This document shows, piece by piece, positions 1 to 64,000 of a stretch of 64,000 nucleotides of DNA (within the stretch, counting starts at the first letter, position 1; each line of letters begins with the position of its first letter). The notes beneath the pieces are model-generated. The model was not told the origin of the DNA, did not search any database, and saw only the letters and a list, made by a program, of their open reading frames with translations. This DNA is from Epibacterium ulvae (GTDB lineage: Bacteria > Pseudomonadota > Alphaproteobacteria > Rhodobacterales > Rhodobacteraceae), in the NCBI RefSeq assembly GCF_900102795.1, contig NZ_FMWG01000001.1, positions 248,001 to 312,000 of the forward strand, written 5' to 3'. The position numbers and the translations under genes were made by a program.

Positions 1-2
1 CC

Positions 3-290
3 TCTGGATTTAACTGTACATTTGACGTGCGCTACATGTGGATGCACCAAAAACGTTTGCAAGGGTCGCATTTTGCCCATCTCAAGCAAGCGTCTGCTGC
101 AAACAACTTGATGGTCGAGCGCCGTTTGGACCCATGTATGTCAGAGGTATTCCCTTGGGCAGAGCTGCCAGATGCACATATGAAAATGCTGCGGAACGAG
201 CATAAGCCGGGGAATATGTCTGTGCTTGTACAGGCTCCGCGCACAGGATTGCGAACATTGGGCGATGTACTGGAAGCGGGCAGAAGCTAA
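3..290 (+). CDS. ccr: Crotonyl-CoA carboxylase/reductase, C-terminal end (partial)
   Basis: The reading frame is open from the first bases of the window, so the gene starts upstream and only the last 95 residues are present. The segments FDVRYMWMHQKR, GSHFAHLKQA, ERRLDPCMSEVFPW and HKPGNMSVLVQAPRTGLRT are typical of the C-terminus of crotonyl-CoA carboxylase/reductase, a zinc-less medium-chain dehydrogenase/reductase relative. The enzyme reductively carboxylates crotonyl-CoA to ethylmalonyl-CoA in the ethylmalonyl-CoA pathway for acetyl-CoA assimilation in the cytoplasm. A strong hairpin follows the stop codon. Identification rests on recognised motifs of a short fragment but is quite specific. 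Confidence 0.9.
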   Translation, partial: SGFNCTFDVRYMWMHQKRLQGSHFAHLKQASAANNLMVERRLDPCMSEVFPWAELPDAHMKMLRNEHKPGNMSVLVQAPRTGLRTLGDVLEAGRS

Positions 291-345
291 GTTTTGTAAC
301 TCTTCCAGCCATACATTGGTGAGATTTCCAAAGTCGAAAACACTG

Positions 346-376
346 AAGGCTCTTCCTAATATGGAAGGGCCTTTTG
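346..376 (+). terminator. Rho-independent terminator after ccr
   Basis: The arms AAGGCTCTTCC (346-356) and GGAAGGGCCTT (363-373) form an 11-bp stem with one G-U pair and a 6-nt loop, followed by TTTTG. It lies 56 bases beyond the ccr stop and before the luxR-type gene, so it probably ends the ccr transcript. Confidence 0.75.
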
Positions 377-488
377 CGTATTTGGTTAATTTTCAATCAA
401 AAAATGTGCGTATTGCGCACCAATTGGGGAAAATAAAAACCATTTTAACGATCTGTATACGTTCTCATTGACCTCTGAGGAGTGACCC

Positions 489-1286
489 GTGAAAACACAT
501 CTGAGCCCAGTGCAAGCTGGCTCCCTTCTTATGAAGGAAAATAAGTATGGGGAAACAGGTGGTTATATGTCGGGCGGCGACTCTCTTGACCAGATCTTAA
601 ATAGTATCGAAGCGGTTACACATTTGAATGGCCTTGACGATATTATGCTATGTGCGCGTTCTGCGTTGCAGGTCAAACATGCTGCTTATCTTTGGATAGA
701 TGCCAATGGGCAAAACTCGTATTTTGGTACCTTTCGCGAGTCTTGGTCCAAACGCTATCGAGATGCGGCAATGGTACGAGTCGACCCTGTCATAACAGGG
801 TGTTTCCAACGATTTGCTCCAGTGGATTGGCGTGCTTTTGATTGGACTTCAAAATTGGCGCACTCCTTTTGGGCAGAGGCTGAAAATCAGGATGTGGGCA
901 CCCAAGGATATTCGATTCCCGTGCGGGGTCCGCAAGGACAATTTGCACTGCTGTCGCTTACGCATAGTTGTGACGATCATATGTGGGGTGAATTTACTGC
1001 CGCCCACGGGCATGATTTGATCCTGCTTGCCCATTTTTTACATCGTAAAATTCTTAGATTGGCAACGCAGGATGCGACCGCAACGAAAGCTGCGCTGTCG
1101 CCGCGTGAAGTTGACGCGCTGACATTGCTTGCCTTTGGCCACAGCCGCGCACAAGTGGCCGAAATGCTTTCGATTTCCGAACATACTTTGCGGGTTTATA
1201 TCGAAGGTGCACGTTCTAAACTGGAGGCAACGAACACCACACATGCGATTGCCCGCGCCACAAGCAACGGGTTGATTGTTGTGTAG
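489..1286 (+). CDS. LuxR-family transcriptional regulator with autoinducer-binding domain
   Basis: This 265-residue protein has an N-terminal autoinducer-binding-like domain (about 40-190) and a C-terminal LuxR helix-turn-helix (about 200-262, LSPREVDALTLLAFGHS then SISEHTLRVYIEGARSKL). The sensor domain keeps residues typical of the family: W and Y in FRESWSKRY, D in VRVDPV, W in VDW and G in TQGYS. Start GTG at 489 is preceded by GAGGAG at about 476; an in-frame ATG at 567 is an alternative. No autoinducer synthase lies in the window, so it is an orphan here. It probably senses an acyl-homoserine lactone or related molecule and regulates transcription; ligand and targets are unknown. Confidence 0.85.
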   Translation: MKTHLSPVQAGSLLMKENKYGETGGYMSGGDSLDQILNSIEAVTHLNGLDDIMLCARSALQVKHAAYLWIDANGQNSYFGTFRESWSKRYRDAAMVRVDPVITGCFQRFAPVDWRAFDWTSKLAHSFWAEAENQDVGTQGYSIPVRGPQGQFALLSLTHSCDDHMWGEFTAAHGHDLILLAHFLHRKILRLATQDATATKAALSPREVDALTLLAFGHSRAQVAEMLSISEHTLRVYIEGARSKLEATNTTHAIARATSNGLIVV

Positions 1287-1344
1287 TTCATTTGATGTTC
1301 TACCTGCTCTGGTACTTGTCATAACAGATCTATAGGGTCGCGCC

Positions 1345-2877
1345 ATGACAGGAACAGCCATACAATTTTCAGATGATCAGGCCGCTGCATTTGACAGTGT
1401 GACCGAACTGTTACGCCAAGCGGGCGTTGATCTTGATGATGGGCTTTTGCAACCACCGCGTGGCGATTCTGGTGTCATGGCTGTGATCGGAAAAGCGGGC
1501 TCTGGGAAAACACTTCTTTTGGCAGAGCTTTATAAAGCTCTCGAAGAGTCCGGGGTAGAGGTTGTTTCGGGAGATTATGAAAGTCGGAAAAAGACTGAAC
1601 GGCGCACGCTAGCCATTCTTGCGCCAACCAACAAAGCGGCGAGTGTTTTGCGCCTGCGGGGAGTGCCTGCAACGACCATACACCGCATCCTCTATACGCC
1701 GGTCTACGATCCTGAATACGAAAAGGTCGCGGAATGGCTGGCGGGGCAGGGGGAAGAGCCCGAGATTGAAGGGCTGACGTCTGAAGTCCTGGCACGCGCT
1801 GCGGCATTTTATGAAAAGAACAAATCAATTCCAGGCGCCTTAGCCGTTGCAGGCTTGCGTGGATCGGACTTCATCACGGGATGGAAACGCCGGGATGAGC
1901 CGTTGGATATTGGTTTTGTCGATGAGGCATCCATGCTGGATGATCGGCAATTTGATGATTTGAAAGAGATCTTTCCAAACCTTGTGCTGTTTGGAGACCC
2001 TGCCCAGCTTGCCCCTGTGAACCAATCTGGATCGATGGTGTTTGAAGGCCTGCCACAGCCGCGCCAATTGGTCCTTAATCGCATTCACAGACAGGAAGCT
2101 GACAATCCAATTTTGGATCTTGCCCATGCTCTGGCTGATCCGCAACTTGGATTTGAGGATTTTGAGCGGATGGTTGAAGATACTGCACGTCGTGATGAGC
2201 GGGTGGTCTGGGGCCAGCGGGTTGAGGTTGATTTGATGGCGCGTTCTCCGGCATTGGTATGGCGCAATGCAACCCGTATTCGTCTTATCAATGCGTTTCG
2301 TAATGTTTATGGCGCGCCGGAAGATGAGTTGTTGCCTGGAGAACCCTTGATCTGTGATGGGCTGGAACTGCCGCTTAAACATCGCAAAAAACGTCTGGAT
2401 CTGGAAGCGCGCGGTTTGATCAAAGGGGCACAGGTGATCTATTTGGGACCGGGCCGTAAACCGGGATTTTCTAGGTTACATGTGATGGGCGCCGAAGATC
2501 CGCAGGTTTCTGCGGCATCCATTGTGAAGATTGAAAAACCCGATGAAGACGAACCTTTTATTCCCTTTGCAGCGCGTATGGGGGCGACATTCCTGCATGG
2601 TGCAGCTGTAACCATCCACAAAGCACAAGGTTCACAGTGGGATACTGCTCAGGTCTTTGCACCTGATATTTATGCGGCCGCACGTATGGGGCGTGTTGAA
2701 GCAGGGCAACCTTTGTGGAAACGCTTGGCCTATGTGGCAATCACACGCGCACAAGAGCGGCTGATCTGGGTGGTGCGGAATCGTTTGGCAAAGCCATCAG
2801 ATGTGCTGAGGGTTGATGACCTTAAAACTGCGCCTGTCGCACTGCAGCTGGAAACACAGACAAATGACGAAGGTTAG
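1345..2877 (+). CDS. RecD-like superfamily 1 ATP-dependent DNA helicase
   Basis: This 510-residue cytoplasmic protein has a Walker A motif GKAGSGKT at residues 49-56, a motif-I-like LAPTNKAA near 92, Walker B FVDEAS near 191-196, HKAQGSQW near 425 and AITRAQERL near 475. That order is the RecD/AAA_30 plus UvrD_C_2 helicase arrangement. It likely unwinds DNA 5' to 3' during repair or recombination, but it is not the RecD subunit of a RecBCD complex as no recB or recC is nearby. It is shorter than RecD2 proteins and lacks their long N-terminal region. Start ATG at 1345 lies 58 bases after the luxR-type gene. Confidence 0.85.
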   Translation: MTGTAIQFSDDQAAAFDSVTELLRQAGVDLDDGLLQPPRGDSGVMAVIGKAGSGKTLLLAELYKALEESGVEVVSGDYESRKKTERRTLAILAPTNKAASVLRLRGVPATTIHRILYTPVYDPEYEKVAEWLAGQGEEPEIEGLTSEVLARAAAFYEKNKSIPGALAVAGLRGSDFITGWKRRDEPLDIGFVDEASMLDDRQFDDLKEIFPNLVLFGDPAQLAPVNQSGSMVFEGLPQPRQLVLNRIHRQEADNPILDLAHALADPQLGFEDFERMVEDTARRDERVVWGQRVEVDLMARSPALVWRNATRIRLINAFRNVYGAPEDELLPGEPLICDGLELPLKHRKKRLDLEARGLIKGAQVIYLGPGRKPGFSRLHVMGAEDPQVSAASIVKIEKPDEDEPFIPFAARMGATFLHGAAVTIHKAQGSQWDTAQVFAPDIYAAARMGRVEAGQPLWKRLAYVAITRAQERLIWVVRNRLAKPSDVLRVDDLKTAPVALQLETQTNDEG

Positions 2878-2980
2878 AGATTAACCAACAGCAGATGCGG
2901 GCCCTTGGGTGAATGTTTAAACAGGTAGGGCTCCCGCCGACTGATACAGGCCTAGGGCCAGTATCCAGTTGTTGGGCGTG

Positions 2981-3011
2981 GCATCTGGCCTTGTGAGGCA
3001 AGACCAGATGC
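2981..3011. terminator. Hairpin between convergent genes
   Basis: GCATCTGG (2981-2988) pairs with CCAGATGC (3004-3011), with an inner CTTG/CAAG helix. It sits between the converging helicase and TIGR02186 genes and could end transcription from either side, but no good U-tract follows. Confidence 0.4.
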
Positions 3012-3030
3012 GGTTTCGCCATATCTGACG

Positions 3031-3795
3031 TCAGCCGCTTTTGATCAGACGGAAGACTGCAGAGGCGCTCCACCCAGCAAAAATCGCGATGGCCAGAGAC
3101 ATAATACCATAGAGAAAGGGCTGTTCACGTGACAGATTGAACAGGAAGCGCTCTAGCCCTACCTTTTGCACATTGATCAAACCTTGATGTTCGGTCACTA
3201 CCTTACCGTAGCGGGTAAGGAGCACGCGCACTTTATATTCGCCCTCTGTCAAATCTGGCGGCATTTCAATGTCGGTGCGAAAGAGTGTCTGTTGGTTCAC
3301 CTGAACACTGTTTTCGTTCAGAGCATATTTGTCACCGTTTTCGCGAATGCGGATCACCGCATCGACAAAATTGCTGGTTTCTTTGGCATGACCTTCAGAT
3401 TCGTGAGCTTGAATGGCGCGCTGAACAGAGACGCGATAGGCTTTATCTTCTTCGTCGCGAAGAATTTCATTAAAGGGCGCACTGGTTGCAACTGCATAGA
3501 AATCGGGAGCAGATGCGATTTCAGCTGCATCGGCATTGGCCCAGATCCCAAATTGCCTTTCTTTACGTCTTACAGTGAGCGGGTTTTCTGGGCCTGAAAG
3601 GGTGACAATCACCTGAACCGGCGCGCCTTCAGGCACGGCAAAGTCTCGTTTGATTGCGCCGTAGATCAGAATGTCTGAGCCGTCGAAATCTGTGGTGATA
3701 GAGACTTGATCCTTGCTTAGACCAAGAACAACCTGTTCTTCACTGGCTTGTACAGGCAGTGCACAGCAGAGTGCTAAGATGAAAAAGCGCCACAT
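3031..3795 (-). CDS. TIGR02186 family transmembrane protein
   Basis: A 254-residue protein with an N-terminal signal-like segment (MWRFFILALCCALPVQA), a periplasmic domain with VVLGLSKDQVSITTDFDGSD, and one C-terminal membrane helix (FLYGIMSLAIAIFAGWSASAV) ending in a short cytoplasmic tail. This matches the uncharacterised TIGR02186 family found next to TauE/SafE exporters. The start was placed at ATG 3795 because GGAGG lies 6-10 bases upstream, inside the last codons of the neighbouring tauE-like gene; the two genes are therefore probably translationally coupled. A partner role in sulfite or organosulfur export is inferred from context only. Confidence 0.8.
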   Translation of the reverse strand: MWRFFILALCCALPVQASEEQVVLGLSKDQVSITTDFDGSDILIYGAIKRDFAVPEGAPVQVIVTLSGPENPLTVRRKERQFGIWANADAAEIASAPDFYAVATSAPFNEILRDEEDKAYRVSVQRAIQAHESEGHAKETSNFVDAVIRIRENGDKYALNENSVQVNQQTLFRTDIEMPPDLTEGEYKVRVLLTRYGKVVTEHQGLINVQKVGLERFLFNLSREQPFLYGIMSLAIAIFAGWSASAVFRLIKSG

Positions 3796-3796
3796 G

Positions 3797-4717
3797 TTAA
3801 TGTCCTCCACCACTGCCAAGGGAGTAGAGTTCTGACGGCATAATCAACAGATCCAATGCCAGTTTGCCACAAACAGCCATAACCATCAGTGCGAGGAGAA
3901 TACGAAGCTGTTCCGCTTTGAGGTAGACACCAATACGTGTGCCAATTTGTGCACCGATTACACCGCCGACCAACAGAAGAACCGCGAGGACAATATCAAC
4001 CGTATAGTTCGTTGTCGCATGCAGCATGGTGGTAAAGCCAGTGACCATGATGATCTGGAACAGGGAGGTCCCAACAACCACTTTGGTGGGCATGCCGAGA
4101 ATGTAGATCATCGCAGGCACCATGATAAAGCCTCCGCCGACCCCCATGATCGCAGCCAAAATTCCGACGCAAATGCCAACCAGAACGGGAGGGATGACCG
4201 AGATATAAAGGCCTGACGTGCGGAAGCGCATTTTGAACGGCATGGTATGAACCCAGCCGCGCTGACGTTTTTTAGGAGCACCTGCAGTTGGGCTTTTAGA
4301 TTTGCGGATTGCGTTTAAGCTTTCGATGAACATCAAGCTGCCGACAATCCCTAGAAAAACCACATAGCAGAGTTTGACCAGAAGATCGACTTGCCCAAGG
4401 CTTTTGAGATAGTTGAACACAACAACCCCGATGGCTGCTCCCATCAAGCCTCCGACTTGCAGAACCACGCCCATCTTTATGTCTACCGTTCGTCGTCGAA
4501 AATGGGCCAAGACGCCAGAAAATGACGATGCAACGATTTGATTTGCCTCAGTGGCAACTGCAACCGCAGGTGGGATGCCGATAAAGAAAAGAAGCGGGGT
4601 CATCAGAAAGCCGCCGCCAACACCAAACATGCCGGAGAGCACGCCTACGAGGCCGCCTAGGCCAAGTAGGAGAAAGGCGTTTACGGAAACTTCTGCAATT
4701 GGAAGATAGATTTGCAT
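3797..4717 (-). CDS. Sulfite exporter TauE/SafE family membrane protein
   Basis: The 306-residue form starting at MQIYLPIAEVSVNAF has the duplicated TauE/SafE layout: two halves, each with a glycine-rich GxFGVGGGFLMTPLL-type motif (GMFGVGGGFLMTPLLF near 28-45 and IMGVGGGFIMVPAMIY in the second half), and about eight membrane helices. The family exports sulfite or related small organic sulfur acids across the inner membrane. An in-frame upstream ATG at 4873 would add 52 residues lacking family features, so 4717 is preferred. The gene ends four bases before the start of the TIGR02186 gene and forms a two-gene unit with it. Confidence 0.85.
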   Translation of the reverse strand: MQIYLPIAEVSVNAFLLLGLGGLVGVLSGMFGVGGGFLMTPLLFFIGIPPAVAVATEANQIVASSFSGVLAHFRRRTVDIKMGVVLQVGGLMGAAIGVVVFNYLKSLGQVDLLVKLCYVVFLGIVGSLMFIESLNAIRKSKSPTAGAPKKRQRGWVHTMPFKMRFRTSGLYISVIPPVLVGICVGILAAIMGVGGGFIMVPAMIYILGMPTKVVVGTSLFQIIMVTGFTTMLHATTNYTVDIVLAVLLLVGGVIGAQIGTRIGVYLKAEQLRILLALMVMAVCGKLALDLLIMPSELYSLGSGGGH

Positions 4718-4920
4718 GAGCTTTGTTAGGCCGTGGTTTGGAACAAAATCAACAGAAGATGCCGCTTTGCTGCATTCTGCGTCTTCTATGTCGCAAGTGA
4801 CAGGTGGATTAAAGATCCAGATAGGGACACCCGATGTTCCAGACTGGCCAATAATTGAGACCAAACGTCTCATAAATTGTGCAAATAGTCAATCATCTAT
4901 GCAAATGGCACGCGATAAAG

Positions 4921-4947
4921 AAAACCCGGTTGATTTAACCGGGTTTT
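4921..4947 (-). terminator. Rho-independent terminator of the BMP-type ABC operon
   Basis: AAAACCCGGTT (4921-4931) and AACCGGGTTTT (4937-4947) form a perfect 11-bp stem with a 5-base loop. Read on the minus strand it lies 23 bases after the last permease gene of the ABC operon. It is nearly symmetrical with T runs on both sides. Confidence 0.85.
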
Positions 4948-4969
4948 TTGCATCTTTTTACTGTGGTTC

Positions 4970-5977
4970 TTATCGTTCCTTGACGTAGGGTTCGCCGCCA
5001 GCTTTAGGTGGCACGGCTTTGCCGACGAACCCGGCAAGAATGACTACTGTTAGTATGTATGGCAGAGCTTCCATCAGCTGAACTGGTACAGACACACCAG
5101 CGATATTGATGCTTTGAAAACGTAACGCGAGTGCTTGCAGTAGACCAAACAAAAGGCAGGCAGATAGGGCATGCCAAGGGCGCCATTTTGCAAAAATCAA
5201 AGCGGCGAGAGCGATAAATCCACGACCTGCAGTCATCTCTTTGACAAATCCAGCCTGCAGGGCTGTTGCCAGATACGCGCCCGCGATACCGCATAAGACA
5301 CCACAAATGCCCACAGCTGCAAAGCGCAGACCAACAACTGAGATACCAGCGGTATCAACCGCTGCTGGATTTTCGCCCACAGCGCGCAGGCGTAGACCAA
5401 AGCGTGTGCCAAAGAGCACCCAAGCTGTCAGAGGTACGGCCAGAAATGAAAGGTAAACAAGGATAGAGTGGCCAGAGATCAGTTCGGAGTAGACCTGTTG
5501 CAAGGGCGAGGCCTCGGCCAGCAGTTGCGACAGTGGACGACCTGCAGCCTCTGCCTCGGATGCGCCGATCGCAAACGGCAGCTCTACTGGTGCAAACCGG
5601 CCCCCTCCGATCAAAGAGGGGGTTCGGCCCCCTTGCTGAAACCAATCCTGAGCAATCAAAACAGTGATGCCTGCCGCAAGAAAGTTGATTGCAACACCAG
5701 AAATCAACTGATTGCCCCGGAAGGTGATCGAGGCCAGCCCGTGAAGGCCTGCGAGTACGAGGGAAGAAGCGATGCCCGACAGCAAGCCGAGCCAAACGTT
5801 TCCGGTTAGTGCCGCCACGGCTGCCGAGAAAAAGGCAGCAATCAACATTTTACCTTCGAGACCAATGTCGAAGATCCCCGCACGTTCAGAAAACAGACCC
5901 GCAAGGCAGGCCAGCAATAAGGGGGTAGACAGGCGAACGGTACTGTCCAGAACCTGGACCAGGGTCAGAAAATCCAT
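4970..5977 (-). CDS. BMP-type ABC transporter permease (second subunit)
   Basis: A 335-residue inner-membrane protein beginning MDFLTLVQVLDSTVRLSTPLL, with about nine hydrophobic helices and the family segments GLFSERAGIFDIGLEGKML and GRGFIALAALIFAKWRPW. This is the BPD_transp_2 fold of permeases serving Bmp/NupN-type nucleoside or purine importers. It overlaps the stop of the first permease by one base and is the last gene of the operon. Substrate cannot be read from sequence; nucleosides or a purine-like compound are most likely given the family. Confidence 0.85.
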   Translation of the reverse strand: MDFLTLVQVLDSTVRLSTPLLLACLAGLFSERAGIFDIGLEGKMLIAAFFSAAVAALTGNVWLGLLSGIASSLVLAGLHGLASITFRGNQLISGVAINFLAAGITVLIAQDWFQQGGRTPSLIGGGRFAPVELPFAIGASEAEAAGRPLSQLLAEASPLQQVYSELISGHSILVYLSFLAVPLTAWVLFGTRFGLRLRAVGENPAAVDTAGISVVGLRFAAVGICGVLCGIAGAYLATALQAGFVKEMTAGRGFIALAALIFAKWRPWHALSACLLFGLLQALALRFQSINIAGVSVPVQLMEALPYILTVVILAGFVGKAVPPKAGGEPYVKER

Positions 5978-7071
5978 CAGGCTTTCTCCTTCCGTACCGC
6001 AATGAACAGCTTTTCAAGCGGCATGCGCACCATGTTATCCAGTGCCCCGGTGAATAGGATAACCAAAGCTTGGATCACGACGATCAGTTCGCGTGGAATA
6101 GAACTCCACAAAGCGAGCTCTGCGCCACCTTGGTAGAGGAAACCAAACAAAAGCGCTGCAAGGAAGACGCCAAAGGGATGATTGCGCCCCATGAGAGCAA
6201 CCGCGATGCCAATGAAGCCTGCGCCTTCGGTTGAGTTCAGAACCAGACGCTCGGCCTCACCCATGACGTTGTTGATGGCCATCATGCCGCAAAGCGCGCC
6301 AGAAATCAGCATGGCGATCATGGTGATTTTCAAAGGGGACATGCCCGCGTAGCGTGCGCCGGATTCAGATTTACCAAACGCGCGGATCTCATGGCCCAGC
6401 CATGTGCGCCAGATCAACAGCCAGACAACAAAACAGGCCGCAATAGCGACCAAGAGGCTGACGTTTGCCGGGGCAGATTTGGAAAAATTAATTCCCAAAG
6501 GCAAAAGGATTTCATGCAGCGAGGGCAGGTGGATCGCTTCAGGGAAGCGCGCTGTTGCAGGATCCATCGCCCCTTGGGGTTTGAGGACATTGACCAGCAT
6601 GTAGTTCAACACTGAAAAGGCAATAAAGTTGAACATGATGGTGGTGATCACCACGTGGCTGCCACGCTTGGCTTGCAAATAGGCGGGGATTGCAGCCCAG
6701 GCTGCGCCAAACAGACCCGCGGCAATGGCGGCAACAATCAAAGCAATCGACCAATGTGGCCAAGGAATGAAAAGGCAGATAAGCGCGACACCAAGTCCGC
6801 CGAGCATCGCCTGACCTTCGCCGCCGATGTTGAACAGGCCCGCATGGTAGGCAACAGAAACTGCTAGGCCTGTGAACAGGAAATTTGTTGCGTAATAAAG
6901 CGTATATCCCCAGCCGTAGGTAGACCCCAAGGCGCCGGTGATCATTGTTTTCACCGCTTCAATCGGGTCTTCACCTATTCCAAGAATCACCAATGCGGAT
7001 AGGGCAGCGGCCAGAAGCAGGCTGATCAATGGGATCAGCACTACATCGGCCCATTTGGGCATTTTTTCCAT
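5977..7071 (-). CDS. BMP-type ABC transporter permease (first subunit)
   Basis: A 364-residue inner-membrane protein with about nine or ten hydrophobic helices. Segments TNFLFTGLAVSVAYHAGLFN, IGGEGQAMLGGLG and GAGFIGIAVALMGRNHPFGV are the hallmark of the larger permease partner (YufP/NupP-like). It starts at ATG 7071, directly after the stop of the ATPase gene at 7072, and joins the second permease to form the membrane channel of the importer. Confidence 0.85.
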   Translation of the reverse strand: MEKMPKWADVVLIPLISLLLAAALSALVILGIGEDPIEAVKTMITGALGSTYGWGYTLYYATNFLFTGLAVSVAYHAGLFNIGGEGQAMLGGLGVALICLFIPWPHWSIALIVAAIAAGLFGAAWAAIPAYLQAKRGSHVVITTIMFNFIAFSVLNYMLVNVLKPQGAMDPATARFPEAIHLPSLHEILLPLGINFSKSAPANVSLLVAIAACFVVWLLIWRTWLGHEIRAFGKSESGARYAGMSPLKITMIAMLISGALCGMMAINNVMGEAERLVLNSTEGAGFIGIAVALMGRNHPFGVFLAALLFGFLYQGGAELALWSSIPRELIVVIQALVILFTGALDNMVRMPLEKLFIAVRKEKA

Positions 7072-8601
7072 TTACGCGGCCTCCCCCGCGACGCCAGCCA
7101 TCATCAGGCCGAGTGCTTTTTCATCAGTTTGATCAGCAGGGCGTTCGCCCATGATCTGGCCATCGAACATGACGGCAACCCGATCAGACAGGGACAGGAT
7201 TTCTTCTAGCTCAACCGAGACCAGTAAAATTGCTTTGCCTTGGTCGCGAAGAGCCACAATTTGTTTGTGAATAAACTCAATCGCACCAATGTCCACACCC
7301 CGTGTGGGCTGGCCAATCAGCAAGAGATCGGGATTGCGTTCAATTTCACGCGCGACAACGATCTTTTGCTGGTTCCCGCCTGAGAAGTTCTTGGCGGCAA
7401 GCCATGGATCTGGGGGGCGGACATCAAATTTGGCCATTTTGGCCTCCGTATCCGCGCGCACCGCAGCATTGTCCATCAACAGCCCTTTTTGGTATTCAGG
7501 CGACCGGTGGTAGCCAAAAGCCACGTTTTCCCAAGCATGGAAATCCATAATGAGGCCTTCGCTTTGGCGATCTTCTGGCACATGGCCAATATGCGCTGCA
7601 CGGCGCGAACGGCCATCAGCACCCAGCCCGCTGAGCGGAAGGGGATTGCCATGCAAACGCACGGAACCTGTGCCGACGGTCATGCCGCCCAAGACTTCCA
7701 TCAGCTCTGATTGGCCGTTTCCAGCAACCCCTGCTATCCCAAGAATCTCGCCGGCACGTACTGTCAGGTCGATCCCTTTAACGCGCTCTACACCTGCGTC
7801 ATCTACGACGCGCAGGCCTTCGATTTCCAAGATCGGCGCACCCGGTTGTGCTGGAACTTTGTCCACGCGCAGCAAGACCTTACGCCCAACCATCAATTCT
7901 GCCAGCTCTTCTGGGCTGCTGTCTTTGGTTTTGACGGTTGCAGTCATCTGACCCCGACGCATCACAGAAACTGTGTCGGTGTATTCCATGATCTCTCGCA
8001 TTTTGTGCGTGATGAGCAGGATTGTTTTGCCCTCACTGCGTAGCCTGTCGAGGATGCGGAACAGTTGATCCGCCTCTGAGGGTGTCAAAACGCCGGTGGG
8101 TTCGTCCAAGATAAGAATATCAGCCTGACGATAAAGTGCTTTGAGAATTTCCACACGTTGCTGCATGCCCACACCGATTTCGTCAATACGCGCATCTGGA
8201 TCCACGTTGAGCTCATACTCTGCAGCAAGAGCTTTTAGGGCTTTGCGTGCTTTGGCGAGGGACGGGCGAAGTAATCCACCGTCTTCGGCTCCGAGGATTA
8301 CATTTTCGAGCACAGTGAAATTTTCAACAAGCTTAAAGTGTTGGAATACCATGCCAATGCCTGCGGCAATTGCCGCTTGGCTGTCTGGGATCTCGGTTTT
8401 GTTGCCATTGATCCAGATTTCGCCACGGTCAGCTTTGTAAAATCCGTAGAGGATGCTCATCAGCGTGGATTTGCCCGCGCCGTTTTCACCGATGATCCCA
8501 TGAATGGTACCGGGTTGTACGCTGATCGAAATGTCCTTGTTTGCCTGGACCGGGCCAAAGGCCTTGGAAATACCTTTGAGTTCAATTGCTGGTGCCGTCA
8601 T
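7072..8601 (-). CDS. BMP-type ABC transporter ATP-binding protein (two ABC domains)
   Basis: This 509-residue ATPase carries two nucleotide-binding domains, as in YufO/NupO or sugar-importer RbsA. Domain 1 has Walker A GENGAGKS near 38-45, a signature-like VGMQQRVEILKALYR and Walker B ILILDEPT. Domain 2 has a changed Walker A (GVAGNGQSEL), signature FSGGNQQKIVVAREI and LLIGQPTRGVD, the usual degenerate second domain of this family. It powers import with the two downstream permeases. It overlaps the stop of the NTF2-like gene by four bases. Confidence 0.88.
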   Translation of the reverse strand: MTAPAIELKGISKAFGPVQANKDISISVQPGTIHGIIGENGAGKSTLMSILYGFYKADRGEIWINGNKTEIPDSQAAIAAGIGMVFQHFKLVENFTVLENVILGAEDGGLLRPSLAKARKALKALAAEYELNVDPDARIDEIGVGMQQRVEILKALYRQADILILDEPTGVLTPSEADQLFRILDRLRSEGKTILLITHKMREIMEYTDTVSVMRRGQMTATVKTKDSSPEELAELMVGRKVLLRVDKVPAQPGAPILEIEGLRVVDDAGVERVKGIDLTVRAGEILGIAGVAGNGQSELMEVLGGMTVGTGSVRLHGNPLPLSGLGADGRSRRAAHIGHVPEDRQSEGLIMDFHAWENVAFGYHRSPEYQKGLLMDNAAVRADTEAKMAKFDVRPPDPWLAAKNFSGGNQQKIVVAREIERNPDLLLIGQPTRGVDIGAIEFIHKQIVALRDQGKAILLVSVELEEILSLSDRVAVMFDGQIMGERPADQTDEKALGLMMAGVAGEAA

Positions 8602-8954
8602 TGGGGCTCCCCTAGCCCTATGAAACCGATCATACGAGTGATCTTACCTGCGGTATCGAGATCTGCGAAATATTGTCCGCGCATCATGTGTGTCCCGTTT
8701 GAGAGGAAATCCACAGTGACACGGGTACAAGACGCTGTCTGTGATGTCGCCACGACCCGAGCTTCCCCATCTGGCATATGCGCAGTGAACTGGGCAACAT
8801 ACTCAAGGAAGGCCGCCTGTCCGGTGACCACATCAGGTGTGTTAGGATCGGCATAGGTAAATTGTGGCCCAAGGGCCGCGGTCAGCTTGTCTGCGCGGCT
8901 CTCGGGCGGTAGGTCGCCCCAAGCCGAAAAGAATGTGGTGATACAATCTGTCAT
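8598..8954 (-). CDS. NTF2/SnoaL-like small protein
   Basis: A 118-residue soluble protein with the pattern of the NTF2-like cone fold: an N-terminal helix (TTFFSAWGDLPPESRADKL), then FTYADPNTPDVVTGQAAFL and a run of beta strands ending in MIGFIGLGEP. No catalytic assignment is possible. It is embedded in the ABC operon, 19 bases after the binding-protein gene and overlapping the ATPase start by four bases, so it is co-translated with the transporter. It could be a small isomerase, hydrolase or ligand-binding protein acting on the imported substrate; that is inference. Confidence 0.7.
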   Translation of the reverse strand: MTDCITTFFSAWGDLPPESRADKLTAALGPQFTYADPNTPDVVTGQAAFLEYVAQFTAHMPDGEARVVATSQTASCTRVTVDFLSNGTHMMRGQYFADLDTAGKITRMIGFIGLGEPQ

Positions 8955-8973
8955 GGCTTGGGGCCTTTGCTGA

Positions 8974-9972
8974 TTAGAACGACAGAGCGGGGCAGCTGTT
9001 GTCTGCGTAGTAGCTTGCGACGTTCAGCTCACCTTTGATGATCTGTTCACGTGCTGCATCGACTGCGGCTTTCATGTCTGCGCTGACCAGCGGGGCGTTG
9101 TTATCGTCCAGTGCGTAGCCAACACCTTCTTCGGCCAGGCCCATGGTGAATTTGCCGGTTTCCAGATCGGTGCCTGCTTTCATGGCTTCATAAACCGCAA
9201 CATCGACGCGTTTTAGCATGGACGTCAGAACTTTGCCGGGGTGCAGGTGGTTCTGGTTGCTGTCAACGCCGATCGACAGGATGCCTTCGTCTGCTGCCGT
9301 TTGCAGAACACCAACGCCAGTGCCGCCAGCTGCAGCGTAGACAACATCAGCACCTTGGCTGATTTGTGCTTTGGTCAGCTCAGAGCCTTTCACGGGATCG
9401 TTCCACGCCGCGGGGGTGGTGCCGGTCATGTTGGCAACAACAGTGATGTCTGGGTTCACGGCTTTAGCACCCTGTGCATAACCGCAGGCAAAGTGGCGGA
9501 TCAGCGGGATATCCATGCCGCCGATGAAGCCAACAGTGTCAGATTTTGACGCCATGGCAGCCATCATACCAACAAGATAAGAGCCTTCGTGTTCCGCAAA
9601 GCTTACTTGGCGCAGGTTCTCGCCGTCCAGCCAGTTTACGTCGATTGCAACGAATTTGGTGTCGGGATAGTCAGGCGCAACAGAGCTCAGCGGGTCTGCC
9701 ATGCCAAAACCCATGGTGATCACGGGGTTAGAGCCTGCTTCCGCAAAGCGACGCAGAGCCTGTTCACGCTGGGCTTCGGATTGCAGTTCGATTTCACGGA
9801 AAGTTCCGCCTGTCTCATCGGCCCAACGCTTTGCACCATTATAGGCCGCTTCGTTAAATGACTTATCGAACTTGCCACCAAGGTCGAAGATCACAGCCGG
9901 ATCAGCAAAAGCTGTACCTGCAGTGACAGCGATTGCGGCGGCCGCACCCATAAGAGATTTCATCAGACTCAT
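8974..9972 (-). CDS. BMP-family ABC transporter substrate-binding protein
   Basis: A 332-residue periplasmic protein with signal peptide (MSLMKSLMGAAAAIAVTAGTAFA, cleavage about residue 23) and the Bmp/PnrA-like domain: VIFDLGGKFDKSFNEAAYNG, VITMGFGMADPLSSVAPDYP, VGFIGGMDIPLIRHFACGY and VYAAAGGTGVGVLQTAADEG. Members bind nucleosides or related ligands. It is the first gene of the five-gene operon reading down to 4970. No lipobox is visible, as expected for a soluble Gram-negative binding protein. Confidence 0.88.
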   Translation of the reverse strand: MSLMKSLMGAAAAIAVTAGTAFADPAVIFDLGGKFDKSFNEAAYNGAKRWADETGGTFREIELQSEAQREQALRRFAEAGSNPVITMGFGMADPLSSVAPDYPDTKFVAIDVNWLDGENLRQVSFAEHEGSYLVGMMAAMASKSDTVGFIGGMDIPLIRHFACGYAQGAKAVNPDITVVANMTGTTPAAWNDPVKGSELTKAQISQGADVVYAAAGGTGVGVLQTAADEGILSIGVDSNQNHLHPGKVLTSMLKRVDVAVYEAMKAGTDLETGKFTMGLAEEGVGYALDDNNAPLVSADMKAAVDAAREQIIKGELNVASYYADNSCPALSF

Positions 9973-10060
9973 GTAAGAGTACTCCCAGTTTGTTTTTGTT
10001 TGTGGGGTCGGTTTTAATAGAACTGACCGAGCGATTAAAGGCTCTACAAGTGAACCACTT

Positions 10061-10075
10061 TAGGACGTTGTCCTA
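10061..10075. promoter_or_regulatory. Palindrome upstream of the BMP-type operon
   Basis: TAGGAC-GTT-GTCCTA is a perfect 6-bp inverted repeat in the short gap between rimI and the binding-protein gene, about 90 bases before that gene's start. It could be an operator; it lacks a U-tract for termination. No regulator gene is adjacent. Confidence 0.3.
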
Positions 10076-10113
10076 GGGCAGGGTCAACAGCATTTTGATC
10101 ATTTGGTAAGGTT

Positions 10114-10551
10114 TTATTTCGCGAGTGGAGAGAAAGTACGCTGCATCAGCACTGCGTCGACCAAAACGCCGTCTTTGCGCGCATAATATTCGTTGCGTCT
10201 GCCGCTGATCGCGAATCTTTGTGATTGGTATAAAGCCAGGGCAGCGATGTTGTCAGCAGCAACCTCCAGAAAGGCCTGTTCTGCGCCACGGCTTTGGGCT
10301 GCTGCCTGCCAGATTGGCATGAGGTTCGTCGCCAGCCCTTTGCGTTGATATTCGGGGTGAGTCGCTAGGGTAAGTAGCTCTGCTTCATCCGCGATAACGC
10401 GGACCAAGGCAAAACATCGTGAGTCTCCAGACAAGAAGACGAACGGGCTGTTCAGCAGAGTTGTAATTTCAGCCTCGGTCCAACAGCGTGTCTCCGTAAA
10501 GGCAAGAGCGTGTGTGTCCGCCAAATCTTTGATAGTGTAAAGGCTATTCAT
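10114..10551 (-). CDS. rimI: GNAT acetyltransferase, ribosomal-protein S18 alanine acetyltransferase type
   Basis: The 145-residue form starting MNSLYTIKDLADTHALAF has the GNAT fold with acetyl-CoA loop ATHPEYQRKGLATNL (Q/RxxGxG/A type) and LEVAADNIAALALYQSQRF, the RimI signature. The start at 10551 overlaps the tsaB stop as ATGAATAG; the upstream start at 10599 lies well inside tsaB and is less likely. RimI acetylates the N-terminal alanine of ribosomal protein S18. The tsaB-rimI pairing is common in bacteria and supports the assignment. Confidence 0.8.
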   Translation of the reverse strand: MNSLYTIKDLADTHALAFTETRCWTEAEITTLLNSPFVFLSGDSRCFALVRVIADEAELLTLATHPEYQRKGLATNLMPIWQAAAQSRGAEQAFLEVAADNIAALALYQSQRFAISGRRNEYYARKDGVLVDAVLMQRTFSPLAK

Positions 10552-11140
10552 CGAGTAGTGGAGGTGGCGTATCGCGGCTGGGAGCGGCGTCAGCTGCACG
10601 CAGATAAAGTGGAGCGGGTGGGGTGGTTGTCGTTTTGTAGCGATTGGCGGTGTGTCGCGCTATTTGACCTGCTAGACCTGCGGGGCTGGCTGCGGGCGCA
10701 AAGGTTAAACCGGCACCGCGTGCAATATCGGAGGCTTCTTGGGCAGACATGAGACGCGGTGCTTCCCCGCGTGGCTGTGCATAAACCTGATCGCGGGGGG
10801 CAGGAATTGCAGGCAACTGCCCCACCTGCGCGCGCGCGTCAAAGCCGTCAACTCCCACCGCTGGAATATCTAATCCCAATGCAAGGCCGCGCGCAGCGGA
10901 AACTGCAATGCGAATGCCGGTAAAATTTCCTGGCCCGACGCCAACACCTATAGCTGTTAGATCTGACCAATTGATTTCGGCCTCTGACAGAATTTCTTCG
11001 AGCAGGGGCATTAGCCGTTCTGCTTGGCCGCGCGACATTGGTTCAATGCGTTCTAATAGGATGTCATCACCGCGCAACAAAGCGGCCGCGCAATGCGCGG
11101 CCGATGTGTCAAGCGCCAAAATGACTGGTTTAGAGGGCAA
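10544..11140 (-). CDS. tsaB: tRNA threonylcarbamoyladenosine biosynthesis protein TsaB
   Basis: This 198-residue protein has the ASKHA-fold N-terminus ILALDTSAAHCAAALL, SRGQAERLMPLLEEIL and the very typical GVGPGNFTGIRIAVSAARGLALGL. TsaB scaffolds TsaD and TsaE for t6A37 synthesis on ANN-decoding tRNAs. The C-terminal part is divergent, as usual. Start ATG 11140 overlaps the end of the NifU-domain gene by eleven bases. Confidence 0.9.
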   Translation of the reverse strand: MPSKPVILALDTSAAHCAAALLRGDDILLERIEPMSRGQAERLMPLLEEILSEAEINWSDLTAIGVGVGPGNFTGIRIAVSAARGLALGLDIPAVGVDGFDARAQVGQLPAIPAPRDQVYAQPRGEAPRLMSAQEASDIARGAGLTFAPAASPAGLAGQIARHTANRYKTTTTPPAPLYLRAADAAPSRDTPPPLLDE

Positions 11141-11693
11141 CGGGGCGCACCTCTGCCACTTCGGGGATGTAGTGGCGCAGCAGGTTTTCGATGCCCATTT
11201 TCAAGGTCAGCGTTGCAGACGGGCAGCCTGCGCAGGCACCTTGCAGGTGCAAGTATACAATGCCGCGATCAAAGCCGTGGAATGTGATATCACCACCATC
11301 CTGCGCCACAGCAGGACGTACGCGACTGTCCAAAAGATCTTTGATTTGATTCACAACTTCAGCGTCTTCACCGTCGTGTTCAGCATGGGTTGGCGCCTGT
11401 GTTGCACCATCACTGATCACAGGTTGGCCAGATTGGAAATGCTCCATCACGGCGCCTAGGATAGCGGGTTTGATGTGATCCCAATCTACGCTCTCGTCTT
11501 TGGTGACCGTCACAAAGTCATTTCCGAAGAAAACACCGTTCACACCGGCAACGTCAAAGATACGCGTGGCCAGAGGAGAGCTTTCAGCAGCTTCTTTGCT
11601 AGGGAAATCAGCAGTGCCTGCGTCAAGCACGGATTGACCCGGCAGGAACTTCAGCGTCGCCGGGTTGGGCGTGGATTCGGTCTGAATAAACAT
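11130..11693 (-). CDS. NifU/NfuA-type Fe-S cluster scaffold or carrier protein
   Basis: The 187-residue form starting MFIQTESTPNPATLKFLPG contains an N-terminal Nfu domain (1-90, with NGVFFGNDFVTVTKDES) and a C-terminal NifU domain with the cluster-binding CxxC in LQGACAGCPSATLTL. Proteins of this type carry [4Fe-4S] clusters to target enzymes. The start at 11693 is chosen because the Nfu domain begins there; the longer frame to 11747 adds 18 non-family residues. Confidence 0.88.
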   Translation of the reverse strand: MFIQTESTPNPATLKFLPGQSVLDAGTADFPSKEAAESSPLATRIFDVAGVNGVFFGNDFVTVTKDESVDWDHIKPAILGAVMEHFQSGQPVISDGATQAPTHAEHDGEDAEVVNQIKDLLDSRVRPAVAQDGGDITFHGFDRGIVYLHLQGACAGCPSATLTLKMGIENLLRHYIPEVAEVRPVAL

Positions 11694-11860
11694 GCAAAGT
11701 CTCCGTTGTATCTCCCCGGATATGAGGTCAGAGCTCTGGGAAGTCAAGTTTTGGAATGATTCTAAATATGGAGCGCAGGCCAGTGCACTTCAAGCCTTAA
11801 GTTGCCATATGCCCTATTCTGGCTGTATTTAAAGACAGGCAGGCGAGACGAGTTTCTACT

Positions 11861-12316
11861 TTAGGTGATGGCTTCCAGTTTTTCTTTACTGATGTCGCCG
11901 GGGACAATTGTTACGGGTACCGGAAGAGAAGTTGAACCGCGCGACAATTGGCTTACAAGCGGGCCGGGGCCTTTGCGATCGGTGCCTGCGCCTAGCACAA
12001 GCACACCGATTTCAGTGTCTTCTTCGATTTGAGCCATTATTTCTGGCAAGGCTTCACCCTCGCGAATGACCAGCTCAGGTTCGATCTGCTGCCGATCCCG
12101 CATCCATTTTGCGAAAACTTCAAAGTGCACTTCGATCCGCTCACGGGCTTCTTCCCGCATCACTTCGCCAACGCCAATCCAGTGATTAAATTCATCTGGT
12201 GGAATGATCGACAAGATCGTGACACCACCACCGGTATGGGCGGCGCGCATTGCAGCAAAGCGCATGGCGTTCAAACATTCGCGGCTATCATCTAACACGA
12301 CAAGGAATTTGCGCAT
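11861..12316 (-). CDS. Universal stress protein family
   Basis: A 151-residue UspA-fold protein starting MRKFLVVLDDSRECLNAM. The C-terminal GAGTDRKGPGPLVSQLSRGS then LPVPVTIVPG resembles the ATP-binding GxxGxxxxxxGS-V loop of UspFG-type proteins. Start ATG 12316 has GAGAGG about 5-10 bases upstream; the longer frame to 12529 has no family support. It probably has a stress or nucleotide-sensing role that cannot be made more specific. Confidence 0.82.
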   Translation of the reverse strand: MRKFLVVLDDSRECLNAMRFAAMRAAHTGGGVTILSIIPPDEFNHWIGVGEVMREEARERIEVHFEVFAKWMRDRQQIEPELVIREGEALPEIMAQIEEDTEIGVLVLGAGTDRKGPGPLVSQLSRGSTSLPVPVTIVPGDISKEKLEAIT

Positions 12317-12454
12317 ATGGCCTCTCAAATCAATTGTGCTTAAATCATGACCTATCAGTGCAAGGCGTGCAATAGAAGGTTTTGCAAGTTTCTCAATCGA
12401 TTGTCTCAGAAGTAGAGAGCGAAGGCTGCGCCTGCCTTTGTGTTTTGCGCAGAA

Positions 12455-12470
12455 TATTCCACGTGAAACC
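12455..12470. promoter_or_regulatory. Possible degenerate parS (ParB-binding) site
   Basis: TATTCCACGTGAAACC contains the CACGTG core of parS and fits the general pattern TGTTNCACGTGNAACA with two mismatches. It lies in the 278-base gap between the universal stress gene and rpe. No parAB genes are in the window. Confidence 0.25.
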
Positions 12471-12530
12471 AATGATGGTCTTGTGGCTTCTCGCTGTATT
12501 ACGGAGAGAGCCGCAAGCCTGTTCATCAAT

Positions 12531-12560
12531 CTGCTGCCCTGTGATCTCTAAGGGCAGCAG
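12531..12560. other. Stem-loops downstream of rpe
   Basis: CTGCTGCCCT (12531-12540) pairs perfectly with AGGGCAGCAG (12551-12560). A second small hairpin, GCCAGC-GAAA-GCTGGC, follows at 12571-12586. Both lie just past the rpe stop on the minus strand. They could terminate rpe or protect its mRNA, but there is no U-tract. Confidence 0.4.
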
Positions 12561-12594
12561 GAACCATGATGCCAGCGAAAGCTGGCTGGCTGCG

Positions 12595-13284
12595 TTAGGT
12601 CAATGTTCCCTCAGCCGCGGCGCGAATGTTTTTGATGTTTTCGCCGTAGATTTCAGGTTGAGAGACTGAACCACCTCGAAAGACTGCGGATCCTGCGACC
12701 AGAACGTCTGCTCCAGCTGCGCTCAGCAAGGGCGCAGTTGTTGGGTCTACGCCGCCATCGATTTCAATATGAATAGGGCGATCTCCAATCATTGTGCGCA
12801 AACGGCGTACCTTTGCTGTCATGTCGATGAATTTTTGACCACCAAAGCCGGGGTTTACGGTCATGACGCAGACGAGATCCGTGAGGTCTAAAAGATGCTC
12901 AATGGCTTCGGCTGGTGTGCCCGGGTTTAGAGCAACGCCCGCCTTCATATCTGCTGCACGGATAGCTTGTAGTGTGCGGTGGATATGCGGACCCGCTTCA
13001 ATATGTGCGGTCAAAACATCTGCCCCAGCATCCGCATAGGCGTCGATATAGGGGTCAACAGGTGCGATCATCAGGTGCACATCCATTACGGTTTTCACAT
13101 GAGGACGAAATGATTTCACCGCTTGTGGTCCAAACGTCAGATTTGGCACAAAATGCCCATCCATGACATCTACATGGACCCAATCCGCGCCCTGTGCCTC
13201 GATAGCTTGGATTTCCTGACCAAAGTTGGCGAAATCAGCGGAGAGGATTGACGGGGCGATTTTGATCTTGCGGTCAAATGACAT
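12595..13284 (-). CDS. rpe: Ribulose-phosphate 3-epimerase
   Basis: This 229-residue TIM-barrel enzyme has the family signatures IAPSILSADFANFGQEI, WVHVDVMDGHFVPNLTFG (metal ligands His and Asp), VMDVHLMI, VNPGFGGQKFI and IEIDGGVDPTTAP. It interconverts ribulose-5-phosphate and xylulose-5-phosphate in the pentose phosphate and, where present, Calvin pathways. Length is normal. A 7-bp inverted repeat GCTGAAC/GTTCAGC lies 24 bases upstream of its start (13308-13326), with no known role. Confidence 0.95.
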   Translation of the reverse strand: MSFDRKIKIAPSILSADFANFGQEIQAIEAQGADWVHVDVMDGHFVPNLTFGPQAVKSFRPHVKTVMDVHLMIAPVDPYIDAYADAGADVLTAHIEAGPHIHRTLQAIRAADMKAGVALNPGTPAEAIEHLLDLTDLVCVMTVNPGFGGQKFIDMTAKVRRLRTMIGDRPIHIEIDGGVDPTTAPLLSAAGADVLVAGSAVFRGGSVSQPEIYGENIKNIRAAAEGTLT

Positions 13285-13477
13285 GCTTTGGCTCCTTGCA
13301 TAGAGGTGCTGAACTGAAGGTTCAGCTGCTCCTATAGCGCTTCATCGCTTTGGTGCACAGATATCTATGACGGATTCTTCTGCGCTGTCGTTTGTGGTTA
13401 CAAAACTTTCATTGCGAGGACACAAAACCTTTGGCTGCGGGGATTAGACAGCGCCTCAGAGTTCGATGGGGGCTGTG

Positions 13478-14311
13478 ATGCTGCAGATACAAAAACTGAC
13501 CAAACGGTTTGGTGACAAGCTGGCGGTAGATACTGCAAATCTGATGATTGATAAGCCGTGTATGATTGGAATTATCGGTCGCTCTGGTGCCGGTAAATCG
13601 ACGCTGCTGCGGATGGTCAATCGTCTGGCCGCCCCAACGGATGGTGCAATCTTGTTCGAAGGGCGAGATGTGACGGCGCTGACAGGTCATCAGAAACGCA
13701 TGTGGCAATCGCAATGCGCCATGATCTTTCAGCAGTTTAATCTGGTTCCTCGTATGGATGTTGTTTCTAACGTGCTGCATGGCACCTTGAATCGCCGCAG
13801 CACGCTGTCGACCTTGTTCAATCTTTACCCAGCTGACGATATTCATCGCGCAATCGATATCCTGGAACGCCTTGGTATTGCGGAACATGCGCCAAAACGC
13901 GCTGAAGCGCTGTCTGGTGGGCAGCAACAACGCGTCGCGATTGCGCGTGCTCTGATGCAGGATCCAAAGATTATTTTGGCGGACGAACCTATTGCCTCTT
14001 TGGATCCAATGAATGCGCAAACAGTCATGCAGGCTTTGCGCCGCATCCATGAAGAAGATGGCCGCACCGTTATCGCAAACTTGCATACGCTTGATACGGC
14101 GCGCCGCTATTGTGATCGCGTGGTTGGCATGCGTGATGGGCGCATTGTCTTCGACGGCCTGCCCGAGCAGCTGACCACAGGCGTTGCGCGCGAAATCTAT
14201 GGAGCCAGCGCTGACTTTTCCGAGGCGGCGACCTCTACCGAGATCGAGACCTTGGATAAATCCCATACCGGGGCCACTAGGCCCTCTGCGGCAACGGTTC
14301 CTGCCGAATAG
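13478..14311 (+). CDS. phnC: Phosphonate ABC transporter ATP-binding protein PhnC
   Basis: A 277-residue ATPase with Walker [10 protein letters not shown]-loop region [21 protein letters not shown], signature [15 protein letters not shown] and Walker [14 protein letters not shown]. The '[11 protein letters not shown]' stretch is characteristic of PhnC. ATG 13478 ([12 protein letters not shown]) is preferred because GGGGG lies just upstream; ATG 13466 would add four residues. It begins the phnCDEE uptake operon and energises import of phosphonates. Confidence 0.92.
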
Positions 14312-14371
14312 ACCTGTTTTCATCCCCCGGGGTGAAGTGCTCTGGGGTCATTAACCTGGAGTGCTTCTGAG

Positions 14372-15274
14372 ATGAAAAAAGTAATCGCGGCCGTTCTGGC
14401 CACAACCGCCCTGACGACACCTGTTTTTGCGGAAGGTATCAGCGAATTCCGTATCGGTATTCTGGGGGGCGAAAACGCTCAAGACCGTTTGAACAACAAC
14501 GAATGCCTGCGTCAGTACACCGAAGAAACATTAGGTGTAGAGGCAAAGCTGTTCGCACCTGCTGACTATAACGGTGTGATCCAAGGCCTTCTGGGCGGCA
14601 CCATCGATATGGCATGGCTGGGCGCATCGTCTTATGCGAAAACCTTCCTCTCTGATCCTGAAGCAGTTGAACCAGTTTTGGTTAAGTACAATCTGGATGG
14701 GGGCTACGGTTATCATTCTATTGGTTTTGCCCGTAAAGATGCGGCAATCGCCTCACTGGAAGATATGAAGGGCAAAACCTTTGGTTTTGGCGATCCAAAT
14801 TCTACTTCCGGCTATCTGATCCCTTCTATTGAGATCCCAGGTCAGATCAATGCCACCATGGAAAGCGGCGATTACTTTGGTGATGTGAAATTCACTGGAG
14901 GCCACGAGCAGACCATCGTTGCAGTGAACAACGGTGACGTTGATGGCGGTGTCACTTGGGCAGATGGCCTTGGTGAATGGGAAGATGGTTTCAACTCAGG
15001 CGCGCTGCGCCGTGCGGTTGATGCAGGTTTGGTTGATATGAACGATCTGGTCATGATCTGGAAATCCGCGCCCATCCCAGAAGGTCCAATTGTTCTGCGC
15101 AAAGAACTGCCTGCTGATGTCAAAGAAAAGATGACCGCATTGGTCGCCGCCCTGCATGAAACAGATCAAGATTGTTTCTATGGCGTTGCTGCAGGTGAAG
15201 CGCTGGCCTTCAAGCCAATTGATCACAAAGCGTATGAAGTGATCATTGAAGCACGAAAGCTGAAATCCAAGTAA
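14372..15274 (+). CDS. phnD: Phosphonate ABC transporter substrate-binding protein PhnD
   Basis: This 300-residue periplasmic protein has a signal peptide (MKKVIAAVLATTALTTPVFA) and the PhnD pattern FRIGILGGENAQDRLNN, GVIQGLLGGTIDMAWLGASSYA, GFGDPNSTSGYLIPSI and VNNGDVDGGVTWADG. Members bind 2-aminoethylphosphonate and other phosphonates with high affinity. It lies 60 bases after phnC and is followed by a stem-loop typical of highly expressed binding-protein genes. Confidence 0.93.
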   Translation: MKKVIAAVLATTALTTPVFAEGISEFRIGILGGENAQDRLNNNECLRQYTEETLGVEAKLFAPADYNGVIQGLLGGTIDMAWLGASSYAKTFLSDPEAVEPVLVKYNLDGGYGYHSIGFARKDAAIASLEDMKGKTFGFGDPNSTSGYLIPSIEIPGQINATMESGDYFGDVKFTGGHEQTIVAVNNGDVDGGVTWADGLGEWEDGFNSGALRRAVDAGLVDMNDLVMIWKSAPIPEGPIVLRKELPADVKEKMTALVAALHETDQDCFYGVAAGEALAFKPIDHKAYEVIIEARKLKSK

Positions 15275-15292
15275 TTTTAGCCCCTACGTCTG

Positions 15293-15320
15293 CGGGGTTC
15301 GGGTTTAGGCCTGAGCCCCG
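15293..15320 (+). terminator. Stem-loop between phnD and the first phnE
   Basis: CGGGGTTCGGG (15293-15303) pairs with CCTGAGCCCCG (15310-15320), including two G-U pairs. No strong U-tract follows, so it more likely stabilises phnD mRNA or attenuates downstream expression than fully terminates. Confidence 0.5.
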
Positions 15321-15374
15321 TAATTTCTGTTTGTCCCGTTTGGTACGGGTAACTATTTGACTGGACTTTTCCCG

Positions 15375-16256
15375 ATGGCAGATCTGACAGCAGCGCCTAC
15401 ACAGACAGTGGAGATACGCGAGAGCTACCTTGCTATGACGCAGCGCAAACGTGTCTATGGCGCTATTTTGCTGGTGTTTTTTGTGGCAATGATGGTTGCT
15501 GGTTTTCAGACCGCTGATGCGCGCAATGCGGGTGGCTTTTGGGATGGGATCACACGGATCTTTGACTATCCCACCGAAGTATTGAGCGAAGCGTGGGAAA
15601 AGGCATCTGAGCTGCCCGGTCATATTGCACACTTCTTCCCGGCCTTGATCGAGACTTTGAATATCGCAGCAGCCTCTACGCTATTTGGAGCGATGCTGGG
15701 AACGGTTCTATCGCTTTTGTCGATCCGAGGATTGGCGCGCTGGCCGCGCCTTATTCCTATATTTCGCCGGGTCATGGATATCTGCCGTGCTGTGCCCGAG
15801 ATTGTTATTGCATTGGTTTTGATCTTTCTTTTAGGCGGCGGCCCAGTGCCTGCGATGATTGCAATTGCCATTCACACAGCGGGTGCGCTGGGTAAATTGT
15901 TTTCTGAAGTGAATGAAAACGCCTCCCTTAAGCCAGTCGAAGGGTTGGCTTCTGTTGGCGCCACCTGGATTCAACGCATGTATCTGGGCGTTATTCCACA
16001 GGTCGGGCCAAACTATGTTTCCTATGCGCTGTTGCGATTTGAAATCAATATCCGGGCCTCTGCGATCCTCGGTTTCGTTGGAGCAGGCGGTGTGGGTTAC
16101 GAGCTGAAAAATGCGATGTCCTGGGGGAAGGGGCGGTATGATGAAGCTGCTGCTATCTTTATTTTGCTGTTTGTGACGATTGTTGTGGTCGACCAGCTGT
16201 CAGGCATTTTGCGTGATCGATTGACACATGGCACGCGTAGCGGCGCACAGGCTTAA
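15375..16256 (+). CDS. phnE: Phosphonate ABC transporter permease PhnE (first copy)
   Basis: A 293-residue inner-membrane permease with about six helices and the binding-protein-dependent transport motif near LFSEVNENASLKPVEGLASVGATW, then RFEINIRASAILGFVGAGGVG, typical of PhnE. ATG 15375 is preferred; a TTG at 15357 is possible. It pairs with the second permease encoded 12 bases downstream. Confidence 0.9.
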   Translation: MADLTAAPTQTVEIRESYLAMTQRKRVYGAILLVFFVAMMVAGFQTADARNAGGFWDGITRIFDYPTEVLSEAWEKASELPGHIAHFFPALIETLNIAAASTLFGAMLGTVLSLLSIRGLARWPRLIPIFRRVMDICRAVPEIVIALVLIFLLGGGPVPAMIAIAIHTAGALGKLFSEVNENASLKPVEGLASVGATWIQRMYLGVIPQVGPNYVSYALLRFEINIRASAILGFVGAGGVGYELKNAMSWGKGRYDEAAAIFILLFVTIVVVDQLSGILRDRLTHGTRSGAQA

Positions 16257-16268
16257 AGGAGAGGTTCT

Positions 16269-17603
16269 ATGACACATACGGATATTTCATCTGAACCGCA
16301 CATGCATCTAAAAGCTGACATGACGAGATTGTTTCACAGGAAACGCCTTATCAACTTTGCCTTGCCATTGCTGCTGCTCTCATATCTGACTTATGTCTTC
16401 TTTGCGTTTGATGTGCCTGACCTCTGGGCGAAAGCGAGCTGGAAAAATGCCAACACGTTGGTGAGTGACAGTTATAGTTATAAAACGCATGTGACGCGTG
16501 ACAATCGCAACGGTGAAGTGCGCGTCGCGATTGAGGGAGAGCGAAAGGGAGCTTATCCAGCAGGTGAAGCTCCGGCTTGGGTTGCGCTTGGAGAAACCAC
16601 TGTCATTGATCTGCAAAATGGCCATGAAGTGATTTTTGGGCCTGAAACCATCCGCTATACGATTCCGGGGTATGGGGTCGTGCGCGCGACGCCAAGCCGT
16701 AGTGCGGGCGTGCAGGCTGAATTGCCTGCTGGAGAGGTGCCAGAGTGGATTAACGCTTCGAAAAACCGGTTGAGCATCACGACGGATGCAGGACGTTTGA
16801 CCATCACGCGAAACAGAGCCGAGGTTTTTCGTTATTTTACGGGGTGGGAGCTGTTCTTTTTCACGCTTGATAGCCCCTATCATGGGATGGGTCCCGTTGC
16901 TTTGCTGCAGCATGCTGCGCAGGGAGAGGCTGGCGCAATTTGGGACGCATTTTGGAACAATAAGATGTGGCGCCATGCTGATGTTGCCTGGGCGATGGGC
17001 GAAACCCTCCTGATGGCCGTATTGGGCACTTTTGGAGCCGGAATTGTTGCACTGCCTGTTGCATTTCTTGCGACACGGAATTTCATGCCACTGCGAAGCT
17101 TGCGGTTTGCAACACGGCGCCTGTTTGATTTTCTGCGCGGGGTGGATTCATTGATCTGGACGGTGGTGCTTGCACGTGCCTTTGGGCCGGGGCCTCTGAC
17201 AGGTGCGCTGGCAATTTTGATCACAGACACTGGGACGTTTGGGAAGATTTTCTCAGAAGCATTGGAAAACGTTGATCAAAAGCAAATCGAAGGCGTACAA
17301 TCCACCGGAGCAAAACCGCTGCAACGTTATCGCTTTGGGGTCATTCCTCAGATCACCCCTGTTTTGCTGAGTCAGCTGCTTTATTTTCTTGAATCAAACA
17401 CGCGCAGCGCGACGATTATCGGTGCGATCACGGGCGGCGGTATTGGCCTGTTGCTGACGCAGGCGATTATCACCCAAAAAGACTGGGAAGAGGTCGCCTA
17501 TTATATGGTTCTCATCGTTTTGATGGTCATGGTTATGGATTGGTTTTCGGGCTGGTTGCGTCGCCGTTTGATCACTGGTGAAACGGAAAGCGCGAATGGC
17601 TAG
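16269..17603 (+). CDS. phnE: Phosphonate ABC transporter permease PhnE (second copy, long form)
   Basis: A 444-residue permease with the PhnE-type core in its C-terminal half (IFSEALENVDQKQIEGVQSTGA, LESNTRSATIIGAITGGGIG). Between the first membrane helix (about 31-50) and the permease core it has an extra domain of about 170 residues, probably periplasmic, explaining its length compared with the 293-residue partner. Long second PhnE proteins of this kind are common in rhodobacterial phnCDE1E2 operons. Start ATG 16269 follows an AGGAGAGG ribosome-binding site. Confidence 0.9.
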   Translation: MTHTDISSEPHMHLKADMTRLFHRKRLINFALPLLLLSYLTYVFFAFDVPDLWAKASWKNANTLVSDSYSYKTHVTRDNRNGEVRVAIEGERKGAYPAGEAPAWVALGETTVIDLQNGHEVIFGPETIRYTIPGYGVVRATPSRSAGVQAELPAGEVPEWINASKNRLSITTDAGRLTITRNRAEVFRYFTGWELFFFTLDSPYHGMGPVALLQHAAQGEAGAIWDAFWNNKMWRHADVAWAMGETLLMAVLGTFGAGIVALPVAFLATRNFMPLRSLRFATRRLFDFLRGVDSLIWTVVLARAFGPGPLTGALAILITDTGTFGKIFSEALENVDQKQIEGVQSTGAKPLQRYRFGVIPQITPVLLSQLLYFLESNTRSATIIGAITGGGIGLLLTQAIITQKDWEEVAYYMVLIVLMVMVMDWFSGWLRRRLITGETESANG

Positions 17604-18207
17604 GCTGGGAGAGGAGCCATTCCTTCATGAAGGATGTGTGAGTAACGCAAGCCATTTTGGCCGGTTCGTGGAGATTGGGGCGCAGACACGCCTGAACAAT
17701 GTGTCATTTGATGATTATTCTTATTGTGATCGTCTGTGTGACTTGGCGAATGTGCGGATTGGAAAATTTGCTAATATTGCCAGCATGGTGCGTGTGGGGG
17801 CCACTGATCACCCGATGACGCGGGCCTCACAGCACCATTTTCTCTATCGCTCTGCGTCTTATTGGGACGATACAGAGGACGATGCGCGCTGGTTCCAGCA
17901 CCGTGCCAGCCGTCTTGCCCATATTGGCCATGACAGTTGGATTGGGCATGGGGCGTTGATCAAACCTGAGGTGACGATCGGGATCGGCGCGGTTGTGGCG
18001 TCAGGAGCGGTGGTGACCAAAGATGTTGCGCCTTATGCGATAGTAGGTGGCAATACAGCACGCTTGATACGGTATCGGTTTGCCCCGGATGAAATCAGCA
18101 CCTTGTTGCAGATCGCGTGGTGGGATTGGTCGCATGAGCGTTTACGCCAAGCGCTTCCTGATTTTAGAGCACTGCCAATCAAGACGTTTCTTGAGAAGTA
18201 CAGCTAA
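17596..18207 (+). CDS. Hexapeptide-repeat acetyltransferase of phosphonate clusters
   Basis: A 203-residue left-handed beta-helix protein with hexapeptide repeats (ANVRIGKFANIASMVRVG, IGHDSWIGHGALIKPEVTIG, IGAVVASGAVVTKDV) and the IVGGNTARLIRYRF end found in xenobiotic/chloramphenicol-type acetyltransferases; it matches the phosphonate-associated subfamily (TIGR03308 type). It probably N-acetylates aminoalkylphosphonates or another operon intermediate, by analogy with PhnO, although PhnO is a GNAT protein and unrelated. Start ATG 17596 overlaps the phnE stop by eight bases. Confidence 0.82.
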   Translation: MARLGEEPFLHEGCVSNASHFGRFVEIGAQTRLNNVSFDDYSYCDRLCDLANVRIGKFANIASMVRVGATDHPMTRASQHHFLYRSASYWDDTEDDARWFQHRASRLAHIGHDSWIGHGALIKPEVTIGIGAVVASGAVVTKDVAPYAIVGGNTARLIRYRFAPDEISTLLQIAWWDWSHERLRQALPDFRALPIKTFLEKYS

Positions 18208-18208
18208 G

Positions 18209-18305
18209 GCCTTTGTCGCGCAAAGGCGGGGCTCCCGCGCCTCAGGCTCGTCCTGATAGGGCGAGCCTATGCGCCTTGGGCTTGGCAGATCGCTGTGTGA
18301 TCTGC
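18209..18305. terminator. Three consecutive stem-loops between converging genes
   Basis: The arms are GCCTTTG/CAAAGGC (18209-18227), AGGCTCG/CGAGCCT (18244-18268) and GCAGATC/GATCTGC (18285-18305). They occupy the gap between the acetyltransferase and phnF, which converge. They likely act together as a bidirectional termination zone, though no U-tract is prominent. Confidence 0.45.
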
Positions 18306-18337
18306 GTGCGTATGTATGGAATGTGTTGTAAGGTGAA

Positions 18338-19060
18338 TTAAGCCTCTAACGCCTCTCCATCAACCGTGAGCGCGATCCGGTTGCCCGCAAAATAGGTGAT
18401 GCCGTATTCGATGGGTGTTCCCGACAGATCTGCGTTGACGCATTCAGACCGTAATAATGGGTCACCTTCTGTCAGTCGGAGATGACCTGCCTGAATCGGA
18501 GACGCTGAGATGGCTGTAATACGCGTCCAGACGCGTGTGTAATCGTTCAGGCCCAGTGCGTGAAATGTTGCGGTTACAGATTTCGTGTCGCGGTGAATTT
18601 TAGGGAGGTCTGGAAAGCGTTCTGCATCAAAACAGCTTTGGCTGAGACCAACTGGCTGCCCATCCACGAAAGACAGTGCGTCGCAGATGTGGATGAGGGT
18701 TCCGGCTGAGACCTGTAATGCTTCGGCTTCTTTTGGGTCCGCGCTACGTGTTGTAATGGCGAGCTGCTCACCACCCGGAATGTGCCCAGCCGCCCGAAGG
18801 CTTTGACGAAACCTTACACGTTTTCCAAGGGGATAGTCAGCAGGTGTCGTCGCGACAAAGACACCCGCGCCACGCCGAGCGTGCAAAAGACCTTGTTCAG
18901 AAAGCTCTGCAAGTGCGCGCCTTACGGTGTGTCGGTTTACGCCAAATTGCGCGGACAGCTGTGCCTCTGAGGGGAGTTTTGCACCCGTTGCATAGCGCCC
19001 GTCCGCAATGTCGCGGGTTAGGGATTGAGCGATGGATTTCCAGATTGCGGTTCGGGCCAT
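18338..19060 (-). CDS. phnF: PhnF-type GntR-family transcriptional regulator
   Basis: A 240-residue regulator with N-terminal GntR winged helix (ITDIADGRYATGAKLPSEAQL-like region at about 15-70, FGVNRHTVRRALAELSEQGLLHARRGAGVFV) and a C-terminal UTRA ligand domain. It is transcribed away from phnG across a 121-base gap holding a clear inverted repeat, and so is the likely repressor of the C-P lyase genes. The effector is unknown; in the HutC subfamily it is usually a small metabolite of the pathway. Confidence 0.9.
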   Translation of the reverse strand: MARTAIWKSIAQSLTRDIADGRYATGAKLPSEAQLSAQFGVNRHTVRRALAELSEQGLLHARRGAGVFVATTPADYPLGKRVRFRQSLRAAGHIPGGEQLAITTRSADPKEAEALQVSAGTLIHICDALSFVDGQPVGLSQSCFDAERFPDLPKIHRDTKSVTATFHALGLNDYTRVWTRITAISASPIQAGHLRLTEGDPLLRSECVNADLSGTPIEYGITYFAGNRIALTVDGEALEA

Positions 19061-19142
19061 TGGGGCGTCCTCAGAAACTGTCGCGAAAGATTTACAAATC
19101 CCTGATTGCCAGGAAGAAGTCTCTGCATTAAAATTTGTATAG

Positions 19143-19163
19143 TTGTCTATATTATGTAGACAA
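19143..19163. promoter_or_regulatory. Probable PhnF operator
   Basis: TTGTCTA (19143-19149) and TAGACAA (19157-19163) form a perfect 7-bp inverted repeat about 20 bases before the phnG start. It contains the GT-n-TA / TA-n-AC half-sites expected for HutC-subfamily GntR regulators, consistent with repression of phnG and possibly of divergent phnF. Confidence 0.7.
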
Positions 19164-19181
19164 GTTTGCCAAGAGGTAGAA

Positions 19182-19634
19182 ATGACAACAGCTTCTGATC
19201 AAACTCCGCGACAGGCTTGGTTGAGCGTGTTGGCAACCGCAGATGCGGCGCAACTACAAGGGCTTTGGCACGAGAGTGGTTTTACACCTGAATTTGATTG
19301 GCTGCGGGCGCCGGAAGTGGGTGCGGTTATGACGCGCGCCCGCATGGGCGGGACAGGTGCGCCGTTTAATCTGGGTGAGATGACGGTGACTCGCTGTGCG
19401 CTCACGTTGCCAGATGGAACAGTGGGCCATGGTTATGTGCAGGGGCGCGACAAAGTAAAAGCTGAGACTGTGGCTTTGATTGATGCGCTGATGCAGGGCT
19501 CCCGCGCGCATATTCTTGATGAGGTTATTTTGGCGCCGTTGCGCAAAGCGCGTCACGCGCGAAAGCGCGTGCGGGCAGAAAAGGCCGCGGCCACCAAGGT
19601 TGATTTCTTTACATTGGTGCGAGGAGAGGACTGA
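19182..19634 (+). CDS. phnG: Phosphonate C-P lyase subunit PhnG
   Basis: A 150-residue protein with GLMMTRARMGGTGAPFNLGEMTVTRC-type sequence (here VGAVMTRARMGGTG then PFNLGEMTVTRC) and GHGYVQGRDKVKAE, diagnostic of PhnG. It is part of the PhnGHIJ core complex that loads phosphonate onto the ribose C1 of ATP and cleaves the C-P bond. The start at ATG 19182 has AGAGGT upstream; earlier in-frame codons lie inside the operator. Confidence 0.93.
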   Translation: MTTASDQTPRQAWLSVLATADAAQLQGLWHESGFTPEFDWLRAPEVGAVMTRARMGGTGAPFNLGEMTVTRCALTLPDGTVGHGYVQGRDKVKAETVALIDALMQGSRAHILDEVILAPLRKARHARKRVRAEKAAATKVDFFTLVRGED

Positions 19635-19636
19635 TC

Positions 19637-20209
19637 ATGGGGGCACATGTATTTTCAGGCGGTTTTGCTGATCCAGCTGTTGATGCAGCGCGTGCGTTTC
19701 GCACTGTGATGTCTGTGCTTGCGCGTCCTGGAGAGGTGCAGAACCTTGCAGGAGGGGAGCCGCCGCAGGGGCTTTCTTGTGCTGCAGGCACATTGCTGTT
19801 GACCCTTTGTGACCCCGAGACGGGCATTTTTTTGGCGCCAGATGTGGATCGAGCCGAGGTGAGAGATTGGCTGACGTTTCACACAAATGCACCTTTTGTA
19901 TCGGCCGAGGAAGCTGATTTCGCAGTAGGTGGCTGGTACGAATTGATGCCCTTGACCCAATATAGAACCGGGACCGCTGAATATCCGGATCAATCGGCAA
20001 CCTTGATTGTCGAGAGCTCGGTGCAAGGTGCGAAAAACGCGATTTTGCAAGGACCAGGCATCAATGAACGAGCTGAGATGGCTCTGCCCGATATCGCGCG
20101 GTTTCAGCACAATGCAACACTCTATCCGCAGGGGCTGGATTTCTTCTTTACGTATGGCAGTCAGATTTATGCTCTGCCCCGTTCAACGCATGTGACACCA
20201 AAGGGGTAA
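19637..20209 (+). CDS. phnH: Phosphonate C-P lyase subunit PhnH
   Basis: A 190-residue protein with AFRTVMSVLARPGEVQNLAGG near 20-40, TLLLTLCDPETGIFL, FVSAEEADFAVGGW and LPDIARFQHNATLYPQGLDFFF, the standard PhnH pattern. It is a component of the PhnGHI nucleosidase complex. Start ATG 19637 is two bases after the phnG stop, suggesting translational coupling. Confidence 0.93.
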   Translation: MGAHVFSGGFADPAVDAARAFRTVMSVLARPGEVQNLAGGEPPQGLSCAAGTLLLTLCDPETGIFLAPDVDRAEVRDWLTFHTNAPFVSAEEADFAVGGWYELMPLTQYRTGTAEYPDQSATLIVESSVQGAKNAILQGPGINERAEMALPDIARFQHNATLYPQGLDFFFTYGSQIYALPRSTHVTPKG

Positions 20210-20212
20210 GCG

Positions 20213-21298
20213 ATGTATGTTGCAGTTAAGGGGGGCGAACGGGCGATTGACAATGCGCATGCCTGGCTCGCAGAGGAACGCCGGGGAGACCTTGCTGTTG
20301 CGGAGCTGAGCCTTGCGCAAATCCGTGAACAATTACGTCTTTCGGTCAATCGGGTGATGGCTGAAGGGTCGTTGTTTGATCCCGATCTTGCCGCACTCGC
20401 CATTAAACAAGCCCGTGGTGATTTGATCGAAGCGATTTTTCTGATCCGCGCCTATCGTACCACCTTGCCCCGATTTGGGTATTCGTATCCCGTGGACACA
20501 GGGCGCATGACCTGTGATCGTCGGATCTCGGCCACGTTTAAGGATGCGCCGGGGGGGCAGGTTCTGGGGCCGACCTTTGATTACACCCACCGTTTATTAG
20601 ATTTTAAATTGGCAGCGGACGGCGGTGAAGTGGCAAAAGCTACGACTGCAACAGCAAGAGAGGATGACACGCCGCACATTGCGTCAATGCTTCAGGCTGA
20701 GAATATCCTGCAGGAAGAGCCGCATTCTGACCAGGAGCCAAAAGACATAACGCGCAGGCCGATGTCTTTTCCAAGTGACCGTGCAACGCGCTTGCAAGCG
20801 CTTGCCCGTGGCGACGAAGGGTTTTTGCTGGGGCTCGCTTATTCAACGCAGCGCGGATATGCGCGCAATCACGCGTTTGTAGGTGAGCTACGGATTGGGC
20901 GTGTTCCTGTCGAAATGGAGATTCCAGAGCTTGGGTTTTCCATCGAAATTGGTGAGGTCGAGCTTAGCGAATGTGAGACCGTGAACCAGTTTAAGGGCTC
21001 AAAAACCGAACCGCCCCAATTCACGCGTGGCTATGGTTTGGTGTTTGGGCAAGCAGAACGCAAGGCGATCGCGGTTGCCTTGGTTGATCGCGCTTTGCGA
21101 TGGCAAGAGCTTGGCGAAGATAACCTTGGTGCTGTCTCTCAAGACGAGGAATTCGTCTTGAGCCATTGTGATAATATTCAGGCGACAGGGTTTCTGGAGC
21201 ATATCAAGTTGCCGCACTACGTTGATTTCCAAGCAGAGTTGGAGCTGGTGCGTAAACTACGGGCGAATAGCATGACCGACGAGGAGAACGAAGCATGA
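20213..21298 (+). CDS. phnI: Phosphonate C-P lyase subunit PhnI
   Basis: A 361-residue protein with VAVKGGERAIDNAHAWLAEE at the N-terminus, IKQARGDLIEAIFLIRAYRTTLPR, GFLLGLAYSTQRGYARNHAF and a FVLSHCDNIQATGFLEHIKLPHYVDF end, all characteristic of PhnI. PhnI carries the nucleosidase activity that starts displacement of adenine by phosphonate. Start ATG 20213 follows phnH by three bases. The next operon gene, phnJ, begins 291 bases further on because an oppositely oriented gene occupies the gap. Confidence 0.93.
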   Translation: MYVAVKGGERAIDNAHAWLAEERRGDLAVAELSLAQIREQLRLSVNRVMAEGSLFDPDLAALAIKQARGDLIEAIFLIRAYRTTLPRFGYSYPVDTGRMTCDRRISATFKDAPGGQVLGPTFDYTHRLLDFKLAADGGEVAKATTATAREDDTPHIASMLQAENILQEEPHSDQEPKDITRRPMSFPSDRATRLQALARGDEGFLLGLAYSTQRGYARNHAFVGELRIGRVPVEMEIPELGFSIEIGEVELSECETVNQFKGSKTEPPQFTRGYGLVFGQAERKAIAVALVDRALRWQELGEDNLGAVSQDEEFVLSHCDNIQATGFLEHIKLPHYVDFQAELELVRKLRANSMTDEENEA

Positions 21299-21303
21299 CG
21301 CTG

Positions 21304-21546
21304 TTAATCTCCACCACTGTCTCCACCATCAAAACCTCCGCTGCTCCCACTGTCAGTTGTCCAGGCACCGCCGGGTTCATACGGGCAGATCTGGGAGGAT
21401 TTTTTTGTACCATCGGCTTCCACCCAAGCCCAGCTCCCATCATTTTTCTGGTGCAGGCTTTTTCGGCGCGCCTGTGTTCGCTGATGAGAGCGAAAAAGAA
21501 AGAAGCAGATCGCAACTGCGATGGCGAGGAACATCAGTTCAAACAT
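21304..21546 (-). CDS. Small single-pass membrane protein with Gly/Asp-rich tail, antisense within the phn operon
   Basis: This 80-residue frame reads as protein: an N-terminal membrane helix (MFELMFLAIAVAICFFLF), a basic stretch (RSHQRTQARRKSLHQK), a middle segment NDGSWAWVEADGTKKSS and a low-complexity end GSSGGFDGGDSGGD resembling other small secreted or membrane proteins. It fills the phnI-phnJ gap almost exactly but points the other way. An overlapping plus-strand frame (21295-21588) lacks such organisation and is judged a shadow. Function is unknown. Its transcription would be antisense to the phn mRNA. Confidence 0.65.
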   Translation of the reverse strand: MFELMFLAIAVAICFFLFRSHQRTQARRKSLHQKNDGSWAWVEADGTKKSSQICPYEPGGAWTTDSGSSGGFDGGDSGGD

Positions 21547-21589
21547 GTAATGGGCCTTCTATTTGGTCAGAAAAAAGTTGAGGTCTAAA

Positions 21590-22447
21590 ATGTCTGATTA
21601 CAACTTTGCATATCTGGATGAGCAGACCAAGCGTATGATCCGCCGCGCCATCTTGAAAGGGCTTGCGATACCCGGCTATCAGGTGCCTTTTGCCAGCCGG
21701 GAAATGCCAATGCCCTACGGGTGGGGAACTGGCGGCGTTCAGGTGTCAGCCGCAACATTGACGCCCGAAGACACCTTGAAGGTGATCGACCAAGGCGCGG
21801 ATGACACAACAAATGCGGTTTCTATTCGCAAATTCTTTGAAAACACGGCAGGGATTGTCACCACTGAAGAGACAACCAAGGCGAGCGTCATTCAGACACG
21901 CCACCGTATTCCTGAAACGGACCTGAACGAAGACCAGATCCTTGTATATCAGGTGCCTATTCCTGAACCCCTACGGTTCCTTGAGCCACGAGAGACCGAG
22001 ACCCGTAAGATGCACAGTCTGCAGGAATACGGTTTGATGCATGTAAAGTTATACGAAGACATCAGCCAACATGGGGCAATTGCAACATCTTATGCCTATC
22101 CGGTGAAAGTTGCAGGCCGTTATGTGATGGATCCGTCGCCAATCCCAAAGTTTGACAATCCAAAATTGACGATGGCTGCAATCCAATTGTTTGGTGCGGG
22201 CCGGGAGCAGCGTATCTATGCGCTTCCTCCCTATACCGAGGTGGTTTCTCTGGATTTTGACGACTACCCATTTGAAGCCAGTAAAGCGGCTCACACATGT
22301 GATCTGTGTGGAGCAGAACACAGCTATCTGGATGAGGTTATTCTCGATGATGAGGGTAACCGTATGTTCGTGTGCTCAGATACAGATTTTTGCGCGAAGC
22401 GGCAAAGCGCTGGGCACAAAGGCCGTTTGGCCGGGGAGGTCGCGTGA
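21590..22447 (+). CDS. phnJ: Carbon-phosphorus lyase PhnJ (radical SAM)
   Basis: A 285-residue protein carrying the PhnJ iron-sulfur motif C-x2-C-x21-C-x5-C (CDLCGAEHSY, FVCSDTDFC) and sequence such as FAYLDEQTKRMIRRAILKG, MPYGWGTGGVQVSA and YGLMHVKLYEDI. It is the radical SAM enzyme that cleaves the C-P bond of ribose-phosphonate 5-phosphate, releasing the alkane and ribose cyclic phosphate. ATG 21590 has AGGTC upstream and matches the family N-terminus. Confidence 0.95.
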   Translation: MSDYNFAYLDEQTKRMIRRAILKGLAIPGYQVPFASREMPMPYGWGTGGVQVSAATLTPEDTLKVIDQGADDTTNAVSIRKFFENTAGIVTTEETTKASVIQTRHRIPETDLNEDQILVYQVPIPEPLRFLEPRETETRKMHSLQEYGLMHVKLYEDISQHGAIATSYAYPVKVAGRYVMDPSPIPKFDNPKLTMAAIQLFGAGREQRIYALPPYTEVVSLDFDDYPFEASKAAHTCDLCGAEHSYLDEVILDDEGNRMFVCSDTDFCAKRQSAGHKGRLAGEVA

Positions 22448-23235
22448 TGGATGAGACGTTGATGGATCAACCATTGTTGCAAGTGAGAGACCTTGCAAAG
22501 AATTACGGCGCTCGGATTGGCTGTGCGTCGGTGTCGTTTGACCTATTCCCCGGCGAAGTAATGGGGATCGTTGGGGAGAGTGGCTCAGGCAAATCAACGC
22601 TTTTGAACTGCATGGCGGGGCATGTTTCACCGGACGCTGGTAAAGTGCTTTTTTCGACGCGGGCTGATGGTTTGGTGGATACCGTTACTATGGCAGAAGC
22701 TGAACGTCGGATGCTTGCGCGGACTGATTGGGCCTTTGTGCATCAACATGCGCGCGATGGTTTGCGGATGAATGTAAGCGCAGGCGGCAATATCGGAGAG
22801 CGACTGATGGCTGTGGGCGCGCGCCATTATGGTGATATCCGTGATCAAGCCACGGATTGGCTGTCACGAGTGGAAATTCAGGGCAATCGTATCGACGACC
22901 GTCCGAGCGCCTTTTCCGGTGGGATGCAGCAACGTTTGCAAATCGCGCGCAATCTTGTGACGCAGCCGCGGCTGGTTTTCATGGATGAGCCAACAGGTGG
23001 TTTGGATGTGAGTGTACAGGCGCGCCTGTTAGATCTGTTGCGAGGTTTGGTCCGCGAATTCGGTCTGAGCGCGATCATCGTGACCCATGATCTTGCGGTG
23101 GTGCGGTTGCTTGCGGATCGCTTGATGGTGATGAAAGACGGCCATGTGGTTGAAAGTGGGTTAACCGATCAGGTGCTGGATGATCCACAGCACGCCTATA
23201 CACAGCTTTTGGTCTCTAGCGTGCTACAGGTTTGA
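22447..23235 (+). CDS. phnK: Phosphonate C-P lyase system ATP-binding protein PhnK
   Basis: A 262-residue ABC-type ATPase with Walker A GESGSGKS, WAFVHQHARDGLRMNVSAGGNIGERLMA (PhnK-specific), signature FSGGMQQRLQIARNL and Walker B LVFMDEPTGGLD. PhnK docks on the PhnGHIJ core and, with PhnL, supports turnover; it is not a transporter subunit. The ATG at 22447 shares its A with the phnJ stop (TGATG). ATG 22462 is an alternative start. Confidence 0.93.
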   Translation: MDETLMDQPLLQVRDLAKNYGARIGCASVSFDLFPGEVMGIVGESGSGKSTLLNCMAGHVSPDAGKVLFSTRADGLVDTVTMAEAERRMLARTDWAFVHQHARDGLRMNVSAGGNIGERLMAVGARHYGDIRDQATDWLSRVEIQGNRIDDRPSAFSGGMQQRLQIARNLVTQPRLVFMDEPTGGLDVSVQARLLDLLRGLVREFGLSAIIVTHDLAVVRLLADRLMVMKDGHVVESGLTDQVLDDPQHAYTQLLVSSVLQV

Positions 23236-23247
23236 GGAGAGAGAGCA

Positions 23248-23931
23248 GTGATTGAACTTATCAACGTCAGTAAAAGTTTCACGTTGCACAATCAGGGCAG
23301 TGCTGTGATCCCCGTGATGGAACATGCAAACTTAAAGGTGGCTGCAGGTGAGTGTGTTGGGCTTATCGGAGCCTCTGGCGCAGGTAAATCCACACTCATG
23401 CGCTTGATTTATGGAAATTATCTTGCGGCTGCGGGGCAAATAGAGATTGGAACAGTAGATGTTGCACAAGCAGCGCCACGTGAAATTCTGACGCTTCGAC
23501 GTGATACCCTAGGCTATGTGAGCCAATTTTTACGGGTCGTGCCACGGGTGGCCACTTTGGATGTAGTCGCAGAGCCGTTGCTGGCGCTTGGGGTTGCAGT
23601 CGATGAGGCGCAAGCACGAGCGGCAGAATTATTGACAAAGTTGAATATACCCGAACGGCTATGGGGGCTTTCTCCGACGACGTTTTCCGGTGGCGAACAG
23701 CAGCGCGTCAATATTGCAAGGGGGTTTGCCCATACTTATCCAGCGCTTTTGCTGGATGAACCAACTGCCAGCCTTGATGCCGAAAATCGCGCGACGGTGT
23801 TGTCTTTGATTATCGACGCCAAATCACGTGGTGCGGCAATCATTGGGATCTTTCATGATGAAGCGGCGCGCAATGCGGTCTGTGACAGGTTTGTAGATGT
23901 CTCAGACTTCACGCCCAGTCGGGTGGCATGA
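23248..23931 (+). CDS. phnL: Phosphonate C-P lyase system protein PhnL
   Basis: A 227-residue ABC-type ATPase starting with GTG, with Walker [30 protein letters not shown] (PhnL-type Q-loop region), signature [15 protein letters not shown] and [11 protein letters not shown]. It partners PhnK on the C-P lyase core. It follows phnK by 12 bases with an AGGAGAGAG ribosome-binding site. Confidence 0.93.
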
Positions 23932-24485
23932 TGTCTGAACTTGGCCCTGTTATCGCGGTTGTCGGTCCCTCTGGAGTTGGCAAAGACAGTTTAATGCTTG
24001 CGCTGGCTCAGGCCGAGCCACGGCTAAGTCTGCTCAAACGGGTGATTACAAGAACTCCGGATGCTGGTGGTGAAGAGTATCAAGCTGTTTCGGAGGCTGT
24101 ATTTCAGGATTTGCAAGAGACTGGAGCCTTCGCGCTTCATTGGCAAGCGCATGGTTTGTACTACGGGTTGCCAGCGGCGGACCTCCAGCGCCAGCGCTGC
24201 GAGGGCGGCGGTGTGTTGGTGAACTTCTCACGCGCGGTTTTGCTGGAAGCTCAGGCCCTGTTTGATCCGTTTGTCGTTTTTTCAGTGACCGCGACGCCAG
24301 ATGTGCTGGCCGCGCGGCTAAAGATGCGAGATCGCGAAACGAAGAGCGAGCAGCTGTTGCGTCTTGCGCGGGCGACAAAACCTTTACCGGACGGTCTGTT
24401 GCAGGTGATTGAAATCGACAACAGCGGCTCACTTGATGCGGCTGTCATGGCCGCGCAGCACGCTCTTTACCCGCCAAGAGGATAA
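23928..24485 (+). CDS. phnN: Ribose 1,5-bisphosphokinase PhnN
   Basis: A 185-residue P-loop kinase (guanylate-kinase-like fold) with [36 protein letters not shown] and [13 protein letters not shown]. PhnN phosphorylates ribose 1,5-bisphosphate to PRPP at the end of the phosphonate pathway. ATG 23928 overlaps the phnL stop (ATGATG). Its 3' end overlaps the convergent DUF1045 gene by 19 bases. Confidence 0.92.
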
Positions 24486-25150
24486 CGATGGATCATATGA
24501 AACTGTCCATCCTCAGCCTCGCCAACCAGTGCGATCTCATTGATCTCAAAGGGGGCGGGCAGATACGGGACCAGATGATGCCGAAGTGCGGTTTCAATCG
24601 CGGAAAGCTCGGCCTTGGGGCGTTTCCCTGTCAACGTGATATGAAATTTGAATTGATCAAGCACGTAGGGATATCCCCAGCGCAGCAAATGCGCATCTTG
24701 CGTCGCCGTCAATCCACCAGCGCGTCGTTTGGCGATCTCGGTATCGCTGGCCGGGGCACGAAACGCATCCAATGTGGTGACGCAGGTCGCCGCAAACTCT
24801 GCCAGAGCGGTTTCGTCACCGATTGTGCGCAATGCGAGGAAACGACCAAGTCGCGCAAGCTCAAGCCCGTTAAGCGTGACAGGAGACAAACCGTTGGCCA
24901 GGGTTTCACAGGCTTCGGTCAGCTCGGTCAAACTCATGTCATCGGCCAAGCGAAACGGCGGTTTCAAAGTGGCATGAAGCCCGTATTTGCGCGGCGTCTG
25001 GGTGATGCCAGATATGTCCAAGTTCGAAATTGTCGGATGCGGAATATGTGTTCCTTGCTCCATATCCCACCCCAGCCAATGCGAGGCGCGCTGTCCCCAG
25101 ATGCTCCCCTTTGGAGGGGTATAATAAATCGCGTATCGCGTGAATGTCAC
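24467..25150 (-). CDS. DUF1045 family protein of phosphonate clusters, 2H-phosphoesterase-like
   Basis: A 227-residue protein matching the phosphonate-operon DUF1045 family (MTFTRYAIYYTPP, LGWDMEQG). It holds two HxT motifs, HATLKPPF (about 58-65) and HITLTGKRP (about 170-178), the catalytic pattern of 2H phosphoesterases that open cyclic phosphates. It is transcribed against the operon, overlapping phnN by 19 bases and lying back to back with phnM. No PhnP cyclic-phosphate phosphodiesterase is in the window, so this enzyme is a reasonable candidate for that step; this is inference. Confidence 0.85.
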   Translation of the reverse strand: MTFTRYAIYYTPPKGSIWGQRASHWLGWDMEQGTHIPHPTISNLDISGITQTPRKYGLHATLKPPFRLADDMSLTELTEACETLANGLSPVTLNGLELARLGRFLALRTIGDETALAEFAATCVTTLDAFRAPASDTEIAKRRAGGLTATQDAHLLRWGYPYVLDQFKFHITLTGKRPKAELSAIETALRHHLVPYLPAPFEINEIALVGEAEDGQFHMIHRYPLGG

Positions 25151-25202
25151 ATTGGCCTCCTATGTCTGGCCGAGCACATAGCCTGAAAGGTGTAATGATC
25201 AG

Positions 25203-26345
25203 ATGACAGATGAAATGATCTTTGCCAATGCGATCCTAGTTTTGCCGGATGAAACATTGCATGGCAGTGTGAAAGTGCAAAATGGTGAAATCGTGGATAT
25301 CGCTACGGGTGTGAACGCCCCCAAAGGCGCCTTGGACTGCGAAGGCGATTTCCTGGCACCCGGATTGGTGGAGTTGCATACAGATAACTTAGAACGCCAT
25401 ATTCAACCCCGCCCGAGTGTCGACTGGCCACATGCGGCAGCGATTATGGCCCATGATGCAGAACTGGCTGGCTGCGGTATTACGACTGTTTTTGATGCGC
25501 TGCGCGTTGGCTCGATCGTCAAGAATGAAGCGCGCTACGGGAAATATGCACGGGATCTGACAAATGAGCTTTGGCAATTGCGCGCGCAACAGGTCTTAAA
25601 AATCAGCCATTTTCTACATCTTCGGGCGGAGGTCTGCTCTGAAACGCTTGTGGCGGAGCTGAATGAATTTACCGGGGATGATCGTGTAGGTCTTGTTTCA
25701 TTGATGGATCATACTCCAGGTCAACGGCAGTTTCGCGATATCTCCAAACTGGAAGCCTATGTGAAGGGCAAACATGGGTTTGATGACGCCGGATTTCAGG
25801 CGCATGTTCAGTCCCTGAAAGAAATGCGGGCCACTTATGGCGAAAAGCATGAGAAAGTGACGGTTGCTGCGGCCTCTCGTTTTGGCGCCGTACTTGCCAG
25901 TCATGATGACACAACCGAAGAGCAGGTATCCGTGTCAGCAGGCTATGGTATTCGTCTTGCGGAGTTTCCAACAACTGTTGAGGCGGCAAGAGCCTGTCGC
26001 GCGCATGAGATAAAGGTTATGATGGGAGCCCCCAACCTGGTTCGTGGGGGATCGCATTCGGGCAATGTTGCGGCGCGTGATCTGGCTGAGCTAGAGCTGT
26101 TGGATATTGTTTCGTCTGACTATGTGCCTGCAGCCTTGCTGATGTCAGCCATTTTACTGGGTGACATATGGGGAGATATGGCACGTGGATTGGCGACAGT
26201 GACCCAGACACCGGCTGATGCGGTGAATTTATCGGATAGAGGCCGGATTGCGTTGGGGAAACGCGCTGATCTCATACGCTTTCGTGTGCAAGATCAGACA
26301 CCCGTGCTGCGTGGTGTGTGGTCACGTGGGCAGCGCGTGGCTTAG
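25203..26345 (+). CDS. phnM: Ribose 1-methylphosphonate 5-triphosphate diphosphatase PhnM
   Basis: A 380-residue amidohydrolase-superfamily enzyme with FLAPGLVELHTDNLERHIQPRP (metal-binding HxD variant typical of PhnM), AGCGITTVFDALRVGS, SLMDHTPGQRQFRDI and APNLVRGGSHSGNVAA. It removes pyrophosphate from ribose-1-phosphonate 5-triphosphate before PhnJ acts. Start ATG 25203. It is separated from phnN by the opposite-strand DUF1045 gene, so it may have its own promoter in the 52-base gap at 25151-25202. Confidence 0.93.
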   Translation: MTDEMIFANAILVLPDETLHGSVKVQNGEIVDIATGVNAPKGALDCEGDFLAPGLVELHTDNLERHIQPRPSVDWPHAAAIMAHDAELAGCGITTVFDALRVGSIVKNEARYGKYARDLTNELWQLRAQQVLKISHFLHLRAEVCSETLVAELNEFTGDDRVGLVSLMDHTPGQRQFRDISKLEAYVKGKHGFDDAGFQAHVQSLKEMRATYGEKHEKVTVAAASRFGAVLASHDDTTEEQVSVSAGYGIRLAEFPTTVEAARACRAHEIKVMMGAPNLVRGGSHSGNVAARDLAELELLDIVSSDYVPAALLMSAILLGDIWGDMARGLATVTQTPADAVNLSDRGRIALGKRADLIRFRVQDQTPVLRGVWSRGQRVA

Positions 26346-26412
26346 AGGCAAACGGGGGGAGCTCCCGCCCCCCATTGCCAGCTTTGAAAAGTAGGCTGGG
26401 CGTTGGGCCAAG

Positions 26413-26433
26413 CGCCGCGCGAGACGCGCGGCG
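26413..26433. terminator. GC-rich hairpin after phnM
   Basis: CGCCGCGCG (26413-26421) and CGCGCGGCG (26425-26433) form a 9-bp stem with a 3-base loop. It lies between converging phnM and the methyltransferase gene, and a GGGGGG/CCCCCC-rich segment occurs just before it (26354-26373). There is no U-tract. Confidence 0.4.
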
Positions 26434-26488
26434 GCTGCGATCAGGCGAGCGCCACATTGCACTGTTTTGCGCGCGGCAACTGGCTGAT

Positions 26489-26965
26489 TTATAGATGGTA
26501 AAAATGGTAGCGATCTTTTGGGATACCCTGCGGTCCTGCGATCGGGGTTAAGCCCACTAAGGGCTGCCCGGAAATGATCAGGCCGTTGGGTTGCATCACA
26601 CGCGCAATTAAGGGTGAGAGGCGGGCGGCTTCGGCCACATCTTTTTCTTTGACACCAAAACCAAAGTCATAATGCGCCAGTGCAATCTTATGCCCGGAGG
26701 CGGCCAGTTTTTCCAGCATTGGTTCCGCTTCACCTTGAAGGAAATCTTCTGCAGGGGGCACGCAGGACGGATGGCATTTGAGAACACGGTCAATCACCCA
26801 GACGCGGCGATTGGGGAACAATTCACGCAGGTGATCATACGTGCGCCCGTTGCCAAGCCCCATGTCCAGAATATCACCTTCTGAAGCGGCGATATGGTCT
26901 GCGCTCCAGTTCAACCCATCGCGTTGGGCTGTAAATCTGCGCAGCATGCTATCAAGTCGGCTCAT
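26489..26965 (-). CDS. Small class I SAM-dependent methyltransferase (copy 1)
   Basis: A 158-residue protein with an SAM-binding glycine motif DILDMGLGNGRTYDHLRELFP near 31-50, then VWVIDRVLKCHPSCVPP and IALAHYDFGFGVKEKD. It resembles a small Methyltransf_17-type family. A clear paralogue lies at 42225-42719, sharing LGLGNGRTY-H and the CHP/AHP segment. It is the last gene of the glycosyltransferase cluster, 15 bases after the deacetylase-like gene. The substrate is unknown; a cluster glycan or lipid is plausible. Confidence 0.75.
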   Translation of the reverse strand: MSRLDSMLRRFTAQRDGLNWSADHIAASEGDILDMGLGNGRTYDHLRELFPNRRVWVIDRVLKCHPSCVPPAEDFLQGEAEPMLEKLAASGHKIALAHYDFGFGVKEKDVAEAARLSPLIARVMQPNGLIISGQPLVGLTPIAGPQGIPKDRYHFYHL

Positions 26966-26980
26966 GTCAGGTTCCTGTTG

Positions 26981-27751
26981 TTACGGCGCCGCGTGGGCGT
27001 GTGTGAAGTGCCAAGGATGGCCGGGGCCTGCAAGGAGGCGTTCCACAAGGGTTTCGGTAAACCACCATATGCTTGGGTCGTGCACCAGATGATGGGTTAA
27101 GATACCATAGGGTTCGGTTGCATCCGTCTTTCCAAAGCGGCGGTCCTGCAGATCACAGGTGAGTTGATCCACCAATATTTGCGGGGCCACTAATGACCGC
27201 CCACCGCGCCAGTCAATCAGGTCAAGGTGTGTGTTGACCTGAGAAAGATTGCGCGCCGCGAGAGCGTGTTTACGTGGTGTGAAAGTCGAAATCGCATGAT
27301 AGCCGAGTGAAGCAAGATTCTGTGTAATGGCAGGGGAGATCCTGTTCCAGGGTGGCACAAACATTGGTTGTACTTTTCCGCCAAACAAGTTTTGCAAACG
27401 TTCCAGCCCGGTATTTGCATCGTTTAGAAGAGTTTCCAAAGCGCGATGCTCTCCGAATTCCATTTTCTTTTCCCCCGACGGGGCGTGGTTCTCGTGGGAC
27501 CAGCCATGCACGACAGGGATGAAGGTGTCATCAAGCGTGTCCGCCAGAGTTTGTTGGGCAAACTTTGGGATAATGGCCAGATGGACAGGTAAGCCCATTT
27601 TCTCAGACAGGAGCGACAGAGTTTCAAGCTCTGTTGTGGGCGCAATTGCATCATCATCACGCCACCACAAAGGAAGGACACGGCCTTCCTGTTTCCAAAC
27701 CTCAAACTCTTCTTCGAGCCGAGACCAATCTGGTTCGATCTGCGGTGTCAT
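26981..27751 (-). CDS. Polysaccharide deacetylase-like protein
   Basis: A 256-residue protein with the NodB/CE4-like features LWWRDDDAIAPTTEL (catalytic and metal aspartates near 28-34) and IPVVHGWSHENHAPSG (HxxxH metal site near 81-90), then MFVPPWNRISPAI. No signal peptide is visible, so it probably acts in the cytoplasm on a lipid- or nucleotide-linked sugar. Its start overlaps the upstream glycosyltransferase by four bases. Confidence 0.78.
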   Translation of the reverse strand: MTPQIEPDWSRLEEEFEVWKQEGRVLPLWWRDDDAIAPTTELETLSLLSEKMGLPVHLAIIPKFAQQTLADTLDDTFIPVVHGWSHENHAPSGEKKMEFGEHRALETLLNDANTGLERLQNLFGGKVQPMFVPPWNRISPAITQNLASLGYHAISTFTPRKHALAARNLSQVNTHLDLIDWRGGRSLVAPQILVDQLTCDLQDRRFGKTDATEPYGILTHHLVHDPSIWWFTETLVERLLAGPGHPWHFTHAHAAP

Positions 27752-28902
27752 CTGAAACCTTTGCGTGATTGCATGTGCTTTGCGATCTCACAGGCCAGTG
27801 TCACAGTTTGTGTGGCGCCGTCAAATTGTGACAGGTCAATTTCGCGTGGTGGATCGGCGCAAACCTTCTTCACGGCACTAAGCAAGGTTGTTGCTGTCAG
27901 GTCTGCGCTTGAAATTGTGGCGATTCCAGGCAGTTGGGACAAAGCGTTTGCGCGCAGGGATTGTTCCACTTCATTTCCTGCATCAAACGGGGTGACAATC
28001 GCTGGGCAACCCGTTTGTAGCAGATCTAGCGCAGTATTATATCCACACATGCTGACTGATGCTTTAGCGTGACACAGCATTTGACGAAAGTCGGGGCGGG
28101 CAGGTTCTATGAGCGCAGGGGTGTTCAGCGATTGATATGTCACGATCCGGGCCGCTGCTTCAATGCCGCCAACCAATAGGCGCCATGTCAACTCGGGCGT
28201 TGCCTTTGCGGCCTCTAGCGCTGTGCGATAAAGTGCATCGCCGACATTGCCACCGCCTGCGCTGACTAATATTTCACCAGCACCCAATTGGTGCGGATGC
28301 TCTGTGGGGGCAGGAGGAGCGACAAAGCCAGTGTAGTGGAGCTTGCTTGCGAGCATAGCTGACACTGGCCAACTGAGATTGAGTTGAGTTGTATTGGGAT
28401 CTGAATGGACCAGAACACCGTCGTAATACTGTGCGATGATAGTATCGGCATCTACCGCTTTTGGGGGCTTTGAGGGCGGGGCGAGGATGTCGCGGATAGA
28501 GGCCAGAACGGTGGCTGGGTGGTCTAACGATTTGGCGACCTCTAGTGCCGCGATGAACTCCGAACGCAGACTACGACGGCCAAACGGATAAAGCTCTGTG
28601 ATCAAGATTTCGGGCTGAAAAGCGCGAATGGTTTTGATCAGTTGATCTGTTCGCTGTTGTAAATACGCCGTGTCAGCGTCGCGGCCTTCTGGGGTTAACA
28701 GACGTGTGAAATTTACACCATCGGATCGCAGTGCGGGAAGTTGAACAAAGGATAGGCTGGTGGTGTTGAGCTGTGGCGCAGGTCCGCCCCCTGAGATCAG
28801 TTCTATCTGATGGCCTGCATCTTGAAACGCACGGGCAAGGGTTAAGGCGCGCGATAGATGCCCGGTGCCCAACAAATGCGTAACAAGTATTTGCACCCTC
28901 AT
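27748..28902 (-). CDS. MurG-like glycosyltransferase
   Basis: The 384-residue form starting MRVQILVTHLLGTGHLSRAL has the GT-B fold with the N-terminal glycine-rich GTGHLSRA, ILITELYPFGRRSLRSEF, VSAGGGNVGDALYRTAL and the C-terminal donor site KASVSMCGYNTALDLLQTGCPAIVTPF. It resembles the MurG/GT28 group and its neighbour at 31818. The ATG at 28902 overlaps the histidine phosphatase stop by four bases; the longer frame to 28950 is not supported. Confidence 0.8.
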   Translation of the reverse strand: MRVQILVTHLLGTGHLSRALTLARAFQDAGHQIELISGGGPAPQLNTTSLSFVQLPALRSDGVNFTRLLTPEGRDADTAYLQQRTDQLIKTIRAFQPEILITELYPFGRRSLRSEFIAALEVAKSLDHPATVLASIRDILAPPSKPPKAVDADTIIAQYYDGVLVHSDPNTTQLNLSWPVSAMLASKLHYTGFVAPPAPTEHPHQLGAGEILVSAGGGNVGDALYRTALEAAKATPELTWRLLVGGIEAAARIVTYQSLNTPALIEPARPDFRQMLCHAKASVSMCGYNTALDLLQTGCPAIVTPFDAGNEVEQSLRANALSQLPGIATISSADLTATTLLSAVKKVCADPPREIDLSQFDGATQTVTLACEIAKHMQSRKGFR

Positions 28903-29495
28903 TCTGTTGTTCCTTTGATCCGTTGCTCCAGCCTGACAGGTGAGGACCATGGCGTTAAGCCGGCTTCACTCACCTCTACTACAAACAAACGATTGCGTTT
29001 TATACGAAAAGGGGCAGGCCCGTCAAAATTCCACCCATAGGCACGTGCCAATATCATACGCATGATCCCAATGTGACAGACCGCAACACTGTCTTGTGTA
29101 AGGCTGGTGAGCCAAGGTTGCAGGCGACTCCACACTTCTGCTGGGGTTTCCCCGCCTGGTGGACGGTAGTGCCACCCCCAATGCTCAATGTCGCGAAAGC
29201 CGCTTTGAGGATCAGAGGACAAAGCTACAGAAGATTGTCCCTCCCATTGCCCCCAATTCATTTCCACCAGTGCGTCTGTTGTTTGAGGTGTTTGATGGCT
29301 GATCAGCCGCGCGGTTTCATCAGCACGTGCAAGGGGGCTTGCCCATAAATCGGCAGTATCCCATGGGGTGGGCAGGCGTTGTTCAGCAAGCTCGGCCCGG
29401 GCGGCGCCATCCAGTGGGATATCACTGCGCCCCTGAATGCGGCCTGCACGGTTCCAAGATGTGTGACCATGACGCAAAAGAGCAAGGCGGATCAT
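28899..29495 (-). CDS. Histidine phosphatase family protein
   Basis: A 198-residue phosphoglycerate-mutase-like protein with the phosphohistidine motif LLRHGHTSWNRAGRIQG at 4-20, ASPLARADETA and the second catalytic histidine in VAVCHIGIMRMIL. Probably a phosphatase of a sugar- or nucleotide-phosphate in the surrounding glycan pathway. Start at 29495 overlaps the upstream glycosyltransferase by four bases; the longer frame from 29531 adds non-family residues. Confidence 0.82.
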   Translation of the reverse strand: MIRLALLRHGHTSWNRAGRIQGRSDIPLDGAARAELAEQRLPTPWDTADLWASPLARADETARLISHQTPQTTDALVEMNWGQWEGQSSVALSSDPQSGFRDIEHWGWHYRPPGGETPAEVWSRLQPWLTSLTQDSVAVCHIGIMRMILARAYGWNFDGPAPFRIKRNRLFVVEVSEAGLTPWSSPVRLEQRIKGTTE

Positions 29496-30583
29496 GAAGT
29501 GTGCTCCAACAGAGGGGAGAGTGCGCCCCAAAGGAGATCAGCTGCTATTGGGGCAATGTGGTTTTTGCTGATGTAGTCGCGGCTGTCTTGACTGCGCAGG
29601 TTTCGTTCAGTTTCAGTTGAGAGAGAGGTAATTTCTTGTGCAAGAGCCAAGCCGCCTGCACTGATTGAGGTCAAGGCGGATTTATTGTGTGGTGCTATGA
29701 TGTCACGCAGGCCTGGTCGATCCTGGGCGACAACAGGAAGCCCATGAGATTGCGCCTCTAAATACACCATGCCAAAGGCTTCGTTGACGCCGGGCCATAG
29801 AAAGAGAGACGCGTTCTGATAGGCGTTTGCGAGGTCTTGCGCATTACATTGACCTAAAAACGTGACACGTGTGCCAAAGGGCGCCATGAGTTTTTCGACC
29901 TCTGAGCGGGCCGGTCCATCGCCTGCAATGCTTAGGGTCCAGTCTATAGGCACATGCTTTAAAGTTTCTGCAATCAGCTGATATGAGGCGAGTTTATCGC
30001 CCGAACGCATCATCCCTACGGAGAGCATTGAACCTTTCAGGTCTGACGCCTCAGGAAGGTGGTTAATCGGTAGGAAAGGGGGCAGATGCACGAGTGTCTG
30101 ATGGTCAGGTTTGTCTTTTTGCAGAGTCTCATGGTCGTTTTCAGTGAGATAAAAGATCACATCTGCAGCGTTGGCTGCGGCATGGGCAGCCCGTGCAAAA
30201 CGATCCCATGGCCCGTTCAACCGTTTATTTGCGCGTGTGCTTTCGATCTGCACATAGGGAATCCCGCGTTGCTGCGCGAGATGAGGACCAATCAGGTCCG
30301 GCACTTTGTAGTAATTGTGATAAGTGACCCATAGGTCCAGAGCAGGCAGAGAGGCATTGAGGCGCCGAACCTCATCCTGAGCATCAGAGAGCAAACGGGA
30401 TTGTACTTGATCATTTCCCCACTTGTCCCGGCTTGAAAACGTACTGGTTAAATGTACTGTCGCACGGGGCTGCAAAAGCGCGATAAGATTGCGCGCCATT
30501 TCGCGATCGCCGGACGGAACCGGATGGTGAGGAGGTTTCATCGGGGCATAAAACCCGATGCATGGGGGCTTGCCCCTCTTCAT
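29492..30583 (-). CDS. Glycosyltransferase, GT4-like
   Basis: A 363-residue GT-B protein with an N-terminal FYAPMKPPHHPVPSGDREMARNL, SVGMMRSGDKLASYQLIAETL, WTLSIAGDGPARSEVEKLMAP, VTFLGQ and the donor-site LFLWPGVNEAFGMVYLEAQSHGLPVVAQ (EAFGMVYLEA corresponds to the Ex7E motif). It transfers a sugar from an activated donor to an unknown acceptor. It overlaps both neighbours by four bases, showing one translationally coupled unit. Confidence 0.85.
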   Translation of the reverse strand: MKRGKPPCIGFYAPMKPPHHPVPSGDREMARNLIALLQPRATVHLTSTFSSRDKWGNDQVQSRLLSDAQDEVRRLNASLPALDLWVTYHNYYKVPDLIGPHLAQQRGIPYVQIESTRANKRLNGPWDRFARAAHAAANAADVIFYLTENDHETLQKDKPDHQTLVHLPPFLPINHLPEASDLKGSMLSVGMMRSGDKLASYQLIAETLKHVPIDWTLSIAGDGPARSEVEKLMAPFGTRVTFLGQCNAQDLANAYQNASLFLWPGVNEAFGMVYLEAQSHGLPVVAQDRPGLRDIIAPHNKSALTSISAGGLALAQEITSLSTETERNLRSQDSRDYISKNHIAPIAADLLWGALSPLLEHTS

Positions 30584-31821
30584 TCAGCGTTCAGCATAGA
30601 GGTTAGGCGTGTTTTCAGCTGCTGAATGCCCGGATCCATGCCAAAGTCCTGACGTAGCCGTGCTAAAGCAGCTTCTGCCATTTCTGAAGCTTTTTCAGGG
30701 TTTCGTGCCATATACAGCAACGCTTCAGAGAGTTTTTCCGGTTCGTCCGAGCTGAGCACACCATGCGTGCCAGATGTAATGAATTCAGGAATGGCTGAAA
30801 CAGCTGTTGAGAGAATTGGCAACCGTTGGGAGGCCGCTTCCATGAGGACGTTCGGCAGCCCATCTCGGTCACCGTCTTCAGCAATGCGACTTGGCAACAC
30901 AAAGAGATCGCTGTTTCGCATGGCGTCAATGACCTCTGGCTGATCACACGGGCCACGCCAGATTATTTTATCGGCAATGCCTGCATCAGCGGCCTGATCC
31001 TGAAGTAAATCCAGAAGACCACCTCCGCCAATATGAGTGAAATGCCATTTCAGATCCTGAGGCAAGAGCGCGAGCGCATCAATTAGACGATCAAACCCTT
31101 TTTTTTCGACCAACCGACCGACTGACATAAGACGCAAAGGTGCTTCAGCACTGCGAGTGCGACGCGCCGGTGGCGCTGGAAAACGGGACAGATCCAATCC
31201 GTGGTAGATAAGATCGACAGGGGTACCATCTGACAGATCCCGAAGGTGTTTTGCCCCAAAACCTGTGCAAGTTGCCCCAAATATGGCTCCATGCGTTTTA
31301 GATGAGAGCTTTTCGCGCAATTCCCAGTCTGGCGATGTCCAGATATCCTTGGCGTGTGCTGCAAAGCTCCAGGGTAGTCCGCGCATGATCGCTGCGTAGC
31401 GTGCGACGGATGAGGGAGTATGCAAGAAATGCGCATAAAGTCCCAGCACTTCGGTGGGCATTTCTGCACCAAGCACGCAGGCCTGACCAAACCGGCGAAT
31501 GCGGTTTTTTGTTGGGTCGCGCCGCAGATCGGCACGCCAGATTCGATAGGCCTCGGCATATCCCGGCAGTTTTTGCGCTGTGATGCGGGCGTTCCAGACT
31601 CGATCAGGTTCCTGATACAGGTACTCAGGCAAATAGCGGACCCGTGCTTGCAGGCGATCATGCAGGGGGTGGCGTTTCTTGTCTGTGGGGTGGCGCAATG
31701 ACCATATTTCGAAGAGGACATCTGCGCGTTCGAGTGCGACGAGTTCTTGAGCGATGAACGTTTCAGAGAGGCGCGGCCATCCTTTGACCAGCACCGCAAG
31801 AGGCGGAGGTGTATTTGTCAT
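30580..31821 (-). CDS. Glycosyltransferase, GT4 family
   Basis: A 413-residue GT-B protein with VLVKGWPRLSETFIAQELVAL, SFAAHAKDIWTSP, LRLMSVGRLVEKKGFDRLIDAL and the Ex7E-containing LFVLPSRIAEDGDRDGLPNVLMEAA. These match the capsule/exopolysaccharide-type GT4 group (WcaL-like layout). It lies second in the seven-gene cluster, with four-base overlaps on both sides. Confidence 0.88.
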   Translation of the reverse strand: MTNTPPPLAVLVKGWPRLSETFIAQELVALERADVLFEIWSLRHPTDKKRHPLHDRLQARVRYLPEYLYQEPDRVWNARITAQKLPGYAEAYRIWRADLRRDPTKNRIRRFGQACVLGAEMPTEVLGLYAHFLHTPSSVARYAAIMRGLPWSFAAHAKDIWTSPDWELREKLSSKTHGAIFGATCTGFGAKHLRDLSDGTPVDLIYHGLDLSRFPAPPARRTRSAEAPLRLMSVGRLVEKKGFDRLIDALALLPQDLKWHFTHIGGGGLLDLLQDQAADAGIADKIIWRGPCDQPEVIDAMRNSDLFVLPSRIAEDGDRDGLPNVLMEAASQRLPILSTAVSAIPEFITSGTHGVLSSDEPEKLSEALLYMARNPEKASEMAEAALARLRQDFGMDPGIQQLKTRLTSMLNAE

Positions 31822-33065
31822 TCTGCAGCCTTTGAGACTGTACCCTGCAACAAAGCAGCAACGCGCGCTGTTACATAATCGAGACCATCAAGAAGACCTT
31901 CTGACTGAGCGGCGGCTGATGGCAGTTTTTGCTGAGCCAAGGCTTTGATTGCGCGTACCATGGAGGCGGGTGTCAGCCCGTCACGCTGCTCGTCCAGCAT
32001 TGCGATGAGGCCAAGCTCTTCGGCGCGGCTGGCACGGATCCATTGTTCCAGCCTGGGGGTGGTTCGGGGGACAATAACGGCTGGTTTATCAAACGACAAA
32101 ACTTCGCAGAAGGTGTTGTACCCTCCCATGCAGACCACGCCTTGGGCTCCTGCAAAGAGCGTTTCGATCTTGGATTCAAATCCAACCGCAGTGACACGAC
32201 CATTCAAAGCTGCAACGCGTCTTTCAAACTCTTCACGTGTCTCGCCGGACAAAAATGGGCCATACACCAGCACCGCCCGTGGTTCTAAATCGGACGATTG
32301 CTCATATGCCGATAGCACCAAATCTACCATCGCAGCCCCATCGCCGCCGCCGCCGGGTGTTATCAGAATATAAGGCTGTTCCGGTGGAGGATCAATTTCG
32401 CCAAGATCGCGACGCAGATAACCGGTCCAGTGCATCCGATTTTGTGCTGATGCACTCAGCTCAAGACCCTGCGTCGGGTCATAAACTGAACGCGTGCCAT
32501 AGACCCAGATCTCATCGTAGAAAGTCTCGGTCGTGCGTAGGGCATCTTTGCGTTCCCATTCCGCGGCCAAGACTTCTGGTTCGTCTAAAACATCGCGTAG
32601 TCCCAAAACCAGTTTTGTTTCGTGATGCTCTTTCAGATGGGCAAGCGTTGGCATCAGTTCACCACGAAACCCATTTGGTTCTTTGTCAACGATCAGCACA
32701 TCCGGGGCGTAGCTTTGGGCGGATGAGAGGATAAGATTAGCGCGCAAATCGGTGGTTTCATCAATATCCATGCCCATGGTTCGTGACGCATAGGACCCAT
32801 CTGCCCGTTTGATAACGCCGGGAAGTCGCAGGTGATCGACCCGACTTGGAAAGGCAAAGCGACCAGCAACCGGAGAGCCGGTCAGGATCAGCGCGGAGGC
32901 CCCTGATGAGGCTGAGGTGATGGCTGCCGCCAGAGCACGTGAACGGCGGAGATGACCAAGACCAAATGTATCATGGCTGTAAAGCATAATACGCGGGCCA
33001 CGTATTGTGGGATTGGGATCTGTTTTTCTACAGTGGGTGGGTGACTGTAAGATTTTTGAGGTCAT
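31818..33065 (-). CDS. MurG-like glycosyltransferase family protein
   Basis: A 415-residue protein with IMLYSHDTFGLGHLRRSRALAAAI, VLIVDKEPNGFRGELMPTL, ILITPGGGGDGAAMVDLVL and GAQGVVCMGGYNTFCEVLSFDKPAVIVPRTTPRLEQWIRA, the GT-B layout with a MurG-like C-terminal donor site. It is the first gene of the cluster. Start codon is uncertain: ATG 33065 or the internal ATG giving MLYSHDTFGLGH (26 residues later). Confidence 0.82.
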   Translation of the reverse strand: MTSKILQSPTHCRKTDPNPTIRGPRIMLYSHDTFGLGHLRRSRALAAAITSASSGASALILTGSPVAGRFAFPSRVDHLRLPGVIKRADGSYASRTMGMDIDETTDLRANLILSSAQSYAPDVLIVDKEPNGFRGELMPTLAHLKEHHETKLVLGLRDVLDEPEVLAAEWERKDALRTTETFYDEIWVYGTRSVYDPTQGLELSASAQNRMHWTGYLRRDLGEIDPPPEQPYILITPGGGGDGAAMVDLVLSAYEQSSDLEPRAVLVYGPFLSGETREEFERRVAALNGRVTAVGFESKIETLFAGAQGVVCMGGYNTFCEVLSFDKPAVIVPRTTPRLEQWIRASRAEELGLIAMLDEQRDGLTPASMVRAIKALAQQKLPSAAAQSEGLLDGLDYVTARVAALLQGTVSKAAE

Positions 33066-33455
33066 AAGTTACCCCCGAAAGATTGAGCCATAGGTCCCTT
33101 GGCCGTAAGGATACAACGATCACAAAGGTCCCGGACGTCACTTTGCCCTGTGTTTGCGACCATCTTACGCCTCAGTCCACGCAGTCCAACCTATTTCAGG
33201 TCGATCTCTGTCATTCTTTCTTATGCGCCAAATCTGTGGCGCGTACAGCTATTCCTGACCATCCGTACAGTTTTTTGCCTATTCCGCAAGCGGGAACGGA
33301 TCGTTTCAAGTGCATTTTGTAATATAAGTGCATCGCTCTCTGTGAACAATCAAACAAAGTTCACAAGTGTTTGTTGCATTAAATTGCAGTTGGGCTTGGT
33401 TTTGGCAGAGAATAAGATAAAGCAAATTGGTACTTAAGGCAGGGAAAGGCCCGCA
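33066..33455. promoter_or_regulatory. Divergent intergenic region, no gene seen
   Basis: This 390-base AT-rich gap separates the divergently transcribed glycan cluster and the MscS-type channel. Short open frames exist here but show no protein-like composition or ribosome-binding site. It should hold promoters for both directions; I could not place them with confidence. Confidence 0.5.
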
Positions 33456-35807
33456 ATGTTTACACTCGCACGCTTGTTTCTGAGTATATTGCTCAGCGTT
33501 GTTTTGCTTAGCTCTATTCTCTTTGGGACCAGCGTTGACGCGCAAGATGCAGATAATTCGTCTGTGCTGGCAGAGGTGATTTCAGAAGCTGCTGAAAATG
33601 GTGTGGGTGTTGTTGTGGTCGACAGCAGCGGGCAACTGTTGTCGCTGCCTGAGGAAGGCGCAGGTGAAGCTGAAAGCACCAATATGATGGATAGCCCCTC
33701 GTCGCTGATGAAGGTTCAGTCGGAGGTCGATGCATTCCGAGAAGAGTTCAACAGCCGTCTTGAAGCTCTTCCTTATTCTATTTTCGAAGTGCAGTACATC
33801 TTGCAGCAAACCAGCCCAGACGGGCGTATTGTGACCTATGTTGAGATCCTGGGCTGGAGCATTTTGTTTCTTCTCATTGGGCGTTGGCTATCGGTTGAAA
33901 TATATGGAAAGCGTATCGCCAAACAATATGTTGTCGCACGTATCAAAGAACAGCCTGACGGTTATGCGGAAAAAGTGCCTTTTCTTGTTTATCGGTTTTT
34001 CATGGGCGTCGGAGCGACAATCTTTGCGATGGTGTTCGCACTCTCGGTTGGGCGCATTGTTTTTGGACCTGCAGAAGATAGCTCTATTGCCTTTACGGTA
34101 ACCGCAATCTTTGCTGCTTATTTTCTTGCCAGTACTGCGTCAGATTTATGGCGGATGGTGCTGTCGCCTTATCTTAGCCAATACCGGGTGCCTGTCCTGT
34201 CTGATCGTGACGCAAAGCGCCTGTATTTATGGGCTGCCTTTCTGGCCACTTATGATATCTGCGCTGTTCTGTTTACGACATGGGTGGGTGATTTTGGTCT
34301 GAATTACAACGTCTACGCATTGGTCTATGGGGTAACAGCTTTGGTTGGGGCCTGTGGCAATGTGCTCATGGTTCTTGTCAATGCGCGCGCAATTTCAGGC
34401 GCGATCCGTGCGGGGCGCCACAAGGAAGAGTGTTCATGGCTGATCCGGGTATTGGCTGTGGCCTGGGCCCCTGTGGTTGTCGCCTACATGGTTTTTGGAT
34501 GGCTGGAACTGGTTTTCGATCTGGTGCTTGAACATAATGTGTCTGTGCCGCTTATGGCAGGCACCTATCTGGTGTTGACGTCCATTTTGGTTGTCTACGG
34601 GGTGATGAACTATGCAATTGAACGCATGTCTAAGAAGCGTAGATTCCATGCAGCTGATTTGGAGGAGATTGCTGAATCTGACGTTGAAGGCTTGGAAACG
34701 GGAGAAGACAGCGTTTCTGATGAGGTGTTGGAAGAAACGCCCGCTGTTCCCGTCAGACATCCTATATCAAGCTATGAGGATCTTGCACGTCGTGTTGCAG
34801 GTATCCTTGCGTTTATGGTTGGTATTTTTGCGCTGTTATTTGTGTGGAACCCAGATGCTGAATGGATGGAAAGCACTGCGGTCGAGAGCGGCATTGATGT
34901 TATTGCGGTCTTGTTTATCGGATATATTGTCTACCACTTTTTCCGGATTTGGATTGATAGCAAAATTGATGAAGAAACCGGTGACCTGCCCGAAGCGGAG
35001 CTGGGAGATGAAGGCGGAGCGGGCGGAGCTTCGCGCTTAGCCACGCTTTTACCGCTGTTCCGTGGCGCTATTCTAGCAGTCGTGATTGTGTCCATCGTCT
35101 TGATCGCCTTGCTGGAACTTGGGATCAATGTTAGCCCCCTGTTTGCCGGTGCTGGTGTTGTTGGCCTTGCAGTCGGGTTTGGGTCACAAACGCTTGTACG
35201 TGATATTTTCTCTGGGGCGTTCTTCCTTGTGGATGATGCGTTTCGCAAAGGCGAATATATTGATATTGGTGACGTGAAAGGGACGGTTGAAAAGATTTCA
35301 GTCCGGTCTTTCCAACTACGACATCACTTAGGTGCGCTGCACACGATCCCATTTGGTGAGATTAAGGTTCTTACCAACTATTCACGGGATTGGGTCATGA
35401 TGAAATTACCTTTGCGGGTAACTTATGATACAGACGTCGAGCGTGTGCGAAAACTGATTAAGACACTAGGGAAAGAACTGCTGAAGGATCCGGTGATCGG
35501 TGACAATTTCATTCAACCTTTGAAATCGCAGGGTGTGATCGAAATGCAGGATTCTGCAATGATCATTCGAGTGAAGTTCATGACGAAACCTGGAGATCAG
35601 TGGTTGGTCCGCAAGAAAGTGTTTCAGGAAATTCGCGAGCTCTTTACACGTGAAGGGATCAAGTTTGCACACCGTGAGGTGACGGTGCGTTTGGCACCAG
35701 ACCAAGAAGGCGAAGTTAGCCCCAAAAAGAAAGAGGCAGCTGTAGGTGCAGTGCAGGCTGCTATCGATGAAGACTTTTTGGACGACATGCATGGTGATGG
35801 TGACTAG
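33456..35807 (+). CDS. MscS-family mechanosensitive ion channel (large, with N-terminal extension)
   Basis: A 783-residue protein with a signal peptide (MFTLARLFLSILLSVVLLSS, cleaved near DAQDADN), a short periplasmic region, about ten membrane helices and a C-terminal MscS core: VSPLFAGAGVVGLAVGFGSQTLVRDIFSGAFFL is the pore helix and YIDIGDVKGTVEKISVRSFQLR the beta domain. The C-terminal alpha/beta domain runs to about 750, ending in an acidic tail. It probably releases osmolytes under hypo-osmotic shock, like YbiO or MscM. A cytoplasmic acidic loop (about 400-425) links the two membrane parts. Confidence 0.88.
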   Translation: MFTLARLFLSILLSVVLLSSILFGTSVDAQDADNSSVLAEVISEAAENGVGVVVVDSSGQLLSLPEEGAGEAESTNMMDSPSSLMKVQSEVDAFREEFNSRLEALPYSIFEVQYILQQTSPDGRIVTYVEILGWSILFLLIGRWLSVEIYGKRIAKQYVVARIKEQPDGYAEKVPFLVYRFFMGVGATIFAMVFALSVGRIVFGPAEDSSIAFTVTAIFAAYFLASTASDLWRMVLSPYLSQYRVPVLSDRDAKRLYLWAAFLATYDICAVLFTTWVGDFGLNYNVYALVYGVTALVGACGNVLMVLVNARAISGAIRAGRHKEECSWLIRVLAVAWAPVVVAYMVFGWLELVFDLVLEHNVSVPLMAGTYLVLTSILVVYGVMNYAIERMSKKRRFHAADLEEIAESDVEGLETGEDSVSDEVLEETPAVPVRHPISSYEDLARRVAGILAFMVGIFALLFVWNPDAEWMESTAVESGIDVIAVLFIGYIVYHFFRIWIDSKIDEETGDLPEAELGDEGGAGGASRLATLLPLFRGAILAVVIVSIVLIALLELGINVSPLFAGAGVVGLAVGFGSQTLVRDIFSGAFFLVDDAFRKGEYIDIGDVKGTVEKISVRSFQLRHHLGALHTIPFGEIKVLTNYSRDWVMMKLPLRVTYDTDVERVRKLIKTLGKELLKDPVIGDNFIQPLKSQGVIEMQDSAMIIRVKFMTKPGDQWLVRKKVFQEIRELFTREGIKFAHREVTVRLAPDQEGEVSPKKKEAAVGAVQAAIDEDFLDDMHGDGD

Positions 35808-35853
35808 GTGGTGTAAAACACCCTTCGCGAAGATATCTTTTATTTTTGAGAAT

Positions 35854-35893
35854 ATTCTGAGGGTCGTAGCAGATTAGCTGCGGCCCTCAGAAT
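35854..35893. terminator. Long hairpin between convergent mscS-type and yejE-type genes
   Basis: A 17-bp stem with G-U pairs is formed by 35854-35870 and 35877-35893 around the loop AGATTA, the outer arms being ATTCTGAGGG/CCCTCAGAAT. Its strength and position between converging genes suggest bidirectional termination; an A/T-rich flank lies on the mscS side. Confidence 0.65.
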
Positions 35894-36066
35894 AGGGCCA
35901 CAAGATGCTTTTAGCCAGCTCCTGTTTTAAAGAGCGTGTGGCGCCGCATTCAGACGTTGCGTGATGCCTATCTAGGGTAAAAGTTATTGCCCTAGGTTTT
36001 TGGTACATAAGTGAGCGCTTGATCAGGATCTGATTGCAAGACAAGCCTCTGTGCTCTCTCCAGAAT

Positions 36067-37224
36067 TTATTGCTGATATGGATCTAAACTGTCGCGCAAC
36101 CCATCACCTAAGAAGTTAAAAGCCAGTACCACAATTACAATTGGCAGCATCGGAATAGCGGTCCACCAGTAGATTTCGATGTTGGCAAGGTTTTGGGCGT
36201 CGTTCAGCATAACGCCCCAACTGACTGCGGGGGCTCGTAGTCCTAGGCCAAGAAACGATAGGGCCGTCTCCCCGAGGATCATAGCTGGGATAGAAAGGGT
36301 TGCAGACGCGATGAGATGGCTCATGAAATTGGGCAGCAGGTGTTTGCGGATTACACGGCCAGAAGAAGCTCCCATCATCTCTGCGGCGCGCACATATTCT
36401 TCTTCACGCAGGGACAAGAATTTTGCACGCACAGATCGTGCAAGTCCGGGCCAGTCGAGTAAGCCCAAGATGATTGAAATCACGAAAAACACAGCAACGG
36501 GCGACCAATTGGATGGAACCGCTGCAGATAAAGCGAGCCAGAGAGGAAGTTCAGGCAGAGAGCGCAAAACTTCGATCACGCGGTTGATCACCCAGTCGAT
36601 TGCACCACCAAAATAGCCAGCAACAGCGCCAAAGAAGATGCCCAAGACGAACGATACTGTAATCCCGATTAGGCCAACCGTGAGAGATAGCTGAGCTCCG
36701 TAGAGAATACGACTGAAGATATCGCGGCCCAGACGGTCGGACCCCCAAAGGAAAAAGGGGATTTCAGTTTCCGGCGGGCAAAACAGATGTGTGTCTGCAG
36801 GGATCAGGCCTGCAACCTTGTAAGGCGCACCTTCACAGAAGAACCTTAGCTTTTGTGGGTTTTCAAGGTCTGGGGAAAACTCCCACTGAAAGGTTTCGAG
36901 ATTGGCCTCGGATGTCATTGGATAGATAAAGGGTCCAAGGAACTGACCTTCATGAAACAATTTTACGTTTTGGGGCGGGGAGTACAGATGCTCGCTGTTG
37001 CGATCATTGGGACCGTAAGGCGCTACAAAACCGATAAAAGGAAGGATCAAGTAGCAAAATAGCAGAAACACACCGGAGAGCAGACCCAAACGGTGTGTTT
37101 TGAATTTTCGCCATACCAGAATCCAGTTTGGCGCGTCCAAGTCCTTGCGTTCAAGTTGCTGCAGGGCTGCTTCCGCGTCATAGGGCGCATCATCGACGAA
37201 ACGATCATCGGTGTACTGACTCAT
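36067..37224 (-). CDS. yejE: Peptide ABC transporter permease, YejE type
   Basis: A 385-residue permease with an N-terminal cytoplasmic stretch, a first helix (LGLLSGVFLLFCYLILPFIGF), a large periplasmic loop with PPETEIPFFLWGSDRLGRDIFSRILYG and the C-terminal transport domain (RAAEMMGASSGRVIRKHLLPN is the EAA-like motif). The long loop between helices 1 and 2 is typical of YejE. It is the last gene of a yejF-A-B-E operon that imports oligopeptides; in enterobacteria this system imports microcin C. Confidence 0.87.
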   Translation of the reverse strand: MSQYTDDRFVDDAPYDAEAALQQLERKDLDAPNWILVWRKFKTHRLGLLSGVFLLFCYLILPFIGFVAPYGPNDRNSEHLYSPPQNVKLFHEGQFLGPFIYPMTSEANLETFQWEFSPDLENPQKLRFFCEGAPYKVAGLIPADTHLFCPPETEIPFFLWGSDRLGRDIFSRILYGAQLSLTVGLIGITVSFVLGIFFGAVAGYFGGAIDWVINRVIEVLRSLPELPLWLALSAAVPSNWSPVAVFFVISIILGLLDWPGLARSVRAKFLSLREEEYVRAAEMMGASSGRVIRKHLLPNFMSHLIASATLSIPAMILGETALSFLGLGLRAPAVSWGVMLNDAQNLANIEIYWWTAIPMLPIVIVVLAFNFLGDGLRDSLDPYQQ

Positions 37225-37226
37225 AT

Positions 37227-38252
37227 TTATTTGCGCCCTTCATAGCGAATGCGGGGATCCAATAGGACCAAGAGAACATCGGAAACCATGGTCCCGATCA
37301 ACGTAAGAAGCGCGACAAACATCAAGACAAACCCCGAGAGAAACATGTCTTGTGATTTGAGTGCTTGAAGGAGATCGGGACCAATGGTTTGCAAGCCAAG
37401 CACGACAGAAACCAGAACGGATCCAGAGACCATGGACGGCAGCAGATTACCAATATCCGCAACAAAGGGATTAAAGGCCACGCGCAGTGGATATTTGGTG
37501 AGCATTTTGCGGGGAGCGAGCCCTTTTGCGACAGCGGTTTCCACATAAGGTTTGCCGAGCTCATCAAGCATATTTGCCCGCAGGCGCTGCATCATGGCTG
37601 ACGCTCCAGATGTGCCAATGACAAATGTGGGGACAATCAGATGGAGCAGAATGGATTTCACTTTATCCCAGCTCATGGGCGCGTTTTCATAGATTGGGTC
37701 CATCAGTCCGCCAATCGGCAGATTAAAGTAGCGATGCCCGTAATAGAACAAGATCAGAGCCAAGAGAAAATTCGGGGTTGCGAGACCCAGATAGCCAACA
37801 AAAGCGGAGGTATAATCTACCCAAGTGCGTGAGCGCGCCGCAGCGAGGACACCCAATGGCAGTGCAACCATATAGACAAATGCCACTGCCGCGAGATTGA
37901 CCAAAACAGTCATCCAAAGACTGTCACCGACAATTTCCGAAACCGGGGCATCAAATTCAAATGACCAGCCAAAGTTGCCTTGGATCATGCCTGAAAACCC
38001 GTGTGGTCCCGGCATAAACCCCATCCAGATCATATATTGTTGCCATAGGGGTTTATCCAGCGCGTATTCGGTGCGCAAGAATTCAGCTTTGGCCACACCA
38101 GCTGATTGGCCTGTGGCTTGCAGCTCGGCAATCTGATTTGAGAGGAAATCGCCCGGTGGCAAGTTGATAATGGCAAAGATGAGGATGGAGACCACCCACA
38201 ATGTCAACAGCATGGTGCCAAAGCGATAGATCGCGTAACGCAGTATTCCCAT
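37227..38252 (-). CDS. yejB: Peptide ABC transporter permease, YejB type
   Basis: A 341-residue permease starting MGILRYAIYRFGTMLLTLWVVSILIFAIINLPPGDFL, the standard DppB/YejB N-terminus. The EAA-like motif is PYVETAVAKGLAPRKMLTKYPLRVAF. It shares one base with the yejA stop and lies two bases before yejE. It forms the inner-membrane channel with YejE. Confidence 0.88.
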   Translation of the reverse strand: MGILRYAIYRFGTMLLTLWVVSILIFAIINLPPGDFLSNQIAELQATGQSAGVAKAEFLRTEYALDKPLWQQYMIWMGFMPGPHGFSGMIQGNFGWSFEFDAPVSEIVGDSLWMTVLVNLAAVAFVYMVALPLGVLAAARSRTWVDYTSAFVGYLGLATPNFLLALILFYYGHRYFNLPIGGLMDPIYENAPMSWDKVKSILLHLIVPTFVIGTSGASAMMQRLRANMLDELGKPYVETAVAKGLAPRKMLTKYPLRVAFNPFVADIGNLLPSMVSGSVLVSVVLGLQTIGPDLLQALKSQDMFLSGFVLMFVALLTLIGTMVSDVLLVLLDPRIRYEGRK

Positions 38253-40171
38253 CAGCCTTTGCCGCCTTCAAAGAAAAACTCATCCATGCGGTGAATGCCA
38301 AAATGTGCGCCCGGATCCCAGGCCCAAAGGCCGAACTCTGGTACGTTGCGGAGATTGCGATTGACCACAACCGGCTGTGGAGCGTTTGAGACAAGGCCAA
38401 TAGCGTAAACTTGATCCGCGTGAATTTCTAACATCTCATGCCAGGCTTTTGTACGTGCCTCATCGTTTGTTGCACGCTCCCAATCATGCATCAGCTCCAT
38501 CAGTCGCTGTGCTTCTGGGAGATCTGGCGCTTCGCCAACATCTCCACCTGTTTGATAGTATTGTCCCCATTTGGGCCATGCCAGAAACACCTGATCTGTC
38601 GGCGCTAAATAGGCTGGAGAGGTGTAGGCTTGCGGTAGGCCATTGTCCCAGCCATACCAGACCGAAGCCATGGTGGTGCCTGAAAAAACGCGGTTTCGTA
38701 AAATGTCGCGGTCCAGAGGGCGCATGACCAATTTGATGCCAATGTCATTCCAATCATCGGCGATGATTTGTAAAGCGTTTTCAACCTCTTGACGCTCACC
38801 TGCCGTTTCTACGACGAGTTCCATTTTGCGCCCATCCGGTAAAATCCGAATACCATAAGAGTCGCGCTCGTTCAGGCCCACTTCATCCAGCAGTGCGTTT
38901 GCCAGCTCCATATCTTGCTGCGCCCAAGCTGATCGCATCTTATCTTCGTAAAAGGGGCTTTTCTCCAGTACGGTCATTGCACCTGGTTTGGCTAGCTTGA
39001 AATACAGCGCTTTGTTGATAGCACGACGGTTGATGGCCAGTGAAAGCGCACGTCTTACCCGTACATCGCGCAGGATTGGCTTCCATACGGGATCAGTCAC
39101 GTTCAGATTAGGATAGATTGCGATTTGTGAGGCGGCTCCACTGCCCCAAAGCAGGGTTTTGTAGTTGCCCCCGTCATTTTCACCTTTGCGCAAAATCGGA
39201 ATATCCCGGAAACCCAACCCACGTGCCTGTAGATCCGCCTCTCCTGCATTGGATTTTGCGGCGATCAACCCACCAGATACAATCTCCATTTCAACAGTGT
39301 TGATGTAGGGAAGCTGGATGCCATTGCTGTCGATACGGTGATAGTACGGATTGCGTACAAACTGATGGCGGATCTTTTTCCCAGAGGAAGCATTCATCCA
39401 CGGTTGCAATGTGGGAAGTTCGTGATTGTCGAACTTATACATGTTGTCGAGTTTATTGTGCAGAGCCGCCCAGGATTTGACGCGTGCGTAGCTCACTTCA
39501 TCTGCAAGCTCTTCGGGAGAAGTGAAATCCGCATGAAAACGCTTCAGATATGCTGAGGGGCGGTAAATGAATGGAGGGCGTGCTTGGGCAAGGGTCTGTA
39601 AAAACTGGGGGTTTGCACTCTCCCATTCGTATACAACTGTGGTTGCATCTGGAAAGCTGACAGTTGGTGGTTTTCCATCGACCAACAAGAAATCAGGGGG
39701 GCCTGCAGGGCTGAGTTCTGGGTGGTTTGCAACACTTTCCCACCAATACCGGAAATCCTCAGTGGTGAAAGGATCACCGCTTGACCAGTGGTGTCCGGGC
39801 CGCAGGTGCAGAGTAAACCGCTTATTGTCTTCATTGTCTGCGGCGAGCAATAGATCTGGACGAAGCTTGTAGTTTTGATCATATCCCATCAAACGCGCAT
39901 ATCCATAGACAACCATTTGTCGTATGTCCTTGGAGCGGCTGACCATTGTGTTCAAAGTGCCGCCATGCACGCCGAATGAGCGACCTTTGGCAGCAAGATC
40001 AACGATCAAGGGGGTCTCAGGTAAGCGCTTTGACACAGGTGGCAGATGGCCGGCATTTACTTCTGAGCGCCAAAAATCACCTTCTTGTGGTATTGGATCG
40101 GCAAAAGCGACAAGGGGCGTGGTGACACAAGCGAAGATGAGGCCAAAAAGTTTGCGTGATTGATTAAACAT
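38252..40171 (-). CDS. yejA: Peptide ABC transporter substrate-binding protein, YejA type
   Basis: A 639-residue periplasmic binding protein (SBP_bac_5 family) with signal peptide MFNQSRKLFGLIFACVTTPLVAFA. Family segments include VYGYARLMGYDQNYKLRPDL, FTLHLRPGHHWSSGDPFTTEDF, VRRALSLAINRRAINKALY and WGWDNGLPQAYTSP-like YGWDNGLPQAYTSPAYL. The C-terminal WAWDPGAHFGIHRMDEFFFEG is typical of YejA. It overlaps the ATPase gene by eight bases. Confidence 0.88.
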   Translation of the reverse strand: MFNQSRKLFGLIFACVTTPLVAFADPIPQEGDFWRSEVNAGHLPPVSKRLPETPLIVDLAAKGRSFGVHGGTLNTMVSRSKDIRQMVVYGYARLMGYDQNYKLRPDLLLAADNEDNKRFTLHLRPGHHWSSGDPFTTEDFRYWWESVANHPELSPAGPPDFLLVDGKPPTVSFPDATTVVYEWESANPQFLQTLAQARPPFIYRPSAYLKRFHADFTSPEELADEVSYARVKSWAALHNKLDNMYKFDNHELPTLQPWMNASSGKKIRHQFVRNPYYHRIDSNGIQLPYINTVEMEIVSGGLIAAKSNAGEADLQARGLGFRDIPILRKGENDGGNYKTLLWGSGAASQIAIYPNLNVTDPVWKPILRDVRVRRALSLAINRRAINKALYFKLAKPGAMTVLEKSPFYEDKMRSAWAQQDMELANALLDEVGLNERDSYGIRILPDGRKMELVVETAGERQEVENALQIIADDWNDIGIKLVMRPLDRDILRNRVFSGTTMASVWYGWDNGLPQAYTSPAYLAPTDQVFLAWPKWGQYYQTGGDVGEAPDLPEAQRLMELMHDWERATNDEARTKAWHEMLEIHADQVYAIGLVSNAPQPVVVNRNLRNVPEFGLWAWDPGAHFGIHRMDEFFFEGGKG

Positions 40172-41933
40172 GACAACGTACCTTATGGCCGGGCTCTAAC
40201 TGAATCAGAGGCGGTGCTGTGAGGCCAGAAAACCGGAACGCATCTGGCCAAGCTTCAGGCGACCCAGCTCCTTGTGCCACCAGTTTGAGATTGATAGGGC
40301 GATTGATATCCGGCTCAGGTTGAGCCGCGATCAGTGCCTTAGTGTAGGGGTGTTGTGGATTGTAAAAAAGCGTCTCTGGTGGGGCCTGTTCGACAACAAG
40401 CCCGCGGCGCATGACTGCGACCTCATCCGCAATGCGTGCTACAACTGCCAGGTCGTGACTGATGAAAAGATAAGACAGATTTTTGCGATCTCTAATATCT
40501 TCTAACAGTGTCAGAATTTGCTCTTGCACGGAAACGTCAAGAGCAGATGTGGGCTCATCACAGACTAGAAGCGCCGGATCTAACATGAGTGCACGTGCAA
40601 TAGATAGTCGTTGGCGTTGGCCTCCCGAAAACGCATGAGGATAGCGTTTTAACATATCAGGGCTCAATCCAACCATACGCAGCATTTCATTGGCCTTGTC
40701 GCGCCGGTCGGATTTGTTGCCAACGTGATGGATTTCTAAAGGTTCTGTCAGCGTATCCTGAATGCGCATACGGGGGCTTAACGAGGAATACGGATCCTGA
40801 AAAACCATTTGTGCGCTGCGCTGAAAGGCAAGTCGGGTTGGGTGATCCATATCATGGACCTGTACTGTCTCACCTTGCGCAGGGTGAAAGAGGACTTCAC
40901 CGCCTTGATCGGGTGCTTCTGCCCCCAATGCCATCCGGGCTGCGGTTGTCTTACCTGATCCGCTTTCCCCAACCACCGCGAGTGTTTTACCACGCGGTAG
41001 AGTCAAGTCGATGCCTTGGCAGGCTTGGATCATGGTCGGAGCAGTCCAAGCTTTGCCTGCACGCAAAGTATATGTTTTTGCGACTGATTTCAGTTCTAGA
41101 ATAGGGTCTTCTCGTGAAGCGGGTAGGCCCACTGCAGCTTGTTCTGGGATTTCGGGTGCTGCATCAAAAAGCGCCTTTGTGTAGGCATGTGCAGGATTAG
41201 TGAGGATCGGAGGAGCTTCTCCTGCTTCCATCACGCGCCCCTTGTGCATGACGACGACGTGTTCAGCCATGTTCGCAACAACACCGAGGTCATGAGTGAC
41301 AAGGATCATCGCCATGCCAGTTTCACGTTGCAGATCTTTCATCAGACCCAAAACCTGTGCCTGTGTTGTCACGTCTAGGGCGGTTGTGGGTTCATCTGCT
41401 ATCAAGAGTTTTGGCTTGGCCACCATGGCCATTGCGATCATCGCGCGTTGCCGCATGCCTCCCGAGAGTTCAAACGGGTAGGATCGAAATGTGCGCTCTG
41501 GATTAGGAAAGCCGACGCGTTCAAACACATCCAAGACGGTTTTTTTCGCTGCCGCTCCTTTTTGACCACCATGCAACCAAAGGACTTCGCTGACCTGATT
41601 GCCGATTTTATGCAAGGGGGAGAGCGACCGCATCGGTTCCTGAAAAATCATCGACACCGAATTTCCGCGAATATCACGCATCTGCCGATCATTTAGTTGG
41701 GCCAGGTCTCGCTCTTCTTGACCAAGATTTAGTAGCATACGTCCAGAGGTGATCTGGGCCGCACGTGGCAAGATACGTAACACCGCGCGGCAAGACAGTG
41801 TTTTTCCAGACCCACTCTCGCCGACAAGAGCAAGCGTTTCGCCTGAAGACACAGCGAAATTTACATTTTGGACAACAGGCGTTTGAGCACCAAACGCAAT
41901 GCTGAGGTTTTCGACAGACAGAAGTGGCTTCAT
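40164..41933 (-). CDS. yejF: Peptide ABC transporter ATP-binding protein, YejF type (two ABC domains)
   Basis: A 589-residue ATPase with two full ABC domains. Each has Walker A GESGSGKT, a signature (LSGGMRQRAMIAMAM and FSGGQRQRLSIARAL) and Walker B (LLIADEPTTALD and LLVCDEPTSALD), plus the oligopeptide-transporter end NPAHAYTKAL / NPQHPYTKAL. It is the first gene of the operon. Start ATG at 41933; 291 bases separate it from the divergent methyltransferase gene. Confidence 0.9.
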   Translation of the reverse strand: MKPLLSVENLSIAFGAQTPVVQNVNFAVSSGETLALVGESGSGKTLSCRAVLRILPRAAQITSGRMLLNLGQEERDLAQLNDRQMRDIRGNSVSMIFQEPMRSLSPLHKIGNQVSEVLWLHGGQKGAAAKKTVLDVFERVGFPNPERTFRSYPFELSGGMRQRAMIAMAMVAKPKLLIADEPTTALDVTTQAQVLGLMKDLQRETGMAMILVTHDLGVVANMAEHVVVMHKGRVMEAGEAPPILTNPAHAYTKALFDAAPEIPEQAAVGLPASREDPILELKSVAKTYTLRAGKAWTAPTMIQACQGIDLTLPRGKTLAVVGESGSGKTTAARMALGAEAPDQGGEVLFHPAQGETVQVHDMDHPTRLAFQRSAQMVFQDPYSSLSPRMRIQDTLTEPLEIHHVGNKSDRRDKANEMLRMVGLSPDMLKRYPHAFSGGQRQRLSIARALMLDPALLVCDEPTSALDVSVQEQILTLLEDIRDRKNLSYLFISHDLAVVARIADEVAVMRRGLVVEQAPPETLFYNPQHPYTKALIAAQPEPDINRPINLKLVAQGAGSPEAWPDAFRFSGLTAPPLIQLEPGHKVRCHV

Positions 41934-42049
41934 TCGTAATTGTCACACATCTGTCCAAAGGGGTGTTTCTGCCCCATTGTTCTGAGCCGTCATACCGATC
42001 CCATCATTCCCTGTTTACTCTAGCATCGCGTGACACATGAGCTTCGTCA

Positions 42050-42071
42050 AACCCTTTGCGGGTTGTTTTTT
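42050..42071 (+). terminator. Terminator-like hairpin in the divergent gap
   Basis: AACCC (42050-42054) and GGGTT (42060-42064) form a short stem followed by GTTTTTT. It lies on the plus strand upstream of the methyltransferase, where no known transcript should end, so it may be an attenuator, end a small RNA, or be chance. Confidence 0.3.
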
Positions 42072-42224
42072 GTCGGTCCGTTCGGCCGTTCATGCTACTT
42101 TGCGAGCGCTACCAAGTTTTATCAAAGGAAAAAGACCAACACGGCTCAACACGATTTTGTCATTTATACCCAGCTTTCGGATGTTTATGGCTATATCGCA
42201 AGAGATTGCAAAAGGAACGTGACC

Positions 42225-42719
42225 ATGATCACAAGACTGGACCTTTTTATTCACCGTATGGTTTCACAACGCGCTTGCCTTGACCATTCCATTGCTCAGA
42301 CTTCAGGAATGACACAGCCAGTATTTGAGCTTGGGCTGGGGAATGGTAGGACATATCATCATATGAAATCACATATCGTAGATCGTGATGTCTACGTTTT
42401 TGAACGTGCAGTTGGGGCTCACCCCGACAGTATTCCACCTGAAGAGCTGACTATTTTAGGGGATGTTCGTGAGACCTTGCCAGCTGCAACGGATCGTTTT
42501 CCTGACGGAGCTAGCCTAATCCATGCTGATCTTGGCGGGCATAATCGAGAGAAAAATGATATCTTTGCACGCTTCGTTTCACCATTGGTTGAACCACTGT
42601 TGGCTGTCGGCGGGCTAATGGTTTCATCAGACCGTATGTATTTTGAAAACTTGGTTGAACAGCCTCTGCCACAGGATGCCGTCGAAGGGCGTTGCTTTAT
42701 TTATCGTCGCGAAATCTAA
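42225..42719 (+). CDS. Small class I SAM-dependent methyltransferase (copy 2)
   Basis: A 164-residue protein starting MITRLDLFIHRMVSQRACLD with the glycine motif VFELGLGNGRTYHHMKSH near 30-47, then VYVFERAVGAHPDSIPPEEL and LIHADLGGHNREKND. It is a paralogue of the protein at 26489-26965. ATG 42225 is preferred because AAGGA sits 8 bases upstream; an earlier ATG at 42030 would add 65 residues without family support. It is monocistronic as far as visible; substrate unknown. Confidence 0.75.
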   Translation: MITRLDLFIHRMVSQRACLDHSIAQTSGMTQPVFELGLGNGRTYHHMKSHIVDRDVYVFERAVGAHPDSIPPEELTILGDVRETLPAATDRFPDGASLIHADLGGHNREKNDIFARFVSPLVEPLLAVGGLMVSSDRMYFENLVEQPLPQDAVEGRCFIYRREI

Positions 42720-42766
42720 TACATTTGGTTGAGAACGTGGCATCTATACCTTGCGACTGATGTTGC

Positions 42767-43159
42767 TTAGCTCAACACAAAAGCACACCAAGCCCAGCCC
42801 ATCGCAACATATGTAAGCTGATGCAGGGCTTGGTCCGTCCCCATTGCCCACCAAAATAGTGATTGGGTTGGGGTCAGACATTTCCGTTCATTGTATTTGG
42901 CTTTTCCGTAATCAATGTGGAAGTGGATTATCCATTCAATAATGCAGATCGTCAGTAAAAAAACCAAAGGTGCTGCCATGATCAAAAGCGCGATGACGCT
43001 TCCTGCAAAATGTACAGTTGCGTGTTGTGCCCGCCCGAGATGCAAGTAGGCTCCACGTCCTGATAACATGCGTGGTGTCTGTAAAAAAAAGTCGGCAAAC
43101 ATATGTTTGACCTGCAAAAGGCACAGTAGCAGTAGCAGAGATCCGACATGATCAGGCAA
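42767..43159 (-). CDS. DUF3307-type membrane protein
   Basis: A 130-residue protein with LLCLLQVKHMFADFFLQTPRML at the N-terminus, HLGRAQHATVHFAGSVIALLI, IIEWIIHFHIDYGKAKYNE and TDQALHQLTYVAMGWAW; the pattern of membrane helices with conserved K-H-x-x-A-D, H-x-x-x-H and D-Q-x-x-H residues matches DUF3307. The start would be TTG at 43159; no ATG precedes the conserved core. The function of the family is not established. Confidence 0.7.
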   Translation of the reverse strand: MPDHVGSLLLLLCLLQVKHMFADFFLQTPRMLSGRGAYLHLGRAQHATVHFAGSVIALLIMAAPLVFLLTICIIEWIIHFHIDYGKAKYNERKCLTPTQSLFWWAMGTDQALHQLTYVAMGWAWCAFVLS

Positions 43160-43394
43160 GTGGCAGTCCTCGTCAGGGATGTATTCGATTGAACCTTACG
43201 GATTTTTCCCAGCAACGCCAATAGCACGTTGCGTTCGAGCCTTGAAGGTTTTTTCATATGAACCTGCCATTGCCTGATCTGGTGCTTCCGGGGTAGGCAC
43301 AAGAGAGCTAGAGTTTGGCGATATTCGGAGCAGACCTATAGAACGCACGCTTTTTCGTTTCATTTGGAAATATTCGAGACGTGATCAGCTCATT

Positions 43395-46346
43395 TTGCTG
43401 GTTGTAACGGCCTGTCTGTTTCCAATCCTATATCTCACGCTGGAGCTGCCCAAGCGGATCATTAATGATGCCATCGGTTCGCAAACCGGTATGGTTGAGT
43501 TTATGGGGCAAAGCTTTGATCAGCTGACCTTTCTGTGGATGCTGTGTGGCGCTTTCCTGTTATCAGTATTAGCGCATGGGCTTTTGAAAATGCGCATCAA
43601 CACCATGAAGGGTGTTCTCGCTGAGCGGATGCTGCGCCGTTTTAGATATCTGCTGATTGGTCGCGTTCTCCGGTTCCCACAGCCTTATTTCGAACGTGTC
43701 AGCCAGGGTGAGCTGGTATCGATGGTTACCTCTGAGAGCGAACCTATGGGTGGTCTGATGGGCGATGCGGTCAGCCAGCCGGTCTTGCAGGCCGGTCAGA
43801 TGTTGACGATTTTGTACTTTCTGTTTCTGCAAAACATCTGGTTTGGTCTTGCGGCAATTGCCCTGATCCCATTGCAGGGGTGGCTCATTCCGATGCTGCA
43901 GCGACGTATTAACCTGCTGAATAAAAAGCGGATTAAACAGGTGCGTGCGCTTGCGTCTGAAATCGGCGAAAGTGCTGCGGGCGCGTCTACGTTGCGGATC
44001 AATGGGGGATGGCGGTATCGCCTCTCGGTTATAACGGATCGTCTTGGGCGTCTTTATGATATCCGCTTCGAAATCTATCAGAAGAAATTCTTTATGAAGT
44101 TTATCAATAACTTCATAACGCAGCTTACACCTTTTTTCTTCTATTCCGTCGGTGGGTTTCTGGTTTTGCAGGGCAAAGTCTCCCTTGGCGCTTTGGTTGC
44201 GGCACTGGCCGCGTATAAAGACCTTGCCTCACCCTGGAAAGAGTTGCTTGCCTATTACAACCAGACCCAAGATATGAGCCTGCGTTGGGAAATTATTCTA
44301 GAGCGTTTTGCGCCACAAGGTATGGTTCGTAAGGAACTGATGGAAGGTGAGCCCAAAGAATTGATCCGTCTTGACGGTGATGTTGTTTTGGAAAATGTAA
44401 ACGTGCGTGATGGCGACGGGAATCTTGTTCTCGAAGATCTTAATGCGACCCTCCCTAAGGGTGGTGTGGTTGGGATTGCTGCGCCATCTGAAGAAGATCG
44501 CCGAGCCTTGGCGGATCTATTGACACGCGAAGTTCTGCCCACAAATGGGCGCGTCCTGATTGATGGTCATGATCTAAGTGATCTTCATCAAAGTATTATT
44601 TCGGCGCGTGTTGGGCACGCGACGTCGCGTCCTGTTCTGTTTCAGGGATCGTTTGGTGACAATGTCATGATGCCGATGCGAACGCATCCACAAGGTGCTG
44701 GCACAGATCCCACGGCCCATGCGAAATCCCTGAGGGCTGGGAATAGTGGTGATCCTTTCGACACCTCATGGCTAAACCCGGAACTGGCTGGATTTACCAA
44801 CGAGATGGAGCTGAGTAACTGGTGGCTTAAACTTGTCGAAGGCATTGGATCTGATACTGCTCTGTTTCGGCGCGGTGTAGAACAAAAATTTGATATCCTG
44901 CGCCATCCAAAATTGGCAGAACGATTGATTGCCTTACGCCCAACTGTCCAAGCTGCGATACGCGCGGCTTGCAGTGACGAACAGGTCTACTTTTTTGATG
45001 ACGATGCTTATAACCCAGCAATGCCTGTTGCTGAAAACCTGTTGTTTGCCACCGTACGTCAACCTGTGACGATAGATATGGTGCAGAAACAGGTCGCTTT
45101 TTTGGACCGGCTTGTTGCGCTGAAATTAGACGATGATTTGGTGTCTTTGACCCAGGATGTTGTAGATGTTCTGCGTCAGATCTTTGGCTTGGATGGGACC
45201 GACCATCCGCTCTTTCGCAAACTTGGGCTGGATGTCTCTGCTTATGAAGCGGCGTTGGCTTTGGTCGAAAAAACTCGTGAAGGTGGCTCTCACGCGCTGA
45301 CACGAGAAGAGCTTGCGCGTCTGTTGATTGTCCCATTTAGCATTTCAGCAGAACAGATTGGCCCTGCGTTTAGCGAAGAAATGAAAACCCGCATTTTGGG
45401 GTTCCGGCGCAATCATGGAAGTGAATTGCTCGCGGCTCTGGGGCAGGGTTTTACACCGATTCATCCGGATCGTATTGCACCAGGCCTCACAGTTCTGGAA
45501 AACGCTTTGTACGGTAAAATTTCCGACTCTGCAGGAGCCAAGGGAGAAGAGCTTCGTAAGTTGGTTTCTGATATTCTGATCGAACATGGTTTGCGAGACC
45601 TTGTTGTCCAATTGATTTTTGATTTGCCAATTGCAGTTGGTGGTCAGGGTCTGGCGGCGAGTTTTGCCGAACCTTTGGCCTTTTCTCGTGCGACAATTAA
45701 ACGACCTGATATTCTCATTCTGGACAGTGCTATGGCCAGTTATGATCAGGACACACGCGTGGCCGTTCATAAGAACCTGCGTAAGCTGCTGCCCGATACC
45801 ACGCTTGTCTATCTTGGGTCGTCATTTGAGCAACCAGAGGTATTTGATGCTTTCTATGAAATGCGCCAAGGCCGCTTGGTTAGTGATGCGGCAACCGAAA
45901 GTATCAGCGAAGATGGGGCGGGGAGTGCTGATCTGGCACGAAAATTGCGTGCGCTTGAACAGACAGAGCTTTTCTCCGGGTTGAACAGGCGCCAGTTGCG
46001 TCTTTTAGCGTTTGGTGCGCGCTGGTACACGGCAGATGCAGGTCATGTTGTGTTTCGCAAGGATGAAGAAGCGTCTGACGGTGCCTATATGATCCTCGAT
46101 GGGGAAGCAGACTTTTATCTGCCACAGGAAAGTGGCGATGATCGTTTTATTGTGACTTTGGGGGCAGGGCGCTTAGCGGGTGAGCTTGGCTTGATCAGGA
46201 AAGAGCCGCGTGCATTGACGATGATTGCAAAATCAGATCTGACCTGTTTGCGGATTGGTGAAGAAGAGTTTTTTGCTGTTGTTGAGCATGACGCTTCTAC
46301 CGCATTTAAATTATTGCAAGTGGTGGCGGGCTATGTGTCCAGTTGA
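43395..46346 (+). CDS. ABC-exporter-like protein with degenerate nucleotide-binding domain and C-terminal cyclic-nucleotide-binding domain
   Basis: A very large protein (983 residues from the first canonical start, TTG 43395). Residues 1-300 form an exporter-type transmembrane domain. The nucleotide-binding domain is degenerate: the Walker A site reads GIAAPSEEDRRAL (about 360-372) without lysine, the signature is VGGQGLAASF (748-757), Walker B is ILILDSAMASYD with serine where the catalytic glutamate should be, and no H-loop histidine is seen. About 320 residues are inserted between the LFQGSFGDNV Q-loop (415-424) and the signature. Residues about 855-975 are a cyclic-nucleotide-binding domain (FSGLNRRQLRLLAFG, GELGLIRKEPRALTM). 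Protein-like sequence continues upstream to 43278 without a normal start codon, so the true N-terminus is probably earlier. Likely a regulated membrane protein rather than a conventional pump. Confidence 0.8.
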   Translation: MLVVTACLFPILYLTLELPKRIINDAIGSQTGMVEFMGQSFDQLTFLWMLCGAFLLSVLAHGLLKMRINTMKGVLAERMLRRFRYLLIGRVLRFPQPYFERVSQGELVSMVTSESEPMGGLMGDAVSQPVLQAGQMLTILYFLFLQNIWFGLAAIALIPLQGWLIPMLQRRINLLNKKRIKQVRALASEIGESAAGASTLRINGGWRYRLSVITDRLGRLYDIRFEIYQKKFFMKFINNFITQLTPFFFYSVGGFLVLQGKVSLGALVAALAAYKDLASPWKELLAYYNQTQDMSLRWEIILERFAPQGMVRKELMEGEPKELIRLDGDVVLENVNVRDGDGNLVLEDLNATLPKGGVVGIAAPSEEDRRALADLLTREVLPTNGRVLIDGHDLSDLHQSIISARVGHATSRPVLFQGSFGDNVMMPMRTHPQGAGTDPTAHAKSLRAGNSGDPFDTSWLNPELAGFTNEMELSNWWLKLVEGIGSDTALFRRGVEQKFDILRHPKLAERLIALRPTVQAAIRAACSDEQVYFFDDDAYNPAMPVAENLLFATVRQPVTIDMVQKQVAFLDRLVALKLDDDLVSLTQDVVDVLRQIFGLDGTDHPLFRKLGLDVSAYEAALALVEKTREGGSHALTREELARLLIVPFSISAEQIGPAFSEEMKTRILGFRRNHGSELLAALGQGFTPIHPDRIAPGLTVLENALYGKISDSAGAKGEELRKLVSDILIEHGLRDLVVQLIFDLPIAVGGQGLAASFAEPLAFSRATIKRPDILILDSAMASYDQDTRVAVHKNLRKLLPDTTLVYLGSSFEQPEVFDAFYEMRQGRLVSDAATESISEDGAGSADLARKLRALEQTELFSGLNRRQLRLLAFGARWYTADAGHVVFRKDEEASDGAYMILDGEADFYLPQESGDDRFIVTLGAGRLAGELGLIRKEPRALTMIAKSDLTCLRIGEEEFFAVVEHDASTAFKLLQVVAGYVSS

Positions 46347-46636
46347 TTTGGGCTAGGATGCAATTCCTGTACCAGCTCTAGCAATGTCGCAGCATTTTGA
46401 TTGCTTAAACTGTAGTAGATGGTTTTGCCCGATCGGCGTGCATAGACCAGTCCATCGTCTCTTAAACGGGCCAGCATTTGGCTAACGGCTGCTTGGCGTG
46501 CTCCCAGCGCGATCTCTAATTCGCGCACCGAATGTTCGCCATTCATCAAATGGCACAGAAGGGCCAAGCGGCCCTCATGCCCAAAAGTTTTCATAAAAGC
46601 GGCGGCGCGAGGCACATCAATGGGCAATGAAGGCAA
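46331..46636 (-). CDS. ArsR-family transcriptional regulator
   Basis: A 101-residue winged-helix protein with AAAFMKTFGHEGRLALLCHLMNGEHSVRELEIALGARQAAVSQMLARLRDDGLVYARRSGKTIYYSL split over helix-turn-helix and wing, typical of ArsR/SmtB regulators. It lacks the ELCVCDL metal site and cysteine pairs, so it probably does not sense metal through alpha3; redox or sulfide sensing (BigR/SqrR type) is not supported either, as no cysteine pair is present. Its 3' end overlaps the convergent ABC-like gene by 16 bases. Confidence 0.85.
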   Translation of the reverse strand: MPSLPIDVPRAAAFMKTFGHEGRLALLCHLMNGEHSVRELEIALGARQAAVSQMLARLRDDGLVYARRSGKTIYYSLSNQNAATLLELVQELHPSPNQLDT

Positions 46637-46715
46637 GTTAATTGAACTCCGCTTAGAGGGTTGGATATGCCCCCCTTTATGGCTTTAGTGCTGCCGAGTT
46701 GCAAAGTATGTCGTC

Positions 46716-47567
46716 TTACTCAGGGGGCTGTAAGGATTTTCGAATGGCGTATGTGGTTGCGCAGGCGCTTAGGGCGATGTGTGGCAGGCAAAGCAATTCG
46801 GCGAATTGAGGGCCGGTTTTTACAGTGCTCACCAAAGCGCGGCTTTGGAGTGTGAGCGCGCGAAGTTGGGGATTTGGCTCTTCTTCGGTATTCGACAAGA
46901 TGATCAGTGTGTCAGAGCAATTCTGTAGCCAATCGATGATGTGGTAAATGCCTTCGCGGTCGTTGTGCCAATCGCGTTTGGGGTCAGCGAGGGCAAGACC
47001 TTCTGCGAGTGCGGCGCGAATGTCAGGTAATACGTTTGCTGGAACGGCCTCTAGGTCACCAGAAAAAGAGACACAGAGACAAGATGCGCGCAGGTCGGGC
47101 AATGCGCCTAGTAGAGACACGATTGCACTGCTGGAAATGCCCTTTTTAGTGAGCAGGTCTGCAATCAATTTGAGATCTGCCTCAAGCAGGTTCAGGATCT
47201 GACGCAAGCGTAACATGAGTGCGGTGTCTGTGACATCTTGTACCGCTGTTCCCCAATTCACAAATTGTGCGTGTTCGGGAGCATTCATTTCGCTGCGTAG
47301 GGCTGCGACCAACGCAGGCACTGGAGTTCCTTTACGGGCCGTTTCTTTGCGCAAAGCGCTAGGGTCTATTGCAACCTCAACCACAGCGCGCCCGATGGCT
47401 GCGGCGCTTTCTGCCGGGATAAGATCACGCGCGCCTTGTGCTTTTGCGATTGCCCCTAATACCAAAAGCATTGCACGGACTTCAGCGCTGTCTGAGAACA
47501 ACCGACCTGCATCGCCAGGTGATACGAGTGAGCCATAGAGCTGGCTGTCAAAAAGCGATGCGGCCAT
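46716..47567 (-). CDS. pcaB: PcaB-like protein (3-carboxy-muconate cycloisomerase homologue), degenerate and short
   Basis: A 283-residue fumarase/aspartase-superfamily protein with ASLFDSQLYGSLVSPGDAGRLFSDSAEVRAML and RKGTPVPALVAALRSEM, as in PcaB. Working PcaB proteins are about 350 to 450 residues and carry the signature GSSxMPxKxNP. Here that loop is absent: after DWHNDREGIYHIIDWLQ the sequence passes through SNTEEEPNPQL to a short end. The earlier H-GATSQD-type motif reads NWGTAVQDV. It is therefore probably not a functional cycloisomerase, though the reading frame is intact. It lies 48 bases downstream of the pcaD-like gene. Confidence 0.65.
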   Translation of the reverse strand: MAASLFDSQLYGSLVSPGDAGRLFSDSAEVRAMLLVLGAIAKAQGARDLIPAESAAAIGRAVVEVAIDPSALRKETARKGTPVPALVAALRSEMNAPEHAQFVNWGTAVQDVTDTALMLRLRQILNLLEADLKLIADLLTKKGISSSAIVSLLGALPDLRASCLCVSFSGDLEAVPANVLPDIRAALAEGLALADPKRDWHNDREGIYHIIDWLQNCSDTLIILSNTEEEPNPQLRALTLQSRALVSTVKTGPQFAELLCLPHIALSACATTYAIRKSLQPPE

Positions 47568-47615
47568 GGGGTTTCCTTTAAGGATATTGTTTGAGTTGGG
47601 TTTTCATAGCCGAGG

Positions 47616-48416
47616 TTATCTAGCGATGCCAAGATGACCTGTTCGATCAATGAACTCCATTAACAGCTGTGTATAGGTGTCTGGCTGTTCGACGCTGGGC
47701 AAATGCCCTGCGCGGCGTACAATGGCGACGTCGCTGCCTGGAATCAATCCGACAGTTTCACGTACAAGATCTGCTGGGGTCACGCCATCCTCAGTTCCTG
47801 CAATACCAAGTGCAGGAAGGCGGAGTCCGCTTGTTGGGGTGTAAAAGTCAGTGCCAGCGATAGCAGCACAGCTGCCTGCATAGCCATTTTCAGGTTGGCT
47901 TAAAAACATATCTCGCCATGGAGCGATCTCATTTGATTTTAAAAAAGCGCGTGTGAACCAGCGTTTCATAGTGTCTTGTTCCAACGCGCTTACGCCGTGG
48001 CCTAGGACCTGTGCGCTGCGTGTTTCCCACATATCAACCATGCCGAGTTTCGCAGCTGTATTTGACAAGACCATCGCTCTTATCTGGTCAAGCCGCTTGA
48101 TTGCGAGCCCCTGCGCTACCATGCCGCCTAAACCGTGGCCAACAAACAGGCTATCGCGGATATTAAGGTGGTCCAATAAGCGTTCACTGTCGCGCACTAA
48201 ATTGCCCATGCGATAAGGAGGCTCTGGGCAAGAGGATTGCCCATGGCCGCGCATATCATACCGCAGAATTCTAAGTGATTTGGGAAGACGTTCTACGACC
48301 TGTTTCCAAATCCGCAAATCACACCCTAAGCCCTGTGCAAAGACAAGGGTGGGTGCTGTATCGCTGCCTTCAATCACATAGTTTATCTGGACATCACCAA
48401 GATCTGCACGTTGCAT
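47616..48416 (-). CDS. pcaD: PcaD-like alpha/beta hydrolase (3-oxoadipate enol-lactonase homologue) lacking the nucleophile serine
   Basis: A 266-residue alpha/beta hydrolase close to PcaD over its whole length (LVFAQGLGCDLRIWKQV, LRYDMRGHGQS, AMVLSNTAAKLG). The nucleophile elbow, normally GLSxGG, reads GHGLGG (93-98), with glycine 95 in place of serine; the codon GGT could arise from AGT by one change. Acid D210 and histidine H238 are kept. The protein should be unable to form an acyl-serine intermediate. PcaD normally hydrolyses 3-oxoadipate enol-lactone in protocatechuate breakdown; no other pca genes are near apart from the degenerate pcaB-like gene. Confidence 0.75.
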   Translation of the reverse strand: MQRADLGDVQINYVIEGSDTAPTLVFAQGLGCDLRIWKQVVERLPKSLRILRYDMRGHGQSSCPEPPYRMGNLVRDSERLLDHLNIRDSLFVGHGLGGMVAQGLAIKRLDQIRAMVLSNTAAKLGMVDMWETRSAQVLGHGVSALEQDTMKRWFTRAFLKSNEIAPWRDMFLSQPENGYAGSCAAIAGTDFYTPTSGLRLPALGIAGTEDGVTPADLVRETVGLIPGSDVAIVRRAGHLPSVEQPDTYTQLLMEFIDRTGHLGIAR

Positions 48417-48477
48417 GGAAGCGCCTCATATTTATCTTGGCTTACTCCTAGAACGTTCTGTCGGGGGACGCACTATA

Positions 48478-49479
48478 TCATTGTGTGTATCTGCGTTCGC
48501 AGTCAGGGAGGAGGGTGAGCGCTTTCTGAAAGATTTCAGTTGATACATTCCCACCTGTGGCAACCGCAATCACTGCATCTGTTTGTATTGCGGCACCATG
48601 AAAAAGCGCCGCAGCCAATGCGACAGCGCCACCGGGTTCAAGTACGATCTTCAGATGTTGATAGGCCAGAGCCATGGCGCAAAGTGCATCTTCGTCGCTG
48701 ACCACTATGCCAGAGCCAGCCAGCCGTGTGAGAATGGGAAATGTGAGTTGGCCGGGGCGCGGTGTTAATATGGCGTCACAAATCGAACCTGTTAGCTTTG
48801 AATTGCTGGTTACCTCATGCTGTTTCAGTGAGCGGGCCATATCCTCAAAACCTTTTGGCTCCACTGGCCGAACACGCATCTGTGGAGCGCGCTTTTCAAG
48901 CGCCAGAGCGATCCCTGCTGATAAGCCACCACCTCCACAACAAACGAGGACTTCAGCCTCGCGAATGCCAAGCTCTGACGCTTGATCTGCGATTTCTAAT
49001 CCGACTGTACCCTGACCTGCTATAACCTGTGGGTCATCATAGGGCCGTATCAACGTGAGATCGCGCTTTTGGGCAATGGTTTCCCCGACGGCTTCACGGC
49101 TTTCACCACCTGCGCGGTCATAAAGTATGACTTCGGCACCCAATGCGCGGGTGTTGTTTATTTTTAAATCAGGTGCGTCTTTTGGCATGATGATTACGGC
49201 TGGCGCACCAAAGGCTTTTGCCGCAGTTGCGACACCCTGGGCATGGTTGCCGCTGGAATAGGCGAGTACGCCGCGTTTTAACGCATCAGGTTTGAGTGCA
49301 GAAACGGCCGCCCATCCGCCACGAAACTTAAAAGATCCGGTATGCTGTAGGCATTCTGCTTTGACGAGAAGGTGCCGACCGGCGATCATATCCAACATGG
49401 GAGAACATAAGAGCGGCGTTACGCGCGCATGTTGGGAAACACGTTCTGCTGCTGACTGGATCAGAGCAAAACTTGTCAT
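48478..49479 (-). CDS. PLP-dependent threonine/serine dehydratase-like enzyme
   Basis: A 333-residue fold-type II PLP enzyme with HTGSFKFRGG (Schiff-base lysine near 51), AYSSGNHAQGVATAAKAFG, CCGGGGLSAGIALALE (phosphate loop) and VATGGNVSTEIF. It lacks the C-terminal ACT regulatory domain of biosynthetic threonine deaminase, so it is a catabolic threonine/serine dehydratase or hydroxy-amino-acid racemase/dehydratase. It overlaps the hydrolase stop by four bases. Confidence 0.85.
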   Translation of the reverse strand: MTSFALIQSAAERVSQHARVTPLLCSPMLDMIAGRHLLVKAECLQHTGSFKFRGGWAAVSALKPDALKRGVLAYSSGNHAQGVATAAKAFGAPAVIIMPKDAPDLKINNTRALGAEVILYDRAGGESREAVGETIAQKRDLTLIRPYDDPQVIAGQGTVGLEIADQASELGIREAEVLVCCGGGGLSAGIALALEKRAPQMRVRPVEPKGFEDMARSLKQHEVTSNSKLTGSICDAILTPRPGQLTFPILTRLAGSGIVVSDEDALCAMALAYQHLKIVLEPGGAVALAAALFHGAAIQTDAVIAVATGGNVSTEIFQKALTLLPDCERRYTQ

Positions 49480-50306
49480 ATGATTTGCTCCATTACACTG
49501 TGGATCACACGCAATGATGCGGTCTCATCCAAGAAAGGCACATGCCCGCGATCTGCAAGTTCAGCACATACCATGTCTGGTCGCTCAGTCTGCATTTTGG
49601 CAAATGTTGCTGCAGTTAAGATATCTGATTGGCCACCTCTTAGCGCACCAAGAGGAAGATCTGCGAGCATACCAAAGACAGGCCAGAGATCGGGTAGGGG
49701 GCCTGCGCTGGCCTGCTCAATCATCGCATCACGCAGCTTAGGATCATAACGTAAAGTCAGGCCTGTTTCTGTTTGCGTGTAGAATGTCCGAGCTTCCTCT
49801 AACCATCGTTCTGAGGGCACGTTTGAAAAGGCAGGTGTCATTGCGGTCTTAAGCTGCGCAGCTGCGCTTTCGTGGGTCTTGGCTGTGGGAGGCCGTCCAA
49901 CATACTCCATGATGCGTTGTAGCCCAACGCTTGGGAGATCTGGACCAATATCGTTGAGGATCACACCTGACAATCGGTCTTTAGCGATTGCTGCAAGTGT
50001 CATTGCGATCAATCCACCGCGTGATGTTCCTAATACTGCAGTTTTTGCAAGGGATAGATGATCCAGCAATTCAACGACATCCTGCGCTTCCCGCAAGACA
50101 TTGTAGTTCATGTAATTGCTATCGTATTGCGATGCGCCACGCCCGCGAGAGTCGAGAGTGATCATACGATACTTGTTGGCATGTGGTTCAAAGTATCTGA
50201 AATCAAGGCTGCAACGAGTGAGCCCTGCAAGGCAAAGGATCGGTTTTCCCGTGCCCTGATCTGTGTATGAGAGCGAAAGCCCATCTGAAGTTTTGAAATA
50301 AGGCAT
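49476..50306 (-). CDS. Alpha/beta hydrolase
   Basis: A 276-residue hydrolase with oxyanion region ILCLAGLTRCSLDF, LDSRGRGAS, nucleophile elbow LGTSRGGLIA (Ser 95), an acid residue near GGQSDIL, and catalytic histidine in DRGHVPFLDE. The triad is intact, unlike the pcaD-like neighbour. The ATG at 50306 is preferred because it lies five bases after the HAD gene stop; a start at 50366 is inside that gene. Substrate unknown; possibly an ester or lactone. Confidence 0.83.
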   Translation of the reverse strand: MPYFKTSDGLSLSYTDQGTGKPILCLAGLTRCSLDFRYFEPHANKYRMITLDSRGRGASQYDSNYMNYNVLREAQDVVELLDHLSLAKTAVLGTSRGGLIAMTLAAIAKDRLSGVILNDIGPDLPSVGLQRIMEYVGRPPTAKTHESAAAQLKTAMTPAFSNVPSERWLEEARTFYTQTETGLTLRYDPKLRDAMIEQASAGPLPDLWPVFGMLADLPLGALRGGQSDILTAATFAKMQTERPDMVCAELADRGHVPFLDETASLRVIHSVMEQII

Positions 50307-50311
50307 ATCTG

Positions 50312-50992
50312 TTAACGCAGGTCTGGAATTGTTGTCAGGTCGGTAAGAATATGATGTGGCCTCCAAGGCAGGCGGTCTATTGGTTCTGCGCTCCGATTAA
50401 CCCAAGCGGTGGTGAACCCATATCCGGTGGCACAACCAGCATCCCAACCATTTGAGGAAACAAACAGGACGTCTTGTTTTGTGCAGCCAAAATACGCCTC
50501 AACCAAATCGTAGACACGGGCATCAGGTTTGAACACGCCCACAGTGTCTACGGAGAGAAGAGCGTCCAAATGATGTGCAATGCCAGCAGAGCGTGATGCT
50601 GCGTCCAGCATTTTCATGGAGCCGTTGGAGAGGATTGCAGTTTTATGCCCTTGTGTTTTGAGTGTTTCCAAAAGCGCAGGAACCTCAGGATAAGCCTGTA
50701 GATGCCAATAAAGATCCAAAAGCCTCTTTCTAAGTGCGGTGTCGTCTGCAAGTCCGGTTGCTTCTAGCGCCCAATCCAGCCCATTTTCAGTCACCTCCCA
50801 GAAATCGGTATGGGCGTGTGTCACCGCGCGTAACCAAGTGTATTGTAACTGTTTGGTTCGCCAATGTTGTGCTAGATCACGCCAGATATCTTGCAGTTCC
50901 GGAAAATCGGACTCTCTTGCGGCTTGTCTTGCTGCGGCTGTCACATCAAACAGCGTACCATAGGCATCAAAGACGTAGGTCGAAAATGACAT
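50312..50992 (-). CDS. Haloacid dehalogenase, type II
   Basis: A 226-residue HAD-superfamily enzyme starting MSFSTYVFDAYGTLFDV (nucleophile Asp in VFDAYGT), with AILSNGSMKMLDA (motif II serine), KPDARVYDL (lysine motif) and FVSSNGWDAGCATGYGF, the pattern of L-2-haloacid dehalogenase. It hydrolyses 2-haloalkanoic acids to 2-hydroxy acids with inversion. Start 50992 fits the family N-terminus; 51010 adds six residues. Confidence 0.87.
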   Translation of the reverse strand: MSFSTYVFDAYGTLFDVTAAARQAARESDFPELQDIWRDLAQHWRTKQLQYTWLRAVTHAHTDFWEVTENGLDWALEATGLADDTALRKRLLDLYWHLQAYPEVPALLETLKTQGHKTAILSNGSMKMLDAASRSAGIAHHLDALLSVDTVGVFKPDARVYDLVEAYFGCTKQDVLFVSSNGWDAGCATGYGFTTAWVNRSAEPIDRLPWRPHHILTDLTTIPDLR

Positions 50993-51171
50993 TAAACGCG
51001 CCTCCAACAACTATGCTTGCACACGAAAAGTCAGCATGAAGGGTGAAAGTACACCCGTGTTACTTTGAGAATACAATGTGTTTTCTATAAGAATACGATC
51101 ACTTTGCTTTACAAGGCGTTGTGCTCCGCTAGTGTGTCTCTTTAGCACTCATGGATCTGAACGGAGCAAGG

Positions 51172-51600
51172 ATGACTGAAGTCAAAAACGGGGATACGGT
51201 TCGTATCCATTACACAGGCAAACTGACTGATCAGTCAGTCTTTGATAGTTCAGAAGGGCGTGAGCCGCTTGAATTCACAGTGGGCGCGGGCCAGGTCATT
51301 GCAGGCATGGACGCAGGCATGATTGGGATGGCTGTCGGAGACAAAAAGGTATTGGAAATTCCGGCCATGGAGGCCTACGGGCCGATCAATCCAGAGGCAC
51401 GCCAGGCAATTCCGCGTGAAAATGTTCCCGCGGATATTCCACTTGAAGTTGGCATTCAGTTGCAGATGCAAACTCCAGATGGGCAGGCATTGCCGGTTAC
51501 CGTAGTCGAGATTTCAGAAGAGAGTGTTACGCTCGATGCAAATCATTTCTTGGCGGGCAAAGACCTGATTTTTGATGTCGAGCTTGTGTCAATCGATTGA
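51172..51600 (+). CDS. FKBP-type peptidyl-prolyl cis-trans isomerase (SlyD-like)
   Basis: A 142-residue protein starting MTEVKNGDTVRIHYTGKLTDQSVFDSS with an FKBP domain interrupted by an insert-in-flap chaperone region (YGPINPEARQAIPRENVPAD and on), as in SlyD. It lacks SlyD's histidine-rich metal-binding tail. It assists folding in the cytoplasm. ATG 51172 has GGAG 5 bases upstream. Confidence 0.88.
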   Translation: MTEVKNGDTVRIHYTGKLTDQSVFDSSEGREPLEFTVGAGQVIAGMDAGMIGMAVGDKKVLEIPAMEAYGPINPEARQAIPRENVPADIPLEVGIQLQMQTPDGQALPVTVVEISEESVTLDANHFLAGKDLIFDVELVSID

Positions 51601-51631
51601 ATTGAGACAAAAATAGGTCTTGTATCGATTT

Positions 51632-51662
51632 GCTTGGCACCACTTTTGGGGTGCCAAGCTTT
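51632..51662. terminator. Terminator between the convergent FKBP gene and fabI
   Basis: GCTTGGCACC (51632-51641) pairs with GGTGCCAAGC (51650-51659), then TTT on the plus strand. The strong 10-bp stem between convergent genes supports a bidirectional terminator. Confidence 0.65.
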
Positions 51663-51683
51663 GAACAGGTAAGAATACTGGGA

Positions 51684-52472
51684 TCAGAGATGATCTGGCT
51701 GTGGCATGCCCAATGCGTGAAAGCCGCCATCCACGCGGATAACTTCTCCTGTTGTGCAGGCACCTGCATCAGACGCCAAATACACAGCGGTTCCCCCAAC
51801 GGCTTCGAGCGTCGCATTAGACCGTAAGGGGGCATTTTGATCTGTATGCTTGAAGGTTTTGCGCGCGCCGCCAATTGCCGCTCCCGCTAATGTCTTCATC
51901 GGACCTGGGGAAATCGCGTTGACACGGATACCATCAGGACCAAGGTCATTGGCAAGATACCGCGTCGCAGATTCCAGAGCAGCCTTTGCTACTCCCATAA
52001 CGTTGTAGTTTGGTACAACACGGTTTGACCCCAGATAGGTCAGAGTCAGCAAGGTGCCGCCATTTTCCTGCATCATCGGATAAGCACGGCGTGCAACTTC
52101 AATGAATGAATAGGCTGAGATATCCATTGAATTCTTGAAATTTGCACGGCTGGTATTCAAAAAACGGCCGGTAAGCTCAGTCTTGTCTGAATAAGCAATA
52201 GCATGCACGATGAAATCAATGGTCGGCCAACGTTCTGCAAGCTGTTCAAATGCCGCATCAAGAGAGGCATCGTCGGTGACATCAACATCGACCATGAAAT
52301 CGCTACCGATGCTTTCGGCCAGAGGTTTCAATCGGTTGCCGAAGGCTTCGCCTTGATATGTAAAGGCCAGCTCTGCGCCTGCTTCGGACATGGCTTTGGC
52401 AATGCCCCAAGCAATTGACCGATCGTTGGCCACCCCCATGATGAGACCGCGTTTGCCGGAAAGTGCGTGCAT
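51684..52472 (-). CDS. fabI: Enoyl-ACP reductase (NADH)
   Basis: A 262-residue short-chain dehydrogenase-like enzyme with GLIMGVANDRSIAWGIAKAM, catalytic YNVMGVAK (Tyr-x6-Lys), RVNAISPGPMKTLAG and GEVIRVDGGFHALGM, diagnostic of FabI. It reduces trans-2-enoyl-ACP in each cycle of fatty acid elongation. It lies downstream of fabB in the same direction. Confidence 0.93.
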   Translation of the reverse strand: MHALSGKRGLIMGVANDRSIAWGIAKAMSEAGAELAFTYQGEAFGNRLKPLAESIGSDFMVDVDVTDDASLDAAFEQLAERWPTIDFIVHAIAYSDKTELTGRFLNTSRANFKNSMDISAYSFIEVARRAYPMMQENGGTLLTLTYLGSNRVVPNYNVMGVAKAALESATRYLANDLGPDGIRVNAISPGPMKTLAGAAIGGARKTFKHTDQNAPLRSNATLEAVGGTAVYLASDAGACTTGEVIRVDGGFHALGMPQPDHL

Positions 52473-52571
52473 GATTTTCCCTCGAATTTTATTTTGGATA
52501 GGCGCAATTGACTACAAAGGTCAAGAATTGGGCGTTTCGTAAATGTGGAGCCCAGTGCGCCTGTGATACAA

Positions 52572-52589
52572 ACGGCCCTTTTGGGCCGT
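52572..52589 (-). terminator. Hairpin between fabB and fabI
   Basis: ACGGCCC (52572-52578) and GGGCCGT (52583-52589) form a 7-bp stem with a 4-base loop in the 134-base gap after fabB. The following minus-strand bases are only partly T-rich, so it may attenuate rather than stop transcription into fabI. Confidence 0.45.
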
Positions 52590-52606
52590 CTGCGTCCCAC
52601 CCGTGA

Positions 52607-53836
52607 TTAATCGCGATATTTGGAGAGAACCATCGAACCGTTGGTCCCTCCAAACCCAAAGCTGTTGGTCATAACGCTGTCGAGACCGGCATTTTTGACC
52701 AGTTCAGTTGCGATCTCGCCGTCGTTGATCCCTTCAGCCAAAGTCTCAACATTGATCGAGGGGGTGATGAAATCATTATCGAGCATGAGCAGACAGAAAA
52801 TCGCTTCCATTGCGCCTGCTGCACCTTGCCCATGGCCTGTCATTGATTTGGTAGAACTGATGGGGGGAACACTGCCTTCACCAAAGACACGGCGGACGGC
52901 TTCAACCTCACCAACATCGCCAACAGGCGTGGACGTGCCATGAGCGTTGATGTAACTGACAGCGCGTCCTTCAGGTAAAGTTTGAAGAGCCAGTCGCATG
53001 GCGCGTTCGCCACCTTCGCCAGATGGCGCGACCATATCATGCCCATCTGATGTGGCTGCAAACCCGGTTACTTCGGCGTATATTTTTGCGCCACGTGCCA
53101 GCGCATGTTCCAGATCTTCCAAAACGACAATGCCGCCACCGCCGGTGATGACAAAACCGTCGCGATCTTGGTCAAAGGCACGGGATGCTTTTTCAGGAGT
53201 GTCATTGTTTTTTGAGGACATGGCGCCCATTGCATCGAACAGGCAAGAGAGAGTCCAATCCAGCTCTTCCGCACCACCAGCGAACATCACGTCTTGCTTG
53301 CCCATCATGATCTGTTCGGCAGCGTTTCCGATGCAATGCAGTGAAGTTGAACAGGCCGAGGTGATGGAATAGTTGATGCCTTTGATTTTAAACGCAGTCG
53401 CTAAGTTTGCAGAAATGGTCGACGACATGGCTTTAGGGACTGCAAACGGGCCAATGCGTTTGGTCGCGCCTGATTTCAAAACCGTCTGATGGGCAGTCAG
53501 CATCGCAGATGTAGAAGGACCACCAGAGCCGGCAACCAGACCTGTGCGTTCATTTACAATCTGCTCTTGTGTCAGACCCGCATCAGAAATGGCTTGTTGC
53601 ATGGCAATATGGGCATAAGCGGCACCAGGGCCCATAAAACGCAAAGTGCGTTTATCGACATGTTCTTTGATATCGATTTTCAGCGTGCCTGCGATCTGGC
53701 TGCGAAACCCGTGTTCGGCCATCTCGGAGCTGGCTACAATACCGGACTTCCCGGCTTTAAGAGAGGCAAGCACCTCTTCGGCATTGTTCCCGATGCTGGA
53801 TACAATCCCCAGCCCTGTGACGACGACTCGGCGCAT
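52607..53836 (-). CDS. fabB: Beta-ketoacyl-ACP synthase I
   Basis: A 409-residue thiolase-fold condensing enzyme with active-site cysteine in ITSACSTSLHCIG, histidines in INAHGTSTPVGD and KSMTGHGQGAAGAMEA, and the FGFGGTNGSMVLSKY end. FabB is required for elongation of the cis-unsaturated intermediate made by FabA. The usual close neighbour fabA is instead 5.2 kb upstream, with the guanidine operon in between. Confidence 0.93.
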   Translation of the reverse strand: MRRVVVTGLGIVSSIGNNAEEVLASLKAGKSGIVASSEMAEHGFRSQIAGTLKIDIKEHVDKRTLRFMGPGAAYAHIAMQQAISDAGLTQEQIVNERTGLVAGSGGPSTSAMLTAHQTVLKSGATKRIGPFAVPKAMSSTISANLATAFKIKGINYSITSACSTSLHCIGNAAEQIMMGKQDVMFAGGAEELDWTLSCLFDAMGAMSSKNNDTPEKASRAFDQDRDGFVITGGGGIVVLEDLEHALARGAKIYAEVTGFAATSDGHDMVAPSGEGGERAMRLALQTLPEGRAVSYINAHGTSTPVGDVGEVEAVRRVFGEGSVPPISSTKSMTGHGQGAAGAMEAIFCLLMLDNDFITPSINVETLAEGINDGEIATELVKNAGLDSVMTNSFGFGGTNGSMVLSKYRD

Positions 53837-53918
53837 GCGGCCTCCCTGATTTGCTTACGCCTTAGTAAGACAGGCGGCTGTGATGGGCAAGACAGAGACC
53901 GTATGCACTAGTGTCACA

Positions 53919-53993
53919 TTCAAGAATGCACCTTTGGCACCAACAGAGAGACAAGGTTGAGATCTGTCTGCTGCGGCAACGTGCATTCTTGAA
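53919..53993. repeat. Perfect 13-bp inverted repeat around a 49-base spacer
   Basis: TTCAAGAATGCAC (53919-53931) is repeated in inverted form as GTGCATTCTTGAA (53981-53993). It lies between fabB and the end of the guanidine operon. It might be an operator pair, a long-loop terminator or a scar of insertion; no target-site duplication or transposase was seen. Confidence 0.6.
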
Positions 53994-54007
53994 AACCCAA
54001 ACAGCTG

Positions 54008-54160
54008 TTAGCGCTTAAGCATAAATAAAGCTGCCCCCGCTGCGATCGCAGCCAAGATCAAAAGTAATTCGATACCATGGGTGTGAAAATGATCATCGGT
54101 ATGGGCCAACACGGGCGCCGCTGCTGAGGTTGCAACTATTGCGGCAATAAGCGTTTTCAT
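54008..54160 (-). CDS. Tiny histidine-containing membrane protein, last gene of the guanidine operon
   Basis: A 50-residue peptide with a signal-like or first hydrophobic segment (MKTLIAAIVATSAAAPVLA), a short loop HTDDHFHTHG with four histidines and two aspartates, and a membrane helix (IELLLILAAIAAGAALFML) ending KR. The ATG overlaps the preceding gene stop as ATGA, with GGAGATAGAGG upstream. It resembles small DUF6732-like roseobacter proteins, but that match is tentative. The His/Asp loop, probably periplasmic, could bind a metal. Confidence 0.65.
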   Translation of the reverse strand: MKTLIAAIVATSAAAPVLAHTDDHFHTHGIELLLILAAIAAGAALFMLKR

Positions 54161-54606
54161 GCCTCTATCTCCTGTTTTCTTTGATATAAAAAGTCGCGAA
54201 TATCGAGTGTCGATTTTTCTTTCAGCGATACGTAAATCAACGACATATTGGTACGTTCCTGAACCATCTCGCCGGGGAAGGGAAGGTAGCTCAACTCTTG
54301 TGAGCCAAAGGACGGAGATGCGGTGCCCACTTGCCAATCGGTCTTCAGCTCGACGTCGATTAGCTTCAATGCTTTTTTGCCATCTTTGGCTGGACGCTCA
54401 AATGGCACACCTGCGAGTTTCAGATAGCTGGTCTTGTCAGTCGCTTTTAGGAACCCATCAATGAACTGCGTGGCCAGCACCTGCAGATCAGCGGCTTCAT
54501 CTTCATGATGCATATGGCTGTGCAGGTGATCCCCGTGGGCATGATTGTGACCATGCCCGTGAGGGGCATGGTCGTGATGGTGGTGATGTGGATGATCGTG
54601 TGGCAT
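54157..54606 (-). CDS. Histidine-rich putative metal-binding accessory protein
   Basis: A 149-residue protein whose first 37 residues contain 18 histidines (starts MPHDHPHHHHHDHAP), like the His-rich ends of HypB, UreE or SlyD nickel proteins. The rest (about 40-149: LATQFIDGFLKATDKTSYLKL, LIDVELKTDWQVGTA, DIRDFLYQRKQEIEA) is not a family I recognise; no GTPase motif is present, so it is not HypB. It shares one base with the ureohydrolase stop (TGATG), so the two are co-translated. A nickel storage or insertion role for the ureohydrolase is inferred from this context. Confidence 0.75.
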   Translation of the reverse strand: MPHDHPHHHHHDHAPHGHGHNHAHGDHLHSHMHHEDEAADLQVLATQFIDGFLKATDKTSYLKLAGVPFERPAKDGKKALKLIDVELKTDWQVGTASPSFGSQELSYLPFPGEMVQERTNMSLIYVSLKEKSTLDIRDFLYQRKQEIEA

Positions 54607-55880
54607 CAGACCCCCACCTTATGCGGGCCATCGTTGCGCCAGCGGCGCCCTGAAAATTCTCCGTGTGGCGTTGAGACAGGTTTGTCGATGAATTTTTTAT
54701 GCGCCCCGAGCTTGCCGTTAGAGACCAAGGCACCAAGCACATCGACAATGACACGCGTCCCCATAAGGGCTGTGATGTCTGAGGTATCATAAGGCGGAGA
54801 GACCTCTACCAGCTCAAGGCCACAGATGCCTTCAGCAGCAATGCCAGAGGCAAGCGCCAAAGCTTCACGTGGTAGGAAACCACCGGGTTCAGGCCAGCCG
54901 GTTCCGGGGACAAACCCACAATCGATAGAATCGATGTCAAATGACATGTAAACCATGTCGACATCTTTCCACGCCATTTCCAGTGCCATCTCGATGGTTT
55001 TATCGATCCCCATTTTCTCCATATCACCCATGGTGATAATATTGGTGTTGCGCTCACGAGCGACTTTGACGGCCTCGCGGGGAACTTGCCAGCCTCCGAT
55101 ACCAATCTGCACAAGGTTGGTGGCAGGTACGTTGGGCAAGTTGGTTGAATGGAACCATGGTGTTGTGTGCATCCGCTCATCCAAGTCTTTTTCCTGAATG
55201 TCGGCGTGCCGGTCAAAGTGAACGATACCAATCTTCTTGGATGTGCATTCTGCAATGCCACGCACACAGGGGAAGCCGATAGAGTGGTCGCCTCCAATCA
55301 TGATCGGCAGAGAGCCAGAGCTGAACACATGGCTGACGGCGCGGCTGATCTGGTCAAATGATTTTTCGATGTTTGCAGGGATGGTAAACACATCCCCCGC
55401 ATCGCAAAGCGTCATCTGTTCGCGCAGATCAACTCCGATTTCGTAATTGTACGGCGTGTAAAGCGCTGAGATTTTCCGCACTCCTTGCGGGCCAAACCGG
55501 GTGCCGGGGCGATAAGTGGTGCCGCCATCAAAGGGGATGCCCAGAACGGTTGCGTCATAGTCGGCAACTTCCAGAACGTCTTCGGCATAGGGGGCTTTCA
55601 GGAAAGTATTGATCCCAGCAAAGTGCGGAAGCTCACCGCGCGCAAAGGTCGGAATTGATTTGTCTTCTATGCTGTCGGCACCGGTCAAGCCCATGCGCAA
55701 TGCCCACTGGCGTTCTTCTTCCATGCGCCCTTCTGGCAGATCCGCTTCAAGATGCATGGCTTTCCATCCGGCAAGCTTCGTAAGGTCCGGGTGGTGATTT
55801 CGCTTTTCGCGTTGATCGGCAAGTTGCTGCAGCTCAACAGGGTGATGAGAACGGGATTTGGCCCGATCATTCAGAAACAT
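54606..55880 (-). CDS. gdmH: Agmatinase/arginase-family ureohydrolase, probable guanidine hydrolase
   Basis: A 424-residue ureohydrolase with metal ligands in MIGGDHS (H199), HFDRHAD (D223, H225, D227) and SFDIDSID (D315, D317), then VPGTGWPEPGG. It has an N-terminal extension of about 100 residues not found in classical agmatinases (about 300 residues), and reads DRHADIQEKDLDERMHTTPW where agmatinases have a DAHxD-type loop followed by a different sequence. These features, and the guanidine-I riboswitch leader of its operon, point to a nickel-dependent guanidine hydrolase (guanidine to urea and ammonia) rather than agmatinase. It overlaps the ATPase gene by 14 bases. Confidence 0.78.
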   Translation of the reverse strand: MFLNDRAKSRSHHPVELQQLADQREKRNHHPDLTKLAGWKAMHLEADLPEGRMEEERQWALRMGLTGADSIEDKSIPTFARGELPHFAGINTFLKAPYAEDVLEVADYDATVLGIPFDGGTTYRPGTRFGPQGVRKISALYTPYNYEIGVDLREQMTLCDAGDVFTIPANIEKSFDQISRAVSHVFSSGSLPIMIGGDHSIGFPCVRGIAECTSKKIGIVHFDRHADIQEKDLDERMHTTPWFHSTNLPNVPATNLVQIGIGGWQVPREAVKVARERNTNIITMGDMEKMGIDKTIEMALEMAWKDVDMVYMSFDIDSIDCGFVPGTGWPEPGGFLPREALALASGIAAEGICGLELVEVSPPYDTSDITALMGTRVIVDVLGALVSNGKLGAHKKFIDKPVSTPHGEFSGRRWRNDGPHKVGV

Positions 55881-56625
55881 CAGTTTCCTCCTTCATTTGA
55901 AACGGGATGCCGCCATCGCGGGCATCAAAATCATAAGTGATAGTTGCGCCATATCGGCCGGGATCATGTGGATCCCAGCGGGGCTTGTCGAAAACGAGCA
56001 CGCGATCGCCCAGTTTAAACCCTTCTTGCAGATCATGTGTGACCATGAAGACGGTCATGTTGGTTTCGTCGCGCAATTCCATAAGGAAATCATGCATTTG
56101 CAAGCGTGTTCCGGGATCCAGTGCGCCAAAGGGTTCATCCAGTAGCAGGATGCGCGGTTTGGCATTCATTGCTTGGCCAATGGCCAGGCGTTGCTGCATC
56201 CCACCTGATAAAGAGGCAGGATACTGATGTGCAACATGGTTCAGGCCAATACGTTCCAGCATATCATCGGCGCGCCTGCCGGCAGCTTTGCGCGCGTTGC
56301 GGCTAAGGCGTCCGAAGGGGGTGTTAAAGCTTTCAGCAGCGATCAAATTGTCGCGCACGCTAAGATGTGGAAAGACCGAGTACTTTTGGAATACGACACC
56401 GCGTTCAAGGTTGGGTTCGCGCGCAGGCGTGCCGCCATCGATGCGGATTTCGCCACGATAAGGTTGCTCTTGCGCTAAGAGCATACGCAGGAATGTGGAT
56501 TTGCCGCAGCCTGACGCTCCAACGATCGAGATGAATTCTCCTTCGTGAATGTCCACATTGACACGTTCGAGGATGGAGCGGGTTCCGTAGCGCTGCCAGA
56601 GGTTTGAGACGGTGACAAAGCTCAT
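55867..56625 (-). CDS. ABC transporter ATP-binding protein of the guanidine operon
   Basis: A 252-residue ATPase of the nitrate/taurine/urea-carboxylase-associated group, starting MSFVTVSNLWQRYG, with Walker A GASGCGKS, VVFQKYSVFPHLSVRDNL, signature LSGGMQQRLAIGQAM and Walker B ILLLDEPFGALD. The start at 56625 overlaps the permease stop as ATGA; the longer frame lies inside the permease gene. It drives import with the permease and binding protein encoded just upstream. Confidence 0.88.
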   Translation of the reverse strand: MSFVTVSNLWQRYGTRSILERVNVDIHEGEFISIVGASGCGKSTFLRMLLAQEQPYRGEIRIDGGTPAREPNLERGVVFQKYSVFPHLSVRDNLIAAESFNTPFGRLSRNARKAAGRRADDMLERIGLNHVAHQYPASLSGGMQQRLAIGQAMNAKPRILLLDEPFGALDPGTRLQMHDFLMELRDETNMTVFMVTHDLQEGFKLGDRVLVFDKPRWDPHDPGRYGATITYDFDARDGGIPFQMKEETDVSE

Positions 56626-57434
56626 AGACCTGCCTCCATCCATGGAAAGGCCCGGCGTGATAGGTTTTTCAACAGCCAGTCGATGAGGAAGGCCAAAACT
56701 GTAATCCACATGACGTAAGTAAGGATCACATCCATTGCGAGATACCGCCGTACAAGGAAGATCCGGTATCCTAAACCGACGTTTGAGGCGACAGCTTCGG
56801 CTGCGATCAGGAACAGCCAAGCAGATCCCAGTGAAAGGCGCACGTTTGAGATCAGCCTTGGCAACACCTGCGGTAAAGCGACGCGCATGGCAATGACCGC
56901 TGAAGATGCCCCAAGGGTCTGGGCTTTAACAATTTGTTCGTGGGGGATTTCCAGTACGCGCTGTGCAAGATCCCGTGTCATAAAGGGGGTAATGCCAATG
57001 ACGATGAGAACAATCTTGGAAGTTTCACCGAGGCCAAACACGATGAAAAGGATCGGTAAAAGCGCAAGTGGCGGAACCATTGATAAAACAGCAATGACGC
57101 TGGACAGGGTTGAGCGTGCATAGGGCAAAAGCCCAACTGCTAGCCCAATCGCAAGCGACAGTGTTGCCGCAATCCCGACACCAGCCGCCAATCGACCAAG
57201 GCTTGCCAAGGTATCATTCCACAAGAGGATTTCTTTTGACCGCCGATCGGGTTCCGTAAAGAGCCGTTGTGCCGTTTCAACAATGGTTGAGGGGGCAGGC
57301 AGAAGTTTGTCCTGTGGATTTGCTTCCAAGCGAATGTCAGAAGCAATGGCATATGCAAGAAAGATCGCCAAAAATGGCAGTGCAGCTAAAAGTATGGCCG
57401 CAGGGCGTTCTGGGATTTTGTTGATCCATCGCAT
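56622..57434 (-). CDS. ABC transporter permease of the guanidine operon
   Basis: A 270-residue inner-membrane permease with six or so helices and the EAA-type loop EQIVKAQTLGASSAVIAMRVALPQVLP, of the SsuC/TauC/NrtB group. It starts 65 bases after the binding-protein gene, across a stable stem-loop. Confidence 0.87.
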   Translation of the reverse strand: MRWINKIPERPAAILLAALPFLAIFLAYAIASDIRLEANPQDKLLPAPSTIVETAQRLFTEPDRRSKEILLWNDTLASLGRLAAGVGIAATLSLAIGLAVGLLPYARSTLSSVIAVLSMVPPLALLPILFIVFGLGETSKIVLIVIGITPFMTRDLAQRVLEIPHEQIVKAQTLGASSAVIAMRVALPQVLPRLISNVRLSLGSAWLFLIAAEAVASNVGLGYRIFLVRRYLAMDVILTYVMWITVLAFLIDWLLKNLSRRAFPWMEAGL

Positions 57435-57456
57435 GCGGAGCCCTCCTAGTTAGGTT

Positions 57457-57484
57457 GTGGCCCCCTCTGTCTAAGAGGGGCCAC
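57457..57484 (-). terminator. Stem-loop between binding-protein and permease genes
   Basis: GTGGCCCCCTCT (57457-57468) pairs with AGAGGGGCCAC (57474-57484) with one bulged C. A hairpin of this kind after a periplasmic binding-protein gene usually protects its mRNA and lowers expression of the membrane genes. Confidence 0.6.
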
Positions 57485-57499
57485 TGTGAGGTCACATCG

Positions 57500-58567
57500 T
57501 TACAGTTTGCCGTCGGCTGCCAACTGCATGTATGTCGTATCAAAGCGCAGCTTGACGTTGCCTGCATCGCCAGTGGTGCTGCCATCTGGATAGCTGACAC
57601 CAATAAAATCGGCACTGGGTGCGCCTTCGCCTAAGATGCCTTTGTCAAACAGGAAATCTGCAACATTTGTCATGGTTTCTGGCAGGTCAGCTGCACTGGC
57701 CTGCGCAACCGCATCTTTTGCATCAAAGAACATTTCAGTCGCTGCCAACTGTGCCTTGTAACCTGCTAGATCCGTGCCAGAGGCTTCGGCGAGTGCTGTT
57801 AGCACATCTTCATCACCAGCAGCTATGAGTGACATAACCTCGTACCACGCACCTGTAACAGCTTTGCCAAAAGCAGGATTGTCGGCCAGAGTTTCCGTAT
57901 TGACGACCATCAGGTCGAGGATCTCACCAGCGATGTCTGCACTGTCAAACAAGACATTGGCATCCGCGTTTGAGCCGGTGATTTCAGAGACCAATGGGTT
58001 CCATGTCACCACAGTCTCGACATCTTTGGTGGCATAGGCTGCGATCATATCGGCGTCTGAGGTGTTGATGACACCGTCCAGATCAGATTCTTCTAGTCCG
58101 ACACTGTCGAGTGCGCGGGCAAGAAGGTAGTGCGATACGGAGAGTTCGACCAGGTTGACAGGTTTACCTTTAAGGTCTTGTAGGCTGCCTTCACCTTTCA
58201 GAATAACCGCATCATTGCCGTTTGAATAATCTCCAACGATGAGCGCTGTCGTGTCAACGCCCCCACCTGAGGGAATGGACAGCGTATCCATATTGGTCGC
58301 TGAGACGCCATCAAATGCGCCAGCTGTGTATTGGTTGATCGATTCGACATAATCGTTAAACTGTACAATCTCTACGTCGATACCGTATTTGTCCGCCCAC
58401 TTGTCCATGATGCCACTGTCTTCCAGATAGCCCCATGGCATCCATCCGACATAAATCGACCAGGCAAGTTTGAATTCGGTTTTCTCTTCTGCTGCGGCAG
58501 GTACAGCGAGACCGGCCAGAACACCCATCGCAAGGGCCGTTGCAGACATTATTTTTTTAAATTTCAT
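57500..58567 (-). CDS. Periplasmic substrate-binding protein of the guanidine operon
   Basis: A 355-residue NrtA/TauA-like binding protein with signal peptide (MKFKKIMSATALAMGVLAGLA, cleaved near PAAAEEK), then FKLAWSIYVGWMPWGYLEDSGIM, FNDYVESINQYTAGAFDGVSATNMD and SNGNDAVILKG. This layout matches binding proteins found with urea/guanidine carboxylases. It is the first gene under the riboswitch; ATG 58565-58567 has AGGGAAAG three bases upstream (58570-58577). Guanidine or a guanidino compound is the expected ligand. Confidence 0.87.
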   Translation of the reverse strand: MKFKKIMSATALAMGVLAGLAVPAAAEEKTEFKLAWSIYVGWMPWGYLEDSGIMDKWADKYGIDVEIVQFNDYVESINQYTAGAFDGVSATNMDTLSIPSGGGVDTTALIVGDYSNGNDAVILKGEGSLQDLKGKPVNLVELSVSHYLLARALDSVGLEESDLDGVINTSDADMIAAYATKDVETVVTWNPLVSEITGSNADANVLFDSADIAGEILDLMVVNTETLADNPAFGKAVTGAWYEVMSLIAAGDEDVLTALAEASGTDLAGYKAQLAATEMFFDAKDAVAQASAADLPETMTNVADFLFDKGILGEGAPSADFIGVSYPDGSTTGDAGNVKLRFDTTYMQLAADGKL

Positions 58568-58585
58568 GTCTTTCCCTGTTGTTGC

Positions 58586-58624
58586 GTTCCGCCGTTTTTT
58601 TGGTTTTCGGCCCGCTGGCGGAAC
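58586..58624 (-). promoter_or_regulatory. Probable expression-platform hairpin of the riboswitch
   Basis: GTTCCGCC (minus strand, 58617-58624) can pair with GGCGGAAC (58586-58593), close to the ribosome-binding site of the binding-protein gene. The same GTTCCGCC occurs in the first conserved box of the aptamer (58745-58752), so GGCGGAAC has two competing partners, as expected of a switch. Confidence 0.5.
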
Positions 58625-58649
58625 TAAAGAGATCGGGCGCGGACTAAAC

Positions 58650-58770
58650 CAGCGCAGTAACCTCCCGGGATTTTGGCCCGCCGTGTGCCCTTTCGGATTT
58701 TGCCAAAAGGGTGACGCTTCTCGGACCTGACCCGCTGGGAAAGCGGCGGAACCCTAAGCGTCCTGCTTTC
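58650..58770 (-). ncRNA. Guanidine-I riboswitch (ykkC RNA)
   Basis: On the minus strand the leader contains, in order, the four conserved boxes of the ykkC/guanidine-I aptamer: CTTAGGGTTCCG (58747-58758), GGTCCGAGAA (58718-58727), ACACGGCGGG (58677-58686) and CCCGGGAGG (58661-58669), with AAAA between the last two. It lies 83 bases before the binding-protein gene. ykkC subtype 2 RNAs (ppGpp or PRPP ligands) share some boxes, but the downstream importer and ureohydrolase favour guanidine. It should switch the operon on when guanidine is present. Confidence 0.88.
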
Positions 58771-58968
58771 TCAAGTCAGGGCAAAGCTGGCTTTGAAATC
58801 AATGAATGTGACGGGTGAGGTTCAGGCAAAATCACAAATTGGTGGATTTATGAGCAATTCTGGGGGGATTTTGAGTAATTTTAGCGCAAAAAATTGAGGC
58901 GCAGGGCGTCTCGCAACAACCCGGTTTTGCGCGTAGCGTAAAAGATGTTCGGTTGCCCCCGAATCAAA
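58771..58968. promoter_or_regulatory. Region upstream of the riboswitch, presumed promoter
   Basis: This stretch lies between the fabA terminator and the aptamer and should contain the promoter of the guanidine operon on the minus strand. Several AT-rich candidate boxes exist but none stands out. No gene is visible. Confidence 0.4.
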
Positions 58969-58990
58969 AAAGAGGCCCTTGGGCCTCTTT
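58965..58990 (-). terminator. Rho-independent terminator of fabA
   Basis: AAAGAGGCCC (58969-58978) pairs with GGGCCTCTTT (58981-58990) around TT, with a T-run on the minus strand beyond it. It ends fabA and so separates fabA transcription from the guanidine operon. Confidence 0.88.
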
Positions 58991-59021
58991 CTATAAGTTC
59001 TTATTTCGATATCTAACGACT

Positions 59022-59531
59022 TCAGCTTTCGCTTAAAGCCACCTTCATGTCTTTAACCTGATAGATGACTTCGCCATCTGCTTCGACAATCCCATCTGCG
59101 ACACCCATTGTAAGGCGGCGGGTTTGAACGGCTTTTGTGAAGTCAATTTTATAGGTGAGCATTTTGCGATCTGGTCGCACCATGCCCGTCAATTTAACTT
59201 CACCGACACCCAATGCATAGCCGCGACCCTGCCAGCCACGCCAGCCTAGGTTGAAACCCGTCAATTGCCATAAGCCGTCAAGCCCGAGGCATCCTGGCAT
59301 GATTGGGTTGCCGGGGAAATGGCAATCAAAGAACCAAAGATCAGGGGTAATATCAAATTCCGCCAACACATGACCTTTGCCGTGCGCGCCGCCATCGGCG
59401 GAGATGTCTGTGATACGATCCATCATAAGCATCGGAGGAGCAGGAAGCTGCGCATTCCCTGGGCCAAACAGCTCACCTCGGGCGCATTTCAAAAGGTCTT
59501 CCTTGTCAAAGCTGCTTGGGTATTCGGCCAT
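59022..59531 (-). CDS. fabA: 3-hydroxydecanoyl-ACP dehydratase/isomerase
   Basis: A 169-residue hot-dog-fold enzyme with [28 protein letters not shown] (catalytic His and Asp), MLMMDRI and [14 protein letters not shown]. It dehydrates 3-hydroxydecanoyl-ACP and isomerises the product to the cis-3 enoyl form, starting unsaturated fatty acid synthesis. It is divergent from irr across 180 bases and has its own terminator. Confidence 0.95.
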
Positions 59532-59711
59532 TCGGGCAGGTCTCCTGCTGTGTCATCGCTAATTTGCCCTCCTGTAGCACCGGGCAAATGTGTCCTGCAA
59601 GAGCTGACGCCACGATTGATTGGAGGGCGGGTGGCTAGTTGCGAGTGAATTTCATTTGAAATTTGGACAAGGCTACGCCATATTTGTATGGCAGGATAGC
59701 TAGGAACAGAT

Positions 59712-60146
59712 ATGACGCTCGAACGTGCGCCCTCAGCGACAGAAACAGCTACACAATGGTTGGCTGCAGCAGGCTTGCGCCCGACACGGCAGCGTGTCGC
59801 CTTGGCAGAGCTTTTGGTTGGAGATGGAAGGCATCGCCATGTGACGGCTGAAAGCCTATTTGAAACGGCGAAATCCCAAGGCGCAACGGTGTCCTTGGCA
59901 ACTGTGTATAATACGCTGCGTGCTTTTTGTGATGCGGGGGTTCTGCAGGAGATCATGGTTGATGGAGCCAAGAGCTATTTTGACACGAATACGCACGATC
60001 ACCCTCATTTCTTTTGGGAAGACGACGGTCGTGTGACAGATGCCCCCTCTGATCAGTTGGTGATCACCAAATTACCTGATGCTCCTGATGGGGTGGAAAT
60101 TGCGTCGGTCGATGTAGTTATTCGCCTTCGCAAGACGGAAACATGA
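59712..60146 (+). CDS. irr: Iron response regulator Irr (Fur family)
   Basis: A 144-residue Fur-family protein with GLRPTRQRVALAELL and SLATVYNTLRAFCDAGVLQEI (DNA-binding helix) and the Irr-type histidine cluster THDHPHFFWEDDGRV. The N-terminal heme-regulatory GCPWHD motif of Bradyrhizobium is missing, as in other rhodobacterial Irr proteins. It represses iron uptake or heme genes in response to heme-iron status. The fabA-irr divergent arrangement is typical of this group. Confidence 0.92.
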   Translation: MTLERAPSATETATQWLAAAGLRPTRQRVALAELLVGDGRHRHVTAESLFETAKSQGATVSLATVYNTLRAFCDAGVLQEIMVDGAKSYFDTNTHDHPHFFWEDDGRVTDAPSDQLVITKLPDAPDGVEIASVDVVIRLRKTET

Positions 60147-60168
60147 GGCGCGTGCCTGATCGTACCGC

Positions 60169-61095
60169 TTAAAACCACTGCCCTGGTTCCATCAGTCCGA
60201 GATCTAGCAGTTGGTTGGAGTTCCATTGAAATGGAACTGAGTTTCGATAGTAAAAAGTTTTGATTTCACTGCGTGAGCCGGGGTTGTGCTTTAGAGCTTT
60301 CGCTGTACGGAACGAGCATATTGCTGCCGTAAGGTTGTGATGCCATGGGCAAGAATAAGTATTATACTCTGGCTCATTAAACGTGTGGTTTGCGTTTAAT
60401 CGCAATCCGGGTCGCGCTCGAAACAAAGCAATACGGTCGATTTTACGGCTCGTTGCTGGGATGTGTTCCTCAAATCGCCATCTGAGACCGCCGAAAAAGT
60501 CTAATTGGCGTTCTCGAATTTGACTGGTTTCGGGATCTTTGCGCGCTTGAGCGTAATACCCTGATCTGTCTAGATAGGCGTGCTCGATTGAAACAACCCT
60601 TTCCGGTTTGTCCGGCTGATGAGCGTATAGATCAACAACATAGGTGAGCATAGAGTCGCGTCGCTCTTCGGTATGAAATGCAAGCATCTCGCCGATGGTG
60701 CGGGTTTTTGAAAAGGGATAGAAAAGATATTCCGCATTAAAACAGTAGTATAGCCAGCATCCAGCCGCTGCTCCTGCGATGATTCGATTGAGTGTTTCAA
60801 AGACAAGTCTGCTTGGATGACATTCGAAAGGAATGCGGTGCACTTGGTTTTCCAGCTCTTTTGGCAGCGTGAAGGCGTCTGGCATAAGAGCGACGACAGT
60901 TTTAAATCCACATTGCAGGTGGTGGCGCAACGTTGTGGCGACCTCTACATCATCCTCTACAAACACAAGGGCAATGGGGCCGTTTGTCAAAATCGTTTTG
61001 CTACTGGCCAGAAAGGCATCCAGAGAATGGTAAATCATCTTTTCAGGGCCTGATGTGGTGGCATTTGTAATAAAATCCGGTAAACGCACGCGCAT
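60169..61095 (-). CDS. Conserved glycosyltransferase-like protein adjacent to miaB
   Basis: A 308-residue protein starting [20 protein letters not shown], with [20 protein letters not shown] (possible D-x-D), [63 protein letters not shown] and an ending [18 protein letters not shown]. It reads like a conserved alphaproteobacterial glycosyltransferase-like family without known function. The start is set at 61095, because the longer frame to 61521 runs antisense through miaB. It converges with irr and is divergent from miaB, separated from miaB by 66 bases. Confidence 0.75.
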
Positions 61096-61161
61096 TGCAA
61101 GCCGTTCTGTTTCAGGATATGTGCTGCGGCTGATCCCACCCGGTATGAAAGGCGGTCTGCG

Positions 61162-62481
61162 ATGAGCGCTCCCAAGAAGCTTTTTATCAAAACTTACGGC
61201 TGCCAGATGAATGTCTATGACAGCGAACGCATGGCTGAGGCGCTGGGCGGGCAGGGGTATGTGGAGACCAAAATCGCAGATGATGCAGATATGATTCTGC
61301 TCAACACCTGCCACATTCGCGAGAAGGCAGCAGAAAAGGTCTATTCGGAACTTGGGCGTTTCAAAGGATTGAAAGCCGCAAAGCCAGATCTGAAAATCGG
61401 TGTGGCCGGGTGTGTCGCACAGGCGGAAGGTGAAGAAATCATGCGCCGCCAGCCCATGGTCGATCTGGTGGTGGGGCCTCAAAGTTATCACCGCCTTCCT
61501 GAGATGGAAGCGCGCGCTCATAATGGCGCAAAGGTTATCGATACTGATTTTCCCGAAGAAGATAAGTTTGAAAAACTAAAAAACCGCCCCAAGGCCAAGC
61601 GCGGCCCAACAGCGTTTTTGACCGTTCAGGAAGGCTGTGATAAATTCTGTGCCTTTTGTGTTGTCCCCTACACGCGCGGTGCAGAAGTGTCGCGCCCGGC
61701 AGATCGCATTCTACGTGAAGCACAAGATCTGGTGGAGCGGGGCGTACGCGAGATCACGTTGCTTGGCCAGAATGTAAATGCATATCACGGTGCCGGGCCC
61801 AACGGTGATTTGACCTTGGCGCAATTGATCTGGGAATTGGACAAGATCGACGGGCTGGAACGTATTCGCTTCACCACAAGTCATCCCAATGACATGCAGG
61901 ATGATCTCATTGAGGCACATGGCACTTGTGCGAAATTGATGCCCTATCTGCATCTGCCTGTGCAGGCGGGATCTGACAAGATTCTGAAACGTATGAATCG
62001 CAGTCATACAGCTGAAAGCTACATTCGTCTGATCGAGCGTATTCGGGCGGCGCGACCAGATATTCTGATCTCGGGCGATTTCATCGTTGGGTTCCCTGAG
62101 GAAACCGAGGAAGATTTTCAAGCCACACTTGATCTGGTCGAAGAGGTCAAATACGGCACCGCTTATTCATTTAAATATTCAACACGCCCTGGCACGCCAG
62201 CAGCAGAACGCCCTCTTGTTGATCCAGCGGCTGCAGATGATCGATTGCAACGTCTGCAGGCGCTTTTGACCCGCCAACAACGCGAAGTGCAGGACAGCAT
62301 GGTTGGGCGCGAAGTTGGTGTGCTCTTTGAAAAAGCCGGGCGCTTTGAGGGGCAGATGGTTGGAAAATCTGATTATCTACATGCGGTGCATGTTTCCGAT
62401 TGTGATCGCCCAGTTGGAGATCTGGCACGAGTTCGCATTGTATCATCAGGCGCGAACTCATTGGCAGGTGAGTTGATCTGA
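61162..62481 (+). CDS. miaB: tRNA-2-methylthio-N6-dimethylallyladenosine synthase
   Basis: A 439-residue radical SAM methylthiotransferase: N-terminal UPF0004 domain with three cysteines ([26 protein letters not shown]), a radical SAM cluster [15 protein letters not shown], and a C-terminal TRAM domain. It adds the 2-methylthio group to i6A37 of tRNAs. Start ATG 61162 matches the family. Confidence 0.95.
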
Positions 62482-62516
62482 TTTTGTCGCCAAATTGACA
62501 GGTGAATCACTTGGTC

Positions 62517-62547
62517 GGCGCACTTTTGTGGCGGCCATTTTTTATTG
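62517..62547 (+). terminator. Probable terminator of miaB
   Basis: GGCGCAC and GTGGCGGCC form an imperfect stem with two bulges around TTTT, followed by ATTTTTTATT. The T-rich end and position 36 bases after miaB support termination. Confidence 0.5.
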
Positions 62548-62584
62548 ATGAGTGTTAGAGTGCGCCTCAATTGCATCGCTTTGG

Positions 62585-62652
62585 GAAACAATTTCTTTAA
62601 AATTGTTTCAGTGTGCTGTGAACTGACGTAAATATTAATGCAAAATTGCATT
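62585..62652. repeat. Two AT-rich inverted repeats upstream of the OmpA-domain gene
   Basis: GAAACAATTT/AAATTGTTTC (62585-62609) is a perfect 10-bp inverted repeat with a 5-base loop, and AATGCAA-AA-TTGCATT (62637-62652) a second. They lie in the promoter region of the ompA-type/lipoprotein pair and could be operators. Confidence 0.45.
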
Positions 62653-62772
62653 CATGATCCTGAACTGGTTTGGTGGATCTGACGAATTGGAACAATGCGC
62701 GCAGATGTGATGGCGAAAGCTGTGTTCTGGGGGACTTTGAATGAAGGAAGTTGGGTTGTGTTGAGTAAGGTG

Positions 62773-63327
62773 ATGAAAAAAATACCTGCGCTGGTGGCCA
62801 TCGGTGCCATTGCGCTGGCGCTGAGCGGTGCAAGCGTTTCGGCGCAAACGCGCACTGTTGTCGGTGAACGCTATGTTCCAACCATCTGGGTTGATCCTGA
62901 TGGCTGTGAGCACTGGGTGCTGGATGATGGTGCCGAAGGTTTTATGACACCACATGTGACGCCGAATGGTAAGCCTGTCTGTCGTCGCGGTGAACTGTGT
63001 GGCATGATGCCAACAGATCAGTTTTTTGCCACTGACAAGCACCATATCAATCGCGCTGGACGTGACCGCTTGGAAGCGTTCTTTAACTCAAAAAGAGGTC
63101 AGTTTCGTGGCTTTGTGGTTGCTGGGCACACAGACAGCCGGGCCTCCGATGAATACAATATCGGCCTGTCCCAGCGTCGTGCGAATGCAGTTGCCGGCGT
63201 AGCGCGTTCTGTGGGTGCACGTTTGTTTGCGGTTCGGGCTTATGGTGAACGTGATCCACGGGTTCCAAACACCAGCGCTGCCAATATGGCCGAGAACCGC
63301 CGTGTTGAAATTTACTGTTTGCGCTAA
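62773..63327 (+). CDS. OmpA-domain envelope protein
   Basis: A 184-residue protein with signal peptide (MKKIPALVAIGAIALALSGASVSA), a short module WVDPDGCEHWVLDDGAEGF then TPNGKPVC, and a C-terminal OmpA-like peptidoglycan-binding domain (VVAGHTDSRASDEYNIGLSQRRANAV, ENRRVEIYC). It likely anchors to peptidoglycan in the periplasm. ATG 62773 gives a clean signal peptide; TTG 62761 or earlier starts are possible. The N-terminal module recurs in the next gene. Confidence 0.85.
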   Translation: MKKIPALVAIGAIALALSGASVSAQTRTVVGERYVPTIWVDPDGCEHWVLDDGAEGFMTPHVTPNGKPVCRRGELCGMMPTDQFFATDKHHINRAGRDRLEAFFNSKRGQFRGFVVAGHTDSRASDEYNIGLSQRRANAVAGVARSVGARLFAVRAYGERDPRVPNTSAANMAENRRVEIYCLR

Positions 63328-63340
63328 GGGAGAATACTCA

Positions 63341-63652
63341 ATGAACGCGATTAAAGGTATTGCTCTGGTAGCGCTTGCGGGAATGGTGTCTGCTTGTACA
63401 GGTGGGCATGGTGTTGTTGGACCTGATAAAACACGTGACCGCGGTACCGATAGAAAAGATCTGTCTCAGCTGCAGGCCGGCATTTGGGTTGATCCGCAGG
63501 GCTGTGAACATTGGTTTATTGATGACGGGCTTGAAGGCTATGCGGATCTGCGTCGCACACCTGATGGCAAACCCGTTTGTAACAGCGAATTGCCGCGCAA
63601 TGTTGTGACGGGTCCTTTCAAAGGTGGCTCGAATATTGCCGATACGCTGTAA
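63341..63652 (+). CDS. Small lipoprotein sharing a module with the OmpA-domain protein
   Basis: A 103-residue protein with a lipoprotein signal (MNAIKGIALVALAGMVSACTG; lipobox VSAC, Cys 19). The mature part carries IWVDPQGCEHWFIDDGLEGY and TPDGKPVC, the same module as in the preceding protein. It starts 14 bases after that gene with GGGAG upstream, so the two are co-expressed. The two probably work together in the envelope; function unknown. Confidence 0.8.
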   Translation: MNAIKGIALVALAGMVSACTGGHGVVGPDKTRDRGTDRKDLSQLQAGIWVDPQGCEHWFIDDGLEGYADLRRTPDGKPVCNSELPRNVVTGPFKGGSNIADTL

Positions 63653-63685
63653 AGCGGGTCAAACGCAAATCACATCTTATGACAA

Positions 63686-63710
63686 GGCCGCCCATTTGGG
63701 CGGCCATTTT
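63686..63710 (+). terminator. Rho-independent terminator after the lipoprotein gene
   Basis: GGCCGCCC (63686-63693) pairs with GGGCGGCC (63698-63705) around ATTT, followed by ATTTTG. It lies 34 bases past the lipoprotein stop. Confidence 0.8.
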
Positions 63711-63802
63711 GTTTCAATTCGGTGAAATTTTCGCTCTGGTGCTTGCAGGTTGTGTGCCACAGCGGCAAACTAAAGAAGAACTGCCAGTAACAGGAGAACC
63801 GC

Positions 63803-64000
63803 TTGGCCCTTGGTGCCCCGACCCCGACCGAAGATATGACTGCTTTGCATGAAGTGGTCTTGGAATTTCCAGACAACCGACTGTTGATTGATCTGTGTGG
63901 CGAATTTGATCGCCACTTGGCTGAAATTGAGCAAAAACTCTCAGTTCAAATTATACGAAGGGGCAATCAGTTGGCCGTTCTTGGTGAAACGGGCATGAGA
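63803..64000 (+). CDS. phoH: PhoH family protein, N-terminal part (partial)
   Basis: The frame opens at TTG 63803, five bases after AGGAGA, and runs off the window (66 codons seen); ATG 63836 is an alternative start. The sequence TALHEVVLEFPDNRLLIDLCGEFDRHLAEIEQ, then IIRRGNQLAVLGETGMR, matches the N-terminal region of PhoH-type ATPases found after miaB in alphaproteobacteria. PhoH is an ATPase, perhaps an RNA helicase, tied to ybeY. The P-loop lies beyond the window. Confidence 0.75.
   Translation, partial: MALGAPTPTEDMTALHEVVLEFPDNRLLIDLCGEFDRHLAEIEQKLSVQIIRRGNQLAVLGETGMR

Follow-up and report, generated by a model that had tools for sequence, protein, structure and literature searches.

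We analysed a 64,000-nt stretch of the Epibacterium ulvae genome (hereafter the window) and found on its minus strand a Guanidine-I riboswitch followed by six genes, encoding a binding protein, a permease, an ATPase, a ureohydrolase, a His-rich protein and a small His/TM protein. Judged by its sequence, this operon very likely imports guanidine and splits it by a nickel enzyme, and we consider it quite probable that it is a guanidine-sensing, guanidine-using unit with the His-rich protein as nickel handler. The core of riboswitch, transporter and guanidine hydrolase (GdmH) is of a kind known from cyanobacteria and comammox Nitrospira, present here in another lineage. The features, by window position, are as follows:

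58768-58660, minus strand: Guanidine-I riboswitch aptamer (Rfam RF00442, 83.9 bits)
58766-58763 (GCAG) with 58657-58654 (CTGC), minus strand: closing helix just outside the Rfam model, read by eye
58624-58586, minus strand: leader hairpin GTTCCGCC/GGCGGAAC, between aptamer and start codon
58567-57500, minus strand: binding protein (TIGR03427)
57434-56622, minus strand: permease (PF00528 over cut-off)
56625-55867, minus strand: ATPase (PF00005 over cut-off)
55880-54606, minus strand: gdmH, predicted guanidine hydrolase (nickel ureohydrolase), assigned by scores, tree and motifs
54606-54157, minus strand: His-rich protein of 149 aa, candidate GdmH nickel chaperone
54160-54008, minus strand: small protein of 50 aa with a signal peptide, an HFHTHG cluster and one hydrophobic segment
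53993-53919, minus strand: 13-bp perfect inverted repeat 3' of the operon (fold -38.6 kcal/mol, z -3.29)

Four of the five gene junctions overlap, by 1 to 14 nt, given an ATPase start at ATG 56625; the binding protein and permease genes are spaced by 65 nt. The listed ATPase ORF started at TTG 56820; the true start is likely ATG 56625, in overlap with the permease stop. Likewise, the small protein starts at ATG 54160, in an ATGA overlap with the His-rich gene, and a 109-aa ORF from TTG 54337 was considered unlikely to represent it. The inverted repeat is possibly the transcript end; a T run was not noted there. The order riboswitch, binding protein, permease, ATPase, GdmH and His-rich protein recurred in 16/16 other GdmH-bearing genomes of the order sample, and the operon is therefore conserved beyond chance. 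A sequence-only reading of the window had proposed this gene series, which was borne out as six minus-strand genes.

The same reading had claimed a guanidine-I leader, and the covariance model agreed: RF00442 matched over its full length (model positions 1-107 of 107) with 83.9 bits against a gathering threshold of 63. This was the sole Rfam match at the gathering threshold across the 64-kb window and the only RF00442 match in the whole genome. At a permissive Rfam threshold the window gave otherwise just two chance-level matches (a thermometer and a microRNA family) and no competing riboswitch family. An alignment with 25 relatives showed compensatory changes in 17 of the 26 predicted aptamer pairs. 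The closing helix, identified by eye and absent from the consensus fold of the aligned relatives, is kept with other bases in some of them (e.g., GAACA/TGTTC in L046 and L047). Riboswitches above the cut-off also preceded the GdmH operons of 16/16 other order-sample genomes and 8/11 more distant ones (11 of 13 entered this test; L150, L151 and L157 had no aptamer above the cut-off). The Rfam match alone is compatible with the ppGpp and PRPP subtypes; nothing in the operon points to either, and guanidine is the presumed ligand.

The leader hairpin had a pair probability of about 0.9 in the free leader, and its 5' arm repeats an aptamer segment; it is possibly the expression platform. Neither of two simple schemes fitted this leader. 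With the aptamer forced in the fold, the Shine-Dalgarno region was still paired, which speaks against a simple Shine-Dalgarno switch. A scan of 53800-59100 for intrinsic terminators gave seven terminator-like sites against 5.3 expected, none of them between aptamer and start codon.

The ureohydrolase is, by sequence, a guanidine hydrolase. It scored 530.7 bits with the solved GdmH structure 7esr/7oi1 and 526.6 with 9fek, and the next ureohydrolase reached 173.9; GdmH itself aside, the best PDB chain named agmatinase gave 128.8 bits, in keeping with the earlier suggestion of an enzyme distinct from agmatinases. In a tree of 26 sequences (five PDB pieces, five own-genome paralogues and 16 GdmH-type proteins) it fell into one clade with 7esr and 9fek (support 100/98), a grouping that favours the proposed GdmH assignment. 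The tree placed it apart from guanidinobutyrase, guanidinopropionase, proclavaminate amidinohydrolase and the genome's five other arginase-family genes, with long branches outside the GdmH clade; it held no experimentally characterised agmatinase, so that the separation from agmatinases rests on the scores. Arginase-type metal-site and GdmH-type motifs (GGDHS, FDRHADIQ, MHTTPW, FDIDSID, PGTGWPEPGG) aligned with those of 7esr and 9fek. The GdmH-type motifs of the clade are FDRHxD, MHTTPW, GIGGWQ and PGTGWPEPGG, whereas the eight other ureohydrolases in the alignment have DAH instead and no Trp at the PGTGW position; by our own residue count this Trp would be Trp305/Trp313 of published work. The window enzyme is thus predicted to carry out nickel-dependent guanidine hydrolysis.

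The binding protein matched TIGR03427, 'putative urea ABC transporter substrate-binding protein', with 509.2 bits (cut-off 333.9); its context suggests guanidine as the substrate. The permease matched the TauC, SsuC and NtrB models, in each case below the respective cut-off. A urease is present in the window's genome, and urease alpha was over the cut-off in 30/30 GdmH genomes. Free guanidine would bind the leader aptamer and raise expression, the ABC transporter would import guanidine, GdmH would convert it to urea and ammonia, and the urease encoded elsewhere in the genome would release the remaining nitrogen. The riboswitch score, the GdmH clade and the urease gene support such a pathway of guanidine use, as had been suggested for this roseobacter relative.

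The His-rich and small membrane proteins were named but left unweighed in the sequence-only reading, and they are the less expected part of the operon. In every one of the 30 alphaproteobacterial genomes with GdmH that were sampled, the His-rich gene lay beside gdmH, with -147 to 185 nt between gdmH stop and His-rich start (a few starts are uncertain). Of these genomes, 17 came from the 149 of the order sample, 10 more from the 385 of the class sample and 3 more from the 398 of the phylum sample. The chance of such an overlap was 1e-22 and 1e-19 in a hypergeometric calculation that takes no account of kinship. Among GTDB representatives, a scan picked out 206 stretches encoding a relative of the His-rich domain, and in the reverse direction 80/80 of the loci kept, fetched by the His-rich domain alone, had gdmH upstream in order. 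The downstream flanks differ in most cases, 62 of 78 loci having nothing in common with any other, and the linkage therefore exceeds background synteny. Pooled sums of loci (112 and 96, for example) count some genomes twice, gdmH being identical between six order-sample loci and six of those 80. Three matches were set aside: a weak one in G012 (L053), a 36-residue C-terminal piece with no gdmH within the fetched stretch, and two class-sample matches lacking gdmH, neither of them intact (L152 has an in-frame stop and L156 was read on from a piece of a binding-protein gene).

The His-rich protein carries 18 His within its first 46 residues and none in the remaining 103, which form the conserved domain; the stretches TxWQVGTASPSFG and ERTN of this domain were invariant among 17 close members. 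Neither Pfam (E up to 1) nor NCBIfam gave a match for it, and hence there was none to a known accessory-protein family, including the HypA/HypB type (GhaA/GhaB), to a GTPase family or to the arginase family in these profiles. Among thirteen homologues marginal matches turned up twice, once to Zip (E 0.082) and once to a nickel/cobalt efflux transporter (E 0.056). A PDB sequence search gave no match, and a PDB fold search with the better model (mean pLDDT 91.3) returned 255 hits with E up to 10, of which none had an E of 0.001 or less. Weak matches to known folds, COMM domains foremost, came from a first model (mean pLDDT 71.9) and were not upheld by the better one. As judged by sequence and model searches, the family lacks both a domain model and a relative of solved structure, yet in the sampled genomes it goes strictly with one enzyme.

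A heuristic search found a similar small ORF in 10/17 and 62/80 Rhodobacterales loci and in 2/15 distant ones; in 7/17, 18/80 and 13/15 loci it found none. One of the two distant cases, L173, is a full HupE/UreJ nickel permease after the His-rich gene (PF04955, 169.3 bits), and HupE was adjacent in 1/30 GdmH genomes only. In HupE/UreJ as in the small protein, a signal peptide precedes a His cluster on the periplasmic side and then a hydrophobic segment, and both sit at the same operon position. However, the small protein of the window is 50 aa long with a single hydrophobic segment, and PF04955 did not match three small proteins, including that of the window, at E up to 1.

In the available text on related systems, the Synechocystis sll1077 operon likewise combines Guanidine-I control, an SsuA/TauABC-type ABC importer (sll1080-1082) and GdmH, and holds the HypA/HypB-like GhaA/GhaB; the window operon, in contrast, has no HypA and no room for HypB, and its type has an unrelated His-rich protein, often with a small His/TM protein too. 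Synechocystis GdmH is described as requiring accessory proteins that deliver nickel (available text of PMC12186494). The metformin hydrolase operon (hypA, hypB, two ureohydrolase subunits and hupE) is alike in joining a nickel ureohydrolase to nickel accessory genes, HupE having an analogue in L173, and its enzyme is HypA/HypB-dependent (available text of PMC11399263). It differs in its two enzyme subunits, its HypA/HypB chaperones and its substrate; its HypB is called naturally His-rich there, whereas the window's His-rich protein matched no GTPase family. The Nitrospira inopinata operon shares GdmH (9fek) and riboswitch control; in the available text of PMC11410670 it has an APC permease and lacks any known nickel loader, unlike the window operon with its ABC importer and accessory gene. 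The N. inopinata enzyme was active when made in E. coli without a known chaperone (same source), so a loader may not be essential. HypA was over the cut-off in 8/30 GdmH genomes and in none inside the fetched operon stretches. Profile searches of the window's own genome found no HypA, no HupE/UreJ and no CbiM/NikM; beyond these, another nickel loader could act from outside the operon.

In this lineage the nickel for GdmH would most likely be handled by the co-transcribed His-rich protein, which from its context may be a nickel chaperone or maturation factor specific to GdmH. Ni(II) would bind to its His tract and its MPHD N-terminus, the conserved His-poor domain would dock on GdmH and promote metallation, and the small signal-peptide/His/TM protein, where present, would probably assist at the membrane in place of L173's HupE. 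That the His-rich protein instead stores or buffers nickel, like the Helicobacter Hpn proteins, without contacting GdmH and with the core pathway unchanged, appears unlikely to us. Helicobacter does have known His-rich nickel-binding proteins (in the sources available), and the His content before the domain is high, with a median of 16.5 in 106 proteins (106 of 112 rows, after exclusion of L152 and L156 and of four, L069, L078, L091 and L098, that departed from the motif applied). The best conserved part is nevertheless the His-poor domain with its invariant stretches, and the strict association with gdmH points to a specific partner. In L155 and L154 the tract is down to one and four His before the domain, yet domain and gdmH link persist, which weakens any simple account of a His tail carrying nickel.

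Adjacency in 30/30 genomes and a highly conserved domain would also suit a structural or regulatory GdmH subunit with a secondary His tract, comparable to the second metformin hydrolase subunit; heteromeric relatives exist (available text of PMC11399263). We hold this to be improbable, as the His-rich protein has no arginase-family match and the enzyme from N. inopinata is active as a homohexamer and resembles that of Synechocystis (available text of PMC11410670). Least probable, in our estimate very much so, is an enzyme acting mainly on another small guanidino compound, with guanidine merely a signal or product, an option raised by the authors of the N. inopinata study, who report a Km of 13.6 mM for guanidine (same text). 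Against it stand the GdmH-type motifs common to two enzymes assayed on guanidine, a riboswitch family that carries guanidine's name and a transporter within the same operon. Returning to the His-rich protein as nickel handler, we propose tentatively, at somewhat less than even chances, that alphaproteobacterial GdmH has a new nickel-maturation module in place of HypA/HypB: a His-rich chaperone dedicated to this enzyme and belonging to a new fold family, unaccompanied by a chaperone NTPase in the operon, to which roseobacters would add a very small His/TM protein that faces the periplasm and either descends from HupE or replaces it.

By titles, we found no paper on a roseobacter guanidine operon or a His-rich GdmH partner; an earlier mention is possible. 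The operon extends riboswitch-controlled guanidine use to roseobacter-type bacteria. The comammox paper, in its available text, gives no answer on GdmH nickel loading (PMC11410670), and the His-rich gene is a concrete candidate for the supply of nickel to GdmH in the absence of any known HypA/HypB-type loader. If a dedicated His-rich module is indeed at work, nickel ureohydrolases would have evolved at least two separate loading systems.

A guanidine-I aptamer was located by Rfam at 58768-58660 on the minus strand with a full-length model match (83.9 bits against a cut-off of 63), as the sequence-only reading had proposed; it was the sole Rfam match at gathering threshold in the 64 kb window and the one copy in the whole 3.99-Mb genome. 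Compensatory changes among 25 sequences backed 17 of the 26 predicted pairs of the aptamer fold, and the helix closing the aptamer, just beyond the Rfam model, covaried by eye in some relatives. No terminator-like site was detected by scanning the stretch from the aptamer to the start codon, and energy folding of the leader gave no clean on/off pair; control via translation or Rho is possible.

The six genes expected downstream of the riboswitch (binding protein, permease, ATPase, ureohydrolase, His-rich protein and small membrane protein) were present in that order. Neighbouring genes share 1 to 14 nt at four of the five junctions, with the ATPase start taken as the ATG at 56625, and 65 nt separate the binding protein and permease genes. 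The binding protein scored 509.2 bits (cut-off 333.9) with TIGR03427, a model named as putative urea-type binding protein; judging from the context, its substrate would be guanidine. The genes referred to below are:

59531-59022, minus strand, fabA, one flank of the guanidine operon
54606-55880, minus strand, gdmH, the ureohydrolase gene
54157-54606, minus strand, His-rich protein gene
54008-54160, minus strand, small His-containing membrane protein gene
53836-52607, minus strand, fabB, the other flank of the operon

In phmmer searches the 424-aa ureohydrolase matched Synechocystis GdmH (7esr/7oi1) with 530.7 bits and the Nitrospira inopinata guanidinase (9fek) with 526.6 bits; the next-best chain was a guanidinobutyrase (173.9 bits), and the best agmatinase-named chain, GdmH itself aside, reached 128.8 bits. 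It fell below the cut-offs of two NCBIfam agmatinase models (170.1 vs 174.3; 202.5 vs 302). A tree of 26 proteins grouped it with both guanidinases (support 100/98). Outside this clade lay three other structure-solved ureohydrolases and the five remaining arginase-family genes of the window's genome; several branches there are very long, and their placement is unsure according to the tool's warning. The motifs of the metal site are preserved. FDRHxD, MHTTPW, GIGGWQ and PGTGWPEPGG are common to the window enzyme and the guanidinases and absent from the eight other ureohydrolases of the tree. Scores, clade and motifs agree with the earlier proposal of a guanidine hydrolase.

GdmH was found in 17 of 149 genomes of the order sample (E up to 1e-120), all with a strong match to the His-rich protein, and in 11 of 385 genomes of the class sample (E up to 1e-110), where the His-rich domain occurred in 13: these 11 plus two loci with a copy carrying a stop (L152) or a rearranged piece (L156). 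The phylum sample (398 genomes) added three GdmH genomes, all three with the His-rich gene, giving 30 distinct GdmH genomes. In 30/30 the His-rich gene begins close to the gdmH stop, from 147 nt ahead of it to 185 nt past it; some of these starts are uncertain. The 16 other GdmH genomes of the order sample showed the identical order of binding protein, permease, ATPase, GdmH and His-rich protein, each operon with a riboswitch above cut-off. A sampled genome of the same family, G109, shares its gdmH with the named record of Shimia sp. SK013, and on this basis the window's genome was placed with the roseobacters. A scan of GTDB representatives gave 206 relatives of the His-rich domain; in the best 80 of these, which were retained, gdmH always stood in order ahead of the His-rich gene, and all five genes were present in 79, locus L055 being without the binding protein. 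Rfam, run on 11 of 13 distant operons, placed the riboswitch above cut-off in eight and not in L150, L151 and L157. In another locus, L172, gdmH and the His-rich gene are directly preceded by the riboswitch, and the 11.5 kb fetched contain no match to the three ABC genes of the window operon. An eighteenth order-sample genome (G012) gave a weak C-terminal match only: a 36-residue His-rich domain piece (5272-5379 of its locus L053). This piece lacks a neighbouring gdmH and faces a pair of ABC ATPase genes, which we take to belong to a urea-type transporter set. This locus is perhaps a decayed guanidine operon. Each of the 30 GdmH genomes tested, and the window's genome likewise, has a urease alpha match above cut-off, so urea from guanidine hydrolysis could be used.

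The flanking genes are taken to be fabA and fabB from a reading of the sequence. In same-genus genomes the fabA-fabB distance was 47-177 bp in 11 of 17 and 0.65-1.25 kb in three, fabB was missing within the fetched 1.5 kb in the other three, and the aptamer 3' motif was at this site in none of the 17. Because the spacing differs, the site (53836-59531) may be a frequent insertion target. Neither gene turned up in the surroundings fetched for 96 other operon loci, a set that counts six genomes twice, and by blastn 62 of 78 downstream flanks had no similarity to any other flank, the window's included; the guanidine cassette changes its genomic place. Directly past the operon lies a 13-bp perfect inverted repeat (53919-53993; TTCAAGAATGCAC / GTGCATTCTTGAA), matched in folding by 0/200 shuffles (z -3.29), for which a terminator and an insertion-related repeat are candidate readings. 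Behind fabA, a terminator-like hairpin with a T run (58966-58988; AGAGGCCC AA GGGCCTCT TTTTT) suggests that the operon has its own promoter. A regulator gene (59712-60146), presumably Fur-family and Irr-like, is divergent from fabA, and its relative adjoins fabA in 17/17 same-genus genomes.

Since the adjacency of the His-rich gene and gdmH is constant while the surroundings change, a shared function is pointed to. The 149-aa protein has 18 His in residues 1-46 and none in the other 103. The MPHD start, an HNH motif, TxWQVGTASPSFG and ERTN are invariant in 17 close members, a thinner core is kept in 13 diverse ones, and MPHD begins 100 of 112 proteins read. The window protein matched no Pfam or NCBIfam family, 13 homologues gave two marginal single matches, and a profile of 59 domains had no PDB match at E up to 5. 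AlphaFold2 folds the protein confidently into helices and strands (mean pLDDT 91.3), and a comparison of this model with PDB folds yielded no match at E up to 0.001. A pure storage role would fit the His tract, but across 106 proteins this runs from 28 His down to 1, which tells against storage and for the domain; nickel delivery to GdmH seems the likeliest role.

According to published accounts (PMC12186494, PMC11399263, PMC8390497, PMC10119275, PMC12930504), the Synechocystis GdmH operon encodes HypA/HypB-like loading proteins, and metformin hydrolase relied on HypA and HypB, its operon additionally containing HupE; no HypA/HypB-like chaperone was found in N. inopinata, as reported in PMC11410670. 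HypA was above cut-off in 8/30 GdmH genomes, never within the fetched operon stretches, and was absent from the own genome; the window operon has no gap big enough for HypB. The permease HupE/UreJ was above cut-off in 20/30, not in the own genome, and followed the His-rich gene directly in one (L173). In roseobacter loci this place is often taken by a small protein, mostly of ~50-60 aa, with a signal peptide, a His cluster and one hydrophobic segment; a heuristic scan detected it in 10/17 and 62/80 loci and in 2/15 distant loci, L173 counted. That of L151 resembles by eye a shortened HupE, and the HupE model matched neither it nor two others tested.

The observation of a guanidine riboswitch heading an import and hydrolysis operon is confirmed, and its interpretation is supported at the sequence level. 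This type of operon is already known; what is new is its occurrence in this lineage and, most of all, the accessory His-rich gene.
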